64,000 nucleotides of DNA from Bacteroidetes bacterium RIFCSPLOWO2_12_FULL_37_12. Its GTDB lineage: Bacteria; Bacteroidota; Bacteroidia; 2-12-FULL-37-12. A program made the position numbers and the translations under genes. The number at the start of each line of letters is the position of its first letter. Position 1 is the first letter of the stretch. The notes below the pieces were generated by a model. It ran no database searches. It worked only from the letters and a program-made list of their open reading frames with translations, and was not told the origin of the DNA. Location: contig MEPC01000024.1 of the NCBI GenBank assembly GCA_001769655.1, forward strand, positions 141,572 to 205,571, written 5' to 3'. Shown in pieces: positions 1 through 64,000 of the stretch.

Positions 1-370
1 GCGCTGAATGAAGAATGGTAAACTGAGCAGGGTTATAACAGTGAGGCCATGAGCGAATGTAAAAAGTGTGACACTTGTGATGTATCAGTTTTTTACATAC
101 CTCATTAATAAACTTCTCTAATTCCGGTAAAGATAAATCTGGGTTGAATTCAAAAGAACCAAAACTGCTTTTATGGGGACTTTCAGCGACCTTATCTTTT
201 TCAAATACCCAAATCTGAGCATAACTCATTTTATTTTTTTCACTCACCAGTTCAAATAGTGTCACATTATTGTTGCCTTGCTGGGCAATATGTTCAGGGG
301 AATTGAAAAGGGAAGTTGAAAATGTTTGATAGTGTGCAGGGGGTTGCCCGGCATGGAATATAAATTTCAA
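1..370 (-). CDS. Partial acetyltransferase-like protein (FemAB/GNAT type), C-terminus outside window
   Basis: The minus strand is open for about 123 codons up to the window edge, so the C-terminus is missing. I place the start at a TTG at 370 (protein beginning MKFIFHAGQ), because no ATG lies between the upstream repeat and the conserved-looking part. A stretch near residues 63-75 with S-P-H-K-S-S-F-G-S-F-E-F resembles the 'SP..APFGS.EF' signature I associate with Bacteroidota FemAB-like/GNAT proteins. It is followed by a basic, amphipathic segment. Such proteins usually transfer acyl or aminoacyl groups, often in surface-polymer loci, which fits the epimerase just upstream. The family call is inference from one motif; the reading frame itself is well supported. 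Confidence 0.5.
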   Translation of the reverse strand, partial: MKFIFHAGQPPAHYQTFSTSLFNSPEHIAQQGNNNVTLFELVSEKNKMSYAQIWVFEKDKVAESPHKSSFGSFEFNPDLSLPELEKFINEVCKKLIHHKCHTFYIRSWPHCYNPAQFTILHSA

Positions 371-376
371 AGTAAT

Positions 377-463
377 TTGATGTTGGATATTAGATTTTGG
401 ATAGTTGGTTTTTCAGGTAATATTTGTTCTATCATCAAACATCAAATATCCAATATCAAACGC
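377..463. repeat. Intergenic stutter repeat with inverted arms (TTGGAT/ATCCAA words)
   Basis: The gap between the first two genes carries the words TTGGATATTAG and TTTTGGATAG on one side. On the other side are ATCAAACATCAAATATCCAA-type words, giving an imperfect hairpin. The same vocabulary recurs at 4108-4182 and 36690-36757. Confidence 0.55.
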
Positions 464-1402
464 TCAACCTTTATGATTTTCCTTAACCGATTTAATCACC
501 ATTCGAATTCCTTCTACAAGGGGCAGAAGTTCTCTATTGAGCAGGATTTTCATTTTTGCAATATCAGGTTTTCGGCGGGTCATATCTCCTTCCGGAAGTG
601 GCGCCTGAAAAATAATTTTTGAAGATGAGTTTGTTTCGTGAATAATCAATTTTGCTAAATGAAGAATGGCGGTTTCATTATCATTACCTACATTAAACAC
701 ATCATTTAGTCCCAGGTTTCCATAAAATGCGTTCATGGTTGCCTCAATATTATCGTCTATGTAACAAAAGGTACGGGTTTGTTCTCCGGTACCATAAATA
801 GGAATATCAGAATTTTTTAATGCAAGCGTTATAAACTTACGCATGACAAAATCAGAGGTTTGGCGGGGTCCGTAAGTATTAAAAAAACGAAAAATAGTGT
901 AGTCGAGATTAAATTCCTTTTTATACGCTTTCAAATATGCTTCTCCCACGTTTTTAACAATGGCATAAGGGAGTTTGGAATTAAGGGGGGTGGTATCTTC
1001 GTTTTGAGGTAATTCAACCGGTTCACCATACACTTCAGACGAAGATGAATAAAAAACCCGTTTTACACCGGTATCTTTAGACAAACTAAGTACATTATCA
1101 ATGCCTTCAATATCATGCAGTACTGAAAGTGGATTTTCGAGAGTGCGTTTTACCCCGACCACCGCCGCATAATGAAAAACATAATCGAAAGAAAAGGCAT
1201 AAAACACCGATGAGATGCTTTTAAAATTATTAACATCGCATTTGATAAATTTCAAATTTGTATTGTTACGGGGTAAATTATGCAAATAGCCGGTTGTCAG
1301 CAAGTCGGTTACCACCACAAAATTTTCTTTATTTTCAAGTAATTTATGCACCAGTGCGCCGCCGATAAAACCAGCGCCGCCGGTGACGAGGATTTTGGTC
1401 AT
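464..1402 (-). CDS. NAD-dependent nucleotide-sugar epimerase/dehydratase (extended SDR)
   Basis: A 312-residue extended short-chain dehydrogenase. The N-terminus has the Rossmann motif TGGAGFIG (residues 8-15). SSSSEVYG is followed by the catalytic YAIVK (Y-x3-K), and RFFNTYGPRQ and the C-terminal DDN.EA segment are typical of GalE/UDP-glucuronate decarboxylase-like enzymes. It would convert an NDP-sugar in the cytoplasm for surface glycans. The substrate cannot be read from sequence. The ATG at 1402 lies just after a CAAAGGTA (TACCTTTG on the minus strand) at 1408-1415, so the transcript may be almost leaderless. It stands alone, reading towards the acetyltransferase-like gene. Confidence 0.88.
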   Translation of the reverse strand: MTKILVTGGAGFIGGALVHKLLENKENFVVVTDLLTTGYLHNLPRNNTNLKFIKCDVNNFKSISSVFYAFSFDYVFHYAAVVGVKRTLENPLSVLHDIEGIDNVLSLSKDTGVKRVFYSSSSEVYGEPVELPQNEDTTPLNSKLPYAIVKNVGEAYLKAYKKEFNLDYTIFRFFNTYGPRQTSDFVMRKFITLALKNSDIPIYGTGEQTRTFCYIDDNIEATMNAFYGNLGLNDVFNVGNDNETAILHLAKLIIHETNSSSKIIFQAPLPEGDMTRRKPDIAKMKILLNRELLPLVEGIRMVIKSVKENHKG

Positions 1403-1407
1403 AATGG

Positions 1408-1415
1408 CAAAGGTA
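1408..1415 (-). promoter_or_regulatory. Candidate Bacteroidota -7 promoter element for the epimerase gene
   Basis: TACCTTTG on the minus strand matches the Bacteroidota primary sigma-factor -7 consensus TAnnTTTG. It sits 6 bases before the ATG at 1402. No clear -33 element was identified. Confidence 0.45.
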
Positions 1416-1478
1416 CTAATATTTCATAATTTTTAGATATCTGCTATTGATTATGTAATAACAGATTAAACAAAATAT

Positions 1479-1512
1479 AGAAGGGGGGAAAGGGAGAAGG
1501 GGAGAAAGGGAG
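1479..1512. repeat. Left arm of 34-bp perfect inverted repeat flanking the four-helix-bundle gene
   Basis: A purine-rich arm made of AGGGAG / GGGGAGAA words. It is the exact reverse complement of 1976-2009. Together the arms bracket a 463-bp interval holding a single small gene. Confidence 0.9.
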
Positions 1513-1563
1513 CGAATTTACAAGTTCACACTTTTGTTTTAAATTATTTGAAATTATTGAGAT

Positions 1564-1941
1564 TTACTTTTTTCCTCTCAAGACCCATTTATCTATATCA
1601 TTTTGCATATTTACGAGTTTGCCAATTATATCATCATACTTTTTATGTAAAGCTACTCCATTTGATTTGAGAATATACTCACATCTCACTGCGTACTCAA
1701 TCCAAACCTGTGTTTCAGCTGCTTCTGCTTCATTTAATTTATTAATGAAAGCTGCTTCATACCTTCTTCTTCTCCATCCTTCGGCTATTTGTCCAGACAC
1801 TGAACGCGATGAACGTCTTATTTGATCGGTCAAACTGAATTTTTCTTCTTTTGGAAATTTTTTTGATAATTCAAAAATTTCCATAGATGCTACAACTGAA
1901 ATCTTATAAACATCCAATTGCCAGTGATATAGAATTTTCAT
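1564..1941 (-). CDS. Four-helix bundle protein (S23 / 23S-rRNA intervening-sequence family)
   Basis: A 125-residue protein starting at the ATG at 1941 (MKILYHWQLDVYK). The frame stays open further upstream, but there it would read through the purine repeat and into lysS, so that extension is rejected. The family pattern is clear: aromatic/Val N-terminal helix, EIFELSKKFPKEEKFSLTDQIRRSSRSV, then IAEGW.RR and a long final helix. Homologues were first described as open frames inside intervening sequences of 23S rRNA, but most copies stand alone and their function is unknown. The gene sits codirectionally 73 bases after the lysS stop, inside 34-bp perfect inverted repeats, so it may be part of an inserted unit. 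Confidence 0.9.
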   Translation of the reverse strand: MKILYHWQLDVYKISVVASMEIFELSKKFPKEEKFSLTDQIRRSSRSVSGQIAEGWRRRRYEAAFINKLNEAEAAETQVWIEYAVRCEYILKSNGVALHKKYDDIIGKLVNMQNDIDKWVLRGKK

Positions 1942-1975
1942 GAATTTAAATAAAACAATAGTGTGAAAAATATAA

Positions 1976-2009
1976 CTCCCTTTCTCCCCTTCTCCCTTTC
2001 CCCCCTTCT
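1976..2009. repeat. Right arm of the 34-bp perfect inverted repeat, directly after lysS
   Basis: A pyrimidine-rich arm, the exact reverse complement of 1479-1512. It starts five bases beyond the lysS stop codon, so a lysS read-through RNA could form a very long stem enclosing the S23 gene. Confidence 0.9.
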
Positions 2010-2014
2010 CCCCT

Positions 2015-3538
2015 TCACCTCTCCGTCCGCATCTGCGGAAAAAAAATAACATCTTGTATAGAAACAGAATTGGTCATAAGCATGGTTAACCGGTCAATTC
2101 CAATTCCAAGCCCGGAAGTCGGTGGCATACCGTATTCCAATGCTCGTAGAAAATCTTCATCCAGCGTCATGGCTTCTTCATCCCCGCGTTTTCCAAGCTC
2201 TAATTGTTCTTCAAAACGCATTCGTTGGTCGAGCGGGTCGTTTAATTCAGTAAATGAATTGCAAATTTCTTTCGCATTACATATTGCTTCAAATCGTTCT
2301 ACCAATCCGGTTTTTGAGCGATGCTTTTTGGCAAGCGGTGACATTTCAATAGGATAATCGGTGATAAAAGTGGGCTGGATAAGTTTTGATTCGCAATATT
2401 CTCCAAAAATTTCATCTATGATTTTACCTTTTCCCATGGTTGTCTCTACATGAACTTTCAATTTCCGCGCTGTCTCCGTCAATTCCTGTTCGGTCATATT
2501 ACTGATATCAATGCCGGTAAATTCATGTATGGCTGAATACATGGTATAACGTTTCCAGGGTTTTTTGAAATCAATAATGTGTTCTCCGCAGAGGATTTTA
2601 GTGTCACCATGCAGTGTCACTGCAATTTTTTCCACCATTTCCTCAACAAGATTCATCATCCAGTTATAGTCCTTATACGCTACATACAATTCCATTTGTG
2701 TAAATTCCGGGTTATGAAAACGTGACATCCCTTCGTTGCGAAAGTCCTTTGAAAATTCATAGACACCGTCAAAGCCACCCACAATCAACCGTTTTAAATA
2801 CAGTTCGTTGGCAATGCGAAGGTAAAGAGTCATATCTAACGTATTATGAACCGTTTTAAAAGGACGAGCAGACGCACCGCCGTAGAGAGGTTGCAGGATG
2901 GGAGTTTCAACTTCCAGATAACCACGTTCATTCAAAAAGGAACGCATGGTATCCACCAGACGTGTTCTTTGAATAAATACATCTTTAACAGTAGGATTTA
3001 CCACCAAATCCAGGTAACGTTGACGGTATCTTTGTTCCGGATCTGTAAAGGCATCGTGAATAATTTTGTTTCCTTTCTCGTCAGTTGTTTCCTTTACGAT
3101 GGGTAAGGGACGTAATGATTTACAAAGCAGTTTTAGTTCTTTTACTTTAATGGATATTTCTCCTGTTTGGGTTTTAAAGACCTCTCCGCGCACTCCAATA
3201 ATATCTCCTATATCCAATAATTTTTTAAAAACGATGTTGTACAATGATTTGTCTTCTCCCGTACAGATTTCATCTCTTTTTACATAAATCTGAATTTTTC
3301 CTTTGCTATCCTGCATTTCGGCAAAAGAGGCGGAGCCCATAATACGCCGGCTCATGATTCGTCCGGCAATAGAAATATCGGTGTACATTCCTGCATCCGG
3401 TTGCCATTTTTTTATTAATTCTTCTGAGTCAATCGTTACGGGAAATTCCTCCGCGGGAAAAGGATTAATGCCCATGCGGATTAATTCCTCAAGGGAGTTT
3501 CGGCGGATTTGTTCTTGTTCGGAGAGGTTATTTATCAT
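2015..3538 (-). CDS. lysS: Lysyl-tRNA synthetase, class II
   Basis: Charges tRNA-Lys with lysine in the cytoplasm. A 507-residue protein from ATG 3538 ([16 protein letters not shown]). The upstream in-frame ATG at 3616 would run back into the preceding gene and adds unlike sequence. The N-terminal OB-fold anticodon domain includes [21 protein letters not shown]. The class II core follows, with [26 protein letters not shown]-type motif 2 and GLGIGIDRL motif 3 near the C-terminus. The length matches bacterial LysS. It lies 34 bases behind the phosphoribosyltransferase gene and is probably cotranscribed with it. The TGA stop is followed at once by the inverted-repeat arm of the S23 unit. Confidence 0.97.
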
Positions 3539-3572
3539 GTAATTGATATTCAACAATGATGTTCGTTTATTT

Positions 3573-4079
3573 TCAATGCAAATACACTCCATTCCCTTTT
3601 CCTTTATCAAACACAACCGTAATCATTTCATCCAGCGTGGTTGAAAGCGAGTATCCTACATAATCGGCTGAAACAGGGAACAAGCGATGGTGCCTGTCAA
3701 TTAACACTGCCACCTGAATTTTTGAGGTCTCTATATCGAGGAAGGGTTTTAAGGCGGCTGTTAATGTTTTGCCTGTATTGAGCACATCATCCACAATAAT
3801 GACAGACGGATTTTTTAATTCGGATAATTTTATATCTACTGAAATATTTGCAGTAAAAGAGGTTTTGGAAACCTGAATGCCACAGAGCAGAATTTTGAAA
3901 GGGCAAAAATTTTCGAGCTCTTTTTTCAGGATTTCAGCAAAAAGGAATCCTGTTTTATGGATGCCCGCTAACACGATGTTTTTTGCAGAAAAATTATTTT
4001 CAACGATTTCACAGGCAATCCTTTTTGTTTTCTGAAAAATTTGTTCTGGGGATAATATTTGGTTTTTGGTGATAGTCAT
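3573..4079 (-). CDS. PyrR-like phosphoribosyltransferase
   Basis: 168 residues of the type I phosphoribosyltransferase fold. The PRPP-binding loop [13 protein letters not shown] lies at about residues 93-105. [15 protein letters not shown] closely parallels the conserved DRGHRELPI.ADYVG of PyrR, and the C-terminal [13 protein letters not shown] corresponds to the PyrR tail. PyrR proteins combine uracil phosphoribosyltransferase activity with RNA-binding regulation of pyrimidine genes. No pyrimidine gene is adjacent, so a regulatory role is not supported here and a salvage role is equally possible. It is followed closely by lysS, and upstream lies an intergenic stutter repeat. Confidence 0.8.
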
Positions 4080-4107
4080 TATTACTATTAGTTCTCAATA
4101 TTTTTTG

Positions 4108-4182
4108 GATGTTGGATGTTGGGATATTAAACTATTAAGGTATTGGGCTATCAAATATCTAATATCCAACATCTAATATCTA
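4108..4182. repeat. Intergenic inverted stutter repeat (GGATGTTGGATGTT / AATATCCAACATC)
   Basis: Word TTGGATGTTGG on one arm and AATATCCAACATCTAATATC on the other, separated by an A/T-rich centre with TATTAA words. It belongs to the same vocabulary as 377-463 and 36690-36757. The distal edge touches the stop codon of the next gene. Confidence 0.7.
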
Positions 4183-4578
4183 TTTAAACATTGCTTTTAT
4201 ACTCCCCCATGTTCGTTGCACAGCGGTAGAACTGTAAGACACCGTCGTAAAAAACTCATAATCCTGACTTTGAGCATCCACAATTATTTTATAGGTAATA
4301 TTTTCGGCACCCGAATTTGTTGTAAGGTTGATGTCGGTAAAGGAATATGTTTTTGTTCCGTTGGGATTCACAGACGTGAGAAATAAATATTGCTGATTAC
4401 TCCCTTGTTTTCTATATACCAGATATTTTTGAACTCCTGTTTCTTCGCTAATGACCCATTCAAGTTTCACATTGGTACCTTCCACCCTTGCTTGAAGGGA
4501 TTTCATGTAAATAGTTGCAGAAATTCCAATGATAACTGACAAAATAAAAGTAAGTGTGCTGATAAGAAAAGGTCTCAT
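4180..4578 (-). CDS. Hypothetical membrane-anchored protein with fibronectin-like domain
   Basis: About 132 residues from the ATG at 4578. A single hydrophobic segment (LISTLTFILSVIIGISATIYM) comes first, then a beta-rich region. VEGTNVKLEWVISEETGVQKYLVYRK strongly resembles the start of a fibronectin type III fold, with YSFTDINL and ITYKIIVDA as later strands. It is likely anchored in the inner membrane or secreted by a signal sequence. An in-frame ATG at 4647 would add a second hydrophobic stretch; I prefer the shorter form because it yields a normal signal anchor. It is separated from gdhA by a strong terminator, so it needs its own promoter, which I could not identify. Function unknown. 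Confidence 0.6.
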   Translation of the reverse strand: MRPFLISTLTFILSVIIGISATIYMKSLQARVEGTNVKLEWVISEETGVQKYLVYRKQGSNQQYLFLTSVNPNGTKTYSFTDINLTTNSGAENITYKIIVDAQSQDYEFFTTVSYSSTAVQRTWGSIKAMFK

Positions 4579-4665
4579 AGTTTGCAATAAGGACTGAGCA
4601 AGGTCATAAAGAAGCACAAGTGTAAGTAAAATAATTGAAAAATGCAACCTTTAATTAATTATTCC

Positions 4666-4703
4666 AAAAAAAAACCCCGCTCTGGAAATCCAAAACGGGG
4701 TTT
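4666..4703 (-). terminator. Rho-independent terminator of gdhA
   Basis: On the minus strand the stem AAACCCCG...CGGGGTTT (4696-4703 with 4672-4679) encloses a smaller TGGA/TCCA stem. A run of T follows (4666-4674). It lies 24 bases after the gdhA stop. Confidence 0.9.
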
Positions 4704-4726
4704 ATCAATAAATAATAATTAAATCC

Positions 4727-6139
<1,413 letters not shown>

Positions 6140-6335
6140 TTAAATACAAGAAGTGCCTTGTGATTTACATTGCAGGCGCAAATTTATAGCAATTTTTTTC
6201 TTATAACCATGACGATAGTTATAGTTTTTGGAAAAAATAGTAGTTAGTCACAATAAACGTAATGTAGAATGGGAGTGGTGATTTAGTAAATCAAAGTATA
6301 GCTAAAATTATATTAAAATAAAGTTGATAACCCTT

Positions 6336-6376
6336 AGGTCTTCTTTCTTCCGCTTCAGGTCTTCCGTCTTCCGACA
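6336..6376. repeat. CTTCCG stutter repeat downstream of acyP
   Basis: Direct reiteration of AGGTCTTC and TTCCG words in the 284-bp gap between gdhA and acyP. The rest of that gap looks like plain A/T-rich promoter DNA. Confidence 0.55.
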
Positions 6377-6384
6377 AAACCATT

Positions 6385-6657
6385 TCAATGTTTAATTTCG
6401 AATGTTCCAGGTACATGGTTACTTTCTTCCCAGTTTATTACTTTTCCTGTGATGTTTTTTCTCATTTGCAGATCTGTTTCCTGAATAAATTTTAAAATAA
6501 TTTCTTCAGAGCCGAATAGTTTTACTTCTACTCTTCCGTCTGTTAAATTCATAACCCAACCGGTCAACAAAAGAGAACGGGCAATTCCAAGAACTAAATA
6601 CCTGAATCCAACTCCTTGCACTTTACCGGAATAAAATATGTGCGCGTATTTGTGCAT
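6385..6657 (-). CDS. acyP: Acylphosphatase
   Basis: A 90-residue protein from ATG 6657 (MHKYAHIFYSGKVQGVG). It hydrolyses acyl phosphates in the cytoplasm. The phosphate-binding loop and catalytic arginine are in GKVQGVGFRYL, and the water-positioning asparagine is in GWVMNLTDGRVEV, the two PROSITE-type motifs of the family. The length is normal. In-frame upstream sequence to 6732 overlaps the neighbouring lipoprotein gene and codes for repeat-derived residues (TATAGG words), so it is not counted. It lies 55 bases behind the DUF4197 gene, with a GGTATAGG repeat between them. Confidence 0.92.
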   Translation of the reverse strand: MHKYAHIFYSGKVQGVGFRYLVLGIARSLLLTGWVMNLTDGRVEVKLFGSEEIILKFIQETDLQMRKNITGKVINWEESNHVPGTFEIKH

Positions 6658-6664
6658 GGAAATT

Positions 6665-6710
6665 AAGGGAAAGAATGGGGTATAGGGGTATAAGGTATAG
6701 GGTATAAGCA
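6665..6710. repeat. GGTATAGG stutter repeat
   Basis: Near-tandem GGGGTATAGG / GGTATAAGGTATAGGG words fill the short gap between the DUF4197 gene and acyP. The complementary word ATACCCTATACCC occurs at 31060-31072. Confidence 0.55.
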
Positions 6711-6712
6711 AT

Positions 6713-7417
6713 TTATTTATCCAGAGAGCCAAAAACCTTTTTCAAAATATCTGAAATTCTTGCCACAGGGTCTTTTCGAATTTTTATTTCTTCCTGCCCA
6801 ACGAGATAAAATAAACCATCTAATGCTTTCAATGTTGTGTATTCAGGAAGGTCCGTATTAACAGATTCGCCGGTTAATCCATTGTAAACAGTAATTATGT
6901 CAGACCAATATTTTGTAGCGGAAACGGAATCAAGTGCTTTTTTAATATCAGGTTTATAGAGATATTGCAAGGTATCGGAAGTGGATTTTTTGAGATAGGA
7001 TGTAGCCGCCAGGGAATCACCCCCATTTAAAATATTTTTAGCATCCTGAATAGTCATGGAAGTTATTGCACTGAAAAAAATTGGCTTGGATTTTTTAGCG
7101 GCGCTTTCTGCGGCACGATTCAACGAAAGTTCGAGATCAGTGACCATTTGGGGATAAATATCATTTACAGCATTCTTAACAGCAATGGCTTCGGGAGGGA
7201 ATAATATCTTTATGAGTGCATTTTTAAAATACCCATCCAGGAGATTTGCTTTATCGGCGCCATTCTGAATACCCACATTCAATGCTTCTTTCAAACCAGA
7301 AATTATTTCTGCTTCTGTTAATTCTTCAGGGACGACTTCTTCCAGTAATTCATTATCGCAGGATAATACGGTTGTTAAAACAAACACACCCAAAAAGAGA
7401 TAAATGATTTTTCTCAT
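6713..7417 (-). CDS. DUF4197 family lipoprotein
   Basis: A 234-residue lipoprotein from ATG 7417 (MRKIIYLFLGVFVLTT). A hydrophobic signal ends in the lipobox L-S-C, with D at +2 of the mature protein. The body is helical and matches the DUF4197 pattern: LKEALNVGIQNGADKANLLDGYFKN early, ALIKILFPPEA, VNDIYPQMVTDLELSLNRAAE, then a C-terminal LDGLFYLVGQEEIKIRKDPVAR. The function of the family is unknown. Probably membrane anchored on the periplasmic side. A CAAAGATA (TATCTTTG on the minus strand) at 7433-7440 is a good -7 element. The gene diverges from the prolyl oligopeptidase gene. Confidence 0.85.
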   Translation of the reverse strand: MRKIIYLFLGVFVLTTVLSCDNELLEEVVPEELTEAEIISGLKEALNVGIQNGADKANLLDGYFKNALIKILFPPEAIAVKNAVNDIYPQMVTDLELSLNRAAESAAKKSKPIFFSAITSMTIQDAKNILNGGDSLAATSYLKKSTSDTLQYLYKPDIKKALDSVSATKYWSDIITVYNGLTGESVNTDLPEYTTLKALDGLFYLVGQEEIKIRKDPVARISDILKKVFGSLDK

Positions 7418-7465
7418 TGTTTTTTTAAAAGTCAAAGATATATGTTTTTTCTCATATAAAAAAAT

Positions 7466-7473
7466 TAATTTTG
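7466..7473 (+). promoter_or_regulatory. Candidate -7 promoter element of the prolyl oligopeptidase gene
   Basis: TAATTTTG matches TAnnTTTG and lies 9 bases before the ATG at 7483. This supports ATG 7483 over the in-frame TTG at 7471, which overlaps the element. Confidence 0.5.
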
Positions 7474-7482
7474 CTTTTTGTT

Positions 7483-9558
7483 ATGAAAACATACCCTGTT
7501 TTTTATATTCTACTTATAAGTCAATGCACTTTTTTGTTTGCTCAGGAAAAACCTGTTTATCCTCCTACAACAGCAAAACCCATAACCGATAATGTGCATG
7601 GATTTGTCCTGACGGATCCTTACCGCTGGCTGGAAGATAAAACAAATCCAGAGGTAATTGAATGGACAAAAACACAACATGATTTCAGTATAAATTACAT
7701 AAACACACATTATCCTGAGATTAACGGATTGAAAGATGAATTGGGAAAAATAACAGATAAAGATGAAAAAACAGCGCCGGTATGCAGAGGAAATTATCAA
7801 TTTTATTATGCCCGGAAAAAAGGGGAACTGCAAAACAAGTTTTTTGTGATTTTGAATGGAAAACACAAATTACTTTTTAATCCTTTGAAAATTGACCCTA
7901 CGGGAAAAACAGCGATTACAGATGTAAATTATTCGAAAAATGCTGAAAGGGTGACAATTGCCATACAAAAATCAGGAGATGAGATCAATACCTATTATAT
8001 TTTAGAGGTTAAAACGGGGAAGCAAGTCGGTTCACCTCTACCCGGATTACATCATTTGAGTTTTACCGCTGATAAAAACTTTGTTTATCTGCAAACCCGC
8101 ACCAAAGAAATGATTGATAAACAACAGCCCGTGAGAACTTACCTTCACCGGCTCGGCGATGATACAAAAAAAGATAAATTTTTGATAGCGCCGGAAGATG
8201 CCAAGGATTATGCTTCGGTGTGGGATGCTTACGATGACAGTGTTACTTTTTATACGATAGGTGATTTTTATTCTAACACACTTAAAATGAAAAAACAGGG
8301 CTCCGGCGACGAACCAACTGTTATTTATTCAAGCAAATTATTTCAAGCAACTAACATTAAAGTCCGAAATCAAAAAATTTTTATCCTGACAAATGATCAT
8401 TCCCCGAATTTTAAAATTTTAGTCGCCGATATTCACAACCCTGATTTTTCTCAATGGAAAGAATTTTACGGGGAAAAGGAATCTGTCCTTTCCGATTTTA
8501 CATTGGCTAAAAATTATGTAATTATTAAAGACCGGAAAGATATCATGACACGATTGTTTGCATACAGTTATGATGGAAAAGAAATTAAATCCATTGAATT
8601 ACCGGAGTTCGGCTACATTTCAAGAATGGATTATCATAAACCCGGCGATGCTACATATATTACTATATCTACTTTTACAAGTTTAGCAAAAGTTTATAAA
8701 TTAGATTGTAAATCATTGACTTGGTCATTATTTTATGAAGAACAGAGTCCAGTGGAATTAAATGATATTGAAAGCAGGTTGGTTTTTTATCCTTCGCATG
8801 ATGGCAAAAAAATTCCCATGTTTCTGGTTCATAAGAAAGGTATCGTTCTGAATGGGAATAATCCTGCGTATTTATGGGCGTATGGTGGTTTTAATATTGG
8901 CATAAGCCCAAAATATTTAGGCAGTATAATTCCTTTTATTTTACGGGGAGGAGTATATGCTTTAGCAGGTCTTCGCGGTGGAGATGAATACGGTGAAAAC
9001 TGGCATAGAGACGGCATGTTAAACAACAAGCAGAATGTTTTCAACGATTATTTTTCAGCGGCGGAATTTCTGATTCGCGAAAAATATACAAATTCATCGC
9101 GGTTAGCCGCAGAGGGAAGAAGCAATGGTGGGTTACTCATGGGAGCGGTCCTCACTCAACGTCCTGATTTATTCAAAGTAGCTGTTTGCGGAGTGCCACT
9201 GCTTGACATGGTGCGATACCACAAATTTCTTATCGCCCGTTATTGGATTCCGGAATACGGGGACCCCGATAAAAAAGAGGATTTTCTGAATATTCTCAAC
9301 TATTCTCCCTATCACAACATACGCTCAGGATTTAATCTTCCCACTACGATGGTGATAGCGGGAGAAAATGACACAAGAGTGGACCCGTTGCATGCGAAAA
9401 AATTTGTGGCGGCACTTCAAAATAACCCTTCTCAGATTAATCCCATTTTATTGTTTATGGATTACGACAGCGGACATGGTTCCGGCGCTTCGGTTGAAAA
9501 GCAGATTTACAATGCGGAAATACGATGGAGATTTATAATGAGAGAACTAGGAATGTAA
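7483..9558 (+). CDS. Prolyl oligopeptidase (peptidase family S9A), secreted
   Basis: A serine peptidase that cleaves short peptides after proline. 691 residues, close to the about 700 of the family. The signal peptide is MKTYPVFYILLISQCTFLFAQ, so the product is periplasmic or secreted. The beta-propeller follows (residues about 90-420, beginning after ITDNVHGFVLTDPYRWLED). The alpha/beta hydrolase domain holds the nucleophile in GRSNGGLL (Ser about 546), the aspartate in ENDTRVDP (about 630) and the histidine in DSGHGSG (about 664). YGGFNIG and GLRGGDEYGENWH are classic family blocks. Monocistronic, diverging from the DUF4197 gene. Confidence 0.95.
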   Translation: MKTYPVFYILLISQCTFLFAQEKPVYPPTTAKPITDNVHGFVLTDPYRWLEDKTNPEVIEWTKTQHDFSINYINTHYPEINGLKDELGKITDKDEKTAPVCRGNYQFYYARKKGELQNKFFVILNGKHKLLFNPLKIDPTGKTAITDVNYSKNAERVTIAIQKSGDEINTYYILEVKTGKQVGSPLPGLHHLSFTADKNFVYLQTRTKEMIDKQQPVRTYLHRLGDDTKKDKFLIAPEDAKDYASVWDAYDDSVTFYTIGDFYSNTLKMKKQGSGDEPTVIYSSKLFQATNIKVRNQKIFILTNDHSPNFKILVADIHNPDFSQWKEFYGEKESVLSDFTLAKNYVIIKDRKDIMTRLFAYSYDGKEIKSIELPEFGYISRMDYHKPGDATYITISTFTSLAKVYKLDCKSLTWSLFYEEQSPVELNDIESRLVFYPSHDGKKIPMFLVHKKGIVLNGNNPAYLWAYGGFNIGISPKYLGSIIPFILRGGVYALAGLRGGDEYGENWHRDGMLNNKQNVFNDYFSAAEFLIREKYTNSSRLAAEGRSNGGLLMGAVLTQRPDLFKVAVCGVPLLDMVRYHKFLIARYWIPEYGDPDKKEDFLNILNYSPYHNIRSGFNLPTTMVIAGENDTRVDPLHAKKFVAALQNNPSQINPILLFMDYDSGHGSGASVEKQIYNAEIRWRFIMRELGM

Positions 9559-9602
9559 ATTTTTTCTTTATATTTCGGCTTAATTCTTAATTCTTCACTC
9601 CC

Positions 9603-10259
9603 ATGCCCTTAGACAAATACGGTATCGCCAAACGGGTAGCCCGCGAAATCAAAGACGGCTATTATGTAAACCTTGGAATTGGAATTCCTACATTAGTAGC
9701 CAATTACATCCCGGATAACATTACAGTTTTTTTTCAATCGGAGAACGGACTGCTTGGAATGGGACCTTTTCCCTTCGAAGGAGATGAGGACCCCGATTTA
9801 ATCAATGCAGGAAAACAAACGGTAACCATGTTGCCCGGTTCATCTTTATTCAGTTCTGCGGAGAGTTTTGCCATGATACGAGGTGGACATATTGACCTGA
9901 CGGTACTGGGTGCCATGGAAGTTTCTGAAAATGGGGATATTGCCAACTGGAAAATTCCTGGAAAAATGGTGAAAGGGATGGGAGGAGCGATGGATCTGGT
10001 TTCTTCCGCCAAGAACATCATTGTAGCCATGCAACATGTAAATAAAGAAGGCGAATCAAAACTATTACCTAGATGCATGCTCCCACTGACCGGAAAAAAT
10101 TGTGTTAAAAAAATAGTAACGGAGCTCTGTTTTATGGAACTTGACGAACGTGGGTTTGTGTTAAAGGAACTGGCGCCGGGCGTCACTGTGGAGCAAATCC
10201 GTAAATCTACTGCGGGAAGATTGGTGGTTGAGGGAGAGATCGGGGTAATGGAGGGGTAA
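9603..10259 (+). CDS. scoB: 3-oxoacid CoA-transferase subunit B
   Basis: The B (beta) subunit of a heterodimeric CoA transferase (succinyl-CoA:acetoacetate type) used in ketone-body or branched-chain catabolism. 218 residues, the normal length. VNLGIGIPTLVANYIP comes first, then SENGLLGMGPFP with the catalytic glutamate (E47) that forms the CoA thioester intermediate. GGHIDLTVLGAMEV and KGMGGAMDLV follow. It starts 44 bases after the peptidase gene on the same strand. The A subunit gene, normally directly upstream and often translationally coupled, is absent from the window. The next gene is convergent with only a 6-base gap. Confidence 0.93.
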   Translation: MPLDKYGIAKRVAREIKDGYYVNLGIGIPTLVANYIPDNITVFFQSENGLLGMGPFPFEGDEDPDLINAGKQTVTMLPGSSLFSSAESFAMIRGGHIDLTVLGAMEVSENGDIANWKIPGKMVKGMGGAMDLVSSAKNIIVAMQHVNKEGESKLLPRCMLPLTGKNCVKKIVTELCFMELDERGFVLKELAPGVTVEQIRKSTAGRLVVEGEIGVMEG

Positions 10260-10265
10260 GCAGAC

Positions 10266-11576
10266 CTACCCCACCATTTGCCTCCCTACACTATAATAAG
10301 TAAATCCCAATCGTTCTATATGCGGAATATCAAAAAGATTTCTACCATCAAAAATAACATTCGCTTTTAACAACGATTTCATGCGGTCAAAATCCGGTGT
10401 CCGGAAAACCGGCCACTCTGTAGTAATTATTAACGAATCGGCGTCTTTCAGAATATCATAATGATTTTTCCCATAGAAAATCTTATCACCAAAAATTTTT
10501 TTTGTATTATTCATTGCTTCAGGATCAAAGGCATAAACCTGCACTCCTTCCTGTAGCAATTTACCGATAAGATTTATGGCAGGAGCTTCTCTGATATCAT
10601 CTGTATTCGGTTTAAATGCCAATCCCCATAGTGCAAATTTTTTATTTTTCAAAACTCCTTTATAAAAAAATTTAATCCGTTCAAAAAACAAATCCTGCTG
10701 ACGTTTGTTCACACTTAAAACTGCTTCCAGAATTTTAAAATCAAAACCAACTGATTTTGATGTATTGGATAATGCCATAACGTCTTTAGGAAGACAACTA
10801 CCTCCGTAACCAAGACCGGGAAAAAGAAATCGTTTTCCTATCCTATCATCTCCCGAAATTCCTCGGCGGATGCTATCTACATCGGCTCCGGTTTTTTCAC
10901 ACAAACAGGCAATTTCATTCATAAAACTGATTTTCATGGCAAGAAAAGTATTTGCAGAATATTTTGTTAATTCTGCTGAACGAATATCCATAAAAATTAT
11001 AGGATTTCCCTGCCTTACATAAGGAGAATAAAGATCAGATAAAATTTCTTTTACCCGTTCAGAAGATGTGCCAATTACAATTCTGTCCGGTTTCATAAAA
11101 TCATCCACTGCAAAACCCTCTCGAAGAAATTCAGGATTTGAGACAACTTCAAAGTCCGTAGAAGTTTTTGCGCGGATAGCATGATATACTTTTTCGGACG
11201 TGCCCACCGGTACTGTGCTTTTAGTGACAATAATTTTAAAATCAGAAATTAACTCTCCGATTTTATTTGCAACGGATAATACATGGGATAGGTCGGCTGA
11301 ACCATCTTCCCCCGGCGGCGTTGGTAAAGCGAGAAAGAAAATATCAGATTTTTTTATGGCGTAAGCCAAATCGGTGGTAAACTTTAAACGTTCTTCCTGA
11401 ATGTTTCTATGAAATAATACATCTAATCTTGGTTCGAAAATCGGAATGATACCCGAATTTAATTGTTCAACTTTTTCCTCGTTATTATCTACACAAATTA
11501 CATTGTTCCCTGTTTCTGCTAAACAAGTACCGGTCACTAATCCTACGTAACCAGTTCCGATAATAGCTATTTTCAT
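10266..11576 (-). CDS. ugd: UDP-glucose 6-dehydrogenase
   Basis: Oxidises UDP-glucose to UDP-glucuronate with two NAD+, giving precursors of acidic surface polysaccharide. 436 residues. The N-terminal Rossmann motif GTGYVGLVTG is at residues 7-16, FLALPTPPGEDGSAD follows, then STVPVGTSE and PEFLREG. The catalytic cysteine is in GYGGSCLPKD (about residue 259), and the C-terminal FALWGLAFKPNTDDIREAPA lies in the UDP-binding domain. These details fit Ugd rather than the UDP-GlcNAc-specific WbpA branch. It diverges from the wbpD-like and wbpB-like genes, so a role in the same glycan is plausible. Confidence 0.94.
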   Translation of the reverse strand: MKIAIIGTGYVGLVTGTCLAETGNNVICVDNNEEKVEQLNSGIIPIFEPRLDVLFHRNIQEERLKFTTDLAYAIKKSDIFFLALPTPPGEDGSADLSHVLSVANKIGELISDFKIIVTKSTVPVGTSEKVYHAIRAKTSTDFEVVSNPEFLREGFAVDDFMKPDRIVIGTSSERVKEILSDLYSPYVRQGNPIIFMDIRSAELTKYSANTFLAMKISFMNEIACLCEKTGADVDSIRRGISGDDRIGKRFLFPGLGYGGSCLPKDVMALSNTSKSVGFDFKILEAVLSVNKRQQDLFFERIKFFYKGVLKNKKFALWGLAFKPNTDDIREAPAINLIGKLLQEGVQVYAFDPEAMNNTKKIFGDKIFYGKNHYDILKDADSLIITTEWPVFRTPDFDRMKSLLKANVIFDGRNLFDIPHIERLGFTYYSVGRQMVG

Positions 11577-11675
11577 GAATTCAATGATTATACAAAAAGA
11601 AATTGAAAAATACTAAACCGTTGCAAGTTTACGAAAAATATGCTGAAAATATATTTTTCTTCTATAAATCCGACC

Positions 11676-11717
11676 TCACCCCAGCCCCTCTCCAAAAAAA
11701 TGGAGAGGGGTTAAAGT
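11676..11717. repeat. Palindromic CCCCTCTCC repeat hairpin
   Basis: CCCCTCTCCA (11685-11694) and TGGAGAGGGG (11701-11710) form a perfect 10-bp stem with a six-A loop, preceded by CTCACCCCAG. It lies between divergent genes, so it is not a terminator. It resembles a dispersed word found in many environmental genomes (from memory). Confidence 0.75.
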
Positions 11718-11752
11718 GTGCCTGAATTTGTGTCCAGTTTAATAGTAAATCA

Positions 11753-11771
11753 AAATTTTCATGTAAGTTTG
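11753..11771 (+). promoter_or_regulatory. Promoter with extended -7 word CATGTAAGTTTG
   Basis: AAATTTTCATGTAAGTTTG contains TAAGTTTG (11764-11771), 15 bases before the ATG at 11786. The identical 19 bases precede rlmN at 34200-34218, and a close relative lies at 48779-48797. Confidence 0.55.
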
Positions 11772-11785
11772 CACGAAATTATTCA

Positions 11786-12364
11786 ATGGAATATTTTGCT
11801 CACCATACCGCCGTTATAGATCCAGAAAATAAAATAGGTAAGAAAACCAAAATCTGGCATTTCAGTCATATCATGACCGGATGCAAAATAGGCAGTGGAT
11901 GTAATATTGGTCAGAATGTAGTCATAAGTCCGGGGGTTGTTCTAGGAAACAATGTTAAAGTACAAAACAACATTTCCATCTATACCGGAGTGATATGTGA
12001 AAACGATGTTTTTTTAGGACCCTCTATGGTGTTTACCAATGTTATCAACCCACGCTCAGCTATTATCAGGAAGAACGAATACAAAAAAACCTTAGTTAAA
12101 AAAGGAGCAAGCATCGGCGCCAATGCAACTATAATTTGCGGAATTACCATAGGAGAATATGCGTTTATCGGAGCGGGTGCAGTAGTTACAAAAGATGTGG
12201 CGCCCTACTCATTGGTAGTAGGCAATCCTGCCCGGCATACAGGATGGATGAGTGAAAATGGACATAAACTAAAGTTTGATAAAAAAGGAATTGCAAGATG
12301 CCCGGAAAGCGGGGAAAGGTATGTTTTGAAGAATGATAAAGTGGTTAGATGGTTAAATGGTTAG
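11786..12364 (+). CDS. WbpD-like N-acetyltransferase of nucleotide-sugar biosynthesis
   Basis: 192 residues of left-handed beta-helix acetyltransferase. Hexapeptide turns run from residue 12 to about 150 ([33 protein letters not shown] near the end of the fold). It is close to WbpD/WlbB, which acetylate the 3-amino group of UDP-GlcNAc(3NH2)A with acetyl-CoA. The histidine in IWHFSHI is a candidate catalytic residue. The short C-terminal zinc-ribbon-like tail C-P-E-S-G-E-R-Y is also seen in such enzymes. It is followed after 41 bases by the wbpB-like dehydrogenase, the usual pathway partner. The aminotransferase (WbpE) and epimerase (WbpI) steps are not in the window. Confidence 0.82.
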
Positions 12365-12375
12365 ATGGTTGAATG
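12341..12375. repeat. GGTTAGATGGTTAAATGG stutter repeat over the wbpD-like stop
   Basis: Four near-copies of TGGTTARATGG run through the end of the acetyltransferase gene into the gap. The C-terminal V-V-R-W-L-N-G is partly repeat-encoded. Related words occur at 55287-55335 and 56835-56885. Confidence 0.6.
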
Positions 12376-12405
12376 AAAACAATGAACTTGTAATATTTAA
12401 AAGCT

Positions 12406-13425
12406 TTGATCCAACAAAAAATAAAATTTGCAGTTTGCGGGTGTGGTGTAATTGGTAAACGCCATGCCGATTTAATAATAGCAAATCCGGGAGCTGAATT
12501 AGTGGCACTGGTTGACACGAATACTTCTCTCGAAAAAGATCTGATGTTACGTTATAACGTTCCGTTTTTTAAAAAGCTAAATGACTTATTCTTAAACGGA
12601 ATCAAACCCGATGTCGTAAATATTTGTACACCGAATGGCTATCACGCTCCATTATCGCTGATTGCTCTGCAAAATAATTGTCATGTTGTTTGCGAAAAAC
12701 CCATGGCGTTAACCAAAAGTGACGCTGAAAAAATGGTGCATGCTTCTCTGGAAGCGAACCGGAATTTATTTTGTGTGATGCAGAACCGTTATTCCCCCCC
12801 TTCCCAATGGTTGAAATCGTTGATGAGTGAGAATCGGCTGGGAAAAATATACATGGTCACTATACAGTGTTTCTGGAATCGTGATGAACGTTATTACAAG
12901 CCCGGTTCATGGAAGGGAACGAAAGCAATGGATGGGGGAGTACTTTTTACTCAATTCAGTCATTTCATAGACATCATGTACTGGCTGTTTGGTGACATTG
13001 CAGATATCAAAGCATATTTTAAAAATTTTGAACATACTCAAAATACAGAGTTTGAAGACAGTGGCACTGTTATATTTAATTTTCTGGATGGGGGCAGTGG
13101 CACCTTTAGTTACTCCACTGCAGTATGGGATAAAAATATGGAGAGTTCCATGAGCATAGTCGGGGCTAACGGCGCTGTAAAAGTGAGTGGACAATACATG
13201 GACAAAGTGGAATATTGCCACCTTAAAAATTATTCCATGCCTGCACTAGAACCCTCAGCGCCACCTAACGATTACGGCGCTTACAAAGGTTCTGCGGCAA
13301 ATCATCATTTCATCATTGACAATGTGATAGAAACTCTTCAGGGACGTTCGGCTATAACCACCAATGCTCTTGAAGGATTGAAAGTAGTAGAAATTATTGA
13401 GAGGATTTATGCGTTGAAAGGTTGA
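12406..13425 (+). CDS. WbpB-like UDP-sugar 3-dehydrogenase (Gfo/Idh/MocA family)
   Basis: 339 residues. The Rossmann start KFAVCGCGVIGKRHADLI, the EKP motif in VCEKPMALTKSDAEKMV and a C-terminal substrate domain with QFSHFIDIMYWLFGD match Gfo/Idh/MocA oxidoreductases. With the WbpD-like gene immediately upstream it is probably the WbpB/WlbA-type enzyme that oxidises C3 of a UDP-GlcNAc uronate. The start is a TTG at 12406; an in-frame stop at 12391 leaves no room for an ATG. The 3' end overlaps the convergent gltX gene by 32 bases. Other Gfo/Idh sugar dehydrogenases remain possible. Confidence 0.85.
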   Translation: MIQQKIKFAVCGCGVIGKRHADLIIANPGAELVALVDTNTSLEKDLMLRYNVPFFKKLNDLFLNGIKPDVVNICTPNGYHAPLSLIALQNNCHVVCEKPMALTKSDAEKMVHASLEANRNLFCVMQNRYSPPSQWLKSLMSENRLGKIYMVTIQCFWNRDERYYKPGSWKGTKAMDGGVLFTQFSHFIDIMYWLFGDIADIKAYFKNFEHTQNTEFEDSGTVIFNFLDGGSGTFSYSTAVWDKNMESSMSIVGANGAVKVSGQYMDKVEYCHLKNYSMPALEPSAPPNDYGAYKGSAANHHFIIDNVIETLQGRSAITTNALEGLKVVEIIERIYALKG

Positions 13426-14944
13426 TACTATTGCAGGCGTTTTTGATTCTCCTTCTCACTTCCTCCTTTCCCAATATTTCACAAATCTCAAACACTGAGG
13501 GTCCGGTTAAAATTCCGGTGAGCGACAATCGCAGAGGACTTAATAATTTACCTTTGGGAATATTATTTATTTTTATAAATTCATTAAACATATTCTCAGT
13601 ATCGCTTACAGTAAAAGTGTTAATTTTTTCAAAAGTTGTCATCAATTTTTCTAAATAGCCATTTGCTTCTGTGTGCCACACTTTTTTTATTAACTCTGTT
13701 GGATATTCTTTTGGTGGGAAAAAGAAATAACCAGAATCAACAAGTAAATCACTGAGAAAAAAAGCTCTTTCTTTCATAGCGCCACAAATTTTTTCCGCTT
13801 TTTCACGTATACATTCTATTTTTTTTTCTTTCAACGTAAGCAGAAAATAATCTGCCAGCATGGAATCAGGGTATGACTTTAAATATTGCTGGTTAAACCA
13901 TTTTACTTTATTGGGATCAAACCGTGCACCTGATTTTCCAACTCTTTCCAAAGAAAACTCTTGAATTAATTCCTGCATTGTAAAAATTTCTTTTTCGTGA
14001 CCGGGGTTCCACCCGAGAAGAACCAGAAAATTGATAAATGCCTCTGGAAAATAACCCGACTCACGGTAGCCCATTGCCATTTCGTTAGTTTCCGGATTTT
14101 TCCATTCTAAAGGAAAGACGGGCATTCCCATCTGATCGCCGTCGCGCTTGCTCAATTTTCCGTTTCCATCGGGACGCAACAATAAGGGAAGGTGAGCAAA
14201 TTCCGGCATCGTGTCTTCCCATCCTAAAAAACGGTATAATAAAACATGCAAGGGAGCTGAAGGCAACCATTCTTCTCCCCGTATTACATGTGTAATTTTC
14301 ATAAGATGGTCATCCACAATATTTGCAAGGTGGTACGTTGGCATGCCATCCGATTTTAACAAGACCTTATCATCTATTTGTGAAGAATGAACCACTATCC
14401 AACCTCTGATTATATCTTTCAAACGAACATCTTCTTTTCGTGGCACTTTCAACCGGATTACATAAGGGTGACCTTCATCCAATAATCGTTTAACTTCTTC
14501 GGCTGGGAGAGTGCAGGAATTTCGCATGGTCATCCGTGTCACTGAATTATATTGAGGAGTTGGGACCTTTGCCGCAATTAACTTTTTACGCATTTCATCC
14601 AATTCCTCCGCTGAATCAAATGCATAATACGCATTTCCTGAATCAATCAATTGCATGGCATATTGACGGTATATGCTTTTTCTTTCCGATTGTTTATAGG
14701 GAGCGTATTCGCCTCCAATTTTGTATCCTTCGTCAAATTCAATTCCGCACCATTTTAATGCATTGGTGATATACTCTTCAGCTCCGGCAACAGTGCGTTC
14801 CTGATCGGTATCTTCAATACGAAGAATAAATTTTCCATTATTTTTTTTCGCAAAAAGGTAATTATAGAGAGCGGTTCTGACTCCTCCAATGTGCAGGGGA
14901 CCTGTTGGGGAGGGGGCAAAGCGGACGCGGACTTGTTTTTTCAT
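13394..14944 (-). CDS. gltX: Glutamyl-tRNA synthetase
   Basis: Class I synthetase charging tRNA-Glu in the cytoplasm. 516 residues. RFAPSPTGPLHIGGVRTALYNY carries the HIGH-type motif near the N-terminus, FILRIEDTDQERT follows, and KLSKRDGD (about residues 263-270) is the KMSKS-type loop. The C-terminal anticodon-binding region includes RFDPNKVKWFNQQYL. Slightly longer than E. coli GltX, as in other Bacteroidota. A CAAAGGTA (TACCTTTG on the minus strand) near 14980 is a likely -7 element. The last 32 bases overlap the convergent dehydrogenase gene. Confidence 0.96.
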   Translation of the reverse strand: MKKQVRVRFAPSPTGPLHIGGVRTALYNYLFAKKNNGKFILRIEDTDQERTVAGAEEYITNALKWCGIEFDEGYKIGGEYAPYKQSERKSIYRQYAMQLIDSGNAYYAFDSAEELDEMRKKLIAAKVPTPQYNSVTRMTMRNSCTLPAEEVKRLLDEGHPYVIRLKVPRKEDVRLKDIIRGWIVVHSSQIDDKVLLKSDGMPTYHLANIVDDHLMKITHVIRGEEWLPSAPLHVLLYRFLGWEDTMPEFAHLPLLLRPDGNGKLSKRDGDQMGMPVFPLEWKNPETNEMAMGYRESGYFPEAFINFLVLLGWNPGHEKEIFTMQELIQEFSLERVGKSGARFDPNKVKWFNQQYLKSYPDSMLADYFLLTLKEKKIECIREKAEKICGAMKERAFFLSDLLVDSGYFFFPPKEYPTELIKKVWHTEANGYLEKLMTTFEKINTFTVSDTENMFNEFIKINNIPKGKLLSPLRLSLTGILTGPSVFEICEILGKEEVRRRIKNACNSINLSTHKSSQ

Positions 14945-14999
14945 TTATCTAATTTTACTCCAAATGGTAATATGATATCAAAGGTAAATAAGTTTGAGA

Positions 15000-15100
15000 T
15001 AAAAATGAATAACATATAACAAAAAATTATTAATATCAATTGGTTTGCGTACATAGTAATTATTCATTTCTTGTTTATTGTTAAATGTTTTTTATAAAAC
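15000..15100. repeat. Dispersed hairpin element, copy 1 of 3
   Basis: The left arm carries ATGAATAACATATAAC and CAAAAAATTATTAAT words. The right arm (about 15058-15093) carries AATTATTCATTTCTTGTTTA and is roughly their reverse complement. Nearly identical left arm in copy 2 (30869-30975) and a diverged copy at 32515-32615. It lies between gltX and the GT2 gene. Confidence 0.8.
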
Positions 15101-15148
15101 ATGATTTGCTTTAGTATCGCAATTAAAAAACTGACCAATATAATCATC

Positions 15149-15871
15149 TCATCCTACCCTCAGCCCATATTTCAAAATAGTATAAACAACCCTTAGTCCA
15201 TCTCTCCAATTTATTTTTTTCCCCTGTGCGTAGGTTCTTCCGTAATACGATACACCCACTTCATAAATGACAATATCAGGAACACGGGATAATTTAATAG
15301 TAATTTCCGGGTCGCAACCAAATCTTTTTTCTTTCAGATTAAGTTTTTTTGCTATTTCAGTGCGGATAAGTTTATAACAACATTCCATATCTGTCAAATT
15401 CAGGTTTGAGAAGAGGTTGCAGAAGAATGTCAGCATCCTGTTTCCAAGCGAGTGCCAGAAAAACAAAATTCTGTGCGGGTTGCCACCAGCAAATCGGGAG
15501 CCATAAACCACGTCGGCATTGATTTGCAAAACAGGAACAATTAATTGATTGTATTCCTGCGGGTCGTATTCAAGGTCAGCATCCTGTATGATTAAATAAT
15601 CTCCGTTTGCCTCTCTTATACCACTGTGAATAGCTGCGCCTTTACCCTGGTTGCGTTCGTGCTCAATGATTTGCAAATTACATCCGGTTTGTTTTGATTG
15701 AAAATCTTTTACTTTTGCAAGTGTGTCATCCTTGGAACGGTCGTCTATCACAATAATTTCCTTTTCTATTCCGTTGGTTAGTTCCACTTCCATTACTTTC
15801 TCCAGAATTTTGAGAATAGTGCCTGACTCGTTATAGGCAGGAATGATGATGGAGAGTTTTTTGAAATTCAT
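15149..15871 (-). CDS. Family 2 glycosyltransferase, dolichyl-phosphate-mannose-synthase-like
   Basis: 240 residues, GT-A fold. IIPAYNESGTI at the N-terminus, VIDDRSKDDT, then HERNQGKGAAIHSG and the metal/sugar-binding IIQDADLEYDP. This pattern is that of DPM1-like synthases, which load a sugar from an NDP donor onto a polyprenyl phosphate on the cytoplasmic side of the membrane. There is no C-terminal membrane segment, so it would act with a separate partner or a soluble acceptor. It follows the TMTC-like gene (77-base gap, same strand). TMTC-like enzymes use polyprenyl-phosphate sugars, so the two may form a pathway. CAAATTTA near 15889 gives a possible -7 element. Confidence 0.9.
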   Translation of the reverse strand: MNFKKLSIIIPAYNESGTILKILEKVMEVELTNGIEKEIIVIDDRSKDDTLAKVKDFQSKQTGCNLQIIEHERNQGKGAAIHSGIREANGDYLIIQDADLEYDPQEYNQLIVPVLQINADVVYGSRFAGGNPHRILFFWHSLGNRMLTFFCNLFSNLNLTDMECCYKLIRTEIAKKLNLKEKRFGCDPEITIKLSRVPDIVIYEVGVSYYGRTYAQGKKINWRDGLRVVYTILKYGLRVG

Positions 15872-15905
15872 GATTATGAAAATTGTGCAAATTTATACAT
15901 TTGAA

Positions 15906-15932
15906 GTGACACGGCGCACCGCGTCTCTACAC
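15906..15932. repeat. GGCGCACCGCGTCTCTAC palindromic repeat
   Basis: An imperfect palindrome (GACACGGCGCACCGCGTCTC) in the 80-bp gap between the TMTC-like and GT2 genes. It looks like a dispersed intergenic word seen in other bacteria (from memory). Confidence 0.5.
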
Positions 15933-15951
15933 TCTTTGCAACGCCACCCTT

Positions 15952-17877
15952 TCACCTACCTTCAATCCTCCTTGCATTCACCGTGTCACCCAACTGCAAA
16001 TAGGTATGAATTAAATTGTTTTTCACCCCCTGAAAGGCCGGATTAATTTGAAATGCACTTTTAAAATATTTCAAGGCATCAGGAAATCGTCCCTTACTGC
16101 CATACACAGCTCCCAGATCATTCAACGCTTCCACATACAAGCTATCTCTTCTGATGGTCATTTGAAGCGCTTGCAACGCTTTATCCATTTCTTTGGCGCT
16201 CAGACAAACGACTGCCAATGCATAACTGGTTTTCGGTGAAATGGTATCCAGCAACACTGCTTTTTCCAGATATTTTATTGCATTGACACTATTTCCCAGA
16301 CGTGAATAAACTAATCCTCCGTTAATCCACGCTTCTTTGTAATCCGGGAAAATTTCCAACACACGGTCAAGGTGTGAAACTGCTTTATGTAAAAAGTCGT
16401 TTTTAGCTACTTGGTTCAATGAAGGGTTATCAGCATTACGGAAATAAGCGGTTCCCATGCAATAATTGGCTCTAGCGCTGTTTGGTAAATAATCTATATC
16501 TGCTTTGAATAAAGTAAAATCATTTTTCCAATCCGGATTTCTGTTCCATGTTTTCAGTGTAAAAAAAAGTAAATAGGGTATGAGTATCATAAAGAAAATC
16601 CAATGCTGGTTTTTTTGTGGCACTACAGAGAAACGGGGGTAAGTGAAATAATGAATTAACGTAGCTATAAGAAGACAATACCCAAGTGAGGGTGTAAATA
16701 AAAATCGTTCTGCGGCGGTTGCTTCAATAATTATAAAAATATTGGTAACAATAGAAATGGTGATGAAATAGAATAAAATGGAGAAAGAGGTAAGATGCAA
16801 AAAGGAAGGTAGGGGCGAAGAATGTTTAACAACGATTGATTTAATTAAAATAGTGACACCCACTATTAATAAAGCAAGATTAAAGAGAAAAGAAACGATG
16901 ACATTCAAATCAGCCAAATGCATTACAGGAATGTGGTTATATGAATAATCGAATAACAATGGGAAAGGAAGAGTCAGTATAAAGAGGTATTTTCCTAAAA
17001 TATAGATTTTTGTGGAAAACGATTCAATAAATGTCATTTTTTGAACGAGCGAGTTATTAACAACACTTATCGCTTTAGTTCCCAGTGTCTGATCTAAAAA
17101 TGAAAAAACAGAAATGATGTATAAAATGCTTAGAAGTAAAAAGGGAAATGTTATAAAAAGTGTTTTTTTAAGTGATTGCTTTCCAAAAAAGAGAGAAATC
17201 AGTGGCACTATTCCAAGATACGTAATTGCGCTTTCTTTTGAAAGAAGAGCAAGGTAATAGCATAGAAGAGAATAAAACATTTCAGGTCTTACTAAGGATG
17301 TTCTTTTATTTTTAATAAACCGAATCATGAAAAACAAAGAGCCCATCATAAACAGTAACGCAAGAATTTCATCCCTGCTTTTTATATTTGCAACAACCTC
17401 GGTATGCAAGGGATGGGTTGCAAAAAGTAATGAGGCGATGACACTGATTCTGAACGGGGCTGGATTTTCAACAGGAAAAACTAACAAGAGCAGATTATAC
17501 AATGCAATAAAAATAAGTGTCACACATAAACTGTAGTAAAGAATGTTAAAAAAATGCAACGTATGTGCATTAAAGCCAAAAAATTGTATTTCAGCCGCAA
17601 AAAAAATAGGAGATAGTGGACGGTATTGTCCGGTATTTTCATGATTAAATCCATAGCGGTAGGATTTAGTAAATAAATCCGGTAGCGATTTTAAACCTGA
17701 AAGGACTAATTCATTCCTACCAAGCACCAGTTCATCATCCAACGTAAAATCATGTGTAAGTGTATTGGAGTAGAGTAAAAAGGAAAAGACAAACAGGATG
17801 ATGCTTGTTCCGGTAAGGGGAAATTTTTTTTTGTGAGTTAGTTTCTGGGCAGAACTTTTTTTTTTCATATTTACCAT
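15952..17877 (-). CDS. TMTC-like membrane glycosyltransferase with TPR domain
   Basis: 641 residues. A basic cytoplasmic start is followed by about ten membrane segments (residues 24-430). The first external loop carries an acidic pair, FTLDDELVLG (D47-D48), typical of GT-C enzymes. SYRYGFNHENTGQYRPLSP matches the N-terminal block of TMTC/DUF1736 proteins, and HPLHTEVVANIKSRDE is another hallmark. The C-terminal 200 residues are tetratricopeptide repeats (WINGGLVYSRLGNSVNAIKYLEKA and similar). Animal TMTC proteins are O-mannosyltransferases; bacterial members are poorly studied. I infer a protein or lipid glycosyltransferase fed by the adjacent DPM1-like enzyme. Confidence 0.82.
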   Translation of the reverse strand: MVNMKKKSSAQKLTHKKKFPLTGTSIILFVFSFLLYSNTLTHDFTLDDELVLGRNELVLSGLKSLPDLFTKSYRYGFNHENTGQYRPLSPIFFAAEIQFFGFNAHTLHFFNILYYSLCVTLIFIALYNLLLLVFPVENPAPFRISVIASLLFATHPLHTEVVANIKSRDEILALLFMMGSLFFMIRFIKNKRTSLVRPEMFYSLLCYYLALLSKESAITYLGIVPLISLFFGKQSLKKTLFITFPFLLLSILYIISVFSFLDQTLGTKAISVVNNSLVQKMTFIESFSTKIYILGKYLFILTLPFPLLFDYSYNHIPVMHLADLNVIVSFLFNLALLIVGVTILIKSIVVKHSSPLPSFLHLTSFSILFYFITISIVTNIFIIIEATAAERFLFTPSLGYCLLIATLIHYFTYPRFSVVPQKNQHWIFFMILIPYLLFFTLKTWNRNPDWKNDFTLFKADIDYLPNSARANYCMGTAYFRNADNPSLNQVAKNDFLHKAVSHLDRVLEIFPDYKEAWINGGLVYSRLGNSVNAIKYLEKAVLLDTISPKTSYALAVVCLSAKEMDKALQALQMTIRRDSLYVEALNDLGAVYGSKGRFPDALKYFKSAFQINPAFQGVKNNLIHTYLQLGDTVNARRIEGR

Positions 17878-17909
17878 TATTTTTTTTTAAATGTTCAGTC
17901 CAAGATGAT

Positions 17910-18035
17910 AAAATGTAATTTAGCCACGGATTATACGGATTAATATTACAAAAAAATTTAAAACTATTTTTAATCAGTGTAATCAGTGGCTAAATTTTTT
18001 TTATTCAATTTATGGTTTAATTGCGTGGGCACTGA
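17910..18035. repeat. Dispersed AATCAGTG hairpin element, copy 1 of 2
   Basis: The left arm AATTTAGCCACGGATTATAC (from 17917) pairs with TAATCAGTGTAATCAGTGGC plus TAAATT (17971-17996). The similarity to 58445-58580 continues through a 3' tail containing GGTTTAATT and CACTGAACA/TACTGAACA words, so the unit is about 125 bp. Confidence 0.85.
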
Positions 18036-18044
18036 ACATAACTA

Positions 18045-18827
18045 TTATTTTTTTCTCAGAATTTCCACCATAGAATTAATAATCGCCACGAAGTCATTAG
18101 AATTCAATGAAGCGCCGCCGATCAATCCACCGTCTATGTCAGTACACGAAAATAAAGAATATGCATTTTCCGGTTTTACGCTCCCGCCATAAAGGATTGG
18201 AATTTTTTCAGCAATATCATCTTTAAATTTCAACGCCACTTGCGTCCGAATGAACCTATGCATTTCCTGAGCTTGTTCGGGAGTGGCATTTACTCCGGTT
18301 CCGATAGCCCAAACCGGTTCATAAGCAATCACTATTTTAATAATCTCTTCTTCATCCAACGAAAAAATAGTTTCTTCGAGTTGGTTTTTAATAATATCAT
18401 AATGAGATGCTTCATTTCTTTCTGATAATGTTTCCCCACAACAATAAACCGGGGTTAATCCATTTTGCAAAGCCACTTTAATTTTTTCAGAAAGGAGAGA
18501 ATTATCCTCGTGAAAATACATTCGTCTTTCGCTATGACCGATTATCACATGATTTGCACCGGTTGATTTGATCATAGCAGGTGACACTTCCCCTGTAAAA
18601 GCACCGTTGTTTTTATAGTAACAATTTTGCGCAGAGATAGAAATGAACCGGTAATCGGAAGTTAAGGCGGATGCCATTCCCAGCAATGGAAAAGGAGGTG
18701 CAAGAATAATTTGCAGGTTTTCGTGCTGTAATTTTCCGGCTGACTTCAGTATTTCCTCAATGAGAACGATACCTTCCTGAACGGTCTTATTCATTTTCCA
18801 GTTGCCGGCAATGATTTTTGTGCGCAT
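18045..18827 (-). CDS. tpiA: Triosephosphate isomerase
   Basis: Interconverts dihydroxyacetone phosphate and glyceraldehyde-3-phosphate in glycolysis. 260 residues. KIIAGNWKMNKT at the N-terminus carries the substrate lysine, VIIGHSERR the catalytic histidine, and IAYEPVWAIGTG the catalytic glutamate; ILYGGSVKPEN and DGGLIGGASL form the phosphate site. It lies 47 bases behind the alternative glmU gene on the same strand, with a TGGTCATT stutter repeat in the gap. Complete and ordinary. Confidence 0.97.
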   Translation of the reverse strand: MRTKIIAGNWKMNKTVQEGIVLIEEILKSAGKLQHENLQIILAPPFPLLGMASALTSDYRFISISAQNCYYKNNGAFTGEVSPAMIKSTGANHVIIGHSERRMYFHEDNSLLSEKIKVALQNGLTPVYCCGETLSERNEASHYDIIKNQLEETIFSLDEEEIIKIVIAYEPVWAIGTGVNATPEQAQEMHRFIRTQVALKFKDDIAEKIPILYGGSVKPENAYSLFSCTDIDGGLIGGASLNSNDFVAIINSMVEILRKK

Positions 18828-18835
18828 GGGAATTA

Positions 18836-18890
18836 GAAATTGGTCATTGGTTATTGGTCATTAGTCATTGGAAATTAGTCGTTGGTCATT
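18836..18890. repeat. TTGGTCATTGG stutter repeat
   Basis: Five or so near-copies of TTGGTCATTRG / TTAGTCATTGG fill the gap between the alternative glmU and tpiA. The complement (AATGACCAATGACTAAT) appears at 47590-47606. Confidence 0.7.
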
Positions 18891-20095
18891 TTAAAAACAT
18901 GCATCAATAAATCAACATGCTCTTTCCTCAAAGTGACACTCCTTCTTTCCATCACCTTTTTTGCCAGTTCCAAAAATTTTTCCGGTTTAAAGGTTTCAAA
19001 CCCTTCCGCGCCGCCCCAGGAAAACGAAGGAATATATTTCGGAGGAAAACCAGCGCCAAAAATATTAGCTCCCACTCCGGTTACAGTGCCCGTATTAAAC
19101 ATGGTTTGTATCCCGCTTTTGGAATGATCGCCCATCATCAAACCACAAAATTGCAAGCCGGAGTCCACAAATTTATTTGTTGCAATGTCCCAGCGCTTGA
19201 TGGTTGAATAATTATTTTTCAAATTGGAAATGGTGGTACCGGCGCCTAAATTGCACCACTCCCCTACCACTGAATTTCCAATAAACCCATCGTGGGCTTT
19301 GTTGCTATTGGAAAAAAATACGGAATTAGAAACTTCACCCCCTACTTTGCATCCGGGTCCGATGGTGCTGTCACCCCGTATTTTTGCTCCCATTAATACA
19401 TGGGCTTTTTCTCCAAGGGCAAAAGGACCCCGTATGACAGACCCTTCTTCCACTACCGAGCCATTTCCCAGATAAATAGGTCCATTTTCAGCATTGAGAA
19501 TTGCGGCTCTAACCACTGCTCCCTTTTCTAAAAATATTTGTGAACGATTGTATAATATAGTGTGTTTGTCCTTTATGGATTGAGATTTTCTTTTTTTAAC
19601 TATCCTTTTGTAGTCCTCCCTTAATACAGCTCCGTTAATTCTGAAAATATCGGGACAGGAGAGTAGCTTCAATATAGGGATATTTTTATTATTCTTCAGA
19701 AAAATAGTTTTTAAATTTAACCTATTGATAAAAGATCGGGTAATCACAGATTGAAATATCTCTTTTGAATGATTTAATTTGATTCTAAAAGCAAGGACTT
19801 CGTTTTCACTGGTTACTAACAACTCTCCTGACTTTAAGGAACGTATATTTTTTTCTAAAAAGATGTTTGGTATAAACCGACTATTGACAAAGGTAAAATC
19901 AGTTTCATCTCCGGGTAATTTTCCAAAAAGCGGAAACAAATGTTTTTCGCAGGAAAGCACACTATTCTTACCGAGAAAATACTCCCATTTTTCTCGTAGG
20001 GTGTCAATACCCACCCGTAATTCATATACCGGTCTTGTATAAGTAAAAGGAAGAAAATTATTTCTCGATTCGTCTTCGTAGAGAACAAATTGCAT
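18875..20095 (-). CDS. Alternative GlmU: sugar nucleotidyltransferase / N-acetyltransferase (TIGR03991-like)
   Basis: 406 residues. The N-terminal half is a divergent nucleotidyltransferase starting MQFVLYEDESRNNFLPFTYTRPVYELRVG; the C-terminal half is a left-handed beta-helix with hexapeptides (IYLGNGSVVEEGSVIRG, GPGCKVGGEVSN, VGEWCNLGAGTTISNLKNN). This two-domain arrangement matches the Bacteroidota protein proposed to replace GlmU in making UDP-N-acetylglucosamine for cell wall and LPS. The usual GxGTRxxP loop is not recognisable at the N-terminus, as is normal for this family. It diverges from ffh and is followed by tpiA. Confidence 0.85.
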   Translation of the reverse strand: MQFVLYEDESRNNFLPFTYTRPVYELRVGIDTLREKWEYFLGKNSVLSCEKHLFPLFGKLPGDETDFTFVNSRFIPNIFLEKNIRSLKSGELLVTSENEVLAFRIKLNHSKEIFQSVITRSFINRLNLKTIFLKNNKNIPILKLLSCPDIFRINGAVLREDYKRIVKKRKSQSIKDKHTILYNRSQIFLEKGAVVRAAILNAENGPIYLGNGSVVEEGSVIRGPFALGEKAHVLMGAKIRGDSTIGPGCKVGGEVSNSVFFSNSNKAHDGFIGNSVVGEWCNLGAGTTISNLKNNYSTIKRWDIATNKFVDSGLQFCGLMMGDHSKSGIQTMFNTGTVTGVGANIFGAGFPPKYIPSFSWGGAEGFETFKPEKFLELAKKVMERRSVTLRKEHVDLLMHVFKMTND

Positions 20096-20163
20096 ACGTA
20101 AGGAAAATTTGGATAAAGGTAGTAAATTTGGGGTAAAATATCATCTCAATTTATCATAATACC

Positions 20164-21495
20164 ATGTTTGAGTCACTCTCCTCCCGCATTGACCATGCCC
20201 TGAAAGTCCTTAAGGGTCACGGTAGAATCACCGAAATAAATATCGCTGAGACAGTTAAAGAAATCCGCCGTGCTTTGATTGATGCGGATGTCAGCTATAA
20301 AATAGCTAAATCCGTTACTGACACAATAAAAGAAAAAGCCATTGGTCAACAGGTATTGATTTCTGTTACTCCCGGACAACTGCTTATAAAAATAATGGCG
20401 GAGGAACTCACCCAATTGATGGGCGCCACTCATCAGGAAATTAAATTAAATGGAAATCCACCTGTTGTGCTTGTGTCCGGATTACAGGGTTCCGGTAAAA
20501 CCACTTTTTGCGGAAAACTCGCTCATTATCTCAAGGCAAAAGGGAGAATGCCGTTGTTGGTTGCGGCTGATGTATACCGCCCGGCGGCTATTGAGCAATT
20601 GAAAGTATTGGGAGAGCAAATACAAGTGGAAGTATTTGCAGACATAGAAAGTAAAGATCCGGTTTCTATTGCAGAGAAAGCCATACAACATGCAAGTATT
20701 TATGGGCATAATCCTTTAATTATTGACACTGCCGGAAGATTAGCTGTTGATAAAGCTATGATGGACGAAATTTCCAGAATCCATAAGAAAGTTAAACCCT
20801 CTGAAACATTATTTGTAGTGGACTCCATGACAGGACAGGATGCTGTAAACACTGCAAAAGCATTTAACGATGTACTTGATTTTGATGGAGTAGTGCTTAC
20901 CAAATTGGATGGTGACACAAGAGGCGGAGCCGCACTTACTATCCGTTCCATAGTACAAAAGCCAATTAAATTTATAAGCACAGGGGAAAAAATGGAAGCG
21001 TTAGATGTATTTCATCCCGACCGGATGGCACAACGAATTCTTGGAATGGGAGATGTTTTGACATTAGTAGAAAAAGCCCAGGAACAATTCGATGTAGAGG
21101 AAACCCGCAGGATGACAAAAAAATTGCACAAAAACCAATACAATCTGGAAGATTTTTTCAACCAGCTTAAGCAGATTAAGAAAATGGGAAATATCAAAGA
21201 ACTTGCATCCATGATACCTGGAATCGGCAAACAAATTAAAGATGTGGAAATAGAGGATGATGCCTTTAAACCCATTGAAGCCATCATACAATCCATGACA
21301 CCTTATGAAAGACAAAACCCTGAAGAATTAAACGGAAGCAGAAAAAAACGCATTGCACAAGGGAGTGGCACTAATGTTCAGGAAATCAATAACGTAGTGA
21401 ATCAATTTATGGAAATGAGGAAGATGATGAAGACCGTGAGCAAACTATCTTCCAGCGGTAGAGCGGTGAAGGACTTTTCGACTTTGAGGGGGTAG
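20164..21495 (+). CDS. ffh: Signal recognition particle protein Ffh (SRP54)
   Basis: GTPase that binds signal sequences on ribosomes with SRP RNA and hands them to FtsY at the membrane. 443 residues. N domain (residues 1-100), then G domain with GLQGSGKTTFCGKLA (from about 106), DVYRPAAIEQL, IIDTAGRLAVD and LTKLDGDTRGGAAL. A methionine-rich M domain starts around 300 and contains SMTPYERQNPE, RIAQGSGT and the MEMRKMMK helix. Complete. The SRP RNA gene is not seen nearby. It diverges from the alternative glmU gene and is followed by a TTTATCC stutter repeat. Confidence 0.97.
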   Translation: MFESLSSRIDHALKVLKGHGRITEINIAETVKEIRRALIDADVSYKIAKSVTDTIKEKAIGQQVLISVTPGQLLIKIMAEELTQLMGATHQEIKLNGNPPVVLVSGLQGSGKTTFCGKLAHYLKAKGRMPLLVAADVYRPAAIEQLKVLGEQIQVEVFADIESKDPVSIAEKAIQHASIYGHNPLIIDTAGRLAVDKAMMDEISRIHKKVKPSETLFVVDSMTGQDAVNTAKAFNDVLDFDGVVLTKLDGDTRGGAALTIRSIVQKPIKFISTGEKMEALDVFHPDRMAQRILGMGDVLTLVEKAQEQFDVEETRRMTKKLHKNQYNLEDFFNQLKQIKKMGNIKELASMIPGIGKQIKDVEIEDDAFKPIEAIIQSMTPYERQNPEELNGSRKKRIAQGSGTNVQEINNVVNQFMEMRKMMKTVSKLSSSGRAVKDFSTLRG

Positions 21496-21526
21496 AGGTG
21501 CTAAACCTTGTAGGTTCTTTTCTATT

Positions 21527-21580
21527 TTACTTTTTACATTTTCCCTTTATCCTTTTCCTTTTATCCTTTATCCTTTATAA
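21527..21580. repeat. TTTATCCTTTTCC stutter repeat
   Basis: Near-tandem TTTATCCTTT words lie between the convergent ffh and SpoU-methyltransferase genes and overlap the last codons of the latter. No clear hairpin, so not called a terminator. Confidence 0.6.
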
Positions 21581-22101
21581 TTCTTCCTACAGGCCTCCCA
21601 CATCACAATCCCAGCCGTCACTGAAATATTCAATGAGTGTTTTGTGCCATATTGCGGAACCTCAATGCAACAATCAGATAGCGCCACAATATTTTCCTGT
21701 ACTCCGGTTACCTCATGACCAAACACAAAAGCAACTTTTTGTTGAGTCGGAAAATTAAAGTCAGGAAGATAAATACTATCGGTTGTTTGCTCTACAGAAC
21801 AAATTAAATAGTTGTCTTTTTTAAGAGATAAAATTAATTCTTCCACTTCTTTTCTATACTCCCATTCAACCGAATCCTCCGCCCCAAGAGCTGTTTTATG
21901 GACTTCCTTGTTAGGTGGGAATCCGGTTATGCCGCAGAGAAATAATTTTTCAACCGGAAATGCATCGCAAATCCTAAAAACGGAGCCAACATTATAGCCG
22001 CTTCTGACGTTGTCTAAAACAACCACCACCGGCAGTTTGGAAGAAATTTTAAATTTTTCCACGCTCAGGCGGTTTAACTCGGAATTTTTTAACTTTGTCA
22101 A
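21568..22101 (-). CDS. SpoU/TrmH-family RNA 2'-O-methyltransferase
   Basis: 177 residues of SPOUT methyltransferase. Motif 1 is LDNVRSGYNVGSVFRICDAF, motif 2 FVFGHEVTGV, motif 3 VPQYGTKHSLNISVTAG, together forming the knotted SAM site. It methylates a ribose in tRNA or rRNA; the target is not determinable. I set the start at a TTG at 22101 (reading LTKLKNSELNRLSVEKF), because the only longer option (22176) runs over the mutS start. A good -7 element on the minus strand (22117-22124) would start transcription just before this codon. It diverges from mutS. Confidence 0.85.
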   Translation of the reverse strand: MTKLKNSELNRLSVEKFKISSKLPVVVVLDNVRSGYNVGSVFRICDAFPVEKLFLCGITGFPPNKEVHKTALGAEDSVEWEYRKEVEELILSLKKDNYLICSVEQTTDSIYLPDFNFPTQQKVAFVFGHEVTGVQENIVALSDCCIEVPQYGTKHSLNISVTAGIVMWEACRKNYKG

Positions 22102-22124
22102 ATTCTGTAAAAATGGCAAATATA
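22090..22124. promoter_or_regulatory. Overlapping divergent promoters for the SpoU methyltransferase and mutS
   Basis: TAACTTTG on the plus strand (22090-22097) points to mutS, 41 bases before its ATG. CAAATATA at 22117-22124 is TATATTTG on the minus strand and points to the methyltransferase. Both match TAnnTTTG and the transcripts would cross. Confidence 0.45.
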
Positions 22125-22138
22125 CGATTGTATAACTT

Positions 22139-24748
22139 ATGTCTGACAAAGAAACTCCGCTGATGAAACAATACAACCGGATTAAGCAGGCGCATCCGGG
22201 TGCGTTATTACTTTTCAGGGTAGGTGATTTTTATGAAACCTTCGGCGAAGATGCTATTCGTGCAAGCAAAATTTTAGGAATCGTTCTTACCCGCCGCGCA
22301 AATGGCGCCGCTTCGTTCGTTGAATTAGCCGGGTTCCCTCATCATGCCCTGGACTCCTATCTTCCTAAATTGATTCGCGCCGGAGAACGGGTGGCTGTAT
22401 GCGACCAGCTCGAAGATCCCAAAATGGCAAAAACCATTGTAAAAAGAGGCGTGACAGAATTAGTGACACCCGGAGTTTGTTTTAATGATAAGGTGTTGGA
22501 TCAGAAACAAAATAATTATCTCGCCGGCATTCATATCGGGAATGAAATTTTTGGAATAGCATTTCTGGATGTTTCCACCGGTGAGTTTTCAATTTCACAG
22601 GGAAATAAAAATTATATTGAAAAACTGATACAAAGTTTTAATCCTTCAGAGATTATTTATCCTAAATCGAAAAAAAACATTTTCCAGGAAATTTTTTCTG
22701 ATAAATATTATTCCTATCCTGTGGATGAATGGGCTTTCAGTTACGATTATGCGGTGGAAACCATCACTCAGCATTTTTCTGTATTGTCCTTGAAAGGTTT
22801 TGGAATCGAGGAATTGCATGAAGGAATTGTGGCGGCTGGAGTGCTTATACATTACCTGAAGGAAACACAACACAATGAATTGAATCATATCACAGGCATT
22901 CAACGTCTCGAAGAAGAACAATATGTATGGCTTGATAAATTCACCCAGCGCAATCTGGAGATTTTACATTCTCCTTTTGAGGGGGGAGTGCCCTTGGTTC
23001 AGGTGATGGATAAAACAGTTACCCCTATGGGAGCCAGAACCTTGAGGCGTTGGCTCACCATGCCTCTGAAGGATTTAGTTTCTGTTCAGGAACGGTTAAA
23101 CGCGGTTGAAAATTTTACGCTCGATACCGATTTACTTTTGAATTTTCAGCAAATCATGAAACCCATCGGCGACATGGAACGATTGATTTCAAAAGTGGCA
23201 ATCCGGCGCATATCACCCAGAGAATTAAATCAACTTAAAAGAGCCATGCAGGCAGTGCCACTTTTAAAAGTTAACCTGCAAAAAAATTCCACCGCTGTTC
23301 TACTCAAAAGAATGGAAGAACAACTTAATCCCTGTGAGAGTATTCGCGATAAGATAGAAAGGGAATTAAAACCAGATCCTCCCCTATTAACCAATCAGGG
23401 AGAAATGATAAAGGATGGGATAAATCATGAATTGGATGAATTGAGAAAAATTGCTTATTCCGGAAAAGAATATTTACTTCAGATACAGGAAACCGAAGCA
23501 AAAAAAACCGCCATTCCTTCTTTGAAAATTTCCTATAACCGTGTTTTTGGGTATTACCTCGAAGTAACCAATCCTCATAAGAATAAAGTACCTGCCGAAT
23601 GGATACGGAAACAAACCCTCACCAATGCAGAAAGATACATTACTCCGGAACTGAAAGAATACGAGGAGAAAATTCTCAACGCAGAAGAAAAAATTTTTGA
23701 AATTGAAGCCCGGCTGTTTAACGAGCTGGTATCTGTAGTGGCACAATTTACCTTGCAAATTCAGCAGAACTCCTTGCTTATCGGAATGTTGGATGTTCTT
23801 TGCTCTTATGCCGAAGTGGCGCTGAAAAATAAATTTTCAAAACCGGTTATAGAAAATTCTACCGTTATACACATTAAGCAGGGTCGTCATCCGGTCATTG
23901 AAGACCGCTTACCGCTTGGAGAATCTTACGTGCCGAATGATGTGTATCTGGATGATGACCATACCCAGATTATGATTATCACCGGTCCCAACATGTCAGG
24001 GAAATCCGCCTTGCTCAGGCAAACGGCATTAATTGTTTTGCTGGCACAAACAGGAAGTTTTGTGCCGGCAGAGAGTGCCACTATCGGGCTGGTTGACAAA
24101 ATATTTACACGGGTAGGCGCTTCCGATAATCTTTCTCTCGGGGAATCCACGTTTATGGTGGAAATGAATGAAACGGCAAGCATTTTAAACAATGTGAGCA
24201 ATCACAGTTTGGTTCTGCTCGACGAAATCGGAAGAGGGACAAGCACCTACGATGGGATTTCCATTGCCTGGGCATTGGTAGAATACCTGCACAATCACCC
24301 GAAGGGTAGGGCTAAGACATTATTCGCCACTCATTATCACGAGTTGAGCCAACTGGCGGACGAATTAACGCGCGTAAAAAATTTCAGGGTATCGGTGAGA
24401 GAGCGTGAGAATAAAATAATTTTTGTGAGAAAATTAGAGCCGGGAAGTTCCGAACACAGTTTCGGTATTCATGTGGCACGAATGGCAGGAATGCCGGATA
24501 TGGTAATACGGAGAGCGGAGGAAATCTTACATCATCTTGAAAAAGACCGCATGCATGAAAAGACGAAGAAAAAAATTTCTGAGATCCCCGTTTCCAATTT
24601 TCAGCTAAGTTTATTCAATGCGGAAAATCCGGTGTATGAAAAAATCAAAAAAATTCTTGAATCGCTGGATACGAATGCGATTACGCCGGTGGAGGCGTTG
24701 CTGAAGCTGGTGGAGTTGAAGGGGCTGGTGAAGGGGGAGGGCAATTAG
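22139..24748 (+). CDS. mutS: DNA mismatch repair protein MutS
   Basis: Recognises mismatches and recruits MutL. 869 residues, the MutS1 length. The mismatch-reading F-x-E is in VGDFYETFGED (F31, E33). The Walker A is GPNMSGKSALLRQ (about residue 616) and the Walker B VLLDEIGRGTSTYDG (about 690), followed by FATHYHELSQL. The C-terminal helix-turn-helix GSSEHSFGIHVARMAG.P is present. The extreme C-terminus ends after a dimerisation-like segment. Monocistronic, with a divergent promoter shared with the methyltransferase gene. It contains several of the GTGNCAC palindromes (22463, 23255, 24075). Confidence 0.98.
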   Translation: MSDKETPLMKQYNRIKQAHPGALLLFRVGDFYETFGEDAIRASKILGIVLTRRANGAASFVELAGFPHHALDSYLPKLIRAGERVAVCDQLEDPKMAKTIVKRGVTELVTPGVCFNDKVLDQKQNNYLAGIHIGNEIFGIAFLDVSTGEFSISQGNKNYIEKLIQSFNPSEIIYPKSKKNIFQEIFSDKYYSYPVDEWAFSYDYAVETITQHFSVLSLKGFGIEELHEGIVAAGVLIHYLKETQHNELNHITGIQRLEEEQYVWLDKFTQRNLEILHSPFEGGVPLVQVMDKTVTPMGARTLRRWLTMPLKDLVSVQERLNAVENFTLDTDLLLNFQQIMKPIGDMERLISKVAIRRISPRELNQLKRAMQAVPLLKVNLQKNSTAVLLKRMEEQLNPCESIRDKIERELKPDPPLLTNQGEMIKDGINHELDELRKIAYSGKEYLLQIQETEAKKTAIPSLKISYNRVFGYYLEVTNPHKNKVPAEWIRKQTLTNAERYITPELKEYEEKILNAEEKIFEIEARLFNELVSVVAQFTLQIQQNSLLIGMLDVLCSYAEVALKNKFSKPVIENSTVIHIKQGRHPVIEDRLPLGESYVPNDVYLDDDHTQIMIITGPNMSGKSALLRQTALIVLLAQTGSFVPAESATIGLVDKIFTRVGASDNLSLGESTFMVEMNETASILNNVSNHSLVLLDEIGRGTSTYDGISIAWALVEYLHNHPKGRAKTLFATHYHELSQLADELTRVKNFRVSVRERENKIIFVRKLEPGSSEHSFGIHVARMAGMPDMVIRRAEEILHHLEKDRMHEKTKKKISEIPVSNFQLSLFNAENPVYEKIKKILESLDTNAITPVEALLKLVELKGLVKGEGN

Positions 24749-24834
24749 ATTGAATAAATTTGCTCTCAATTTTCTAATTTCTAATATTAACCTTTTTTGG
24801 TTCCGGCTTGTCTAAGTTAGGTTGAATCTTAATT

Positions 24835-26130
24835 TCACTGCTTCATAATCTTTCCTATACTAGCGTTTCCGGAGCTTGTGCTGTATTTGTATAAATACAA
24901 ACCCGCAGGAAGATGCTCAATTTTTATAGTCACAGATGAACGAACTTGCTTTGAAAAAACTTTTTTCCCTGTGAGGTCCAGTATTTCAAATAAACCCTGC
25001 TCATGAGGTGGAACCTTTAAAAAGATTTCACTTGCGGTAGGATTTGGAATAATTTGAACCAAAGGTTTTTCATGAATGAATTCTTTTACCCCGGGTTTGA
25101 TGGATAAATCCAAACGGGCAACTCTCATGATGGGTCTTCCGCCGGCTTCGGTAAAATTTCCTCCTATATACAATGAACTGTCAAAAACTATCATGGCAGA
25201 TACATAATCATTAACTCCGCCTCCTACTTCCTCCCATACCGTATCGTTCCAGCAGGCAATATTTCGTGCTTTGATTCCTCCTATGGAATCACCAACGCCC
25301 CCAACATATAATTTGTCATTATAAACTTCAATGGATTTAATACTGCTAAATTTGGCAAATTCATAATCCGCAGTTGTACTATCCATCCGACAAAGATATT
25401 CTCCAAAAGATGAATAAATTCTGTTTCTGAATATACAAAGGTTTGACCCATACCACCCTGGAGTTTTACCATATTGGTTTCCATCCCAAGCGACTAATCC
25501 ATCAACATGTAACGTACCACTGTTTACCCAATCAAATAGACCCCCTACAAGTAAAAAGCCATTATATTCTAAAAAAGCATTAACTCTTGGTGGATCAAAA
25601 CCGCTATATCTTACTCCACCACCAACATCTTTCCAAAGTGTATCATTCCATCTGGCAATATATTCTACTTTTTTGCCTCCAGCAGAATCAAAGGCGCCTC
25701 CCACATATAATTCATTTTTGTAAACTTCCATTTCCGATGACCAAGATGATGATGATAACCCTTTCCCCAGATGATTCCAGTTTGTACCATCCCAAGAGGC
25801 AATCCGATTTGAATATTTACCGTCAGAACAAAGAATTTCACCACCTAAAATAAGCTTGTTATTAAAAACGCATGCGGGTCCTATTCCACCTTTTGCAGAT
25901 ATACTCACTCTTTCCCAATCACTCCCGTTAAATTTTGCAAGACCATTCAAAGTATCTCCATTTCCATTTTTTTCAAATATACCCGTCGCATATAATTGAT
26001 TTTTATAAACAACAAATTCACTAACATATTTATTCAAACCAGAACCCACCGGTTGCCAACTCTGGGCGGATGTATATAAGATTGATAATTGCAATAAGAG
26101 ATAAAGAAAAATAATTTTTTTTGTTTTCAT
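24835..26130 (-). CDS. Secreted propeller-like protein with T9SS type A sorting domain
   Basis: 431 residues. The signal peptide is MKTKKIIFLYLLLQLSILYT followed by SAQS. The body has about seven repeats of the form 'YNDKLYVGG..D..GG....IA.WND..W..VGGGV', a beta-propeller/kelch-like arrangement. From about residue 350 a C-terminal domain begins PNPTASEIFLKV, with LFEILDLTGKKV and LPAGLYLYKY, the T9SS type A sorting signature that directs passage through the outer membrane and cell-surface attachment. Ligand unknown. It starts 12 bases after the GH16 gene on the same strand, so the two are probably cotranscribed and the state of the G tract could affect this gene too. Confidence 0.88.
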   Translation of the reverse strand: MKTKKIIFLYLLLQLSILYTSAQSWQPVGSGLNKYVSEFVVYKNQLYATGIFEKNGNGDTLNGLAKFNGSDWERVSISAKGGIGPACVFNNKLILGGEILCSDGKYSNRIASWDGTNWNHLGKGLSSSSWSSEMEVYKNELYVGGAFDSAGGKKVEYIARWNDTLWKDVGGGVRYSGFDPPRVNAFLEYNGFLLVGGLFDWVNSGTLHVDGLVAWDGNQYGKTPGWYGSNLCIFRNRIYSSFGEYLCRMDSTTADYEFAKFSSIKSIEVYNDKLYVGGVGDSIGGIKARNIACWNDTVWEEVGGGVNDYVSAMIVFDSSLYIGGNFTEAGGRPIMRVARLDLSIKPGVKEFIHEKPLVQIIPNPTASEIFLKVPPHEQGLFEILDLTGKKVFSKQVRSSVTIKIEHLPAGLYLYKYSTSSGNASIGKIMKQ

Positions 26131-26142
26131 CGTGTTTAGTAG

Positions 26143-28181
26143 TTATTCTAATTTCACCCAATCCACTTCAATTGCCTGATCTGTAGCCGGAAAAGGAATA
26201 TTTTGAAGTTCATATCCTTTATTATTGACCCAGGATTCGTCTTTCCAATTATTACTAAATCGTATTGCCATTTCTACATCGGGTATTTTTACATCCTCTG
26301 AAGTAAATACTGCACTTTCAATGCCGTCAATATAAATTACCACTCTGTCGTAATCCCAGTCAATCGTATAAATATGCGGAGTATTCAGAAATGATTTGTC
26401 AGTATCCCAGTAATGCACTACACCTGTTATATAACCGGTAATAACGCCATCTGCATTCTTTTGAGGAGCTACCACTCGTTGAAAAGTATATCCGTTATTT
26501 GTCCACATAGGACCCCGATAAAAGTTTTCAATGCCATTTAAGCTATAAACATGCGGTCCGCAATTATAGTCAATAATTCCCAACCCCACTGAAATATTGC
26601 CCGGAGTATTAGAAGGGTTTATTTCAATGTCAATTTCGTATAGTTGTTTGTTATCATTCATAACTCCGCCGTTAAGGCAATGATGATGATAAGAAATGGG
26701 GATACCACCATGGTGAAATTCATACAACCAAAAAGCGCTAAAAAGCCCGTTTGGGAGATTATTGGTATTTAACAATTGTGGAAATTTTATTTTAGCGCTT
26801 ATTTTTCCATATAAAAACGAGCGACCCTGAACTCCGCCAATACTACGATCATAATTGCTAAACGTAACAAGTGTACTATTAATTTTGTAATCAAAATCAT
26901 TAACAAAAAGAGTAGAAGATGGTTGACCCGGATTGATTAATCTGAGAAATGATTCTGAAACATTAATATTTTTATAAGAAGATGCATTAAAACAATATTG
27001 GTAATCAGTTTGGAACGGGTGTTCAGCATTAATAGGTAAAAACCTGCGTGAGTCAACTACAGGAATGTTGGAATATGTATCATATTCCGCTTGCGTATAA
27101 TTGTCTGCCGTAACTATTACGTTTGGGACTACGGAATGAGGGAAAGTAGCAAGTTTTGTACTAGCATTAGGATACCAGTTCCAAACAAAAACATTTCCAT
27201 TATAAAGGTCATTGTCTGACAAATTATCAATAACGGCATTTTCATTATTAAAATCTTCATTCAGCAAGGTGAGGTTTAAACCATGGAAAATGGGCTTGGC
27301 AAGAACTCTCCGGCGGATAACCGTATGCTCTTTATTGGTATAATAATCTATAGGGTCGCCAACCGGTTGTTCAATTAAACTGCGGCGGTCGGTAACCACC
27401 AACAAAAAATCGTACAGTCCCGGTCTGGGGTTTGCAAAAACATTAAAGGGCCAACCATCTGGGTATTGGTTCCATGGGTCGTGTTTGATTTTATAACGAA
27501 TATTAAAAATAGTTCCCTGACCGAAGGGGTCATCCACCTTAATTTTTTCCTGTTTTAGCGTTATTTCCAGAATATCAGAAGCCCCTGTAAATAAATAATT
27601 TGTATTAGTGGTTTTATAGACAGCTTGTCCTCTCCTTGACTGGTAAAAAACTCTGGCGTAGAGCGTAACGGAACGAACCGAACGGTCTCGGATGTACATT
27701 GAAAACAGCCCTTCAAAGAATTTATTATCTTCGGGCGGAACATCTCTTAAATCGTGTGTTATGCCATTATTATATAAAGTAAAAGTGACTGGGTCAAGCT
27801 TTTTATATATAACGTCTTCTTCATCTATTACCCATTCTAAATATTTATAATAGTTTAATTCCTGAATTTTCACAACCTGAAGTCCGAAGGGTTGAAACCA
27901 TTCCAAAGCTACTGTATTTGAAAGAGGAGTTTCTAGGATATAACGGTTGTGGTCGGGGAGCTCAGGCGGTTTTACATTTTCCATTGCAAAAGGGTTGGGT
28001 TTCTCGCCGGTAAATTCTTTAAAAACTGCGGGGTCGTGGTTCAGATCTTTTGCAACCCTTAAATTTTTACCCCCCCCCCCCCCCGAGCTTCAATTACATC
28101 TTCGGGATTTTGGCAGGAAGGAATCGTAAGCATTACACTCACTATAAGAGCAGGAGAAATTTTATGCAGTGGCATTTTCAT
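26143..28181 (-). CDS. GH16-like lipoprotein interrupted by a 15-base G tract (phase-variable or frameshifted)
   Basis: The main frame (26143-28089) encodes a glycoside hydrolase family 16 domain in its second half: YGKISAKIKFP, GLFSAFWLYEFHHGG and the catalytic E-I-D-I-E (bases near 26625-26640). It would hydrolyse a beta-1,3/1,4-glucan or galactan. The first in-frame ATG (27984) yields no signal peptide. In another frame, ATG 28181 opens a lipoprotein signal (MKMPLHKISPALIVSVMLTI, then P-S-C) that runs into G15 (C15 at 28070-28084) and stops shortly after. One added G, or two lost, joins the frames as ...E-A-R-G5-K-N-L. I therefore take 28181 as the true start. The tract may be a contingency locus or an assembly error. 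Confidence 0.75.
28070..28084. repeat. Homopolymer C15/G15 inside the GH16 lipoprotein gene
   Basis: Fifteen consecutive C on the plus strand (G on the coding strand), about 13 codons after the lipidated cysteine. Its length sets whether the signal peptide and the enzyme are in one frame; 16 or 13 would be in frame, 15 is out. Confidence 0.95.
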
Positions 28182-28277
28182 AGTATTCAGGGCTAAGATA
28201 AATTAAAACAAAGGTGCAATGTATGAATAATTTTTGAGAAAACCAAATTTTTCAGGAATTTTATCAAAATTTTTTCC

Positions 28278-29021
28278 ATGCCCCACGAACTCCTTTTCCT
28301 CCCCTTACTCTTTTTCATCGCCTTCCTTTACGCCTCCGTGGGTCATGGTGGAGCCAGCGGTTACCTTGCCGTGATGGCTTTGTTCAGCATCTCTCCCGTT
28401 TTTATGAAACCCTCTGCTCTTATTCTCAATATTCTGGTTTCGGGAGTAGCATTTATTCAGTATTACCGGAAAGGGTTTTTCCGCTGGAAATTATTTCTGC
28501 CTTTTGCCATCGCTTCTTTTCCTTTTGCATTTCTTGGCGCCACTGTCCCTGTTTCTGCTGAGCTGTATAAAATAATTTTGGCTGTGTGCCTGCTCATTGC
28601 TTGTGGAAGAATGTTTTTTATCAATCAAACTAAATCGTTGGAAATACAACCCGTAAATTATTTCATCGCGGTTTTATGCGGAATAATTATTGGCTTTGTT
28701 TCCGGCATGATAGGAATCGGCGGCGGAATTTTATTAAGCCCATTATTAGTACTTACCCGTTGGTCGGATTTAAAAACTGCTTCCGCCGTTTCCGCTTTAT
28801 TTATTTTTGTAAATTCCATCAGCGGTGTCGTAGGGGTTTATCAAAATGAAATTTCATTTCCCTCTCATTTTTATAGTTGGATATTATTTGCATTTGCAGG
28901 TGGGGTATTGGGTTCTTTTCTGGGCGCAGGTAAAATGAATCAAACCTGGTTGAAATATATATTACTTTTCGTCTTGGTTATTGCAGTAGTTAAATTATTG
29001 GTAACTATTCAGTGGGTATGA
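28278..29021 (+). CDS. TauE/SafE (TSUP) family membrane transporter
   Basis: 247 residues with about eight membrane segments in two repeats. Each repeat begins with the family glycine motif: YASVGHGGASGYLAVMAL in the first half and SGMIGIGGGILLSPLLVL in the second. Members export or import sulfite, sulfoacetate or other small organic anions across the inner membrane. The substrate is not deducible, as no sulfur gene is near. It stands alone; the 96-bp gap before it separates it from the divergent GH16 gene. It is followed by a CGCAAAG stutter repeat. Confidence 0.92.
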   Translation: MPHELLFLPLLFFIAFLYASVGHGGASGYLAVMALFSISPVFMKPSALILNILVSGVAFIQYYRKGFFRWKLFLPFAIASFPFAFLGATVPVSAELYKIILAVCLLIACGRMFFINQTKSLEIQPVNYFIAVLCGIIIGFVSGMIGIGGGILLSPLLVLTRWSDLKTASAVSALFIFVNSISGVVGVYQNEISFPSHFYSWILFAFAGGVLGSFLGAGKMNQTWLKYILLFVLVIAVVKLLVTIQWV

Positions 29022-29035
29022 TTTCTCGCAAATTA

Positions 29036-29070
29036 TATGTCACGCAAAGGCGCAAAGTACGCAAAGTATT
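29036..29070. repeat. CGCAAAG stutter repeat
   Basis: CACGCAAAGGCGCAAAGTAC plus GCAAAG: three iterations of RCGCAAAG in the gap after the TSUP gene. Such words are widespread in environmental bacterial genomes (from memory). Confidence 0.65.
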
Positions 29071-29134
29071 AAGAACTTTTTTTATGCTGAATAGTTACAA
29101 TTATTGGTGTATTGAAAATAATAATTGAAATGGT

Positions 29135-29142
29135 TACATTTG
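29135..29142 (+). promoter_or_regulatory. Candidate -7 promoter element of the 63-residue gene
   Basis: TACATTTG matches TAnnTTTG, with a TTG at 29112-29114 about 20 bases upstream as a -33 candidate. The ATG at 29147 follows by only 5 bases, suggesting a leaderless transcript. Confidence 0.5.
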
Positions 29143-29146
29143 TAAA

Positions 29147-29338
29147 ATGAAAATAAATTATAAGTTTACATGGGATTCTGAACCTACAGACAAACAATTA
29201 CATTCATTAATGAAGGGAATTGCCATTGATGCTAAAAAAAAAACTGAAAAAGCATACAAACTTTTCTGGAAACAATTAGATAAAGAGGTAGAGCAAGCGC
29301 GAAAGAAATGGTCCGTTTTAATACCACAACATAAATGA
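29147..29338 (+). CDS. Small basic helical protein, function unknown
   Basis: 63 residues starting MKINYKFTWDSEPTDKQLHS, then a lysine-rich amphipathic helix (AIDAKKKTEKAYKLFWKQLD). There is no signal peptide and no recognised motif. I consider it real because a promoter element sits in the right place and the codon use is balanced. The N-terminal pattern 'FTWxSEPTDxQL' looks like a conserved small-protein family in Bacteroidota (from memory, not checked). It precedes the PqqD/ATP-grasp cassette by 180 bases but shows no leader-peptide features such as a Gly-Gly or core cysteine/serine region. Confidence 0.55.
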   Translation: MKINYKFTWDSEPTDKQLHSLMKGIAIDAKKKTEKAYKLFWKQLDKEVEQARKKWSVLIPQHK

Positions 29339-29518
29339 AGAATGGGAAACCAAAACTTATTTTCAGAGCTAAAAAATGAAAATTAGTTAAAACATATTCT
29401 GAAATTAATACTTGGGCATTAAGCATTTTAAAATCTCTCGCCTGATTTATATATATACTAAACGAAATTGAACTTGAATAATAAACTTTTAACTTTTATC
29501 TTTATACTTTTACCCCCC

Positions 29519-29773
29519 ATGCCAACCCTCAAAATAAAAACCGACATCGCCATCAGTGACACCGGCTTTGTTTTTATCCCCTCCACCGGCGATTCCTTTT
29601 CGGTAAACCCGATGGGAGCCGAATTAATAAACCTCATCAAACAAGGGAAACAAGTGGATGACATAAAGAAAAAAATATTGTCTTCCTATACCATTGATCC
29701 GGCTACTTTTGAAAAAGATTATTATGACTTTGTCCGCCAGCTAAAACAATACAATCTTCTAACCGAAAAATAA
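29519..29773 (+). CDS. PqqD-like small protein (RiPP recognition element fold)
   Basis: 84 residues from ATG 29519 (MPTLKIKTDIAISDTGFVFI). The sequence N-P-M-G-A-E-L-I-N-L-I..G..V.DI..KI...Y.ID...FEKD..DFV.QL..Y.LL follows the PqqD consensus closely. PqqD-type domains bind leader peptides and present them to modifying enzymes. No PQQ gene or radical-SAM enzyme is nearby. The stop overlaps the start of the ATP-grasp gene (TAATGA), so the two are translationally coupled, and a complex between them is a natural inference. Which peptide or carrier it binds is unknown. Confidence 0.8.
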   Translation: MPTLKIKTDIAISDTGFVFIPSTGDSFSVNPMGAELINLIKQGKQVDDIKKKILSSYTIDPATFEKDYYDFVRQLKQYNLLTEK

Positions 29774-30810
29774 TGAAACTCACCATTGGTGTCACCGGTT
29801 TAAATGCCACTGATAATCCCGGTTCCGGCGTACCCGTCATTCGTGCCATCCGTGAGGATAAATCGCTCAATGCAAGAATTATTGGGTTATCCTACGAAAA
29901 TATGGAACACGGTATTTATTTAAAAAATCTGATTGACAAAACGTATCACATCCCATTGCCCTCTTCCGGTTCCGATACTTTATTACAACGGCTTGCGTAC
30001 ATTCATTCGGTGGAGAAACTCGATATAATCATACCGAATTATGATGCCGAACTGCCTAACTTTATAAAAATTAAAGACCAACTTACTGATGAAGGCATAA
30101 GAACGTATTTACCCGATAAAGAAATTTTTGAAGCCAGACATAAAAACAAATTATTTGAATTTGGGAAAAAATATGGTATCAAAGTCCCAAAAAGCAAAAC
30201 ACTTTTTAAGGTAAATGAAATCACCGGTTTGATGAGTGAATTTAATTTTCCTATGGTAGTAAAAGGAAAATTTTACGAAGCATATATTGCCTATACGTTT
30301 GAACAGGTGCACACATACTATCATAAATTAGCCGCTAAATGGGGATTGCCGGTAATCATACAGGAATTTATTGCCGGTAATGAATATGATGTAGTGGCAC
30401 TGGGCGATGGCACCGGAAAAACTATTGGCGCTATCCCCATGAAAAAAATGGTGCTGACCGATAAGGGCAAAGCATGGGCGGGCATTACTATTAATGATAA
30501 AAATATTCTGAGTATGGCTTATAAGCTTATCAAAGCAACCAAATGGAAAAGCGGAATGGAACTTGAATTAATGAAATCAGAAAAAGACGAACTATATCTG
30601 ATTGAAATTAATCCGCGTTTCCCTGCATGGGTTTATTTAAGCGCCGGTGCAGGTCAAAACCTTCCGGCGGCATTGGTTAAATTAGCCATGGGTAAAAAAG
30701 TAAAACCATTTAAAAAATATAAAACAGGTAAAATGTTTGTGAGGTATTCTATGGATAATGTTTGTGATATAAAGGATTTTGAGAAGATCAGTACGTTGGG
30801 TGAGTACTAG
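29773..30810 (+). CDS. ATP-grasp ligase coupled to a PqqD-like protein
   Basis: 345 residues. The N-terminal preATP-grasp fold begins LTIGVTGLNATDNPGSGVPV, like PylC and carbamoyl-phosphate-synthase-type ligases. The middle has FNFPMVVKGKFYEAYIAYTF and VIIQEFIAGNEYDVVALGDG, the ATP-lysine and E-F-I-x-G-x-E-Y-D blocks. The metal-binding E-I-N-P-R-F-P (residues 278-284) follows MELELM. Such enzymes activate a carboxylate as acyl phosphate and join it to an amine or thiol. Its start overlaps the PqqD-like stop and a PLP decarboxylase lies 269 bases downstream. Substrate unknown; amino acid or peptide ligation is the most economical reading. Confidence 0.85.
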   Translation: MKLTIGVTGLNATDNPGSGVPVIRAIREDKSLNARIIGLSYENMEHGIYLKNLIDKTYHIPLPSSGSDTLLQRLAYIHSVEKLDIIIPNYDAELPNFIKIKDQLTDEGIRTYLPDKEIFEARHKNKLFEFGKKYGIKVPKSKTLFKVNEITGLMSEFNFPMVVKGKFYEAYIAYTFEQVHTYYHKLAAKWGLPVIIQEFIAGNEYDVVALGDGTGKTIGAIPMKKMVLTDKGKAWAGITINDKNILSMAYKLIKATKWKSGMELELMKSEKDELYLIEINPRFPAWVYLSAGAGQNLPAALVKLAMGKKVKPFKKYKTGKMFVRYSMDNVCDIKDFEKISTLGEY

Positions 30811-30868
30811 AGTAAAGAGGTATAGGGCTGAAATGGCATGGGGGTAAACCAAAGGTAAACAGGTTTCC

Positions 30869-30975
30869 GAAAAAAATGAATAACATATAACAAAAAATAA
30901 TTAATGTCAAAGGAGTTGAGCACTTAGAAATTATTCATTTTTTGTTTAGTGTTATATGTTTTTTTTTCTAAAACC
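30869..30975. repeat. Dispersed hairpin element, copy 2 of 3
   Basis: The left arm (from about 30872) is almost identical to copy 1, differing at two of about 37 bases. The right arm (30928-30968) carries AATTATTCATTTTTTGTTTA and GTTATATG, the reverse complement of the left-arm words. It lies between the ATP-grasp and decarboxylase genes. Confidence 0.8.
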
Positions 30976-30989
30976 TGAGTAGGTTTGGT

Positions 30990-31050
30990 ATATAATGATT
31001 GATCAATGAACAATGCACAATGATCATTGATCAATCATCAATTAATAATT
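30990..31050. repeat. Stutter repeat with TGATCATTGATCAAT palindromic words
   Basis: ATTGATCAATGAACAATG is followed by its near-complement ATGATCATTGATCAATCATC, then A/T words and ATACCC words. It fills the remaining gap before the decarboxylase gene. Confidence 0.6.
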
Positions 31051-31079
31051 TATAATTATACCCTATACCCCCTCCCCAC

Positions 31080-32438
31080 ATGGAAAAACTCCGCTACGAA
31101 CGCCCGGTCATCAAAAAACTGAACACCGGATTTTTAAGCAAATTCGGAACACGCACCGAATATGTTCCTGTCACGCATATAGACGATAATGCAGTGGAAG
31201 ACCTCGTGAAAGAATTTGGTTCTCCGCTGTTTGTGCTTTCCGAAAGCCGTATTCGTGAAAATTTTCAACGGGCAAACCGTGCATTCAAAACCAGGTACCC
31301 TCGCGTGCAATTTGCATGGTCCTATAAAACCAATTACCTGAATGCGATTTGTAATGTTTTTCATTCGGAAGGTTCCTGGGCTGAGGTAGTTTCAGGATTT
31401 GAATATAACAAAGCCCTTCATAACGGAGTGCCGGGTGATAAAATTATTTTCAATGGTCCCGATAAAACTGATGAAGATTTGATTTCCGCCATCAAAAATA
31501 ATTCCCTCATTCATATTGACCATCTGGATGAACTTTACCGGTTGATTGAACTTTCCGAAGAGGTGAAGAAAAAACCCAGGGTATCTATCCGTATCAACAT
31601 GGACACGGGAGTTTACCCTATGTGGGACCGCTTTGGTTTTAATTATGAAAACGGACAAGCATGGGATGCTTTGATGAAAATTGTGACTTCCCAAAAAATG
31701 GAATTAACCGGTTTACATTCTCACATCGGAACGTTTATGCTTACGAAAGATGCTTACGGGATAGCGGCTATGAAACTCGCTACGCTGGCATTGAAAATAA
31801 AAAAGGAATTGAAAAAAAATATTATGTACATTGACCTCGGAGGAGGATTTGCATCCACTAACACTTTGCATGGTTCCTATTATCAGGGAAAAGATATTTC
31901 CCCTTCGTTTGATGATTATGCGGAAGCCATTTCCACTCAGATTCTGAAATCAGGAATTTCTCCTGAAGAACTTCCGCTTTTAATTCTTGAAACAGGTCGT
32001 GCGTTAATTGACGATGCAGGATATCTCATAGGCAGTGTACTCGCAAATAAACGGTTATCCGATGGCAGGCGTGCCACTATTATGGATTTCGGAGTAAATA
32101 TTTTATTTACTTCTTTCTGGTATGCGCATAAAATTTCTCCGGCACAGGATTTTTCGCATTATACGGAAGATACCGTGTTATACGGACCCTTGTGCATGAA
32201 CATTGATGTAATCCGTGAAAGTTGCACACTTCCCCCTCTGAAAAAGGGCGACCAGGTGGTAGTACACACGGTGGGTGCCTATAACATGACTCAATGGATG
32301 CAATTTATTGCCATGCGACCTAATGTTGTTTTGATAGACACAAAAGGAAAATCACATCTCATTCGCGAAAAGGAATCGTTGGAATATCTTATGCAAAAGG
32401 AGAAAATGCCTGAGCATTTGAAGGGGTTTAAGCTGTAG
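31080..32438 (+). CDS. PLP-dependent decarboxylase, fold type III (LysA/ODC-like)
   Basis: 452 residues. The PLP lysine is in AWSYKTNYLN (K83). GLHSHIGTF, the phosphate-binding YIDLGGGFAS, ETGRALIDDAGYLIG (in place of the usual EPGR) and YGPLCMNIDVIRE (the CxxxD active-site segment) complete the alanine-racemase-fold decarboxylase set. Relatives decarboxylate meso-diaminopimelate, ornithine, arginine or carboxynorspermidine. A 30-residue N-terminal extension and the altered GR motif suggest this is not the housekeeping LysA. It follows the PqqD/ATP-grasp pair on the same strand but beyond a 269-bp gap filled with repeats, so cotranscription is uncertain. Confidence 0.88.
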   Translation: MEKLRYERPVIKKLNTGFLSKFGTRTEYVPVTHIDDNAVEDLVKEFGSPLFVLSESRIRENFQRANRAFKTRYPRVQFAWSYKTNYLNAICNVFHSEGSWAEVVSGFEYNKALHNGVPGDKIIFNGPDKTDEDLISAIKNNSLIHIDHLDELYRLIELSEEVKKKPRVSIRINMDTGVYPMWDRFGFNYENGQAWDALMKIVTSQKMELTGLHSHIGTFMLTKDAYGIAAMKLATLALKIKKELKKNIMYIDLGGGFASTNTLHGSYYQGKDISPSFDDYAEAISTQILKSGISPEELPLLILETGRALIDDAGYLIGSVLANKRLSDGRRATIMDFGVNILFTSFWYAHKISPAQDFSHYTEDTVLYGPLCMNIDVIRESCTLPPLKKGDQVVVHTVGAYNMTQWMQFIAMRPNVVLIDTKGKSHLIREKESLEYLMQKEKMPEHLKGFKL

Positions 32439-32514
32439 CGCCGAATAATTATATTTTCACATTTTACGACTACATGTTTTCATTTCCACAACTAAAATTG
32501 ATATTCTCAACCTT

Positions 32515-32615
32515 CAATCATCATAACATAAAACACTAAACAAAAAATTAATAATGTATAAGGATTTGCACTTTATCATTATACGTTTCTTGTTTTATGT
32601 TTTTTATTTATTCAA
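32515..32615. repeat. Dispersed hairpin element, diverged copy 3 of 3
   Basis: The left arm CATAACATAAAACACTAAAC and the right arm (32577-32607, with TTCTTGTTTTATG) pair imperfectly. Layout and words match copies 1 and 2. It lies between convergent genes, where it could act as a bidirectional terminator. Confidence 0.65.
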
Positions 32616-32712
32616 AATTTTTTGTTTTATCTTACTCAGCTTAGGTTATAGTAATACTTTTGTGGCAATCAATGTAACCAACTGTTTTAAGTACGTTGTC
32701 AATTCCCCCCAA

Positions 32713-33894
32713 TCACGGTCTATCCACTACCTGCACCCAACTGTCTTCTCTCAGCCGGCAGGTTTCTGTTTCCAGGTTCCGGATTAAATTTATTCCTGGC
32801 TTTTTTCCTTTCTCTAAATTTCCCTTTTCATTCTGTATTCCTAAAAATTCAGCGCCATGGATGGTTGCATAAGTGAGTAATTCCTCCAGAGGTATTCCGG
32901 TAAAATGATGTTGCAATGTTTTTATTTCCTCCATTACAGACAAGCTGAAATTGGAAGCCAAGCTGTCGGTTCCAATACAGATTTTTGCATTTTTTTTCCT
33001 GAACATGTTTACATCGGGTAACTGATTTTCTATAAATAAATTAGCTCTTGGACAAATACACCAAAACAGGTTTTTATTTTTTGATAACGCAAAATCAACA
33101 TCTTCTTCATTCGTAAAAGTATTATGCACCAATAAAGTTTTATTTTCATGCGGAATGATTTCGAGAATAGATGGAAGGGAATTTTTTCCGGTAGGTTCAA
33201 AATTTTTAACAGGCAAGTTCCATTTTTCAAACCGTTCTTTTATCGGACCCTCTCCACTAATAAAAAATTTATTTTCTCCCCGTGACTCCTGATTGTGTAT
33301 GGATAATAGGGTCTTATGATTTTTTGAATGACCGGTAACCATTTTCAATAACTCCGGTGACACTGAATATGGGGCATGTATGGTCAGGGAAGTATTTTTT
33401 GCGGAACATTTATTAAATAATTTTATTCCTCTCTCAAAATTGAGAACTGCTTTTGCCGGATCAAATCCAAATAATTCAATAAACGTGTGATAATAAATAC
33501 GATTTTTTTTTTTAAAATCAAACGAAACATCCGAGTTAGATATATCTCCGACAGCCACAATTCCCTGAACGATCATTTCATTTTCGGCTCTTTCCATTGC
33601 ACGCAATACGGTTTCTCCACCCGTTTTTCTTTGCATCATTACTGAATCAATAAAATGGTCAATCCCCTGTTTTTCGGGAATTTTCCCTCTGAGATGAGAT
33701 AACTCAAGATGCGTGTGACAGTTAATAAATCCAGGGCATAGAATGCCTTGAAATAATTCAAGGTCATCAGGGTGTATGTCATTTCCCGATGTAACTTCAA
33801 GTATTTTGTGTTCCTCTAACCGGATAACTAAGGATGGTATCAGTTTTTTTTCTGGTGTGAAAACAAAGTCAGCAGTGATATTCCGTGTTGCCAT
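32713..33894 (-). CDS. Amidohydrolase (chlorohydrolase/aminodeoxyfutalosine-deaminase-like)
   Basis: 393 residues from ATG 33894 (MATRNITADFVFTPEK). The metallo-dependent hydrolase signature is complete: GFINCHTHLELSH (HxH), SIHNQES with the next histidine region, LLVHNTF, and ICIGTDSLASNFSLSVMEEI with the catalytic aspartate. The C-terminal G-N-L-E-K-G-K-K-P-G-I-N-L-I forms the composite domain. Bacteroidota relatives are often annotated as deaminases of the futalosine menaquinone route or as guanine-deaminase-like. No men/mqn gene lies nearby, so the substrate stays open. The upstream 300 bp are rich in palindromic repeats. Confidence 0.85.
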   Translation of the reverse strand: MATRNITADFVFTPEKKLIPSLVIRLEEHKILEVTSGNDIHPDDLELFQGILCPGFINCHTHLELSHLRGKIPEKQGIDHFIDSVMMQRKTGGETVLRAMERAENEMIVQGIVAVGDISNSDVSFDFKKKNRIYYHTFIELFGFDPAKAVLNFERGIKLFNKCSAKNTSLTIHAPYSVSPELLKMVTGHSKNHKTLLSIHNQESRGENKFFISGEGPIKERFEKWNLPVKNFEPTGKNSLPSILEIIPHENKTLLVHNTFTNEEDVDFALSKNKNLFWCICPRANLFIENQLPDVNMFRKKNAKICIGTDSLASNFSLSVMEEIKTLQHHFTGIPLEELLTYATIHGAEFLGIQNEKGNLEKGKKPGINLIRNLETETCRLREDSWVQVVDRP

Positions 33895-34110
33895 TGGGGT
33901 AAAGAGTGCCGTAGGCACGACTTAATTTTGTAAGGATGGACTTCAGTCCATCCTTCAAATCTATACGTTTTATAGACAAGAGTGCCGTAGGCACGACTCA
34001 TTTATGATTCGTTCCTACGGAACTCAAATGCAAAGATATATCCTTTCTAACTTTACTTGTTGCACCTCAAAATAAGAATTAGCCAATTAACACTAAATAA
34101 AGCGAATTAG

Positions 34111-34167
34111 TTTGTGTTAATTCATATTAATTCGTGTTATTTCGTGTTATTTCGTGTTAATTCGTGG
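34111..34167. repeat. TTCGTGTTAAT tandem stutter repeat
   Basis: Five near-copies of the 10-11-base word TTCGTGTTAAT, ending TTCGTGGC. A complementary ATTAACACTAAAT / GAATTAG stretch at 34076-34109 gives an imperfect hairpin. Spacing and copy sequence are too irregular for a CRISPR. Confidence 0.75.
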
Positions 34168-34199
34168 CGTATTTAATTTTATCTTGTTTGTGTGTAAAT

Positions 34200-34218
34200 A
34201 AATTTTCATGTAAGTTTG
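34200..34218 (+). promoter_or_regulatory. rlmN promoter with extended -7 word CATGTAAGTTTG
   Basis: 19 bases identical to 11753-11771, including TAAGTTTG (34211-34218) 12 bases before the ATG at 34230. This supports that ATG over the earlier in-frame start at 34164, which lies inside the repeat. Confidence 0.6.
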
Positions 34219-34229
34219 GGAAAAATAAA

Positions 34230-35288
34230 ATGTCTCCATTAAAAAAACAACTCACCGACATCCGCCAATTATCTATCACTGAATTATCGGAAAAATTAAC
34301 AACCGCCGGTGAAGCCGGATATCGTGCCAAACAAATCTATGAATGGTTATGGAAAAAGAATGCACACACCTTTGAAAACATGTCAAATCTTCCGCTTGCA
34401 TTGCGAAAATGGCTAGAAGAAAATTTTCATTTGAATCCTATAAAAATTCATACCAAGCAACTAAGTTCAGATGGAACCCTTAAACTCGCTTTTTCACTCT
34501 GGGACAGTCATATCATAGAGGGAGTGCTTATTCCCGAAAAGGATAGAATGACTGCCTGCATTTCATCGCAAGCCGGCTGTTCGCTAACTTGCAGTTTTTG
34601 CGCTACCGGGTATTTGAAGCTGAAACGAAATCTCAACGCAGGAGAGATGGTAGATCAGGTAACATTCCTTAACAAAGAAGCACAAAATGAGTACGGTGCA
34701 ACTCTCACGAATATTGTATTTATGGGTATGGGGGAGCCCTTATTGAATTATGTAAATGTTACGAGAGCCATTTCGATGATAACCTCAGCAGAGGGATTGT
34801 ATATGTCCTCCAAAAGAGTGACACTTTCAACAGCAGGCATTGCAAAAATGATTACCCGGCTGGCGGATGATAAATTCCGGTGTAAACTCGCTGTATCCCT
34901 GCATGCGGCTGATGATGTAAAACGTTCTAAAATAATGCCGATCAATAATTCAAATTCATTAAAGGCATTGTCTGATGCTTTGCATCATTTCTGTACCTGG
35001 TCGGATGAAAAAGTAACGTTTGAATACATTTTATTAAATAATTTTAACGATTCTGAGAGGGATGCTGAATTACTATTAAATTTTATCTCACCATTCCCAT
35101 CAAAAGTAAACATTATTGAATATAATCCCATTAAACAGTTTAACGGCACAAAACCATCTGTGGAAGGCACGGAAAAATTTATGAATTTTCTTTTTAGAAG
35201 GGGGGTAAATGTAAAAATCAGGCGAAGTCGTGGAAAAGATATCGCCGCCGCCTGTGGTCAGTTAGCAGGAAATTATATTAAACCTTAG
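34230..35288 (+). CDS. rlmN: Dual-specificity rRNA/tRNA adenine C2-methyltransferase RlmN
   Basis: Radical-SAM enzyme methylating C2 of A2503 in 23S rRNA and A37 in some tRNAs. 352 residues from ATG 34230 (MSPLKKQLTDIRQLS). The N-terminal helical domain has YRAKQIYEWLWKK, the cluster motif is AGCSLTCSFCATG (C-x3-C-x2-C), and FMGMGEPLLN, SLHA and VNIIEYNP follow. The catalytic C-terminal cysteine is in AAACGQLAG, and the companion cysteine sits in the TLSTAG/KLAV-region fold. Complete. The last 11 bases overlap a tiny convergent lipoprotein gene. Confidence 0.97.
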   Translation: MSPLKKQLTDIRQLSITELSEKLTTAGEAGYRAKQIYEWLWKKNAHTFENMSNLPLALRKWLEENFHLNPIKIHTKQLSSDGTLKLAFSLWDSHIIEGVLIPEKDRMTACISSQAGCSLTCSFCATGYLKLKRNLNAGEMVDQVTFLNKEAQNEYGATLTNIVFMGMGEPLLNYVNVTRAISMITSAEGLYMSSKRVTLSTAGIAKMITRLADDKFRCKLAVSLHAADDVKRSKIMPINNSNSLKALSDALHHFCTWSDEKVTFEYILLNNFNDSERDAELLLNFISPFPSKVNIIEYNPIKQFNGTKPSVEGTEKFMNFLFRRGVNVKIRRSRGKDIAAACGQLAGNYIKP

Positions 35289-35412
35289 TTTGATTTTGTG
35301 TCGTTTGTGCCTTATCCGGATTATTGGAGTAAGTAGGGCAATGCTGTCTGGCACAAGAGCAAAATACCACTGTGCTAAGGGCGAATATGATGAGTAGAGT
35401 TTTAAATTTCAT
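35278..35412 (-). CDS. Very small lipoprotein (44 residues)
   Basis: ATG 35412 gives MKFKTLLIIFALSTVVFCSC, then A-R-Q-H-C-P-T-Y and a short polar tail ending at a TAA. The N-terminus is a textbook lipoprotein signal (two lysines, hydrophobic core, F-C-S-C lipobox), leaving a mature peptide of only about 25 residues with one further cysteine. It overlaps the rlmN 3' end by 11 bases on the opposite strand. It lies 29 bases behind a second mini-lipoprotein, probably in one transcript. Function unknown; too short for most automatic callers. Confidence 0.7.
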   Translation of the reverse strand: MKFKTLLIIFALSTVVFCSCARQHCPTYSNNPDKAQTTQNQTKV

Positions 35413-35441
35413 CCTAAATAAAAAAGTTAGTTAAGTAAATA

Positions 35442-35600
35442 TTATCTGTATTGTATGGAATTGAAAGCGGATTTCCTTGCCATACCGGCACGCGTATTAC
35501 ATCCGGATCCTTTTCTTTTTGCGGCAATACCATTATGGTTTTCCGCGCATGAAGCAAGCAAAAAGCCCACAAATACAATTAGTCCGAGATATTTTTTCAT
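35442..35600 (-). CDS. Very small lipoprotein (52 residues)
   Basis: ATG 35600 gives MKKYLGLIVFVGFLLASCAE, with lipobox L-A-S-C. The basic mature part (AAKRKGSGCNTRAGMARKS) has one cysteine in common with its neighbour's layout. A TACTTTTG on the minus strand (35644-35651) and a TTTG about 20 bases further up form a good promoter, so the pair 35600-35278 looks like a real two-gene unit. Such mini-lipoproteins are common but uncharacterised in Bacteroidota; a role in envelope stress or entericidin-like membrane effects is only a guess. Confidence 0.7.
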   Translation of the reverse strand: MKKYLGLIVFVGFLLASCAENHNGIAAKRKGSGCNTRAGMARKSAFNSIQYR

Positions 35601-35643
35601 TGTTCTATGAGTAACAGGTTATACTTTTATACTATTTCAGATT

Positions 35644-35651
35644 CAAAAGTA
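35644..35651 (-). promoter_or_regulatory. Candidate -7 element for the mini-lipoprotein pair
   Basis: TACTTTTG on the minus strand, with CAAA (TTTG on the minus strand) at about 35671-35675 at -33 spacing. The ATG at 35600 follows after a leader of about 37 bases. Confidence 0.5.
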
Positions 35652-35713
35652 ATACTTTTTGAATTAAAATACAAATTTATATACAAATTTTTAAAAAAAC
35701 AAGTCCTTTCAGA

Positions 35714-36739
35714 TTATTTCTCTCTTTCTATGGTAAAAATAACCAATTCCTCCATAGCTGACCTATAGGCGCCGGAGGGAAGGGAAAATAACTGCTCAAA
35801 TGCCTTATCCCTGAAATATACCATCTGCTTTGATGCATAGGCAAGCCCTCCGGAAGTGTTCACAAACTCAATAATCTCTTTGACTTTACTTGTATCATCT
35901 GTATGATTTCTTATCAGATTGATGATATGGCGTTTTTTCAACCAAGTCGCATTTTGCAAGGCATATATTAAAGGTAATGTCATTTTCCTTTCTCTGATGT
36001 CAATGCCTAATGGTTTACCAATATCACTGTTCCCATAATCAAAAAGGTCATCTTTGATTTGAAAAGCAATGCCGGTAAACTCTCCAAAAAGACGCAGTTT
36101 TTCAATCGTTAATGAGTCGGCACCAGCTGAGCAAGCACCCATAGCACAGCAGGAAGCAATCAGGGATGCTGTTTTTTTCCGGATTACGTCATAATATACA
36201 TCTTCGGTAATTGTTAGTGAGCGGGATTTTTCTATTTGTAATAATTCACCCTCACTCATGGCTTTTACAGCATTTGAAACAATATCTAACATAGCATAAT
36301 CCTTATGGTGAAGCGCAAGAATCAGCCCTTTTGAAAGCAAATAATCCCCCACCAACACGGCTACCTTGTTTTTCCATAATGCGTTCACTGAAAAAAAACC
36401 CCTGCGTTGATTTGAACTGTCCACCACATCGTCATGAACCAGCGTGGCTGTGTGAAGTAATTCTACCAGGGAAGCTCCACGGTACGTTGACTCATTCACC
36501 TCTCCGCATATTTTTGCAGATAAAAAAACAAACATAGGTCTGATCTGTTTTCCCTTCCTTTTAATAATGTACTCCATTATCTTGTCCAATAAAACCACAT
36601 CCGATTTCATGGCTTTCTTGAACTTTATTTCAAAGGATGATAGTTCTTCCTCTATTTGGTTTTGTATTTTTTTAAGGTCAATGCTCAATTTGGATGTTTG
36701 ATATTGGATGTTGGATGTTTGATGTTCAATATCCAACAT
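35714..36739 (-). CDS. Polyprenyl diphosphate synthase (IspB-like)
   Basis: Chain-elongating prenyltransferase making the long isoprenoid tail of menaquinone or undecaprenyl-like carriers. Both aspartate-rich motifs are intact: LVHDDVVDSSNQRRG and FQIKDDLFDYGNSDIGKP, with GKQIRPMFVFLSAK and RKKTASLIASC. The frame is open from ATG 36739, but the first 17 residues (MLDIEHQTSNIQYQTSK) are encoded by an intergenic stutter repeat. A TTG at 36688 (LSIDLKKIQNQIEEEL) gives a family-like N-terminus, so the true start may be there. It lies 78 bases behind the acyl-CoA reductase gene. Confidence 0.9.
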   Translation of the reverse strand: MLDIEHQTSNIQYQTSKLSIDLKKIQNQIEEELSSFEIKFKKAMKSDVVLLDKIMEYIIKRKGKQIRPMFVFLSAKICGEVNESTYRGASLVELLHTATLVHDDVVDSSNQRRGFFSVNALWKNKVAVLVGDYLLSKGLILALHHKDYAMLDIVSNAVKAMSEGELLQIEKSRSLTITEDVYYDVIRKKTASLIASCCAMGACSAGADSLTIEKLRLFGEFTGIAFQIKDDLFDYGNSDIGKPLGIDIRERKMTLPLIYALQNATWLKKRHIINLIRNHTDDTSKVKEIIEFVNTSGGLAYASKQMVYFRDKAFEQLFSLPSGAYRSAMEELVIFTIEREK

Positions 36740-36757
36740 CTAATATCTAACATCACC
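36690..36757. repeat. Inverted stutter repeat (GGATGTTTGATATTGG words) overlapping a gene start
   Basis: TTGGATGTTTGATATTGGAT-type words on one arm and CAATATCCAACATCTAATAT-type on the other. Same vocabulary as 377-463 and 4108-4182. It extends into the 5' end of the polyprenyl synthase frame. Confidence 0.75.
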
Positions 36758-36817
36758 TATATAATTTTTCTGTAATTAATTGGCAAATTTAGTTATAAAT
36801 CATGAACTCTCTGTGTT

Positions 36818-37843
36818 CTATATTTTTGCTAAAAACTCCATCACATTTATTCCATCGGCAAAATCCCACAATTCCGGTTGTTGTGTTTTTCCAAAAGGGA
36901 TACTTCCGGCAAGATACCCTTTTTCCGTTGCTATGCATTGTATAGAATCCCTGTTTTTTTCAATTTCTTCACAAGTCGCTTCTTCATTGCTTAAAAATTG
37001 AAAATGATAAACCGACACGGGGGAATGAATTTTATGAGCAGGAACCAGTAATATAAAGCCATTATCATAAAACTTAATTTCATTCATGGTAAACAGCGTT
37101 TTTTGATAAAGATAATTATTGGCATAGTTGATATGTTTTGATAAATATCTATAGGGTTCTACCAAGTCAAAAATAAACCCGGTAAATTGATTTTCATTGA
37201 TTTTATCTGTGGTATATAGTTTTGAGACATTTCTACAACCCAAGCCAAAATAAAGGAGCATGTCATCGGCAAGCCCTTGTTTGGAATGGAAATCAATTTT
37301 TTTTATATCATTAATTATAGCCACAGCGTTTCGGTTTTTCCGGATAATATGTGGAATATGCTTAAAATAGTACGAAAAATACATGGCTGAATTATCGGAT
37401 CCAGAAGCAATTAAAGCATTAACATCTTTTAGTGATTCAGAGAAAAAAATGAAGGACTTCAAGGCGGGAGTTATTTTAAATAACTCATTCACAATTAGAT
37501 GAGGAAAAATAGTATCAGCATGACTTTTATGGATAATGGCTTTGTTTCCGCTTAACAGAATCATCATCAGGTCAAAAAAACCAGCAAGCGGAATATTACC
37601 TGCCATTGCCAAACCGACTGATTTTGGGTTTTTAGGAAAAGGATAGTCATTTTTATGATAAAAGTCAACGACTTTATCTTTAGTGATTGCTTGTGCAATA
37701 GCTTTAAATGCAAAGGATGAAAATTCAGGAGTGAACCAAGGATTTTCACTTTCTGCTGTTTTGAAAGTGTCATTATCAGGGTAAGAAGATAACACCTCAG
37801 AAAGGTGTTGGAAAGTATTTATAAGTATTTTTCTATTTATCAT
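36818..37843 (-). CDS. Acyl-CoA reductase (LuxC-like)
   Basis: 341 residues. SVGLAMAGNIPLAGFFDLMMILLSGN, GSDNSAMYFSYYF and the cysteine block YFGLGCRNVSKLY follow the acyl-CoA reductase/LuxC pattern, in which the cysteine takes the fatty acyl group that is then reduced by NAD(P)H. Shorter than LuxC of luminous bacteria (about 480), as is usual for the Bacteroidota form. It diverges from a ferredoxin gene 60 bases away. This reductase-ferredoxin pairing recurs in Bacteroidota (from memory), suggesting a functional link. Likely cytoplasmic; the product aldehyde's fate is unknown. Confidence 0.85.
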   Translation of the reverse strand: MINRKILINTFQHLSEVLSSYPDNDTFKTAESENPWFTPEFSSFAFKAIAQAITKDKVVDFYHKNDYPFPKNPKSVGLAMAGNIPLAGFFDLMMILLSGNKAIIHKSHADTIFPHLIVNELFKITPALKSFIFFSESLKDVNALIASGSDNSAMYFSYYFKHIPHIIRKNRNAVAIINDIKKIDFHSKQGLADDMLLYFGLGCRNVSKLYTTDKINENQFTGFIFDLVEPYRYLSKHINYANNYLYQKTLFTMNEIKFYDNGFILLVPAHKIHSPVSVYHFQFLSNEEATCEEIEKNRDSIQCIATEKGYLAGSIPFGKTQQPELWDFADGINVMEFLAKI

Positions 37844-37872
37844 AGATGTTTTGCTAATTCAAACAAATTTGT

Positions 37873-37880
37873 ACCTTTGG
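37873..37880 (+). promoter_or_regulatory. Candidate -7 element of the ferredoxin gene
   Basis: TACCTTTG matches TAnnTTTG and lies 23 bases before the ATG at 37904. It supports that start over the earlier in-frame codon at 37805. Confidence 0.5.
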
Positions 37881-37903
37881 GGTTCTTATTAATAGTTACA
37901 AAG

Positions 37904-38275
37904 ATGGCAATAATAATAACATCTGAATGCATAAACTGCGGTGCCTGTGAACCGGAGTGTCCTAATAACGCTATATACGAAGCTGGAGCCGAGTGGCGTT
38001 GGGGCGACGGAACAAAACTTACTAAGATTGACTTTGGAAACGGTGAAGTTATAGACGCCGCCGCTCCTCAGCCACCCGTCCCACCCGGTCCGTTAGGGTC
38101 CGACGGCACACAATATTATTACATAGTGCCCGATAAATGTACGGAATGTGTAGGATTTCACGAAGAACCGCAATGTGCCGCCGTATGTCCGGTAGATTGT
38201 TGTGTCGCTGACCCAGAAAATACGGAGACAAAAGAGGACTTACTGAAAAAAAAGGAATGGATGCACGCTGGATGA
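37904..38275 (+). CDS. Two-cluster 4Fe-4S ferredoxin
   Basis: 123 residues from ATG 37904 (MAIIITSECINCGACEPECP). The first cluster motif is C-I-N-C-G-A-C-E-P-E-C-P (C-x2-C-x2-C-x3-C). The second set lies in CTECVGFHEEPQCAAVCPVDCC, with an enlarged second gap as in the Allochromatium-type long-loop ferredoxins. An acidic, proline-rich insert with WRWGDGTKLT separates the two. It carries electrons in the cytoplasm at low potential. It diverges from the acyl-CoA reductase gene, which may use or share regulation with it. Confidence 0.93.
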   Translation: MAIIITSECINCGACEPECPNNAIYEAGAEWRWGDGTKLTKIDFGNGEVIDAAAPQPPVPPGPLGSDGTQYYYIVPDKCTECVGFHEEPQCAAVCPVDCCVADPENTETKEDLLKKKEWMHAG

Positions 38276-38392
38276 AAAATACTACTTTTATAGAATATTA
38301 ACCGGATTTTGTGGAAAACAATTTATACTATCGTAGCGATTATTCAATAGCATTACAGAGTTTTACATAAAATTTAACGAATACTTTCATAC

Positions 38393-39544
38393 GTGTATTT
38401 AAAAACCATCCATTTTACTTTTTTCTTTGTTACTTTATCCATCTTTTGTCAGGCACAAAATAAGGATAAGAAAAATACGCTTACTCCAAAGTCAAAACTG
38501 CAACTTGCAGATAGTTTAAAAGTAACCCCTCAGGAAAAAAGCAATTTTAATATGAATGATATTGAGGGGCAACTTCAGAAAATAAATTACAAGCCCAATG
38601 AAATTGCCATTACGGTTCCTAATCCCCGTATTGTAAAAAGAACTCCCCTGAAACCATCGGATCTGGTGGAAGAAAAAAAGAAAATAAATGCTGAAGACAC
38701 ACTACCCAAAAAACATCCTGTATATGTTCCACCACAAAATACAAATGCCATTTCTTCCGTAAATGAATCAAAGCCATCCACTGATAATGTAGCCAATGAA
38801 AAGAAGGACTTGACGGCATCAACAGATTCCTCTACTGCCACTGTCACTGATACTGCCACTGATACTGTTACTGATACTGTTACTGCTACTGCTACTGTCG
38901 CTGATACTACCTCTGCCGCTGTCACTGATTCAAATCCATTAGATTCCAGCGTAGTGTCAAATCCAGAAATTACAGAACCAACGGTTGCCGGTAACCCATT
39001 CCGGAAAGAAGTTCAAAATAAACCAACACTTACGCCGGAAGAACAATTGGAGCAAACCTATTCTGAGTTATTAATTCGCAACAAGGATAGTGCATCCAAC
39101 CAATCTCCATTATTTATACAGAAAAAAGAGCTTGATTTTCCAATGATAAAGGAGAATGATTGGAAAAAAGTGACACGAGAAAAAATGGAAATGGCTTTAA
39201 GTGAACAAAAATCCCTTAATCAAAAATTAAATCAACTATTGAAAAAATATTATACATTAAATAACCTTACACAAGCCGCACATACCTATTCAAGTTCAGA
39301 ATCAGCCAACGATTCCTTAAACAGGGAGATGGCAAAAGTTTATTATTTTTTAGGAATTGCCTATTATAATAGTTTGGATATGAATCAATCGGCTGAGTCA
39401 TTCCGGAAAGTTATTCAAATCATACCTGAACACGAACCCTCGTTTAAAAATATTTCCTTAATCTATCAAACAAACAAAAATCAGGGTGAAGAAATAAAAA
39501 ACCTGAAATCTGCCATATATTCTTCTGATAATGAAAAAAAATAA
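38393..39544 (+). CDS. Secreted TPR protein with Thr/Asp/Ala low-complexity region
   Basis: 383 residues from a GTG at 38393. The signal peptide is TIHFTFFFVTLSIFCQAQ. Residues about 140-185 are almost only T, D, V, A and S (TATDTVTDTVTATATVADTT), encoded by a hexanucleotide-like tandem ACTGAT/ACTGTT. Two tetratricopeptide-like units near the C-terminus (MAKVYYFLGIAYYNSLDMNQ, SFRKVIQIIPEHEPSFKN) suggest protein-protein contacts. Probably periplasmic. It is followed by the DUF349 gene after 37 bases. No function is recognised; length variation of the low-complexity part is likely between strains. Confidence 0.75.
   Translation: MYLKTIHFTFFFVTLSIFCQAQNKDKKNTLTPKSKLQLADSLKVTPQEKSNFNMNDIEGQLQKINYKPNEIAITVPNPRIVKRTPLKPSDLVEEKKKINAEDTLPKKHPVYVPPQNTNAISSVNESKPSTDNVANEKKDLTASTDSSTATVTDTATDTVTDTVTATATVADTTSAAVTDSNPLDSSVVSNPEITEPTVAGNPFRKEVQNKPTLTPEEQLEQTYSELLIRNKDSASNQSPLFIQKKELDFPMIKENDWKKVTREKMEMALSEQKSLNQKLNQLLKKYYTLNNLTQAAHTYSSSESANDSLNREMAKVYYFLGIAYYNSLDMNQSAESFRKVIQIIPEHEPSFKNISLIYQTNKNQGEEIKNLKSAIYSSDNEKK
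38831..38932. repeat. ACTGAT/ACTGTT tandem hexamer array inside a gene
   Basis: About 15 imperfect 6-base units of the form RCTGNT. They encode the alternating Thr/Asp/Ala/Val stretch of the TPR protein and stay in frame because the unit is a multiple of three. Confidence 0.8.
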
Positions 39545-39581
39545 TTATTCAGATTTTAAGCGAAGATGAAACTATAAATCC

Positions 39582-41462
39582 ATGCAACAAGACGTACATA
39601 AAAAAGAAAAGGGGAACCCTTTTATAATGGAGAATCTGTCGGAGGAAGATTCTTCATTGGATATGCCGGTAGAAACCGATGAGAAGTATGCAGAACTTTC
39701 CCGGGAAGAAATCACTAAATTAATGGAGGAGTTATCTGCTTCTTCTGTTATTGATGGAATGGAAGAAAAGGTTAATGCCCTTCGCGTGGCTTATAAACAA
39801 AGGCAGGAATTCGAGCATCAGTTAAAATTAAAATTATTTCTCCAGGAAGGGGGTAACGAAAAGGAATTTAACGAGGAAGAAAGTGACGTTGACAAACGTT
39901 TTAAAAAAGCAGTCAGAATTTACAAAGACCGCCGGGTGAGAGAGCAACAGGAAAATGAAAACAAGAAGCTTGAGAATCTTAAATCCAAAACATTGCTTCT
40001 TGAAGAACTCAAAAAGTTATCGGAAAGCAAAGAAAATGTGGCAAAGCAATTTTCCCGTTTTCATGAATTACAAAATAAATGGAAAGAAACAGGAGAAGTA
40101 CCCCCTGGGCATGAAAAGGATTTATGGAGAATTTACCATTTCCATGTAGAAAAGTTTTACGACTATTTGAAAATTAATAAAGAACTGAGAGAATTAAATC
40201 TTAAAAAAAATCTTGAAACCAAAATTGACTTATGCCAGAAAGCCGAAGAACTTGTCAAGGAAGAGTCCATTAACAAGGGACTCGAAAATTTTCAAATCCT
40301 GTTTGAAACCTGGAGGCAGACAGGTCCTGTAAGCGGGGACCAGAAGGATGAGTTATGGAACCGTTTCATTGCTGTAAAAGAGAAATTATTCGAAAGAAAA
40401 AGAGCGCATTTGTCGGAAGTCAGAAAGGAACAAGAAAAAAATTACGAACAGAAACTTGAATTATGCATCTTAGTAGAAAAGTTAACATCCATTAATTATA
40501 CAAAAAGCAGGGATTGGTTGGAGAAAAGTTCAGAAATTGAAAACATACAAAAACAATGGAAACAAATAGGATATGCTCCTAAAGAACAAAATGAGCAGAT
40601 ATGGGAGCGGTTCCGGAGCGCCTGTAATAATTTTTTTCTTGCCAAAAAAGTTTTTTTCAAATCCCAGAAAGAAGTCCAAATAAAAAATTTTAAGGACAAA
40701 TCCGCTCTCTGTGAAATAGCAGAAAAAATTAAAGATAGTGAGGATTGGGATAAAACAACCCGTGAATATATCCGTTTGCAAAAAGAATGGAAATACATAG
40801 GAATGGTTCCAAAGATTCATCAGGAAAAATTATGGAACCGGTTCAGGGCATCCTGCGACCATTTTTTTACAAGAAGGAAACAAATGGAAGAAAGCAAGAA
40901 TGTCAAAATGGAAGAAACGGTTAAGCAGTTGGAAGAAATTCTTGCAAAAGTTGAAACTTTTTCTCCTTCATCCAATAAAAAAGAAAATTTTCAATTTTTA
41001 GAGACCGTACGTAAAGAATGGGAGGGGCTGGAAATTTCAGCCAACCGTAAAAAGGAACTATCCGATAAATACTTTACCGCCTATAACCAGTTACTTGAAA
41101 AAATTAATCTTGATCCGGCAGAAAAAGATAAATTTCATTATAAGATGAGATTAGAGAAAATAATGAAGGAACCGGATGCAAAATATATTCTGGAGAAAGA
41201 AAAGAAAATGCTTACATTCGAATTAAAAGAGATTGCTGATCAAATCAATTTATTGGAAAATAACATTCAGTTTTTCCGTCACGCAAAAAATGCTGAAAAC
41301 CTGCGTAAAGAAGTAGGGCAAAAAGTGGATGTGGCACAACAGAAACAAAAGAGTACCCGTCAGAAGCTCGATATGCTGATCTCCATCATCGGAGTACCTG
41401 AAAAACAAGAGCCGGAGCCAAAACCTAAGAATAAAAATTTCAGGAAAAGACCTTCCAGATAA
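39582..41462 (+). CDS. DUF349 repeat protein
   Basis: 626 residues, highly charged and helical. At least four DUF349 repeats of about 70 residues are visible, each with a centre like 'W.E.GEVPPGHEKDLWRIYH', 'W.QTGPVSGDQKDELWNRF', 'W.QIGYAPKEQNEQIWERFR' and 'W.YIGMVPKIHQEKLWNRFR', followed by a long coiled-coil tail and a basic end (KNKNFRKRPSR). The family is common in Bacteroidota; its biochemical role is undefined. No membrane segment, so cytoplasmic. The spacing to the TPR gene (37 bases) suggests an operon. Confidence 0.9.
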   Translation: MQQDVHKKEKGNPFIMENLSEEDSSLDMPVETDEKYAELSREEITKLMEELSASSVIDGMEEKVNALRVAYKQRQEFEHQLKLKLFLQEGGNEKEFNEEESDVDKRFKKAVRIYKDRRVREQQENENKKLENLKSKTLLLEELKKLSESKENVAKQFSRFHELQNKWKETGEVPPGHEKDLWRIYHFHVEKFYDYLKINKELRELNLKKNLETKIDLCQKAEELVKEESINKGLENFQILFETWRQTGPVSGDQKDELWNRFIAVKEKLFERKRAHLSEVRKEQEKNYEQKLELCILVEKLTSINYTKSRDWLEKSSEIENIQKQWKQIGYAPKEQNEQIWERFRSACNNFFLAKKVFFKSQKEVQIKNFKDKSALCEIAEKIKDSEDWDKTTREYIRLQKEWKYIGMVPKIHQEKLWNRFRASCDHFFTRRKQMEESKNVKMEETVKQLEEILAKVETFSPSSNKKENFQFLETVRKEWEGLEISANRKKELSDKYFTAYNQLLEKINLDPAEKDKFHYKMRLEKIMKEPDAKYILEKEKKMLTFELKEIADQINLLENNIQFFRHAKNAENLRKEVGQKVDVAQQKQKSTRQKLDMLISIIGVPEKQEPEPKPKNKNFRKRPSR

Positions 41463-41475
41463 AAATATTTTCACT

Positions 41476-41483
41476 ATCTTTGT
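41476..41483 (+). promoter_or_regulatory. Candidate -7 element of the DUF5618 gene
   Basis: TATCTTTG matches TAnnTTTG, 34 bases before the ATG at 41518, immediately after the DUF349 stop. Confidence 0.45.
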
Positions 41484-41517
41484 ATCATCATTTAACCTAT
41501 CAAAACAAAATACACTT

Positions 41518-41919
41518 ATGAATACCAATAAATATTACACGGAGTCAAACCGATATTTTGAAAATGGTCTTGAACTTTTGAAGAAGTCGGGAAAAAATGG
41601 AAAATATTATTTAGACAGCAAGTATGTAAGTTCCGCATGCGGAGTTGCCTATAAAGGGGTAATCGTAGCATTAAAAGGGTTTTTAGAATACAGAGGGGTG
41701 AAACCTCCTAAAAACAGAGGATCTATTGAATATTACCATGAGAATATTGGCAAAATTGATAGAAAAATGCTAAATGCGCTAAATGCTGTTTACCAAATAT
41801 TGCATTTAAGTGGATACTATGATGGTTTAACAAATATAAAAGTAATTCAGGAGGGTTTTGAAGAAGCAAAATTTTTGATAAACAAAATTAAACCCATCAA
41901 CGGGTTTGTCAATAATTAA
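41518..41919 (+). CDS. DUF5618 family protein
   Basis: 133 residues, all helical: YYTESNRYFENGLELLKKS, YVSSACGVAYKGVIVALKGFLE, GSIEYYHENIGKIDRKMLNAL and YQILHLSGYYDGLTN are spread evenly like a HEPN-type helical bundle. I recognise it as the DUF5618 family of Bacteroidota. HEPN-like proteins often bind or cut RNA or pair with nucleotidyltransferases. No minimal nucleotidyltransferase is adjacent, so no toxin role is claimed. Its stop lies inside the start region of the next gene (14-base overlap). Confidence 0.8.
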   Translation: MNTNKYYTESNRYFENGLELLKKSGKNGKYYLDSKYVSSACGVAYKGVIVALKGFLEYRGVKPPKNRGSIEYYHENIGKIDRKMLNALNAVYQILHLSGYYDGLTNIKVIQEGFEEAKFLINKIKPINGFVNN

Positions 41920-43315
41920 AAAAAATTGGAAATATCTACTCATCGTCGGCTTATCTTTCCGGCTCATTCTTTTTCTTCTCATTCGCCCATGGAATGCAGA
42001 AGTGGAAGATAAAAAAATTCTCATTTCTGACCCATCTGGATATCATTCACTCGCTCTCAGCATAAAAAAATCCGGTTTTACTGACAGACCCTTTGCATTC
42101 CGTACTCCGGGATATCCCTTATTCATCTACGCTATCTATTTTTTTACCGGAGCAAAGCCCTGGATTATCATACTTGTTAATTTTTTAATCGCCCTGGTTT
42201 CCGGATGGCTTTTGTATAAGATAGCATTACTGTTTTTTTCAGCGAATGTGTCATTTCTCACCGCAACATTATTTCTAATGGACCCACACATTAATTTGTT
42301 TAATCAAACCTTGTTTTCCGAAACACTTTTTATCTCTCTTTTCCTTCTCTCAATATATTTATTTTTAAAATGGGTTAAAAATTATAAAACTACTCATTTG
42401 ATTATGTGCGCTGTTATGATGGGTATAGCAACACTTGTAAGACCCGTATCCATTTATTTTCCTATTGTTTTAGTTCTTGGCTATCTGTTCTTTTTCTTCA
42501 AACGGCAAAAGCAGATTAATTGGAAATCCATTGTCCTATATCTCAGTTTATTCTATCTAACCCTTTCCCCGTGGATGCTTCGTAATTATTTTCGCTATGG
42601 AAACTATTCCATAAGCACTATTCAGGGATATAATCTGTTGTTCTGTAATAGTACTTTTTCAGAGGCAGTGAGAACCGGAAAAGAGCCGGAAGAAATTGAA
42701 AAGGAATTCAAACGCGAAGCCATTAAGAATGGGATAGATGATAAATATGGAAATCCATTCGTCAATGCAGAATACTATCAGAAAGTGGCACTAAGCTGTA
42801 TGTATGAACAACCAGCATTTTATGCAAAACGTTTTTTTAATGGTTTTTTATTTTCGTATTTGAATCTGAATGTATTTGAATTCTGCAATTACCTGAATTT
42901 ATCTTATACCCCTCATTCGTGGGGTTTATATCAGAACCCTTCTTTTTATCAGATACTAAAAAATTATTTTAAGGGAAAAACGAGGAATGAAATTTTTATT
43001 TCCGTTATACTGATTTTATGGCTTGTATTTTCTTATCTGATGGCATTCGCTGGAATATTCTTTCTTATTAAAAAGAAACACTTTTGGCTTTTAACTTTTA
43101 TAATGATAACCATTTTCTATTTTGCATTTCTGGCGGGTGATGTAGGAGAAGTAAGGTATAAATTGCCAGCTATACCTTTTTATCTTCTGTTGAGCGGAGT
43201 CGGGTTTTATGGGTTGATAAGAACTAATTTCCTACAATCTCCGCCAACCCTTTTACCCAAGCCGGATGCGAATTCAAACAAGGCACTAATTGAAAATCAA
43301 CTCCTCCCTTCTTGA
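41906..43315 (+). CDS. GT39/ArnT-like membrane glycosyltransferase
   Basis: 469 residues with ten or more membrane segments. After the first helix a periplasmic loop contains the acidic motif LISDPSGYHSLALSIKKSG, and FRTPGYPLFIYAIYF follows, both typical of GT-C enzymes of the PMT/ArnT type using polyprenyl-phosphate sugars. LMDPHINLFNQTLFSETLFI matches the family's third-helix block. The start is a TTG at 41906, overlapping the DUF5618 stop by 14 bases; no ATG is available upstream in frame. The last 92 bases are antisense to the end of hemH, an unusually long convergent coding overlap. Acceptor unknown. Confidence 0.85.
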   Translation: MSIIKKNWKYLLIVGLSFRLILFLLIRPWNAEVEDKKILISDPSGYHSLALSIKKSGFTDRPFAFRTPGYPLFIYAIYFFTGAKPWIIILVNFLIALVSGWLLYKIALLFFSANVSFLTATLFLMDPHINLFNQTLFSETLFISLFLLSIYLFLKWVKNYKTTHLIMCAVMMGIATLVRPVSIYFPIVLVLGYLFFFFKRQKQINWKSIVLYLSLFYLTLSPWMLRNYFRYGNYSISTIQGYNLLFCNSTFSEAVRTGKEPEEIEKEFKREAIKNGIDDKYGNPFVNAEYYQKVALSCMYEQPAFYAKRFFNGFLFSYLNLNVFEFCNYLNLSYTPHSWGLYQNPSFYQILKNYFKGKTRNEIFISVILILWLVFSYLMAFAGIFFLIKKKHFWLLTFIMITIFYFAFLAGDVGEVRYKLPAIPFYLLLSGVGFYGLIRTNFLQSPPTLLPKPDANSNKALIENQLLPS

Positions 43316-44237
43316 GAAACAACTCTTTGTACTCCTCCCCTACTTCATGAATGGTCTCCAGACAATCTGATACAAAGGAAGGGCAGGAAACCAACAATCG
43401 TTTAACTCCTTTTTTGACAAGATTCTCCAGATGCTCGTCGATATAGGGTTTCAGCCAGGGCTTTTTTCCAAATCGCGATTGAAAACAAACAGAATAATTT
43501 TCAGCGGTAAATCCAAGCGGTTCGGCAATTAATTTAACGGTTTGATAACAAGATGCACGATAGCAATATCTATTTCGGGATGTAATTACTGAACAACATT
43601 CATTATTAAATTTACAGTAATCGGTAAGATCTGCTTTTTTGATTTGATGTTCAGGTAATCCATGAAAGCTGAATAAAAAATGGTCGAAGGATGAATTTAT
43701 AAATGTCTTGCAAATTTCTATGTTTGCATGAATGAATCCGGGATGGCTGTAAAAATCACTTACAAAATGAATTTTGGGAATTATTTGCCAGTTTGAAATA
43801 ATATTGAATATTTTCTCAATGGCAGATCCGGTAGTGGCACCGGCATATTGAGGAAATAACGGTACAATAACCAACTTTTCGCACACATCTTTCTGAATCA
43901 TTTCAAGTGTATGAGATAAGGATGGGTTCCCATAATTCATAGCAAAATAAACCTGGTAGGAATTTCCCAATTCATACTGAAGCGCATTTTTTATGTCTTC
44001 CGAATGGTAATGCAAAGGCAATCCACGGTTAGTAAGAATTTCTTTATAAGCCCGTGCCACAACCGGAGAGCGAAAAGGTAGTATGACAGTATATAATAGT
44101 GGATATTTAATATACCAGGGAGGGTCAAAAACCCTTGGGTCAGATAAAAATTCTTTCAGATATTTCCGGACATCAGTGACACTGCAACTATCAGGAGTAC
44201 CTATGTTTACCAGAAGAACGGCGGTTTTAGGGGGCAT
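43224..44237 (-). CDS. hemH: Ferrochelatase
   Basis: Inserts Fe2+ into protoporphyrin IX, the last step of protoheme synthesis. 337 residues starting MPPKTAVLLVNIGTPDS. The catalytic histidine is in FSFHGLPEHQI (about residue 188), followed by a cysteine-rich stretch (CKFNNECCS, CYRASCYQT) that may bind an iron-sulfur cluster. FQSRFGKKPWLKPYIDE and the C-terminal SCLETIHEVGEEYKELF-type block are conserved. It is the distal gene of a run with DUF4340, gldG, gldF and gldA, starting 6 bases after the DUF4340 stop, so probably cotranscribed. Its 3' end overlaps the GT39 gene. Confidence 0.95.
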   Translation of the reverse strand: MPPKTAVLLVNIGTPDSCSVTDVRKYLKEFLSDPRVFDPPWYIKYPLLYTVILPFRSPVVARAYKEILTNRGLPLHYHSEDIKNALQYELGNSYQVYFAMNYGNPSLSHTLEMIQKDVCEKLVIVPLFPQYAGATTGSAIEKIFNIISNWQIIPKIHFVSDFYSHPGFIHANIEICKTFINSSFDHFLFSFHGLPEHQIKKADLTDYCKFNNECCSVITSRNRYCYRASCYQTVKLIAEPLGFTAENYSVCFQSRFGKKPWLKPYIDEHLENLVKKGVKRLLVSCPSFVSDCLETIHEVGEEYKELFLKKGGVDFQLVPCLNSHPAWVKGLAEIVGN

Positions 44238-44243
44238 TGTAAA

Positions 44244-45212
44244 TTAATTTTTCTTTGTAGTATCAGCCGCCGGATAAAGTTTTTTGGGAGATATAAATAG
44301 AGTAGAAATTGCACCGGTAGGTTTGCTTTTGAAAACGGCGCCGGGATTTTGGCTGGAAGTAATCAGCCATTCATGAACGGCATGAGGAAATGCCTTCACT
44401 TCAATTTTGGGTTCAATAGACGATTCGATAGTTAATGTATATTGCGGTTTACCCAGCGAATTTGCGTCAATATCATCCACAAATTCTTCAGTGGTGAAAT
44501 GTTGAATATCCCGCAAGTACGTCGTGGTTTTTGAAGAATCATTCATTGATAAACTCATGTTCCATTTGTTTTTATCTTTTGTGAGCGTGAAGGAACTGTC
44601 TGGATATTCTAATGACACTTTTTTCCAGTTATCCGATTCACTGTTTATTACTTTTCCGTTTCTCCAGGTGTTTACCTCGCGATTAAACGTCATATCTAAG
44701 AAAGCCGGAGTAATAAACACGCGTTTGTCTGACTTCATTCTGAAATAAGTGGAAAATTCCCGTTGGTTCTTAAATGAGAATTTCCCGATGATTATATCGA
44801 GCACTTTCTTTGAATTTTCCATTAATTCCACACGGGTGCCATTGGTGTCGGTCACCTGGTATTCATTCCATTGTGATTCGTCATCCGACACTAACCGCTC
44901 TGCTGATATTTTTTTTAGTTCCCCGAATGCGTTGTTTATTTTCTCAGCATCAGCCGCAACTTTTTTATTTTTGTCTTTTGGAAGTATCAGCTTCCATTCA
45001 TTATTTTCTTTTATGACACGAATTTCCTGCTGACCTTTTTCTGAACGTGGGTACATGCGCATTTCAGTGACAGTTGCCGGGTCAAAATTTATTTCTACCC
45101 CTTGCAAAGTAGAACTCTTGGTTCCCGTGAAGAAGTATTCGATGATAAAAACTGAACCCAACAGAATTACGAAGATGATTCCAAGTTGAGTGAGGGAGAT
45201 TTTCTTTAACAT
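44244..45212 (-). CDS. DUF4340 domain protein associated with GldFG
   Basis: 322 residues with one N-terminal membrane segment (LGIIFVILLGSVFIIEYFF) and a repetitive beta-sandwich exterior: two similar halves with 'W.L..P..KKVAAD...I...F..L..I.AERLVSDD' and 'WK.VSLEYPDSSFTLTKDKNKWNMS'. DUF4340 proteins are regularly encoded next to GldG-like proteins, and a role as periplasmic partner of that transporter is inferred from this linkage. It starts 37 bases after the gldG stop. No catalytic residues recognised. Confidence 0.88.
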   Translation of the reverse strand: MLKKISLTQLGIIFVILLGSVFIIEYFFTGTKSSTLQGVEINFDPATVTEMRMYPRSEKGQQEIRVIKENNEWKLILPKDKNKKVAADAEKINNAFGELKKISAERLVSDDESQWNEYQVTDTNGTRVELMENSKKVLDIIIGKFSFKNQREFSTYFRMKSDKRVFITPAFLDMTFNREVNTWRNGKVINSESDNWKKVSLEYPDSSFTLTKDKNKWNMSLSMNDSSKTTTYLRDIQHFTTEEFVDDIDANSLGKPQYTLTIESSIEPKIEVKAFPHAVHEWLITSSQNPGAVFKSKPTGAISTLFISPKKLYPAADTTKKN

Positions 45213-45249
45213 GATTTATAAATAAAATTCAAAACAAAATAAAACTGTC

Positions 45250-46770
45250 TTACCTTTCCTCCAGCCATTGCTGTCTTTTTTTTGCCTGGCGTTGGTATCG
45301 TACAAATCCATAAAGTATGATTAATACAATAGGAGCCAGAAGGTTGGTGTATTTCAACATTGTTTTAGTGCCATCTTCCAGGGTTTCCAGAGGACGTGAA
45401 GTAACCCCTTTCGTTCTCAAATCAATCAAGCCGGTGTCATCCGAAAGCCAGTCAATGGAATTCACCATTAAGCTAACGTTATCGGGTTGGAGTTGCATGC
45501 GGTTGTCGCCTTCACCGTTTACTGCAAAATCACCATCTCCCACTACAACCATTTTACTTTTTTTACCGGAATTGCCGGCTAACTGTCCGGTGGCAACCAC
45601 AGCAACGGGAATCTCCGATTGCGCAAAATCAGATTTTTTCCACTGTTGCATGACATTAATATAAACGGGCGCTTTTTGAAGCGAACTTTCCTTGGAGGTC
45701 TTTGCAATGGGGAAAATTTTAACTAAAGAATCATTAGTAGTGATTGAAATATTGCTGGCGAAGGGGAGAAAAACTCCCTCTAATCCTTTTGTGATAGGAT
45801 GGTCTGTAAAAGTAGAAACCACCGGGAAGTAAGGAAAACTGACTTGCGTATTAAATTGAAGAAATCCTTGTTGCTGACGCACAGATACGGCGCCGCATTT
45901 TATATCCATTAAAAAATTATCCTCCACCACAATCCCTTTTTTACTTAACCATTTTTCAATCTCAATGTTTTTAACTTCTCCCATCATGGTTTTAAGATTT
46001 CCATCCACGCGGTTCAGCGCCACAAAAATATTTCCTCCCTCCTTTAAAAATCCATCGAGTTGATCGAGGTGGAAACCCGGGAAAGAGTCCTTGGGTGCGA
46101 TGATGGCAAGGGTTTTATATTTTCCCTGTGGAATAGCCGTTGAATCGGTAAGTGTAAGGGCTTCAATATCGTATAAAATATCAAGCTCCTGTTTTGCCTG
46201 CATGATGGCTTCGAGAGATGGTTCACCGTGACCTTGCAAAATTGCCACTTTGGGTTTGTTTTTCACAGATAATTTTTTGATGGCAGTGGCAACCGCATAT
46301 TCCATTGCCCCACCTGGGCGGATGACAGGAATTACTTCTGTGCCATCTCCCAAACTAACCACTGCACCGAGATACGCTCTTTGTTGTTTTATCTGGTCGC
46401 GTTCGCGGATGTTTACCAATACGGGTTGAATGCCTGCCTGCTGGGCTTTTCCTTCCGATTCCTCGCTTTCGTTGGGATTTACAAATTCATACACTACTTT
46501 CCCTTTCGAACGTTGCTCAAATTCCACCAATTGCTCCTGAAAGTCCCTGCGCACAGTGCCAATATCGGGAGGAAGATTTTCAGAAAAATATGCTTTAATG
46601 GTAACTGGATTTTTTAGTTGCTTTAGAATGTCAAGAGTGGCGCTGCTGAGAGTATAACGTTTGTCGGCAGTGAAATCGAGGCGGAAGAAGAGACGATTTG
46701 CAAGGAAATTCAGCAATAAGATTATGCCAAAGAGAACTGCAAGCCGTGTGTATATGTCTTTTTGTTTCAT
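45250..46770 (-). CDS. gldG: GldG, substrate-binding-like component of the gliding-associated ABC transporter
   Basis: 506 residues. One N-terminal membrane helix (LAVLFGIILLLNFLANRLFF), a large periplasmic domain beginning RLDFTADKRYTLSSATLDILKQL, and a C-terminal helix (NLLAPIVLIILYGFVRYQR). VAILQGHGEPSLE and FVALNRVDG are typical of the DUF4350/ABC_transp_aux domain. In Flavobacterium johnsoniae gldA, gldF and gldG are needed for gliding; homologues also occur in non-gliding species, so motility is not proven here. It sits between gldF (21-base gap) and DUF4340. Confidence 0.92.
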   Translation of the reverse strand: MKQKDIYTRLAVLFGIILLLNFLANRLFFRLDFTADKRYTLSSATLDILKQLKNPVTIKAYFSENLPPDIGTVRRDFQEQLVEFEQRSKGKVVYEFVNPNESEESEGKAQQAGIQPVLVNIRERDQIKQQRAYLGAVVSLGDGTEVIPVIRPGGAMEYAVATAIKKLSVKNKPKVAILQGHGEPSLEAIMQAKQELDILYDIEALTLTDSTAIPQGKYKTLAIIAPKDSFPGFHLDQLDGFLKEGGNIFVALNRVDGNLKTMMGEVKNIEIEKWLSKKGIVVEDNFLMDIKCGAVSVRQQQGFLQFNTQVSFPYFPVVSTFTDHPITKGLEGVFLPFASNISITTNDSLVKIFPIAKTSKESSLQKAPVYINVMQQWKKSDFAQSEIPVAVVATGQLAGNSGKKSKMVVVGDGDFAVNGEGDNRMQLQPDNVSLMVNSIDWLSDDTGLIDLRTKGVTSRPLETLEDGTKTMLKYTNLLAPIVLIILYGFVRYQRQAKKRQQWLEER

Positions 46771-46791
46771 TGTTATGAAAGGTTATCTTTA

Positions 46792-47514
46792 TTATTTCCA
46801 ATTTCTTTTCGAGAGCATGGCTTCCGATAATATCAACCCGCCGGTGATAAGTGAAAAGAAATAAATCAAATCCTTACTGTCAATTACTCCGCGGGAAATG
46901 GAATCAAAATGATTTCTTAAACTTAAATAATCGAAAACAGCGCCTGTCGTTCCTGTCATATTGTTGGAAATCACGTCGAAAAGTATTTGAAAAAACAATC
47001 CTATAAATAATGCCAGTAGAAAAGAAATGATTTGATTATTGGTAGTACTGCTTGTAAAAAGACCAATGCTGATATAAGATGCGCTCATAAGGATCATGGC
47101 AAAATAGCCGCCCCACACACTCGCATGGTCAATGTTTCCCAGCTTTGAAACGGTTACATAATAAGGCAAAGTGCATACTAATGCAATAGCTACCAATACC
47201 AAGCAGGCAAGAAACTTTCCAGTTACTATCTGCCAGTCAGAAACGGATTTGGTAATCAGGAGTTCAATGGTACCGGTTTTATTTTCTTCTGCCAATGTTT
47301 TCATGGTAATGGCTGGTATAAAGAAAAAAAGCGACCAGAATGATATTCCAAAAAATGCATCCAAACTTGCCTGACCTCTTAAGAAAATATCATTTCCATA
47401 GAGCCATGTGAAGAAACCGCTGAGACCCAGAAATACTACGATGAGTATATAAGCCATCAGAGAGTCGAAGAAGGAGTTAATTTCGCGTTTTGCGATAATC
47501 CAGATTGCGGGCAT
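46792..47514 (-). CDS. gldF: GldF, permease of the gliding-associated ABC transporter
   Basis: 240 residues with six membrane helices, starting MPAIWIIAKREINSFFDSLM, the standard entry of ABC-2 type permeases. The cytoplasmic TMKTLAEENKTGTIELLITKSVSDWQIV segment is the coupling region seen in NosY/GldF proteins. The C-terminal LSLRNHFDSISRGVIDSKDLIYF is diagnostic for the family. It works with GldA (ATPase) and GldG. A stutter repeat of TTTACGATTT lies between it and gldA (94-bp gap). Confidence 0.94.
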   Translation of the reverse strand: MPAIWIIAKREINSFFDSLMAYILIVVFLGLSGFFTWLYGNDIFLRGQASLDAFFGISFWSLFFFIPAITMKTLAEENKTGTIELLITKSVSDWQIVTGKFLACLVLVAIALVCTLPYYVTVSKLGNIDHASVWGGYFAMILMSASYISIGLFTSSTTNNQIISFLLALFIGLFFQILFDVISNNMTGTTGAVFDYLSLRNHFDSISRGVIDSKDLIYFFSLITGGLILSEAMLSKRNWK

Positions 47515-47521
47515 GGGAAGT

Positions 47522-47606
47522 TATTGTGATTTACGATTTGCGATTTACGATTTACGATTTCAAATATTTAATATCTAATTTCCAATTTCTAATGACCAAT
47601 GACTAA
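47522..47606. repeat. TTTACGATTTGCGATTTACGA stutter repeat with TCTAATTTCC tail
   Basis: Four near-copies of the 10-mer TTTACGATTT, then TTTAATATCTAATTTCCAATTTC words and AATGACCAATGACTAAT. It fills the whole gldA-gldF gap. Confidence 0.75.
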
Positions 47607-47608
47607 TA

Positions 47609-48538
47609 TCAATTCGTCAACTCCCTGAACACATCCTCCAGCCGTGTCTCCTGCCCTGTCATCTCCAGTAGGATCCAATTATTGTCAACACACGTTCTGA
47701 AGACATTTTTTCGTGAAGACATTTCGGTTTTACTGACGACTTTAAAAAACTTTTGTCCGTTTCCTTCCGATTCCACAGAAGCAACTGTGTTTAGCTGCAT
47801 TAATTTTTCTTTAATAGTTGCTGGTGAATTTTCTGTTTCTAATTGGATGTTGAGAATTTCCTGCCCTTGCGCCTGCTTGCGTAAATCGGAAGGGGAGCCG
47901 TCAGCAACCAATCTACCTCTGTTGATGATGAGAATCCTATCACAAGTTGCCTCAACCTCAGGTAAAATATGAGTACTCAGGATTACTGTTTTTTCTTTGC
48001 CAAGTTCTTTAATCAACTTTCTGATTTCAACAATCTGATTCGGGTCAAGTCCGGAAGTTGGTTCATCTAAAATCAACACTTCCGGGTTATGAATAATTGC
48101 CTGTGCCAGACCTACTCTTTGCCGGTATCCCTTGGAAAGTTCCCCAATCCGTTTATGTTTTTCATTTGATAATCCGCAAACGCCCACCATTTCTCTGACC
48201 CTGCTATCTATGGTGGATTTTTCAACCCGTTGTATAGATGCTACAAAAAACAGGTAATCCATCACATACATATCAAGATAAAGGGGATTGTTTTCGGGAA
48301 GATAACCAATGCGACGTTTTATTTCATCGGGGTTACTGTGAATGGAAAGATTATCAAGACGGACATCCCCCTGATGAGGGGCGATAAAACAGGCAATAAT
48401 TTTCATAGTAGTGCTTTTGCCGGCGCCATTGGGTCCCAGAAAGCCAAGTACTTCCCTTGTGTTTACTTTAAAACTAATATTATCAACCGCGTTCTGAAGT
48501 CCGTAGCGTTTAGTAAGGTTTTCAATTTCTATTGCCAT
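47609..48538 (-). CDS. gldA: GldA, ATPase of the gliding-associated ABC transporter
   Basis: 309 residues. Walker A GPNGAGKSTTMK, the Q-loop region GYLPENNPLYLDM, signature LSKGYRQRVGLAQAI, Walker B VLILDEPTSGLDPNQ and the switch histidine in LSTHILPE are all intact. The C-terminal 80 residues form the DUF4162-like accessory domain found in GldA-type ATPases. First gene of the gldA-gldF-gldG-DUF4340-hemH run. A CAAAGTTA (TAACTTTG on the minus strand) near 48560 is a likely -7 element about 20 bases upstream. Confidence 0.95.
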   Translation of the reverse strand: MAIEIENLTKRYGLQNAVDNISFKVNTREVLGFLGPNGAGKSTTMKIIACFIAPHQGDVRLDNLSIHSNPDEIKRRIGYLPENNPLYLDMYVMDYLFFVASIQRVEKSTIDSRVREMVGVCGLSNEKHKRIGELSKGYRQRVGLAQAIIHNPEVLILDEPTSGLDPNQIVEIRKLIKELGKEKTVILSTHILPEVEATCDRILIINRGRLVADGSPSDLRKQAQGQEILNIQLETENSPATIKEKLMQLNTVASVESEGNGQKFFKVVSKTEMSSRKNVFRTCVDNNWILLEMTGQETRLEDVFRELTN

Positions 48539-48633
48539 GGTTTTTTATGAAAAAGAGGAGCAAAGTTATGAAACTTTTATAAAAAAACGTGGGTTTATAT
48601 GATGAAATTTAAAAAAGGTTTCATGGATAATGT

Positions 48634-48743
48634 AAAAACACGGAGTGACAGAGAACATAAAGAAACACAGCGTTGATTATTCAAAATATATGTTTCCAAA
48701 GTTTATTCTCTGTGCAACTCTGTGTTCTCCGTGCCTTTGTGGT
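48634..48743. repeat. Inverted stutter repeat (CACGGAG...CTCCGTG with CTCTGTG words)
   Basis: The left arm (48639-48672) holds CACGGAGTGACAGAGAACAT and AACACAG. The right arm (48703-48743) reads TTCTCTGTGCAACTCTGTG then TTCTCCGTG. It lies between the divergent gldA and sugar nucleotidyltransferase promoters. Confidence 0.75.
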
Positions 48744-48778
48744 GAGTAGTAACCATTATTTTATATGAAATAAGAATA

Positions 48779-48797
48779 TTATCATGTAAATTTGTAC
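48779..48797 (+). promoter_or_regulatory. Promoter with CATGTAAATTTG
   Basis: TTATCATGTAAATTTGTACC holds TAAATTTG (48787-48794), 20 bases before the TTG start at 48815. The upstream CATG makes it a relative of the promoters at 11753 and 34200. Confidence 0.5.
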
Positions 48798-48814
48798 CTT
48801 AATCACTTTATACA

Positions 48815-49810
48815 TTGAAAGCCGTCATCCCTGTAGCGGGCGCTGGTTTGCATATCAGACCCCAAAAGCAAATACCCAATACTGCCCTGATTCCCATAGG
48901 GGGGAAACCTATTCTTGCTCATATTGTTGACAACCTGATTAATTCCGGCATCAATGAATTTGTATTTATCACGGGTTATCTTGCCGATAAAATTGAACAT
49001 TTCATAACCCACCGTTATCCACAAATCCAATCTGAATTTGTGTTTCAAAGCAAACGGGAAGGACTGGGTCATGCGATTTGGCAGGCTGGGGACTATATTC
49101 GTCATGAAGATGAAATACTTATTGTGCTGGGAGATACGCTTTTTGAAGTCAATCTCCAACATGTATTGGATGAATCATATTCTTCGCTAGGAGTTCACAA
49201 AGTAAATAATCCGAGCCATTTTGGAATTGCTGAAGTTAATAATAAAGGAAGGGTAATAAAGTTAGTGGAAAAACCCATTATGCCCAAGTCAAACCTTGCA
49301 CTTGTCGGCTTGTATAAGATTTTGCAACCTGCAAAATTAGTAGAAGCATTGGATATTAATATTAAAAAAAACATACGCAACCGAAATGAATTCCAACTCA
49401 TTGACGGCTTAATGAAATTAATTGAAGGAGGTGAAATTTATACTACTTTTAATGTCACCAATTGGTACGATTGCGGGAAACGTGAAATTCTTATCCGTAC
49501 AAACGAATTGTTTCTTAATCGAACACAAAGTAATACAGACACTAATCAGGAGTTCCAGAATACCATCATCAAACAACCCGTCTATATAGGGAAGGACTGT
49601 ATGATTTCCAATTCCATCATAGGTCCAAATGTTACTATCAGTGAAAATACAGTAGTAGATTATTGCATCATCAAAAATTCAGTGGTTGGTTCTTACGCAT
49701 CATTGAAAAACATCGTCCTGCAAAATACAATTATTGGTTCCGATGCCACCATACACGGGCAGAGTCAGAGTTTGAATCTGGCGGATAATTCGGAGCTGGT
49801 GTTTGAGTGA
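48815..49810 (+). CDS. Sugar-phosphate nucleotidyltransferase with beta-helix tail
   Basis: 331 residues from a TTG at 48815 (MKAVIPVAGAGLHIRPQKQI). The Rossmann-like nucleotidyltransferase domain shows the G-x-G loop, IPIGGKPILAHIVDNL, EGLGHAIWQAGDYI and LGDTLFEV with the metal aspartate. The C-terminal 80 residues form hexapeptide turns (YIGKDCMISNSIIGPNVTIS). Bacteroidota relatives have R-P-x-T-x-x-x-P-K-A-L after the first loop; here it reads R-P-Q-K-Q-I-P-N-T-A-L, so the usual active-site lysine appears replaced. It would activate a hexose phosphate to an NDP-sugar. Activity needs checking. Confidence 0.85.
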   Translation: MKAVIPVAGAGLHIRPQKQIPNTALIPIGGKPILAHIVDNLINSGINEFVFITGYLADKIEHFITHRYPQIQSEFVFQSKREGLGHAIWQAGDYIRHEDEILIVLGDTLFEVNLQHVLDESYSSLGVHKVNNPSHFGIAEVNNKGRVIKLVEKPIMPKSNLALVGLYKILQPAKLVEALDINIKKNIRNRNEFQLIDGLMKLIEGGEIYTTFNVTNWYDCGKREILIRTNELFLNRTQSNTDTNQEFQNTIIKQPVYIGKDCMISNSIIGPNVTISENTVVDYCIIKNSVVGSYASLKNIVLQNTIIGSDATIHGQSQSLNLADNSELVFE

Positions 49811-49842
49811 AAGTGCCACTGCTACTGCTACTGCCACTAAAC

Positions 49843-50730
49843 TCACCTCCCCACATATAAAAAAATCTGAATCAAGGGAAGATAAAAAAATGACCCAAAC
49901 ATAAGACGATAACCAGCTTTGGGAGATAATTTTTTGAATAGAATCAGTGATTGAATGAAAAAAATAATACCGGCAAAAAATATAAGCATCGTTGTAGTTG
50001 TATCGCACATCCCGTAATACAATGGAATAAAACTGATAGGTAAAAGCAGAAAAGTATAAATACAAATCTGCAAGGCATTGGCTTTTGATTTTCCACTGCC
50101 TGCCGGTAAAACCTTGAATCCTGCTTTGTTATAATCTTCGTCAAAAACCCAGGCAATGGACCAGAAATGTGGAAATTGCCAGATGAATTGTATGAGGAAT
50201 AATATGAATGCATCCCGGGAAAAAGAACCGGTGGCGGCTATCATTCCTAACAAGGGTGGCACTGCACCCGGAAAAGCGCCAAGCAGTGTTGCAAAAGAAC
50301 TGATTTTTTTTACAGGAGTATAAATGAAAGCATAAAATAACAACGCAGTAATGCTCAGCACGCAAGTTAAAATTCCAAAATCCCACAATAACAAAATTCC
50401 TGCAATTGCCATCAGAAAAACTAATATATATGCTCTTACAAAACTCATTCTGCCGGAGGGTAAACCTCTGTCTGATGTTCTCAACATCAATTTATCTAAA
50501 TCGGATTCAATAATCTGATTAATGCCATTGGAAGCCGCTGTAATTAAAAAACCACCTACGAGGAATGTCAGAAACTGATTCCACTGAATGAATTTGTCTT
50601 TCATCCCATACATATAACCAAATCCGGCTGAGAAAACTACCAGAAAAGTCAAACGCAATTTGATGAAATTCTTGTAATCAATCAGTTGCTGACGAAGAGA
50701 GATACTGCCGGTGAGGGTGATTGGGTTCAT
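49843..50730 (-). CDS. ctaB: Protoheme IX farnesyltransferase (heme O synthase)
   Basis: Attaches a farnesyl group to heme B to make heme O, on the way to heme A for aa3-type oxidases. 295 residues, about nine membrane helices. The prenyl-diphosphate-binding loop is SNGINQIIESDLDKLMLRTS, followed by DRGLPSG; the second motif region is FDEDYNKAGFKVLP. YKNFIKLRLTFLVVFSAGFG at the N-terminus is the standard family start. The start codon lies inside the end of ctaA (53-base overlap), so the two are translationally coupled. Confidence 0.96.
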   Translation of the reverse strand: MNPITLTGSISLRQQLIDYKNFIKLRLTFLVVFSAGFGYMYGMKDKFIQWNQFLTFLVGGFLITAASNGINQIIESDLDKLMLRTSDRGLPSGRMSFVRAYILVFLMAIAGILLLWDFGILTCVLSITALLFYAFIYTPVKKISSFATLLGAFPGAVPPLLGMIAATGSFSRDAFILFLIQFIWQFPHFWSIAWVFDEDYNKAGFKVLPAGSGKSKANALQICIYTFLLLPISFIPLYYGMCDTTTTMLIFFAGIIFFIQSLILFKKLSPKAGYRLMFGSFFYLPLIQIFLYVGR

Positions 50731-51805
50731 AGTTTAAAACTACTAATAAAAACAAAAAAACAAAAAGAACAGAAGAAAACAAAAGATGCATCACTTGTCC
50801 AAACGCTGGAAACGCCAGATAATATAAAATTACACCTGTGAAATGTTGAAGCAAGGTTATTATTAATATCCAAAAAACTGTTTTGTATAAAAATGAATTC
50901 CTGCCAACTATTTTTCGGGTGTACAAGAAAAAAATAACGATTGAGAGTGAAAAGATGAAAGCACCGTATTTGTGAACTTCCACCCTGCCAATATTTTCTG
51001 TGAAGAGATTAATGATGCTTGAATCCTCCCTTGAGGGATATAAAATTTCCAGCGCTTCCCTTGCTTTAGTGCCACCAAAAATCTGTAATACAGAAAGAAA
51101 AAACAATAGTAACGTCCATCTCCGGAAATTTTTTGAATGACTCTGCGATTCTACGCGGAATGAATCATTATTTTTCTGTCTGATATGAACCCATGAATAA
51201 ACCAGAAATGCCACCAGGATGAGTGCAAAATAAAAGTGCATTGACACAATAATTGGTTTCAATTCCAAGCTGACTACTCTACTTCCAAGCCATCCCTGGT
51301 ATCCCATCAGTAGCAGTGCCACAAAAAATGGTACTGTGATTTTTCTAAAAGAGTATTTAAAAAGATAATAGCCCTCTTGTAAAATCAAAAACAGTATTAT
51401 ACTTAGAATGACAGGAATGAGAAAATTAATTTTTGCGATATAAAAAAACAGGAGAAGAACAAGGGAAATTAATCCAAGTAAAACAACGGTCAGTGCCATT
51501 TTCCACTTCTCACAATAATTTTTAACCAAAAAGAGGAAGATGCCGAATATTACAAAACCACTGATTACCCCTGCCAAACGGTTAATGTATTCAGTCCACG
51601 CCAGGCGGAAATTAAAATCGCCGGTATTTATATGAGGTGGGATTTGCGAAATATCTGTAGGGGGTATCCATCTGCCGAAACACCTGGGCCAATCGGGGCA
51701 TCCTAAACCGGCACCGGAAATTCTTACAATGCCGCCGGCAAGAATTACAAAATATACGAGGATAATGGCGCTAAAGACAAGGGAGGAATGGTGGTGGGAT
51801 TTCAT
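50678..51805 (-). CDS. ctaA: Heme A synthase (COX15/CtaA)
   Basis: Oxidises the C8 methyl group of heme O to the formyl group of heme A in the inner membrane. 375 residues from ATG 51805 (MKSHHHSSLVFSAIILVYF). The block VRISGAGLGCPDWPRCFGRWIPP and the histidine-containing helices (FRLAWTEYINRLAG; VSMHFYFALILVAFLVYSWVHI; FTGVILYYLAFPAFGQVMHL) are the heme-ligand helices of type-2 CtaA. ctaB overlaps its 3' end. The cupredoxin-like lipoprotein gene ends 5 bases upstream, so the three probably form one operon for terminal oxidase assembly. Confidence 0.95.
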   Translation of the reverse strand: MKSHHHSSLVFSAIILVYFVILAGGIVRISGAGLGCPDWPRCFGRWIPPTDISQIPPHINTGDFNFRLAWTEYINRLAGVISGFVIFGIFLFLVKNYCEKWKMALTVVLLGLISLVLLLFFYIAKINFLIPVILSIILFLILQEGYYLFKYSFRKITVPFFVALLLMGYQGWLGSRVVSLELKPIIVSMHFYFALILVAFLVYSWVHIRQKNNDSFRVESQSHSKNFRRWTLLLFFLSVLQIFGGTKAREALEILYPSREDSSIINLFTENIGRVEVHKYGAFIFSLSIVIFFLYTRKIVGRNSFLYKTVFWILIITLLQHFTGVILYYLAFPAFGQVMHLLFSSVLFVFLFLLVVLNYEPNHPHRQYLSSSATD

Positions 51806-51809
51806 CGGT

Positions 51810-52631
51810 TTACTTACTAAATTCAAAATTTGCCGTCTGCGTACCTCCATCCGTAACGGTTACTTGCAAAGTTTTTTCACCATATTTTTCTGAAACAGCC
51901 GCAAGGGTATATTTGCCGGCAGGCAGATTATTTATAGTATAAGAGCCATCTTTACCCGTAACAGCAAAAAAAGGATGCTCAACGATGGATGCTTTTGCAC
52001 TCATCCAGGGATGTACATCACATTTAAACGGCAACATGATTTCCGGTTTATCAAACGTAAATACATCTATCATTCCTTGTTTGGGCTGTCCTTTGTTAAA
52101 CTCCTGATTTAAGGATGGAGAAGTATGAACGTTATGCAATAACGGGTCGCTGTTTTTTATCTGTAAGAGTTGCCCGGCAATAATTCCAAATACATGGGGA
52201 TGGTATTGACATCCTTTCTGATCAAGTGTCACTGGCTCTTGTGGCACGGGATATTTTTGCTTAATTCCCTCTTTAATATAAACAAAGACCCATTTCATTT
52301 CTCCATTAGTAGAAATAACGGCATCTTCCTGAAAAATATTATCTTTATGTTGTTGCATACATAATTTATCAGCCGACATGTTTATGGCTTTTGGCTTTGG
52401 CAGATCTCCTTCAAATTTTACTTTGCCCGAAAGAGAAGCTGTTCCAAAAAGATTTGCGGAAACCGGTGTTTGTTTAGCAGTGTCAGATACAACCATGGAA
52501 GAATCGCTTGGCGTTGTTGCGATTATTTCATTTTCAGAAACAATCTCAGGTTTATTTACTTTTTTTTCTTCACTGCATGATGTTAGTATTGCCAGCACGA
52601 ATAGGATTTGAACGGTGTGTAGTTTTTTCAT
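51810..52631 (-). CDS. Cupredoxin-like lipoprotein with carboxypeptidase-regulatory tail
   Basis: 273 residues from ATG 52631 (MKKLHTVQILFVLAILTSCS), with lipobox L-T-S-C. The middle resembles a cupredoxin: KGCQYHPHVFGIIAGQLLQI, then SDPLLHNVHTS with the first copper histidine, and PFKCDVHPWM, a C-x2-H-x2-M ligand set. The end (VTGKDGSYTINNLPAGKYTLAAV) is a carboxypeptidase-regulatory-like fold. It likely sits on the periplasmic face and binds copper. Position directly before ctaA-ctaB suggests a part in copper delivery or electron transfer to the oxidase; this is inference. Confidence 0.75.
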   Translation of the reverse strand: MKKLHTVQILFVLAILTSCSEEKKVNKPEIVSENEIIATTPSDSSMVVSDTAKQTPVSANLFGTASLSGKVKFEGDLPKPKAINMSADKLCMQQHKDNIFQEDAVISTNGEMKWVFVYIKEGIKQKYPVPQEPVTLDQKGCQYHPHVFGIIAGQLLQIKNSDPLLHNVHTSPSLNQEFNKGQPKQGMIDVFTFDKPEIMLPFKCDVHPWMSAKASIVEHPFFAVTGKDGSYTINNLPAGKYTLAAVSEKYGEKTLQVTVTDGGTQTANFEFSK

Positions 52632-52702
52632 TGCTTCATTGTTACATTGCTTAATTGTTACATTGTCACAAATATAAAACAAATATAATTGACAAAATAA
52701 CT

Positions 52703-52830
52703 TGTTACTATTCACCCCTATGTGTTTTCCCTATGTAACTATGTGCCTATGTGGCAATAAGATAGTTAAATTTTTACCACATAGGTACATAGGCACATAG
52801 AAATTCACATAGAAAGGGCTGAATAGTAAA
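52703..52830. repeat. Long inverted repeat built from CTATGTG words
   Basis: The left arm (52703-52757) runs GTTACTATTCACCCCTATGTG through CTATGTAACTATGTGCCTAT. The right arm (52776-52830) is its imperfect reverse complement, down to the outer TGAATAGTAA. Arms are about 55 bases with a 19-base loop. It occupies the divergent gap between the copper lipoprotein and a secreted small protein. Confidence 0.85.
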
Positions 52831-52874
52831 AATAACTTCTTGTATATTAATCAGATAATTACTATTTTTGGAAT

Positions 52875-53201
52875 ATGAAAAATAAAATCTTACGTTTAGT
52901 TTTGTTTTTATTATTTATTTTCTGTGGTTCCTTTCTCTTTGCCCAGACAGGAAAAAATACATCTGATACAATTGAAGATCCGAAAATAACGAAAGATAGC
53001 GGCACAGTTATTATACGGAAAGCCATGCGTGCCGGAAAAGGCACCTTGCCGGCTCTTCATAACCAGACAGAATTAAAACCAGGGAATTCACAATCGTTAA
53101 ACAGGGGAATTTATCCTGATACTACAAATAAAAACCTCCATTTTAATTCGGAGGCGGAGAAGCCCCTCGAGGTTAACCGTAAGGACTGCCTGATTTTATG
53201 A
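52875..53201 (+). CDS. Small secreted protein, function unknown
   Basis: 108 residues with a clear signal peptide (MKNKILRLVLFLLFIFCGSF, then LFAQ). The mature part is short, polar and without recognised motif; it contains TVIIRKAMRAGKGTLPALH and one cysteine near the C-terminus. TATTTTTG at 52863-52870 is a -7 element very close to the ATG, so translation may begin near the 5' end of the RNA. Convergent with the following lipoprotein gene; the gap holds an imperfect CACGGTTTACC hairpin. Real gene likely, role unknown. Confidence 0.65.
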   Translation: MKNKILRLVLFLLFIFCGSFLFAQTGKNTSDTIEDPKITKDSGTVIIRKAMRAGKGTLPALHNQTELKPGNSQSLNRGIYPDTTNKNLHFNSEAEKPLEVNRKDCLIL

Positions 53202-53208
53202 TGTGAAG

Positions 53209-53246
53209 GCACGGTTTACCATGATCAGATGATAGGGTTTACCGTG
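53209..53246. repeat. Imperfect hairpin between convergent genes
   Basis: CACGGTTTACC and GGTTTACCGTG pair at nine of eleven positions. There is no T run, so it is a possible bidirectional terminator or a small dispersed repeat. Confidence 0.45.
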
Positions 53247-53252
53247 TCAATA

Positions 53253-54665
53253 CTACCTTCCTCTCCCACTTAAGGTATGATAAGTATGAAAAGTTGTTTT
53301 TCCTTTTTTAATAGTAAAATGAAACGTTTGATTCAGAGTGGGAGTGCCACTTCCGGAATAACCGCTAAATGTCACATCATGTTCGCCCTCTGGTAAAAAA
53401 ATTCTACTATAATTAATAGAGTAAGGAAGCGTTTGCCAATTACGGGTATCTGCTTTTTCTGTTAATGCATTCGCTAAAGAAACCACCATACCAAGCCCTT
53501 CATTTTGTTTTCGCGCCTGTGCTTCTGCCACCTGTTTTAGTGCCACCCTGAGTACTGTGTTTCCAAGTTCGCGCCACATCCTGTCTTCCAATGTTTTAAA
53601 AGCAATGTCGTTAATATTTTCAGCCGTTTCCAATTTTTTGGTAGTAGCGCTTGTTGAAATTTCAGCGGAATAATAATAAGGAGGTCTTTCTGAATATTTT
53701 GGAAATGCCGCTCTCACAAAAGAAATATCGCTGAGTTTTGATTTTCCATTGTTATCTTCTCCGGCATACACCGGAAAGTTCAACCCATGTTCCTCGTTGG
53801 CGAAAGTAACCATTCCTCCACTTCCTTTTATAATGGTAAAATTAATGCTCCATTCATCCTTTACAGGACCTAACCCGTTATTCCAGATAAAAATTAATTG
53901 CCCTGAATTCTCTGAGGATTCTATATAGTTTAAACCAAATTCTTTTTCATAAAATTCTTTTTCTTCTCTCAAACCTGATAGTTTTGCCGAACGGATTAAA
54001 TCCTCTTTTAATTGTTCAGGTACATTAATTCCAAAGAAATTTTTATAGTCATCACGATAGGTTTCATAAGCATTCCGGTAGGAAACAAACGCATCGTTAT
54101 AATTACCGGATGCTTCATAAATCATTCCCGAAAGATTTTCTGAAAAAGCATCTTTTCGATAACGGTTTTTTCTTCCAGCGTTTTTATCGTTTAATTTATT
54201 GAGCTTGATATTAATTCTTCTACATTCTACCAATGCCTCATCGTATTGAGCTAATTTAATATAGTTAATTGCCTTATAATAATGGAGCAGAACTTTCTCA
54301 AAGTCCTCCGGCTTATAGGGCTTGGACATAGGATTTGTCACCAAGCTCAATGCTTCCTCTGCAATATTGGCTTTTACATCCTCTACATAAAAATAGGCCT
54401 GTTCCAAAATCTGGTTGCTTTCTTCATATTTTCCGAGCATGTTCAACACGACACCTTTGTTCAGAAAATATAATAAACGGTGATTATTGGTAGCGGCTTT
54501 TTTGTCTTTGTCAAGAATAGATACTGCTGATTCCAACTGACCTTGCATAAATTTCTCGTGAAACTTGTATTGGGTTTGAAAGTAAGTGGCACAGGCAGAA
54601 ATAAGTGCTACTAAAAAAATAATCAGGTAGATTTTTGGAAATCGAGGGAATGTAGTATTATTCAT
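53253..54665 (-). CDS. COG3014-like lipoprotein with TPR-type helices
   Basis: 470 residues from ATG 54665 (MNNTTFPRFPKIYLIIFLVA), with lipobox I-S-A-C. Residues about 40-240 are helical repeats of TPR type (LLYFLNKGVVLNMLGKYEES, ALVECRRINIKLNKLNDKNA, MIYEASGNYNDAFVSYRNAY). The second half is beta-rich and ends with a DVTFSGYSGSG-type sandwich. This layout matches the COG3014 family, often encoded beside LpoB-like lipoproteins, as here: the LpoB-like gene ends 31 bases upstream. A role in control of peptidoglycan synthesis is inferred only from that linkage. Anchored in a membrane facing the periplasm. Confidence 0.75.
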   Translation of the reverse strand: MNNTTFPRFPKIYLIIFLVALISACATYFQTQYKFHEKFMQGQLESAVSILDKDKKAATNNHRLLYFLNKGVVLNMLGKYEESNQILEQAYFYVEDVKANIAEEALSLVTNPMSKPYKPEDFEKVLLHYYKAINYIKLAQYDEALVECRRINIKLNKLNDKNAGRKNRYRKDAFSENLSGMIYEASGNYNDAFVSYRNAYETYRDDYKNFFGINVPEQLKEDLIRSAKLSGLREEKEFYEKEFGLNYIESSENSGQLIFIWNNGLGPVKDEWSINFTIIKGSGGMVTFANEEHGLNFPVYAGEDNNGKSKLSDISFVRAAFPKYSERPPYYYSAEISTSATTKKLETAENINDIAFKTLEDRMWRELGNTVLRVALKQVAEAQARKQNEGLGMVVSLANALTEKADTRNWQTLPYSINYSRIFLPEGEHDVTFSGYSGSGTPTLNQTFHFTIKKGKTTFHTYHTLSGRGR

Positions 54666-54696
54666 CTTGAAGTAATGCCTCTTTGCATTGTGTACA

Positions 54697-55284
54697 TCAG
54701 TTTTGCACCAACTTCTTAATTTTTTTTGTCCCCAGCCACACTTTCTCATTGCTTTCAATATCGGTAAGTTCAAGATCGGTTTGATAATACATAACTTGTC
54801 TGTTATCTGCCGCATCTACGATGGAATTCAACGTACCTTGCAGAATAAAATCTGCGCCCTTTTCTTTTCCCCATTTCTTAGCGGTTTCCCCCGAGGCATA
54901 TTTATTCTGGTCTTCACGTTCATTTCGTATTTGCTCACGGGCGGCGGCATCCTGCACCACTCTTACCCTACCGGTGTTAATAAATGCACGTTCAATGTCT
55001 TTGATAAAAGTTTCCGTGCTGATATGCTCGTGGCTTTTATTGAGAATATTGCCGACAATAACGGTGGGCTTTTTCCCTTTTGCTTCTGTAAATTCAGCCA
55101 GCCAGGGTTTGGAAAGTACATCCGAAATCATTTCATCGGCGACCAGACGGGAATCGGTGTCATTCCAGCGGCCACTTAAGTCAACTTGCTTTTTGTCGTC
55201 AACGCGGGTGACTGTCCTCACACAGGAGAAAAGTACAGCGCATAGTAGTAGCGTGGAAATTAATTTGATTTGTTGGGTTTTCAT
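54697..55284 (-). CDS. LpoB-like penicillin-binding-protein activator lipoprotein
   Basis: 195 residues starting MKTQQIKLISTLLLCAVLFS and lipobox F-S-C. The fold pattern of LpoB is visible: DLSGRWNDTDSRLVADEMIS, KPTVIVGNILNKSHEHISTE, FIKDIERAFINTGRVRVVQD and GADFILQGTLNSIVD. In E. coli LpoB reaches through peptidoglycan to switch on PBP1b. Bacteroidota homologues are not proven to do so. It precedes the COG3014-like gene in the same direction (31-base gap), a recurring pair. GGTTAAATGG stutter repeats lie just upstream. Confidence 0.85.
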   Translation of the reverse strand: MKTQQIKLISTLLLCAVLFSCVRTVTRVDDKKQVDLSGRWNDTDSRLVADEMISDVLSKPWLAEFTEAKGKKPTVIVGNILNKSHEHISTETFIKDIERAFINTGRVRVVQDAAAREQIRNEREDQNKYASGETAKKWGKEKGADFILQGTLNSIVDAADNRQVMYYQTDLELTDIESNEKVWLGTKKIKKLVQN

Positions 55285-55286
55285 GA

Positions 55287-55335
55287 ATTATAAATGGTTA
55301 TATGGTTATTTGGTTAAATGATTAAATGGTTAAAT
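55287..55335. repeat. GGTTATATGGTTATTTGGTTAA stutter repeat
   Basis: About five near-copies of the 9-mer TGGTTAAAT between the oxidase-like gene and the LpoB-like gene, running into the last codons of the former (E-I-I). Same family as 56835-56885 and 12341-12375. Confidence 0.65.
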
Positions 55336-56736
55336 AATTTCCGCTGTTTCCACTTCCCTCCCTCTGAATTGCAACTCTTTAAATTCCGGTTGAATGGTTT
55401 GTGTGGGCTTTCCTTTTCTTAACGTCATTACAATCTGAAATAAAAACAGGGCTACTCCGCAAATACCAAGCCAAAGTGATATTGTATGCATGCGGATGAA
55501 AGGATTTAAAAAATTGAAAATCTTTTCTGGGGAAATTTCTAACCGCAATAGGGACATTCCTGTAAAAGAAATTAACGAATCCAATACGGGCATGGAAAAA
55601 AGTGACACCAAAAGAATCCATGATTGAAAAGATAACAGTTTCCGGGAATAAATCTCATGCGCGCAGATTCTTGGAAACACATACAGATATCCGGCTATGA
55701 TAAAAACTAAAAGGCAACCCATAGGAGCTATGTTAAACACTCCAAAAGAAGCGATGTATTTAGTCGGATAAACTCCCCATCCTGCAATGAACAATTGTAT
55801 AAAGGCAAGAGTAATAAATAAAATAAATCCTACGGTAAGATATCGGAGAGAAGCCAATTCCACTACTTTTTTCCAACTTGATTGGAGCGTGCTGAAGAAA
55901 CTATAGCTAACAGCAATTAAAGGGAAAGAAAGTAAAACAGTAAAAATAAGACCTGTACGATTAAAATTCTCTGTCGCTGATAGTTCAGAATAATGAATCA
56001 GACCTGCGGCGGGTAGAAAAACAGCAAGCGTCCAAAAACTGAAATTTACTAATCGTGCGTTGAACAATGGACGGAAAGAAGCGGCTGGAAGCAGAAAATA
56101 AATTAAACAAAAAACAGAGGTAAAGCCAAAAAGCATGGCTGTAAAATACCATTGCGCCGAGTAGGATTGAAACAACAAATCTTTTTTAACAAACCAGGGT
56201 AAAATCCAGTGTAGAATTATCCAATTTAAAAATAACCAAAGAGTGGATAACATTAAAAAGGAAAGTGAAATATGTAATTTCCTTTCTTCGCGTAAAAGAA
56301 CAGAACCAATGATGACCAGGTTGAATAAAAAAAGAATTACAAGGAACAATTCATTCACGAATGATGGACTACTGCCGAATCCCATTAAATTTCTTTCATT
56401 CGTTAGCACAGGCATTACACCCGAAAGGGAACATAATAATGTTACAATTAACAATGCCCAACCGAATCCAGAGCCGAGAAACATATTTTTTCCGGTAAGT
56501 TTGGGAACCATGTAATAAGCCATGCCCATAAAGAGTATGAAATAACCCGAAAGAGAGACACTATTGATGTATCGGTAACCGGTTTTTCCAAAAGCCATGC
56601 TGATGTCGGCGGCTGATGGTGCATTTAAACCAAAACCAGCCATTTGACCTGAAATTAAAATGATGAACCCGGCGAAAAGGTATGCTGAAATTAGAACTGG
56701 GTCAATGTATCTTGATTGGCGAAAAGGGAGTGGCAT
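55330..56736 (-). CDS. Heme-copper oxidase subunit I-like membrane protein lacking metal ligands
   Basis: 468 residues, about twelve membrane helices, alignable by eye to CcoN (cbb3 oxidase subunit I). GYRYINSVSLSGYFILFMGMAYYMVPKLTGKN fits the helix normally reading ..RPLHTN..; the heme b histidine is absent (residues 54-60). QWYFTAML (195-202) replaces the WWYGHNAV copper motif, GLIHYS (245-250) keeps only one of the paired histidines, and FGVFNIAPMG (331-340) replaces the HVH motif of both hemes. It therefore should not bind heme or CuB normally. It may be an assembly, sensor or structural protein. It lies 3 kb from ctaA/ctaB and stands alone. Confidence 0.75.
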   Translation of the reverse strand: MPLPFRQSRYIDPVLISAYLFAGFIILISGQMAGFGLNAPSAADISMAFGKTGYRYINSVSLSGYFILFMGMAYYMVPKLTGKNMFLGSGFGWALLIVTLLCSLSGVMPVLTNERNLMGFGSSPSFVNELFLVILFLFNLVIIGSVLLREERKLHISLSFLMLSTLWLFLNWIILHWILPWFVKKDLLFQSYSAQWYFTAMLFGFTSVFCLIYFLLPAASFRPLFNARLVNFSFWTLAVFLPAAGLIHYSELSATENFNRTGLIFTVLLSFPLIAVSYSFFSTLQSSWKKVVELASLRYLTVGFILFITLAFIQLFIAGWGVYPTKYIASFGVFNIAPMGCLLVFIIAGYLYVFPRICAHEIYSRKLLSFQSWILLVSLFSMPVLDSLISFTGMSLLRLEISPEKIFNFLNPFIRMHTISLWLGICGVALFLFQIVMTLRKGKPTQTIQPEFKELQFRGREVETAEII

Positions 56737-56834
56737 GGACAGTACGTTTTAAAGGCAGTAAAGATAGTGGAAAAATTGGAATAAATAAAAAGAATACAAA
56801 TATATCAAGGGTAGAATGGATTTCGAAAATTGAA

Positions 56835-56885
56835 GTGAATAAATGGTTAAATGGTTAAAATGTTAAATGGTTAAATGGTTAAACT
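56835..56885. repeat. GGTTAAATGGTTAAAATG stutter repeat
   Basis: Five near-copies of TGGTTAAA in the 147-bp gap behind the small lipoprotein gene, touching its stop codon. The rest of the gap is A/T-rich and unremarkable. Confidence 0.65.
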
Positions 56886-57447
56886 ATTTGACAGGCAATA
56901 AAAAAACTACCGTAAAATCAAATTGCGAGATGTCATCTGCTGTTCTTTTTTCAACGGCTTTCCCAATCAAACGTATTTCCTTTCCTTTTTTGGTAAGATC
57001 GTAATAACATTGAAAGTCAAATAGTGTTTTCTGATTTAAATATTCAATTTCACTTCTTACATTTCCGGAAGAGGGCAGTGAATCGGGAAGATGGAGTAAT
57101 ACCTCATCGTTTTTGTATAGAAAGATAATCGGTTGAGCAGTTGATTTTAAAAATCCGGACTGGGGATTAAAGGCAAATTCTAGTACCTGCTCCGGTTTGG
57201 AATAAATCCATATAAAATTGTTATACGCCATCCCTTTGGTGAGAAGGAATTTTCCGGTCCAGGAAGGGTTTAAGGGGGCGTTGCAGGAGGATAGGAATAC
57301 TATAGAAAGAAAGATAAATGGAAATAAAGTGAACAGTAAAAACCGGTGGCAACTATGGGTAATGCGGAGGTAATTTCTAACTGCAAAGTCGAAAGTGGGA
57401 GTGTGGTTGGTGGGCTGGGAAATTACAGCATTTGGTTGTTTCTGCAT
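56884..57447 (-). CDS. Hypothetical lipoprotein-like protein
   Basis: 187 residues if started at ATG 57447. The hydrophobic segment LLFTLFPFIFLSIVFLSSCN ends in a good lipobox (L-S-S-C), but it lies 55 residues from the N-terminus, which is too long. The true start is probably an alternative codon nearer the hydrophobic part, and none is obviously preferred. The mature part is about 130 residues, beta-rich, with VLEFAFNPQSGFLK and TLFDFQCYYDLTKKGKEIRL. No family recognised. Follows the AbiEii-like gene by 40 bases on the same strand, possibly by chance. Confidence 0.55.
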   Translation of the reverse strand: MQKQPNAVISQPTNHTPTFDFAVRNYLRITHSCHRFLLFTLFPFIFLSIVFLSSCNAPLNPSWTGKFLLTKGMAYNNFIWIYSKPEQVLEFAFNPQSGFLKSTAQPIIFLYKNDEVLLHLPDSLPSSGNVRSEIEYLNQKTLFDFQCYYDLTKKGKEIRLIGKAVEKRTADDISQFDFTVVFLLPVK

Positions 57448-57487
57448 ATATAATTTTGTTTTATTTTTTCTTGGAAAATTTATGAAG

Positions 57488-58105
57488 TTAAAACGGCTCT
57501 GTAGCCACCTTAATTAAGAATTTTTTGATTTCAATTTCAGATGCCGGTTCAATTAAATATTCTATCGGCTCTGCATAACTAACATCTTTAAAATAGGGAA
57601 GTTGTTCTTTGAATAATTTTGGATTAAAAAAATCTCCAAATAATTGTTTAGCCCTTTGTGAAATTTCTGTTACAGAAAAAAAATTCTTTAGAATAAAAAA
57701 TAAATCCACATAGTCCTTCCATTTTCCTCGTCCTCCTAAAGCAAATGCTTTCATTGCGGCTAAATCAAGCAATGTAGGAATGGTGATATATTCATTAAAT
57801 TTAACATCATGACCTATGTCAAAATCATAATAAAAAAAAGTTATTTTTACATCATTAACCATATAATGAACTTGTCCGGAATCCTCATAGAGCACTTTTG
57901 ATATAACTATCTTATTTTTGCTAAAAGCTTCCCTGATTTTCCTTTTATTAATTGTTTGATTAGTAAATAAATCAAAATCAATAGAATGTCTGTGACCGAG
58001 ATGTAATGCTATTGCAGTGCCACCTACCAGATAATAATTTTTTTTAAATTCTCTAATTAAAGGGAGAAGTTTTTTTTGTTCTACGGTAAGTATTTCTTCG
58101 TGCAT
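57488..58105 (-). CDS. AbiEii/AbiGii-type nucleotidyltransferase toxin
   Basis: 205 residues starting MHEEILTVEQKKLLPLIREF. The nucleotidyltransferase core is LVGGTAIALHLGHR followed by SIDFDLF, i.e. G-G-T-A and the D-x-D metal pair, then YMVNDVKITFFYYDF with a third acidic position. LLDLAAMKAFALGGRGKWKDYVDLFFI is the typical following helix block. AbiEii proteins are toxins that transfer nucleotides to targets such as tRNA 3' ends and act in abortive phage defence. The upstream small gene overlaps its start by 53 bases and is the presumed partner. A two-copy hairpin repeat lies just before the operon. Confidence 0.88.
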   Translation of the reverse strand: MHEEILTVEQKKLLPLIREFKKNYYLVGGTAIALHLGHRHSIDFDLFTNQTINKRKIREAFSKNKIVISKVLYEDSGQVHYMVNDVKITFFYYDFDIGHDVKFNEYITIPTLLDLAAMKAFALGGRGKWKDYVDLFFILKNFFSVTEISQRAKQLFGDFFNPKLFKEQLPYFKDVSYAEPIEYLIEPASEIEIKKFLIKVATEPF

Positions 58106-58391
58106 GTCTTTTAAAATATAAGTTATAGAAATAAACAGTTCGCTGAAAATAATTTATCCTCCTTCTGTTTCGGGTAGCATGATAGAAAATTTTTGCGACA
58201 TTACTGACTCCCAACAAATCAAAAAGTTTTTTTACCGATTTTTCATCTCCATAATTCAGAATAAATTCTACCAGCACTTCGTGGTCTATATTCTCCTTTT
58301 CTTTTTCAGCTATGTACCAGAACAAAGAACTATTCTCCTTGATAAATGCCTTTACTTCAGGAGAGTTTTTATGTTTTTTGGATGAAGCCAC
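58053..58391 (-). CDS. Presumed partner (antitoxin-like) of the AbiEii-type toxin
   Basis: 112 residues starting MASSKKHKNSPEVKAFIKEN. SSLFWYIAEKEKENIDHEVLVEFILNYGDEKSVKKLFDLLGV is the recognisable helical body of small proteins regularly encoded before AbiEii-like nucleotidyltransferases in Bacteroidota (from memory). The C-terminal about 25 residues are basic (KRHARRNTYRRTKK) and are encoded within the toxin gene in another frame. Unlike AbiEi, no winged-helix DNA-binding region is evident, so neutralisation or autoregulation is inferred from gene order only. Confidence 0.75.
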   Translation of the reverse strand: MASSKKHKNSPEVKAFIKENSSLFWYIAEKEKENIDHEVLVEFILNYGDEKSVKKLFDLLGVSNVAKIFYHATRNRRRINYFQRTVYFYNLYFKRHARRNTYRRTKKTSPFN

Positions 58392-58444
58392 GGTGAAATA
58401 TACACAATAAATTGAATTTTTTGTAACTGTTTAGTCAATGCAAA

Positions 58445-58580
58445 AAAAATACAATTTAGCCACTGATTACACGGATTAATATTATAAAAAACATAAAACT
58501 ATTTTTAATCAGTGCAATCAGTGGCTAAATTTTTTTCCCGCTCAATTAGTGGTTTAATTAAATGGCTACTGAACAACAAC
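58445..58580. repeat. Dispersed AATCAGTG hairpin element, copy 2 of 2
   Basis: The left arm AATTTAGCCACTGATTACAC (from 58454) pairs with TTAATCAGTGCAATCAGTGG (58505-58524) and on into CTAAATT. Sequence and tail match copy 1 (17910-18035). It separates purL from the toxin operon. Confidence 0.85.
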
Positions 58581-58614
58581 AATTTATCGTAAATCTGTTT
58601 CTGATTGGTATATA

Positions 58615-60867
58615 TTAATTTCGATTAATTTCCCTCTCCAAGGTATTTTCATTCTTCTCCGCAAATTCATCCACCCTCCCCCACTTTTCATTATCAACTA
58701 ATATGTCACCCGAAGTAATTTCCCCAAGTTTATAAATTGACATTCCGTGAATCTTTGCAAAACTCAGCCAGTCCTTTTCACATTCAGGAGCCAAACTCAC
58801 CAACACCCGGCTCTGTGATTCTCCGAATAAAAATGCGTCTTTGCGGATGGTGGCATCGGTGAAAATTGAAAATCCAAGATTCCCTGCCATTGCTGATTCC
58901 AATAAGCAAATCCATAAACCTCCGTCCGAAACATCATGCACGGAAGAAACCAGACGGGCTGTTTTTCCATTTTCTGAAAAAGATTTTTGGATGACCGTAA
59001 TTAAAAATTGATGCAATGTATATTCTTCATCCAAATCAAAGTACGGAACCGGAGAATATTTTACCTTATGATAAGAATAAAGATATTCGGAAGAAGAAAT
59101 ATCGTTCCTACTTTTCCCAACCAGATAAATAATATCTCCTGGTTTCCGGAATTGCAGTGTCATTCTGTTATTTTTATCATTGAGCAATCCCAACATTCCT
59201 ATGACGGGGGTAGGATAAACAGGACCGTCATCGGAGGACTGATTATAAAAACTTACATTTCCCCCTGTGACAGGCGTATTGAACTTCAGACATGCTTTTT
59301 TCATTCCCTGAATCGTACCTTTAAACTGCCAAAAAACTTCGGGATTGTACGGATTACCAAAATTAAGGCAATTGGTGATTGCCAGCGGAGTGCCACCGGA
59401 ACAAATAACATTTCGCGCGGCTTCTGCCACTGCCACTTCTGCTCCAATTTCGGGGTCTGCAAAAACATACCTTGCATTGCAATCCAACGATGCGGCAAGC
59501 GCTTTATCTGTTCCCAACACTCTGACCACAGCGGCGTCTGATGGCTCGTTGGAATTCATGTTTGCGGCTCCCACCATGGCATCGTATTGACGATACACCC
59601 ATTTCCGGGAAACGAGATTGCAGTGACACGAAAGAAATAGTGCCACTTCTTTTAAATTTTGTGGCATTAGAATGGCGCTAAGATTGAATAATCCGATTTT
59701 TTCATAATATGCCGGTTTCTTATATTCCCGTTGATAAACGGGCGCACCTCCTCCCAACACAAGCGACTCCGCCGGAATATCTCCTACTTTTTCCCCATTC
59801 CAGAAATATTCAAGCCGCTGGGTTTTAGTAATTATTCCGATTTGAACGCAGTTCAGATCCCATTTATCAAAAATAGCGTTGAGTTTTTGTTCTTCCCCTT
59901 TTCTTCCTATCACGAGCATGCGTTCCTGCGATTCTGAGAGTAAAATTTCCCAGGGTTCCATGTTTTCCTGACGCAAAGGAACTTTATCAAGCCAGATGAT
60001 CATTCCATGTTCTCCTTTGGCTGACATTTCAGAAGTAGAACAAGTAATTCCTGCGGCACCCATGTCCTGCATTCCTACTACTAAACCATTTTCAATGGCT
60101 TCGAGAGATGCTTCTAATAAAAGTTTTTCCTGAAACGGATCACCCACCTGCACCGAAGGAAGTTTCTCGCCCGATTTATCTGAAATTTCTTCTGAAGCGA
60201 ACGTGGCACCATGGATGCCGTCTTTCCCCGTGGAGGATCCGATAATAAAAACCGGATTTCCTTCGCCGGTGGCAATAGCCGACGCCGTTTTTCCTATTTC
60301 AACAATACCGGCTGAAAAGGCATTTATCAATGGATTTGTATTATAACAATCGTCAAAAAAAACTTCACCGCCTACGGTAGGAACTCCAAAAGCATTTCCA
60401 TAATCACCAATTCCTTTTACAACACCTTTGAGTAACCAACGGGTGCGTTCCAGATTCAGATTTCCGAACCTTAGCGAATTCAACTGAAAAACAGGTCTTG
60501 CACCCATCGTAAAAATATCGCGGTTAATGCCACCTACACCGGTAGCCGCGCCCTGATAGGGCTCAATGGCAGAGGGATGATTGTGGGATTCAATTTTAAA
60601 ACAGCAAGCAAGGTTGTCGCCAATATCCACTAACCCTGCATTTTCTTCTCCGGCTTTGGCAAGCATTTGGGCAGAGTCGCGTGGAAGTTGTTTAAGCCAA
60701 TAGATGGAATTTTTATAGGAACAATGCTCGGACCACATGACAGAGTAAATGCTGAGTTCCGTAAAATTTGGAATTCGTCCGAGAATTTTTTTAATGTGAT
60801 TGTATTCTTCTTCATTCAGCCCGAGTTTTCGGGCTGTTTCGAGGGTGGTGGGTTGTAATGAGATCAT
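58615..60867 (-). CDS. purL: Phosphoribosylformylglycinamidine synthase subunit PurL
   Basis: ATP-dependent synthesis of FGAM in purine biosynthesis, working with PurQ and PurS in the small-PurL arrangement. 750 residues, the Bacillus-type length. [66 protein letters not shown] and [19 protein letters not shown] are the conserved blocks of the first half; VHDVSDGGL marks the second. purQ and purS are not in the window. Its ATG overlaps the stop of a T9SS cargo gene by 4 bases, an odd partner for a housekeeping enzyme. Confidence 0.97.
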
Positions 60868-62669
60868 TGTAAAATTATTTTCTGATAAAAAATTCCATTA
60901 TTATTTTTTTCTTTTATAAAATAAATTCCTTTTGAGAGGTTTTCGGGGAGTTTGAATGTATTTTTATTATAGGATGCAAAAATGATTCTGCCATAAACAT
61001 CCATTACTTGTAATTCTATGAATGATTCCGGACATGTTAATACTCCCCTATTCGGGTTAGGGAAACATATTGTTTTGTAATTTTCTACGATTTGTTCTCT
61101 AATGCTTGTAGAGATACCTCTGTTAAAAACAGGTCGTATCAGCAAGGCGCCCTGAATACCGATATTCATCCATTTATTTCCAATGAACATAAACGTTTGG
61201 TTGGAAGCATCTGTATTTCTGTCTAATCCAACAAAAATAAATTCATCGGAAGGAACAACAAATCCTACGTAGAAAGTGTCTGAAATAATCAGGATGGAAT
61301 CGAGATTAAAAAGTGTCAGAGAATCGAGGGTTTTCAAGGTTCCCGGTTTTTCAACCTGTGAGTAAATGATGGATTCCTTGATCCCTTTATTTTTCTCATC
61401 AATTTTTTTCCATACCGTTATTTCCACGTTCCGGTTTGAAACATCTTCCCAGATTTTAGGAAAATGAATGGCAATCTGAGACAGTGTATCCGGATCGAGT
61501 GCCACAAATTTTACTGCGAATGCCCCATAGTTTTCTTTAAATCCATATCCCCATTCGGCTGAATTATCATCATACGCATAATAATCAGAGAGTAATGACA
61601 CTGATTTTATAGTGTCATTATTGGGAAAGGTGTCCATGTTTTTAAGATAGATTATTGATTCCATGGAAATTTTCTTAACGGAATCAGGCAAATAAAAACC
61701 TGATGTATCCATTAATATATTAAAAGGAATTGCTGTTGATAAGGAATCCATAGACACACTATTTAAAGGGTCATGCAACAGGGTATCGCCGGTAAGGGCA
61801 TCACGAAAAAGAATTCCGAAATTTACAGTAGTGTCATTGGGATAATAATTCGAAAGAGAAAATTTCATTTCATCTGATACCATTGAATCCTTATGATTTC
61901 TCAGATGATTTAAAGGGATGGAACGATACGTTGAGAAGGGAGGCGACACTTCAACTAAAAGAGAAACATCTTTTAGCGCCCTATCGGATAATTTCCTGTT
62001 TTTATTTATATAAATATTGTCAAGATTCCAGATATCATGTTGTCCGAAGAGATTTCCAAATGAAATAAATTTAAAACGGAAGCCGTTGTATAAATAGGAA
62101 TCACGGATCCATAAAAAAACATTCTGAAAAGCAGGAGAATCTATTCCAATCCAGGACCAGACCGGAATCCACGTTGACGTAGAATCCAAAAAATAAAGGG
62201 CAAGAGAGTCATTGACATCGGGGGAATCGCCTATTCCTCCGGCTTCATAAAAAAAACTCAGATAAACCGAATCGGAATTTGAATAACTTAAATTTATGGG
62301 CAATGAAACCAAACTGTCGGCTCGTCCCCAGGTTACGGATGAAGAAAAATCGTAGGGTTCTCCCTGGCTGTTTAATCCGTCAAAGGTGACAATTCCTTTG
62401 GTGGGCTGATTAACAGAAAAACGGTTATTTAGAAGAACAGGGGCGCCTGACAACCATAAAGAATCAAAAATGGAAATGGAGGAAAAATCATCCAGAAATG
62501 GGAGAGAGAGGGTGTCACTCTGCCCCGCCATCACTCTGTCACGTCTAAATAAATTATTGTTAGAGGGTGGTTGCTTGCTAAATGAAAGGGGTTGCAGGAT
62601 TATCTGGGATTTTGCAACCGGAGATAAAAGCAGAAAATAAAAAACTAAAAACAGGAAATAATTTTTCAT
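60864..62669 (-). CDS. Large secreted protein with T9SS type A sorting domain
   Basis: 601 residues. Signal peptide [38 protein letters not shown] is reminiscent of the 'DDFS' N-terminus common in Bacteroidota choice-of-anchor/jelly-roll surface proteins. Long beta-rich middle with [11 protein letters not shown]. The last 85 residues are a T9SS type A domain ([40 protein letters not shown]). Probably attached to the outer surface; ligand unknown. CAAAGGTA near 62690 (TACCTTTG on the minus strand) is a good -7 element. The stop overlaps the purL start, so purL would be translated from this gene's message. Confidence 0.87.
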
Positions 62670-62702
62670 TTTAAAAAATGAAATGCAAAGGTAGGTTTTT
62701 TT

Positions 62703-63590
62703 TCAGCGTTTTTTTGATTGTTTAATTTTGTTCTGTTTTTTTTTCTGACTGTAATGAAATTTTTTTTCTCTTTCGTCCATTAATTTTTTTGCTTCCATCA
62801 GCGCCTTCTCTTTCTCCTTTTTTTCATCCGGGTCAATTCCTGAAAGCAAAAAGTCAATCATTTCTCCGGCATGAATTTTCCGTTGGTCTAAGGTATCGGG
62901 CTTTTGTTTTAATATTACGCCTGCGGGTTCTGTGGATGCAGAATCATAAAGGAGCGTGCCTACATTCAGTCCCATGCCGATCAAAAGCTCTTCCGCTTCC
63001 TGAATATGATAGCCCACGAGCGAGGGAACTACTATTAACTCTTCGCCCAGACCGTTTCCTATTATCAGGTCAATTTTAGAACCTCTGGGAATCATTTTCC
63101 CCGGTTCGATAACCCTTCCCCTGAATTGTTGTTCCAGCACGGCATTTTGAGCGATATCGGGGACATACGAAACGTTACCAATCCTTAGCCCATAACTTTC
63201 GAGAATAATTTGTGCACTTCGTACCGAACCGTCCACGAGGTCCGGTGCTTTTACTAAAGGAGGATATTTAGAATTGATGGTAAGATAAATTGAGCGGTTT
63301 TGTTTTACGGTTAAGCCCGGCTTCGGAACCTGATCGAGCACGACCAATGCCGGATAGGTGGAATTATAAGAAGAATCACTGATAATGATTCGCAGTTGTT
63401 GTTTTTCAAGAAAGGAAGAGGCATCTGCCATATTCATTCCTTTTACATCGGGAACATTTATCTCCTGGTTATGGAGCGTGGTAGAGGGGAGATAGGAATA
63501 AAAAAAATACAGAATGACGGCTACATTCAAAAGGAGGAAGATTATAAAATGGATAAATAATCCGCGATAGGTTAGTTTTTCTAATAGCAT
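62703..63590 (-). CDS. PASTA-domain membrane protein
   Basis: 295 residues. A short cytoplasmic start, one membrane helix (GLFIHFIIFLLLNVAVILYF) and three PASTA repeats: INVPDVKGMNMADASSFLEK, VKAPDLVDGSVRSAQIILES and VVPSLVGYHIQEAEELLIGM, each followed by the typical 'V..Q.P.PG' strand. A lysine/glutamate-rich coiled tail (KKEKEKALMEAKKLMDEREK) ends the protein. PASTA domains bind muropeptides or lipid II-like ligands. It starts 9 bases after ddl, so a role in peptidoglycan sensing or synthesis is plausible. No kinase domain is attached. Confidence 0.92.
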   Translation of the reverse strand: MLLEKLTYRGLFIHFIIFLLLNVAVILYFFYSYLPSTTLHNQEINVPDVKGMNMADASSFLEKQQLRIIISDSSYNSTYPALVVLDQVPKPGLTVKQNRSIYLTINSKYPPLVKAPDLVDGSVRSAQIILESYGLRIGNVSYVPDIAQNAVLEQQFRGRVIEPGKMIPRGSKIDLIIGNGLGEELIVVPSLVGYHIQEAEELLIGMGLNVGTLLYDSASTEPAGVILKQKPDTLDQRKIHAGEMIDFLLSGIDPDEKKEKEKALMEAKKLMDEREKKFHYSQKKKQNKIKQSKKR

Positions 63591-63599
63591 TGTCTTGTA

Positions 63600-64000
63600 T
63601 TATTTTCTCAACGCATGTTCAATTATTTTATTCAACAGTTCCGGAAATTCAATCCCCACACATTTTGCCGCTTGTGGAAACAAACTGGTTTGTGTCATTC
63701 CTGGAACGGTGTTTGTTTCGAGCAGGTAATAAACGCCCTTGCGTATTATCATGTCTGTACGGGAAAGTCCACTGCATCCCAATAGTTTATGCACTTTCAA
63801 TGCAATTTTCTGAATTCTTTTTATGACAGGTAACGGCAACCGCGCGGGGGTCACTTCTTCTGTCGCACCTTTTTTATATTTTGCATGTACATCGAAAAAT
63901 TCACTCGTTTTGGGAATAATCTGTGTGGGAGGAAGTGCGATTGGTTTTTCATCGCAATCAAGAATGGAACAGGTCACTTCATCTCCCTGAATATATTTCT
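63600..64000 (-). CDS. ddl: D-alanine--D-alanine ligase, C-terminal part (5' end outside window)
   Basis: The minus-strand frame enters from the right edge with Y-I-Q-G-D-E-V-T-C-S-I-L-D and runs to a stop at 63600. FDVHAKYKKGATEEVTPARLP, IALKVHKLLGCSGLSRTDMI and YLLETNTVPGMTQTSLFPQAA, with the metal-binding E-T-N-T, are standard for the C-terminal ATP-grasp half of Ddl. The enzyme makes the D-Ala-D-Ala dipeptide of peptidoglycan. About 133 residues are present of an expected 320-330. A PASTA gene follows 9 bases downstream. Confidence 0.93.
   Translation of the reverse strand, partial: KYIQGDEVTCSILDCDEKPIALPPTQIIPKTSEFFDVHAKYKKGATEEVTPARLPLPVIKRIQKIALKVHKLLGCSGLSRTDMIIRKGVYYLLETNTVPGMTQTSLFPQAAKCVGIEFPELLNKIIEHALRK

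Follow-up and report, generated by a model that had tools for sequence, protein, structure and literature searches.

The locus lies on the reverse strand of the window, by which we mean the whole 64,000-nucleotide stretch of contig MEPC01000024.1 of Bacteroidetes bacterium RIFCSPLOWO2_12_FULL_37_12 that was analysed. A lipoprotein signal peptide and a GH16 enzyme frame are separated there by exactly 15 G on the coding strand (window 28084-28070; C15 on the forward strand), and a gene for a secreted protein starts 12 nt past the GH16 stop (Table 1). From ATG 28181 the signal frame reads MKMPLHKISPALIVSVMLTIPSC followed by QNPEDVIEARGGGGVKI and a stop; past the lipobox cysteine come nine residues, QNPEDVIEA, then an arginine and a poly-glycine stretch before the frame ends. 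The cysteine in MKMPLHKISPALIVSVMLTIPSC was found by inspection and identifies a lipoprotein signal peptide. The sequence that it opens, CQNPEDV, contains two adjacent acidic residues at +5/+6 and does not match C-X-K-(D/E)2, the consensus after the cysteine for lipoprotein export in Capnocytophaga (PMC5080379), which differs among families and may not be that of the host. The GH16 lipoprotein may be exposed at the cell surface.

Upstream, a TGA closes the GH16 frame, which is open from 28089 to 26143. It belongs to GH16 by its match to Pfam Glyco_hydro_16 (PF00722, E=3e-9; 37 bits against a curated cut-off of 22) and carries the E-x-D-x-(x)-E catalytic motif as EIDIE. Past the tract, 641 codons contain 0 stops where about 40 are expected by composition, and the 648 codons of the frame have no further defect, the tract being the sole lesion. 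Comparison with solved structures gave weak GH16 matches only, and the AlphaFold model of the window protein (mean pLDDT 36.5) was unusable.

The two frames are separate at 15 G and fuse at 13 or 16, so that one G added or two Gs lost would join them. The original prediction had described a lipoprotein signal split from the GH16 frame by fifteen G, a TAA ending the signal frame at that length, clean fusion at 13 or 16 G, and a T9SS gene 12 bases downstream; all of this stood, coordinates included, when the frames were re-read and the downstream product was matched to NCBIfam. By its anatomy the locus is a candidate SSR phase-variable gene: a long simple repeat lies within the reading frame, beyond chance expectation (G15), and its length decides whether the two halves of a gene with no other defect are read in one frame.

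Table 1. Features of the GH16 locus, in window coordinates
Feature	Position	Strand	Basis
G15 homopolymer, proposed frame switch	28070..28084	-	sequence; 0.0002-0.004 expected per genome
Signal-peptide frame, 40-aa leader (MKMPLHKISPALIVSVMLTIPSC then QNPEDVIEARGGGGVKI), TAA shortly past the tract; predicted OFF-state product	28059..28181	-	
Lipidated-cysteine codon, lipobox I-P-S-C	28113..28115	-	sequence, lipobox by inspection
GH16 enzyme frame, open over 648 codons; N-terminal part of unknown fold, C-terminal GH16 domain	26143..28089	-	
GH16 catalytic motif E-I-D-I-E	26623..26637	-	E, D, E invariant across seven homologues
Secreted protein, C-terminal T9SS sorting domain	24835..26130	-	NCBIfam E=2e-11

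Paralogue and distant homologues

A paralogue of the GH16 gene without any tract lies on contig C33 (L050:6402-8519, reverse strand). It runs in a single frame from its lipoprotein signal (SSCKKSEDVID) on through NLRKGDASLETDPNVFNDFTGSEPNPF, and these two segments match PSCQNPEDVIE and NLRVAKDLNHDPAVFKEFTGEKPNPF of the window, one on either side of the tract. The 16 nt directly upstream of the tract (CCGAAGATGTAATTGA) are identical in the window and the paralogue. Because both flanks match the paralogue, we ruled out that the window tract is a poly-G read artefact. The GH16/T9SS gene pair recurs on C33, where the genes overlap by 17 nt; a search for the pair in named genomes gave no match.

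Elsewhere in the class, a GH16 homologue is present in 40 of the 294 other Bacteroidia genomes searched. Among 29 homologue N-termini read, 28 have a lipoprotein signal in one frame with the enzyme (26 scored automatically, and L088 and L097 by eye), and these homologue genes hold no G/C run longer than 7. GH16 lipoproteins of other Bacteroidia (L076-L105) share with the window protein the lipoprotein signal, a length of about 650-700 aa, a C-terminal GH16 domain and E-x-D-x-E, but have no G/C run longer than 7 and are about 24% identical to it. Since the paralogue is continuous and all but one of the homologues read are joined, sequence comparison shows that signal peptide and GH16 domain derive from one ancestral gene, broken exactly at the tract. 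The homologue N-termini thus point to an ancestral product that was a lipid-anchored GH16 enzyme, and to a window gene broken at the tract alone.

Could the frameshift be a recent loss-of-function mutation at a hot spot, with no maintained switch? The GH16 family can decay in this genome, since the C33 paralogue carries two in-frame TGA toward its 3' part. A fragment of a second GH16 3' end adjoins a duplicate of the T9SS gene, and this region (L050 3265-8519) is a decaying tandem duplication. TGA recoding in the paralogue was ruled out, as 16 of 43 long ORFs of the window terminate in TGA. The window frame, however, is otherwise intact over its whole length and retains the catalytic motif, and we regard a recent pseudogene as quite improbable. 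An array of a 16-nt repeat, immediately 5' of the paralogue on C33 (L050 8618-8751), might have been a second contingency element; we set this idea aside, since tandem arrays with short units (7, 8, 14, 16 and 21 nt) are common across the genome, for example at window 18827-18890 and 56840-56883.

Long G/C runs and a poly-C family in the same genome

How unusual is a run of 15? Extrapolated to the whole genome of 3.94 Mb, Markov models of order 1-5, built on the run-length counts of the window with the tract removed, give an expectation of 0.0002-0.004 for G/C runs that reach 15; the longest that the window holds apart from the tract is one of 7. A look for other G/C tracts of at least 9 near lipoprotein starts had been suggested as a check on the switch; the whole genome holds 13 G/C runs of that length. 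A G13 run lies in frame inside a lipoprotein gene (contig C39). The genome is enriched in G/C runs of at least 11, with 7 observed against 0.1-1.0 expected; in a comparison across the class, 63 of 99 genomes have no G/C run of that length. A C12 run (L048 5028-5039) directly precedes the start codon of a gene for a TPR protein that also has an adenylate cyclase domain.

The poly-C family is a multi-copy family of secreted proteins (probe L049:5065-7044) in which the ATG is followed by a short stretch, the poly-C and a signal peptide ending in FSQNDG. Its copies are L041, L042, L043, L049, L072, L073 and L074, on contigs C1, C3, C5, C28, C23, C37 and C24, respectively; 7-12 Cs or an ACAAT repeat separate the start codon from the signal peptide, and the frame varies among the copies. 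With nine Cs the C1 copy is in frame. The C23 copy, with seven, is out of frame, its start codon leading to an early stop and its signal peptide lying in a different frame; the immediate flanks of the run are identical in these two copies on both sides (TTTCAATTTAC and GAAAATTTAGACAACTAAAG). The C run alone does not account for the C23 frame, because that leader has further insertions elsewhere. Eleven Cs are found in the C3 copy, out of frame, and twelve in the C5 copy, whose frame is uncertain owing to an N gap; the ten Cs of the C28 copy end at a gap, contig C37 starts just beyond the tract position, and the C24 copy (L074) has 5.4 units of the pentanucleotide ACAAT at the tract position and is in frame. 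As far as differences between paralogues, rather than alleles, can speak to it, the family shows that such tracts alter length in this lineage.

Tract lengths in this genome are unreliable, because three tracts abut N gaps and one copy begins at a contig edge, and in so long a homopolymer the assembled length of 15, the OFF length, cannot be trusted. The true tract could be 13 or 16, the gene normally intact and fixed, and the frameshift an artefact of homopolymer assembly. Long homopolymers are error-prone, and artefacts do occur among the tracts of such genomes: one in another genome of the class (L254) resembles adapter sequence. An error of length nevertheless leaves the excess of long G/C runs unexplained, and the seven-C copy on C23, short enough for reliable reading, is still out of frame. 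Even at a true length of 13 or 16, the tract should be hypermutable. We consider it rather unlikely that the frameshift is an error of length.

The RNA polymerase might instead slip on the G run, in which case a fixed out-of-frame gene would yield some full-length product and the tract would tune its amount. Homopolymers of at least 8 nt can be recoding sites, although the known slippage runs are characteristically A or T (PMC3711429). Transcriptional slippage is compatible with a frame that stays open though out of frame; the length differences among paralogues and the pentanucleotide repeat at a like position argue for change at the DNA level, and we give slippage of the polymerase very little credence.

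Tracts in other Bacteroidia

We read 41 tracts of 11 or more in other genomes of the class; 6 of them fall, in long open frames, inside a signal-like hydrophobic stretch or in the interval that separates it from the start codon, and three of these six are out of frame. The same layout was found for 18 of 757 control runs of 4-6 at the same loci (Fisher p=0.0009; p=0.013 against control runs of 5-6 alone), an enrichment that is suggestive only because the rule was chosen post hoc: it was fixed after examples had been seen, and the window tract, L220 and the family of the host genome fall outside its limits. G/C runs of 11-12 stand before or inside the signal peptide at L220, L233, L235, L237, L243, L245 and L256; the genes concerned encode long secreted or TonB-receptor-like proteins in other Bacteroidia, and several are out of frame. 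It is possible, and we suggest it tentatively, that G/C homopolymers at the export signal, whether they separate the signal peptide from the start codon, interrupt that peptide or lie just past the lipobox, are a recurrent phase-variation architecture in several Bacteroidia families, controlling secreted and TonB-linked surface proteins beside the DNA inversions of Bacteroides.

Discussion

What does the G15 tract do? We favor, with a probability of roughly 0.6, the view that the GH16 gene is a slipped-strand, phase-variable contingency gene that was assembled in its OFF state. A hypermutable G tract would lie about nine codons past the lipidated cysteine of a GH16 lipoprotein gene, and slipped-strand mispairing during replication would add or remove Gs, bringing the enzyme into or out of the signal frame. 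With 13 or 16 G, the cell would make the GH16 enzyme in lipid-anchored form, with a short linker of glycines (ON); with 15 G, the 40-aa lipopeptide would be made alone (OFF). In the OFF state the enzyme frame could be started only internally, its first ATG being at 27984, and without a signal peptide. The loss of upstream translation could then lower translation of the downstream T9SS gene, a polar effect that the original prediction had raised.

Of the slipped-strand layout originally predicted, two parts were borne out, namely the single ancestral gene and the presence of similar tracts in other genes of the genome, with varying length and frame in paralogous copies of another family. From this layout we infer the switching itself, that is, slippage at the GH16 locus in living cells and its reversibility, as well as the surface location and the polarity. 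Several other genes of the genome have comparable runs at a comparable position, so that random switching of such genes through tract slippage is probable in this bacterium. An uninterrupted mutS (window 22139-24748) adjoins the GH16/T9SS pair in convergent orientation; mismatch repair would influence tract stability. A comparison of MutS, with 62% as the best identity, assigned the genome no more closely than to Bacteroidota.

In Campylobacter jejuni, poly-G tracts of at least 8 switch genes (PMC6321876). The poly-G/C contingency genes of Campylobacter, Helicobacter and Neisseria resemble the window gene in having a G/C homopolymer in the 5' part of a gene with a surface function (PMC6321876; PMC2823697; PMC5953494), and here as there the frame is set by tract length and several such genes occur per genome. 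The window gene differs in its uncultured Bacteroidia host, in its longer tract (13-15 is rare in Campylobacter, PMC6321876) and in that its switching is deduced from the layout. The Gardnerella NanH3 sialidase, reported to be phase-variable by slipped-strand mispairing (cited in PMC11868660 and PMC10187134), is, like the GH16 protein, an exported carbohydrate-cleaving enzyme with a proposed slippage switch, but it belongs to another enzyme family and another phylum. Within the same class, surface and polysaccharide-use genes of Bacteroides likewise vary in phase, through invertible promoters and invertase-controlled loci (PMC8748976; PMC11868660); those systems switch by site-specific DNA inversion, whereas the window gene would do so by homopolymer slippage. 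A review of phase variation treats Bacteroides under invertase and inversion switches and gave no match for Flavobacterium, Capnocytophaga or Porphyromonas (PMC11868660), and we found no description of a homopolymer-slippage locus in Bacteroidota in the openly licensed literature.

Why, then, would one more poly-G gene matter? By analogy with poly-G contingency genes the mechanism would be one already known, and the interest would lie in the host, phase variation in Bacteroides being documented mostly as DNA inversion. If our reading is true, uncultured Bacteroidia would bet-hedge their displayed polysaccharide-degrading enzymes and secreted surface proteins by slippage, as host-adapted pathogens do. 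Frameshifts in the surface genes of metagenome-assembled genomes may, in that case, mark genes that are switched off, and not errors.
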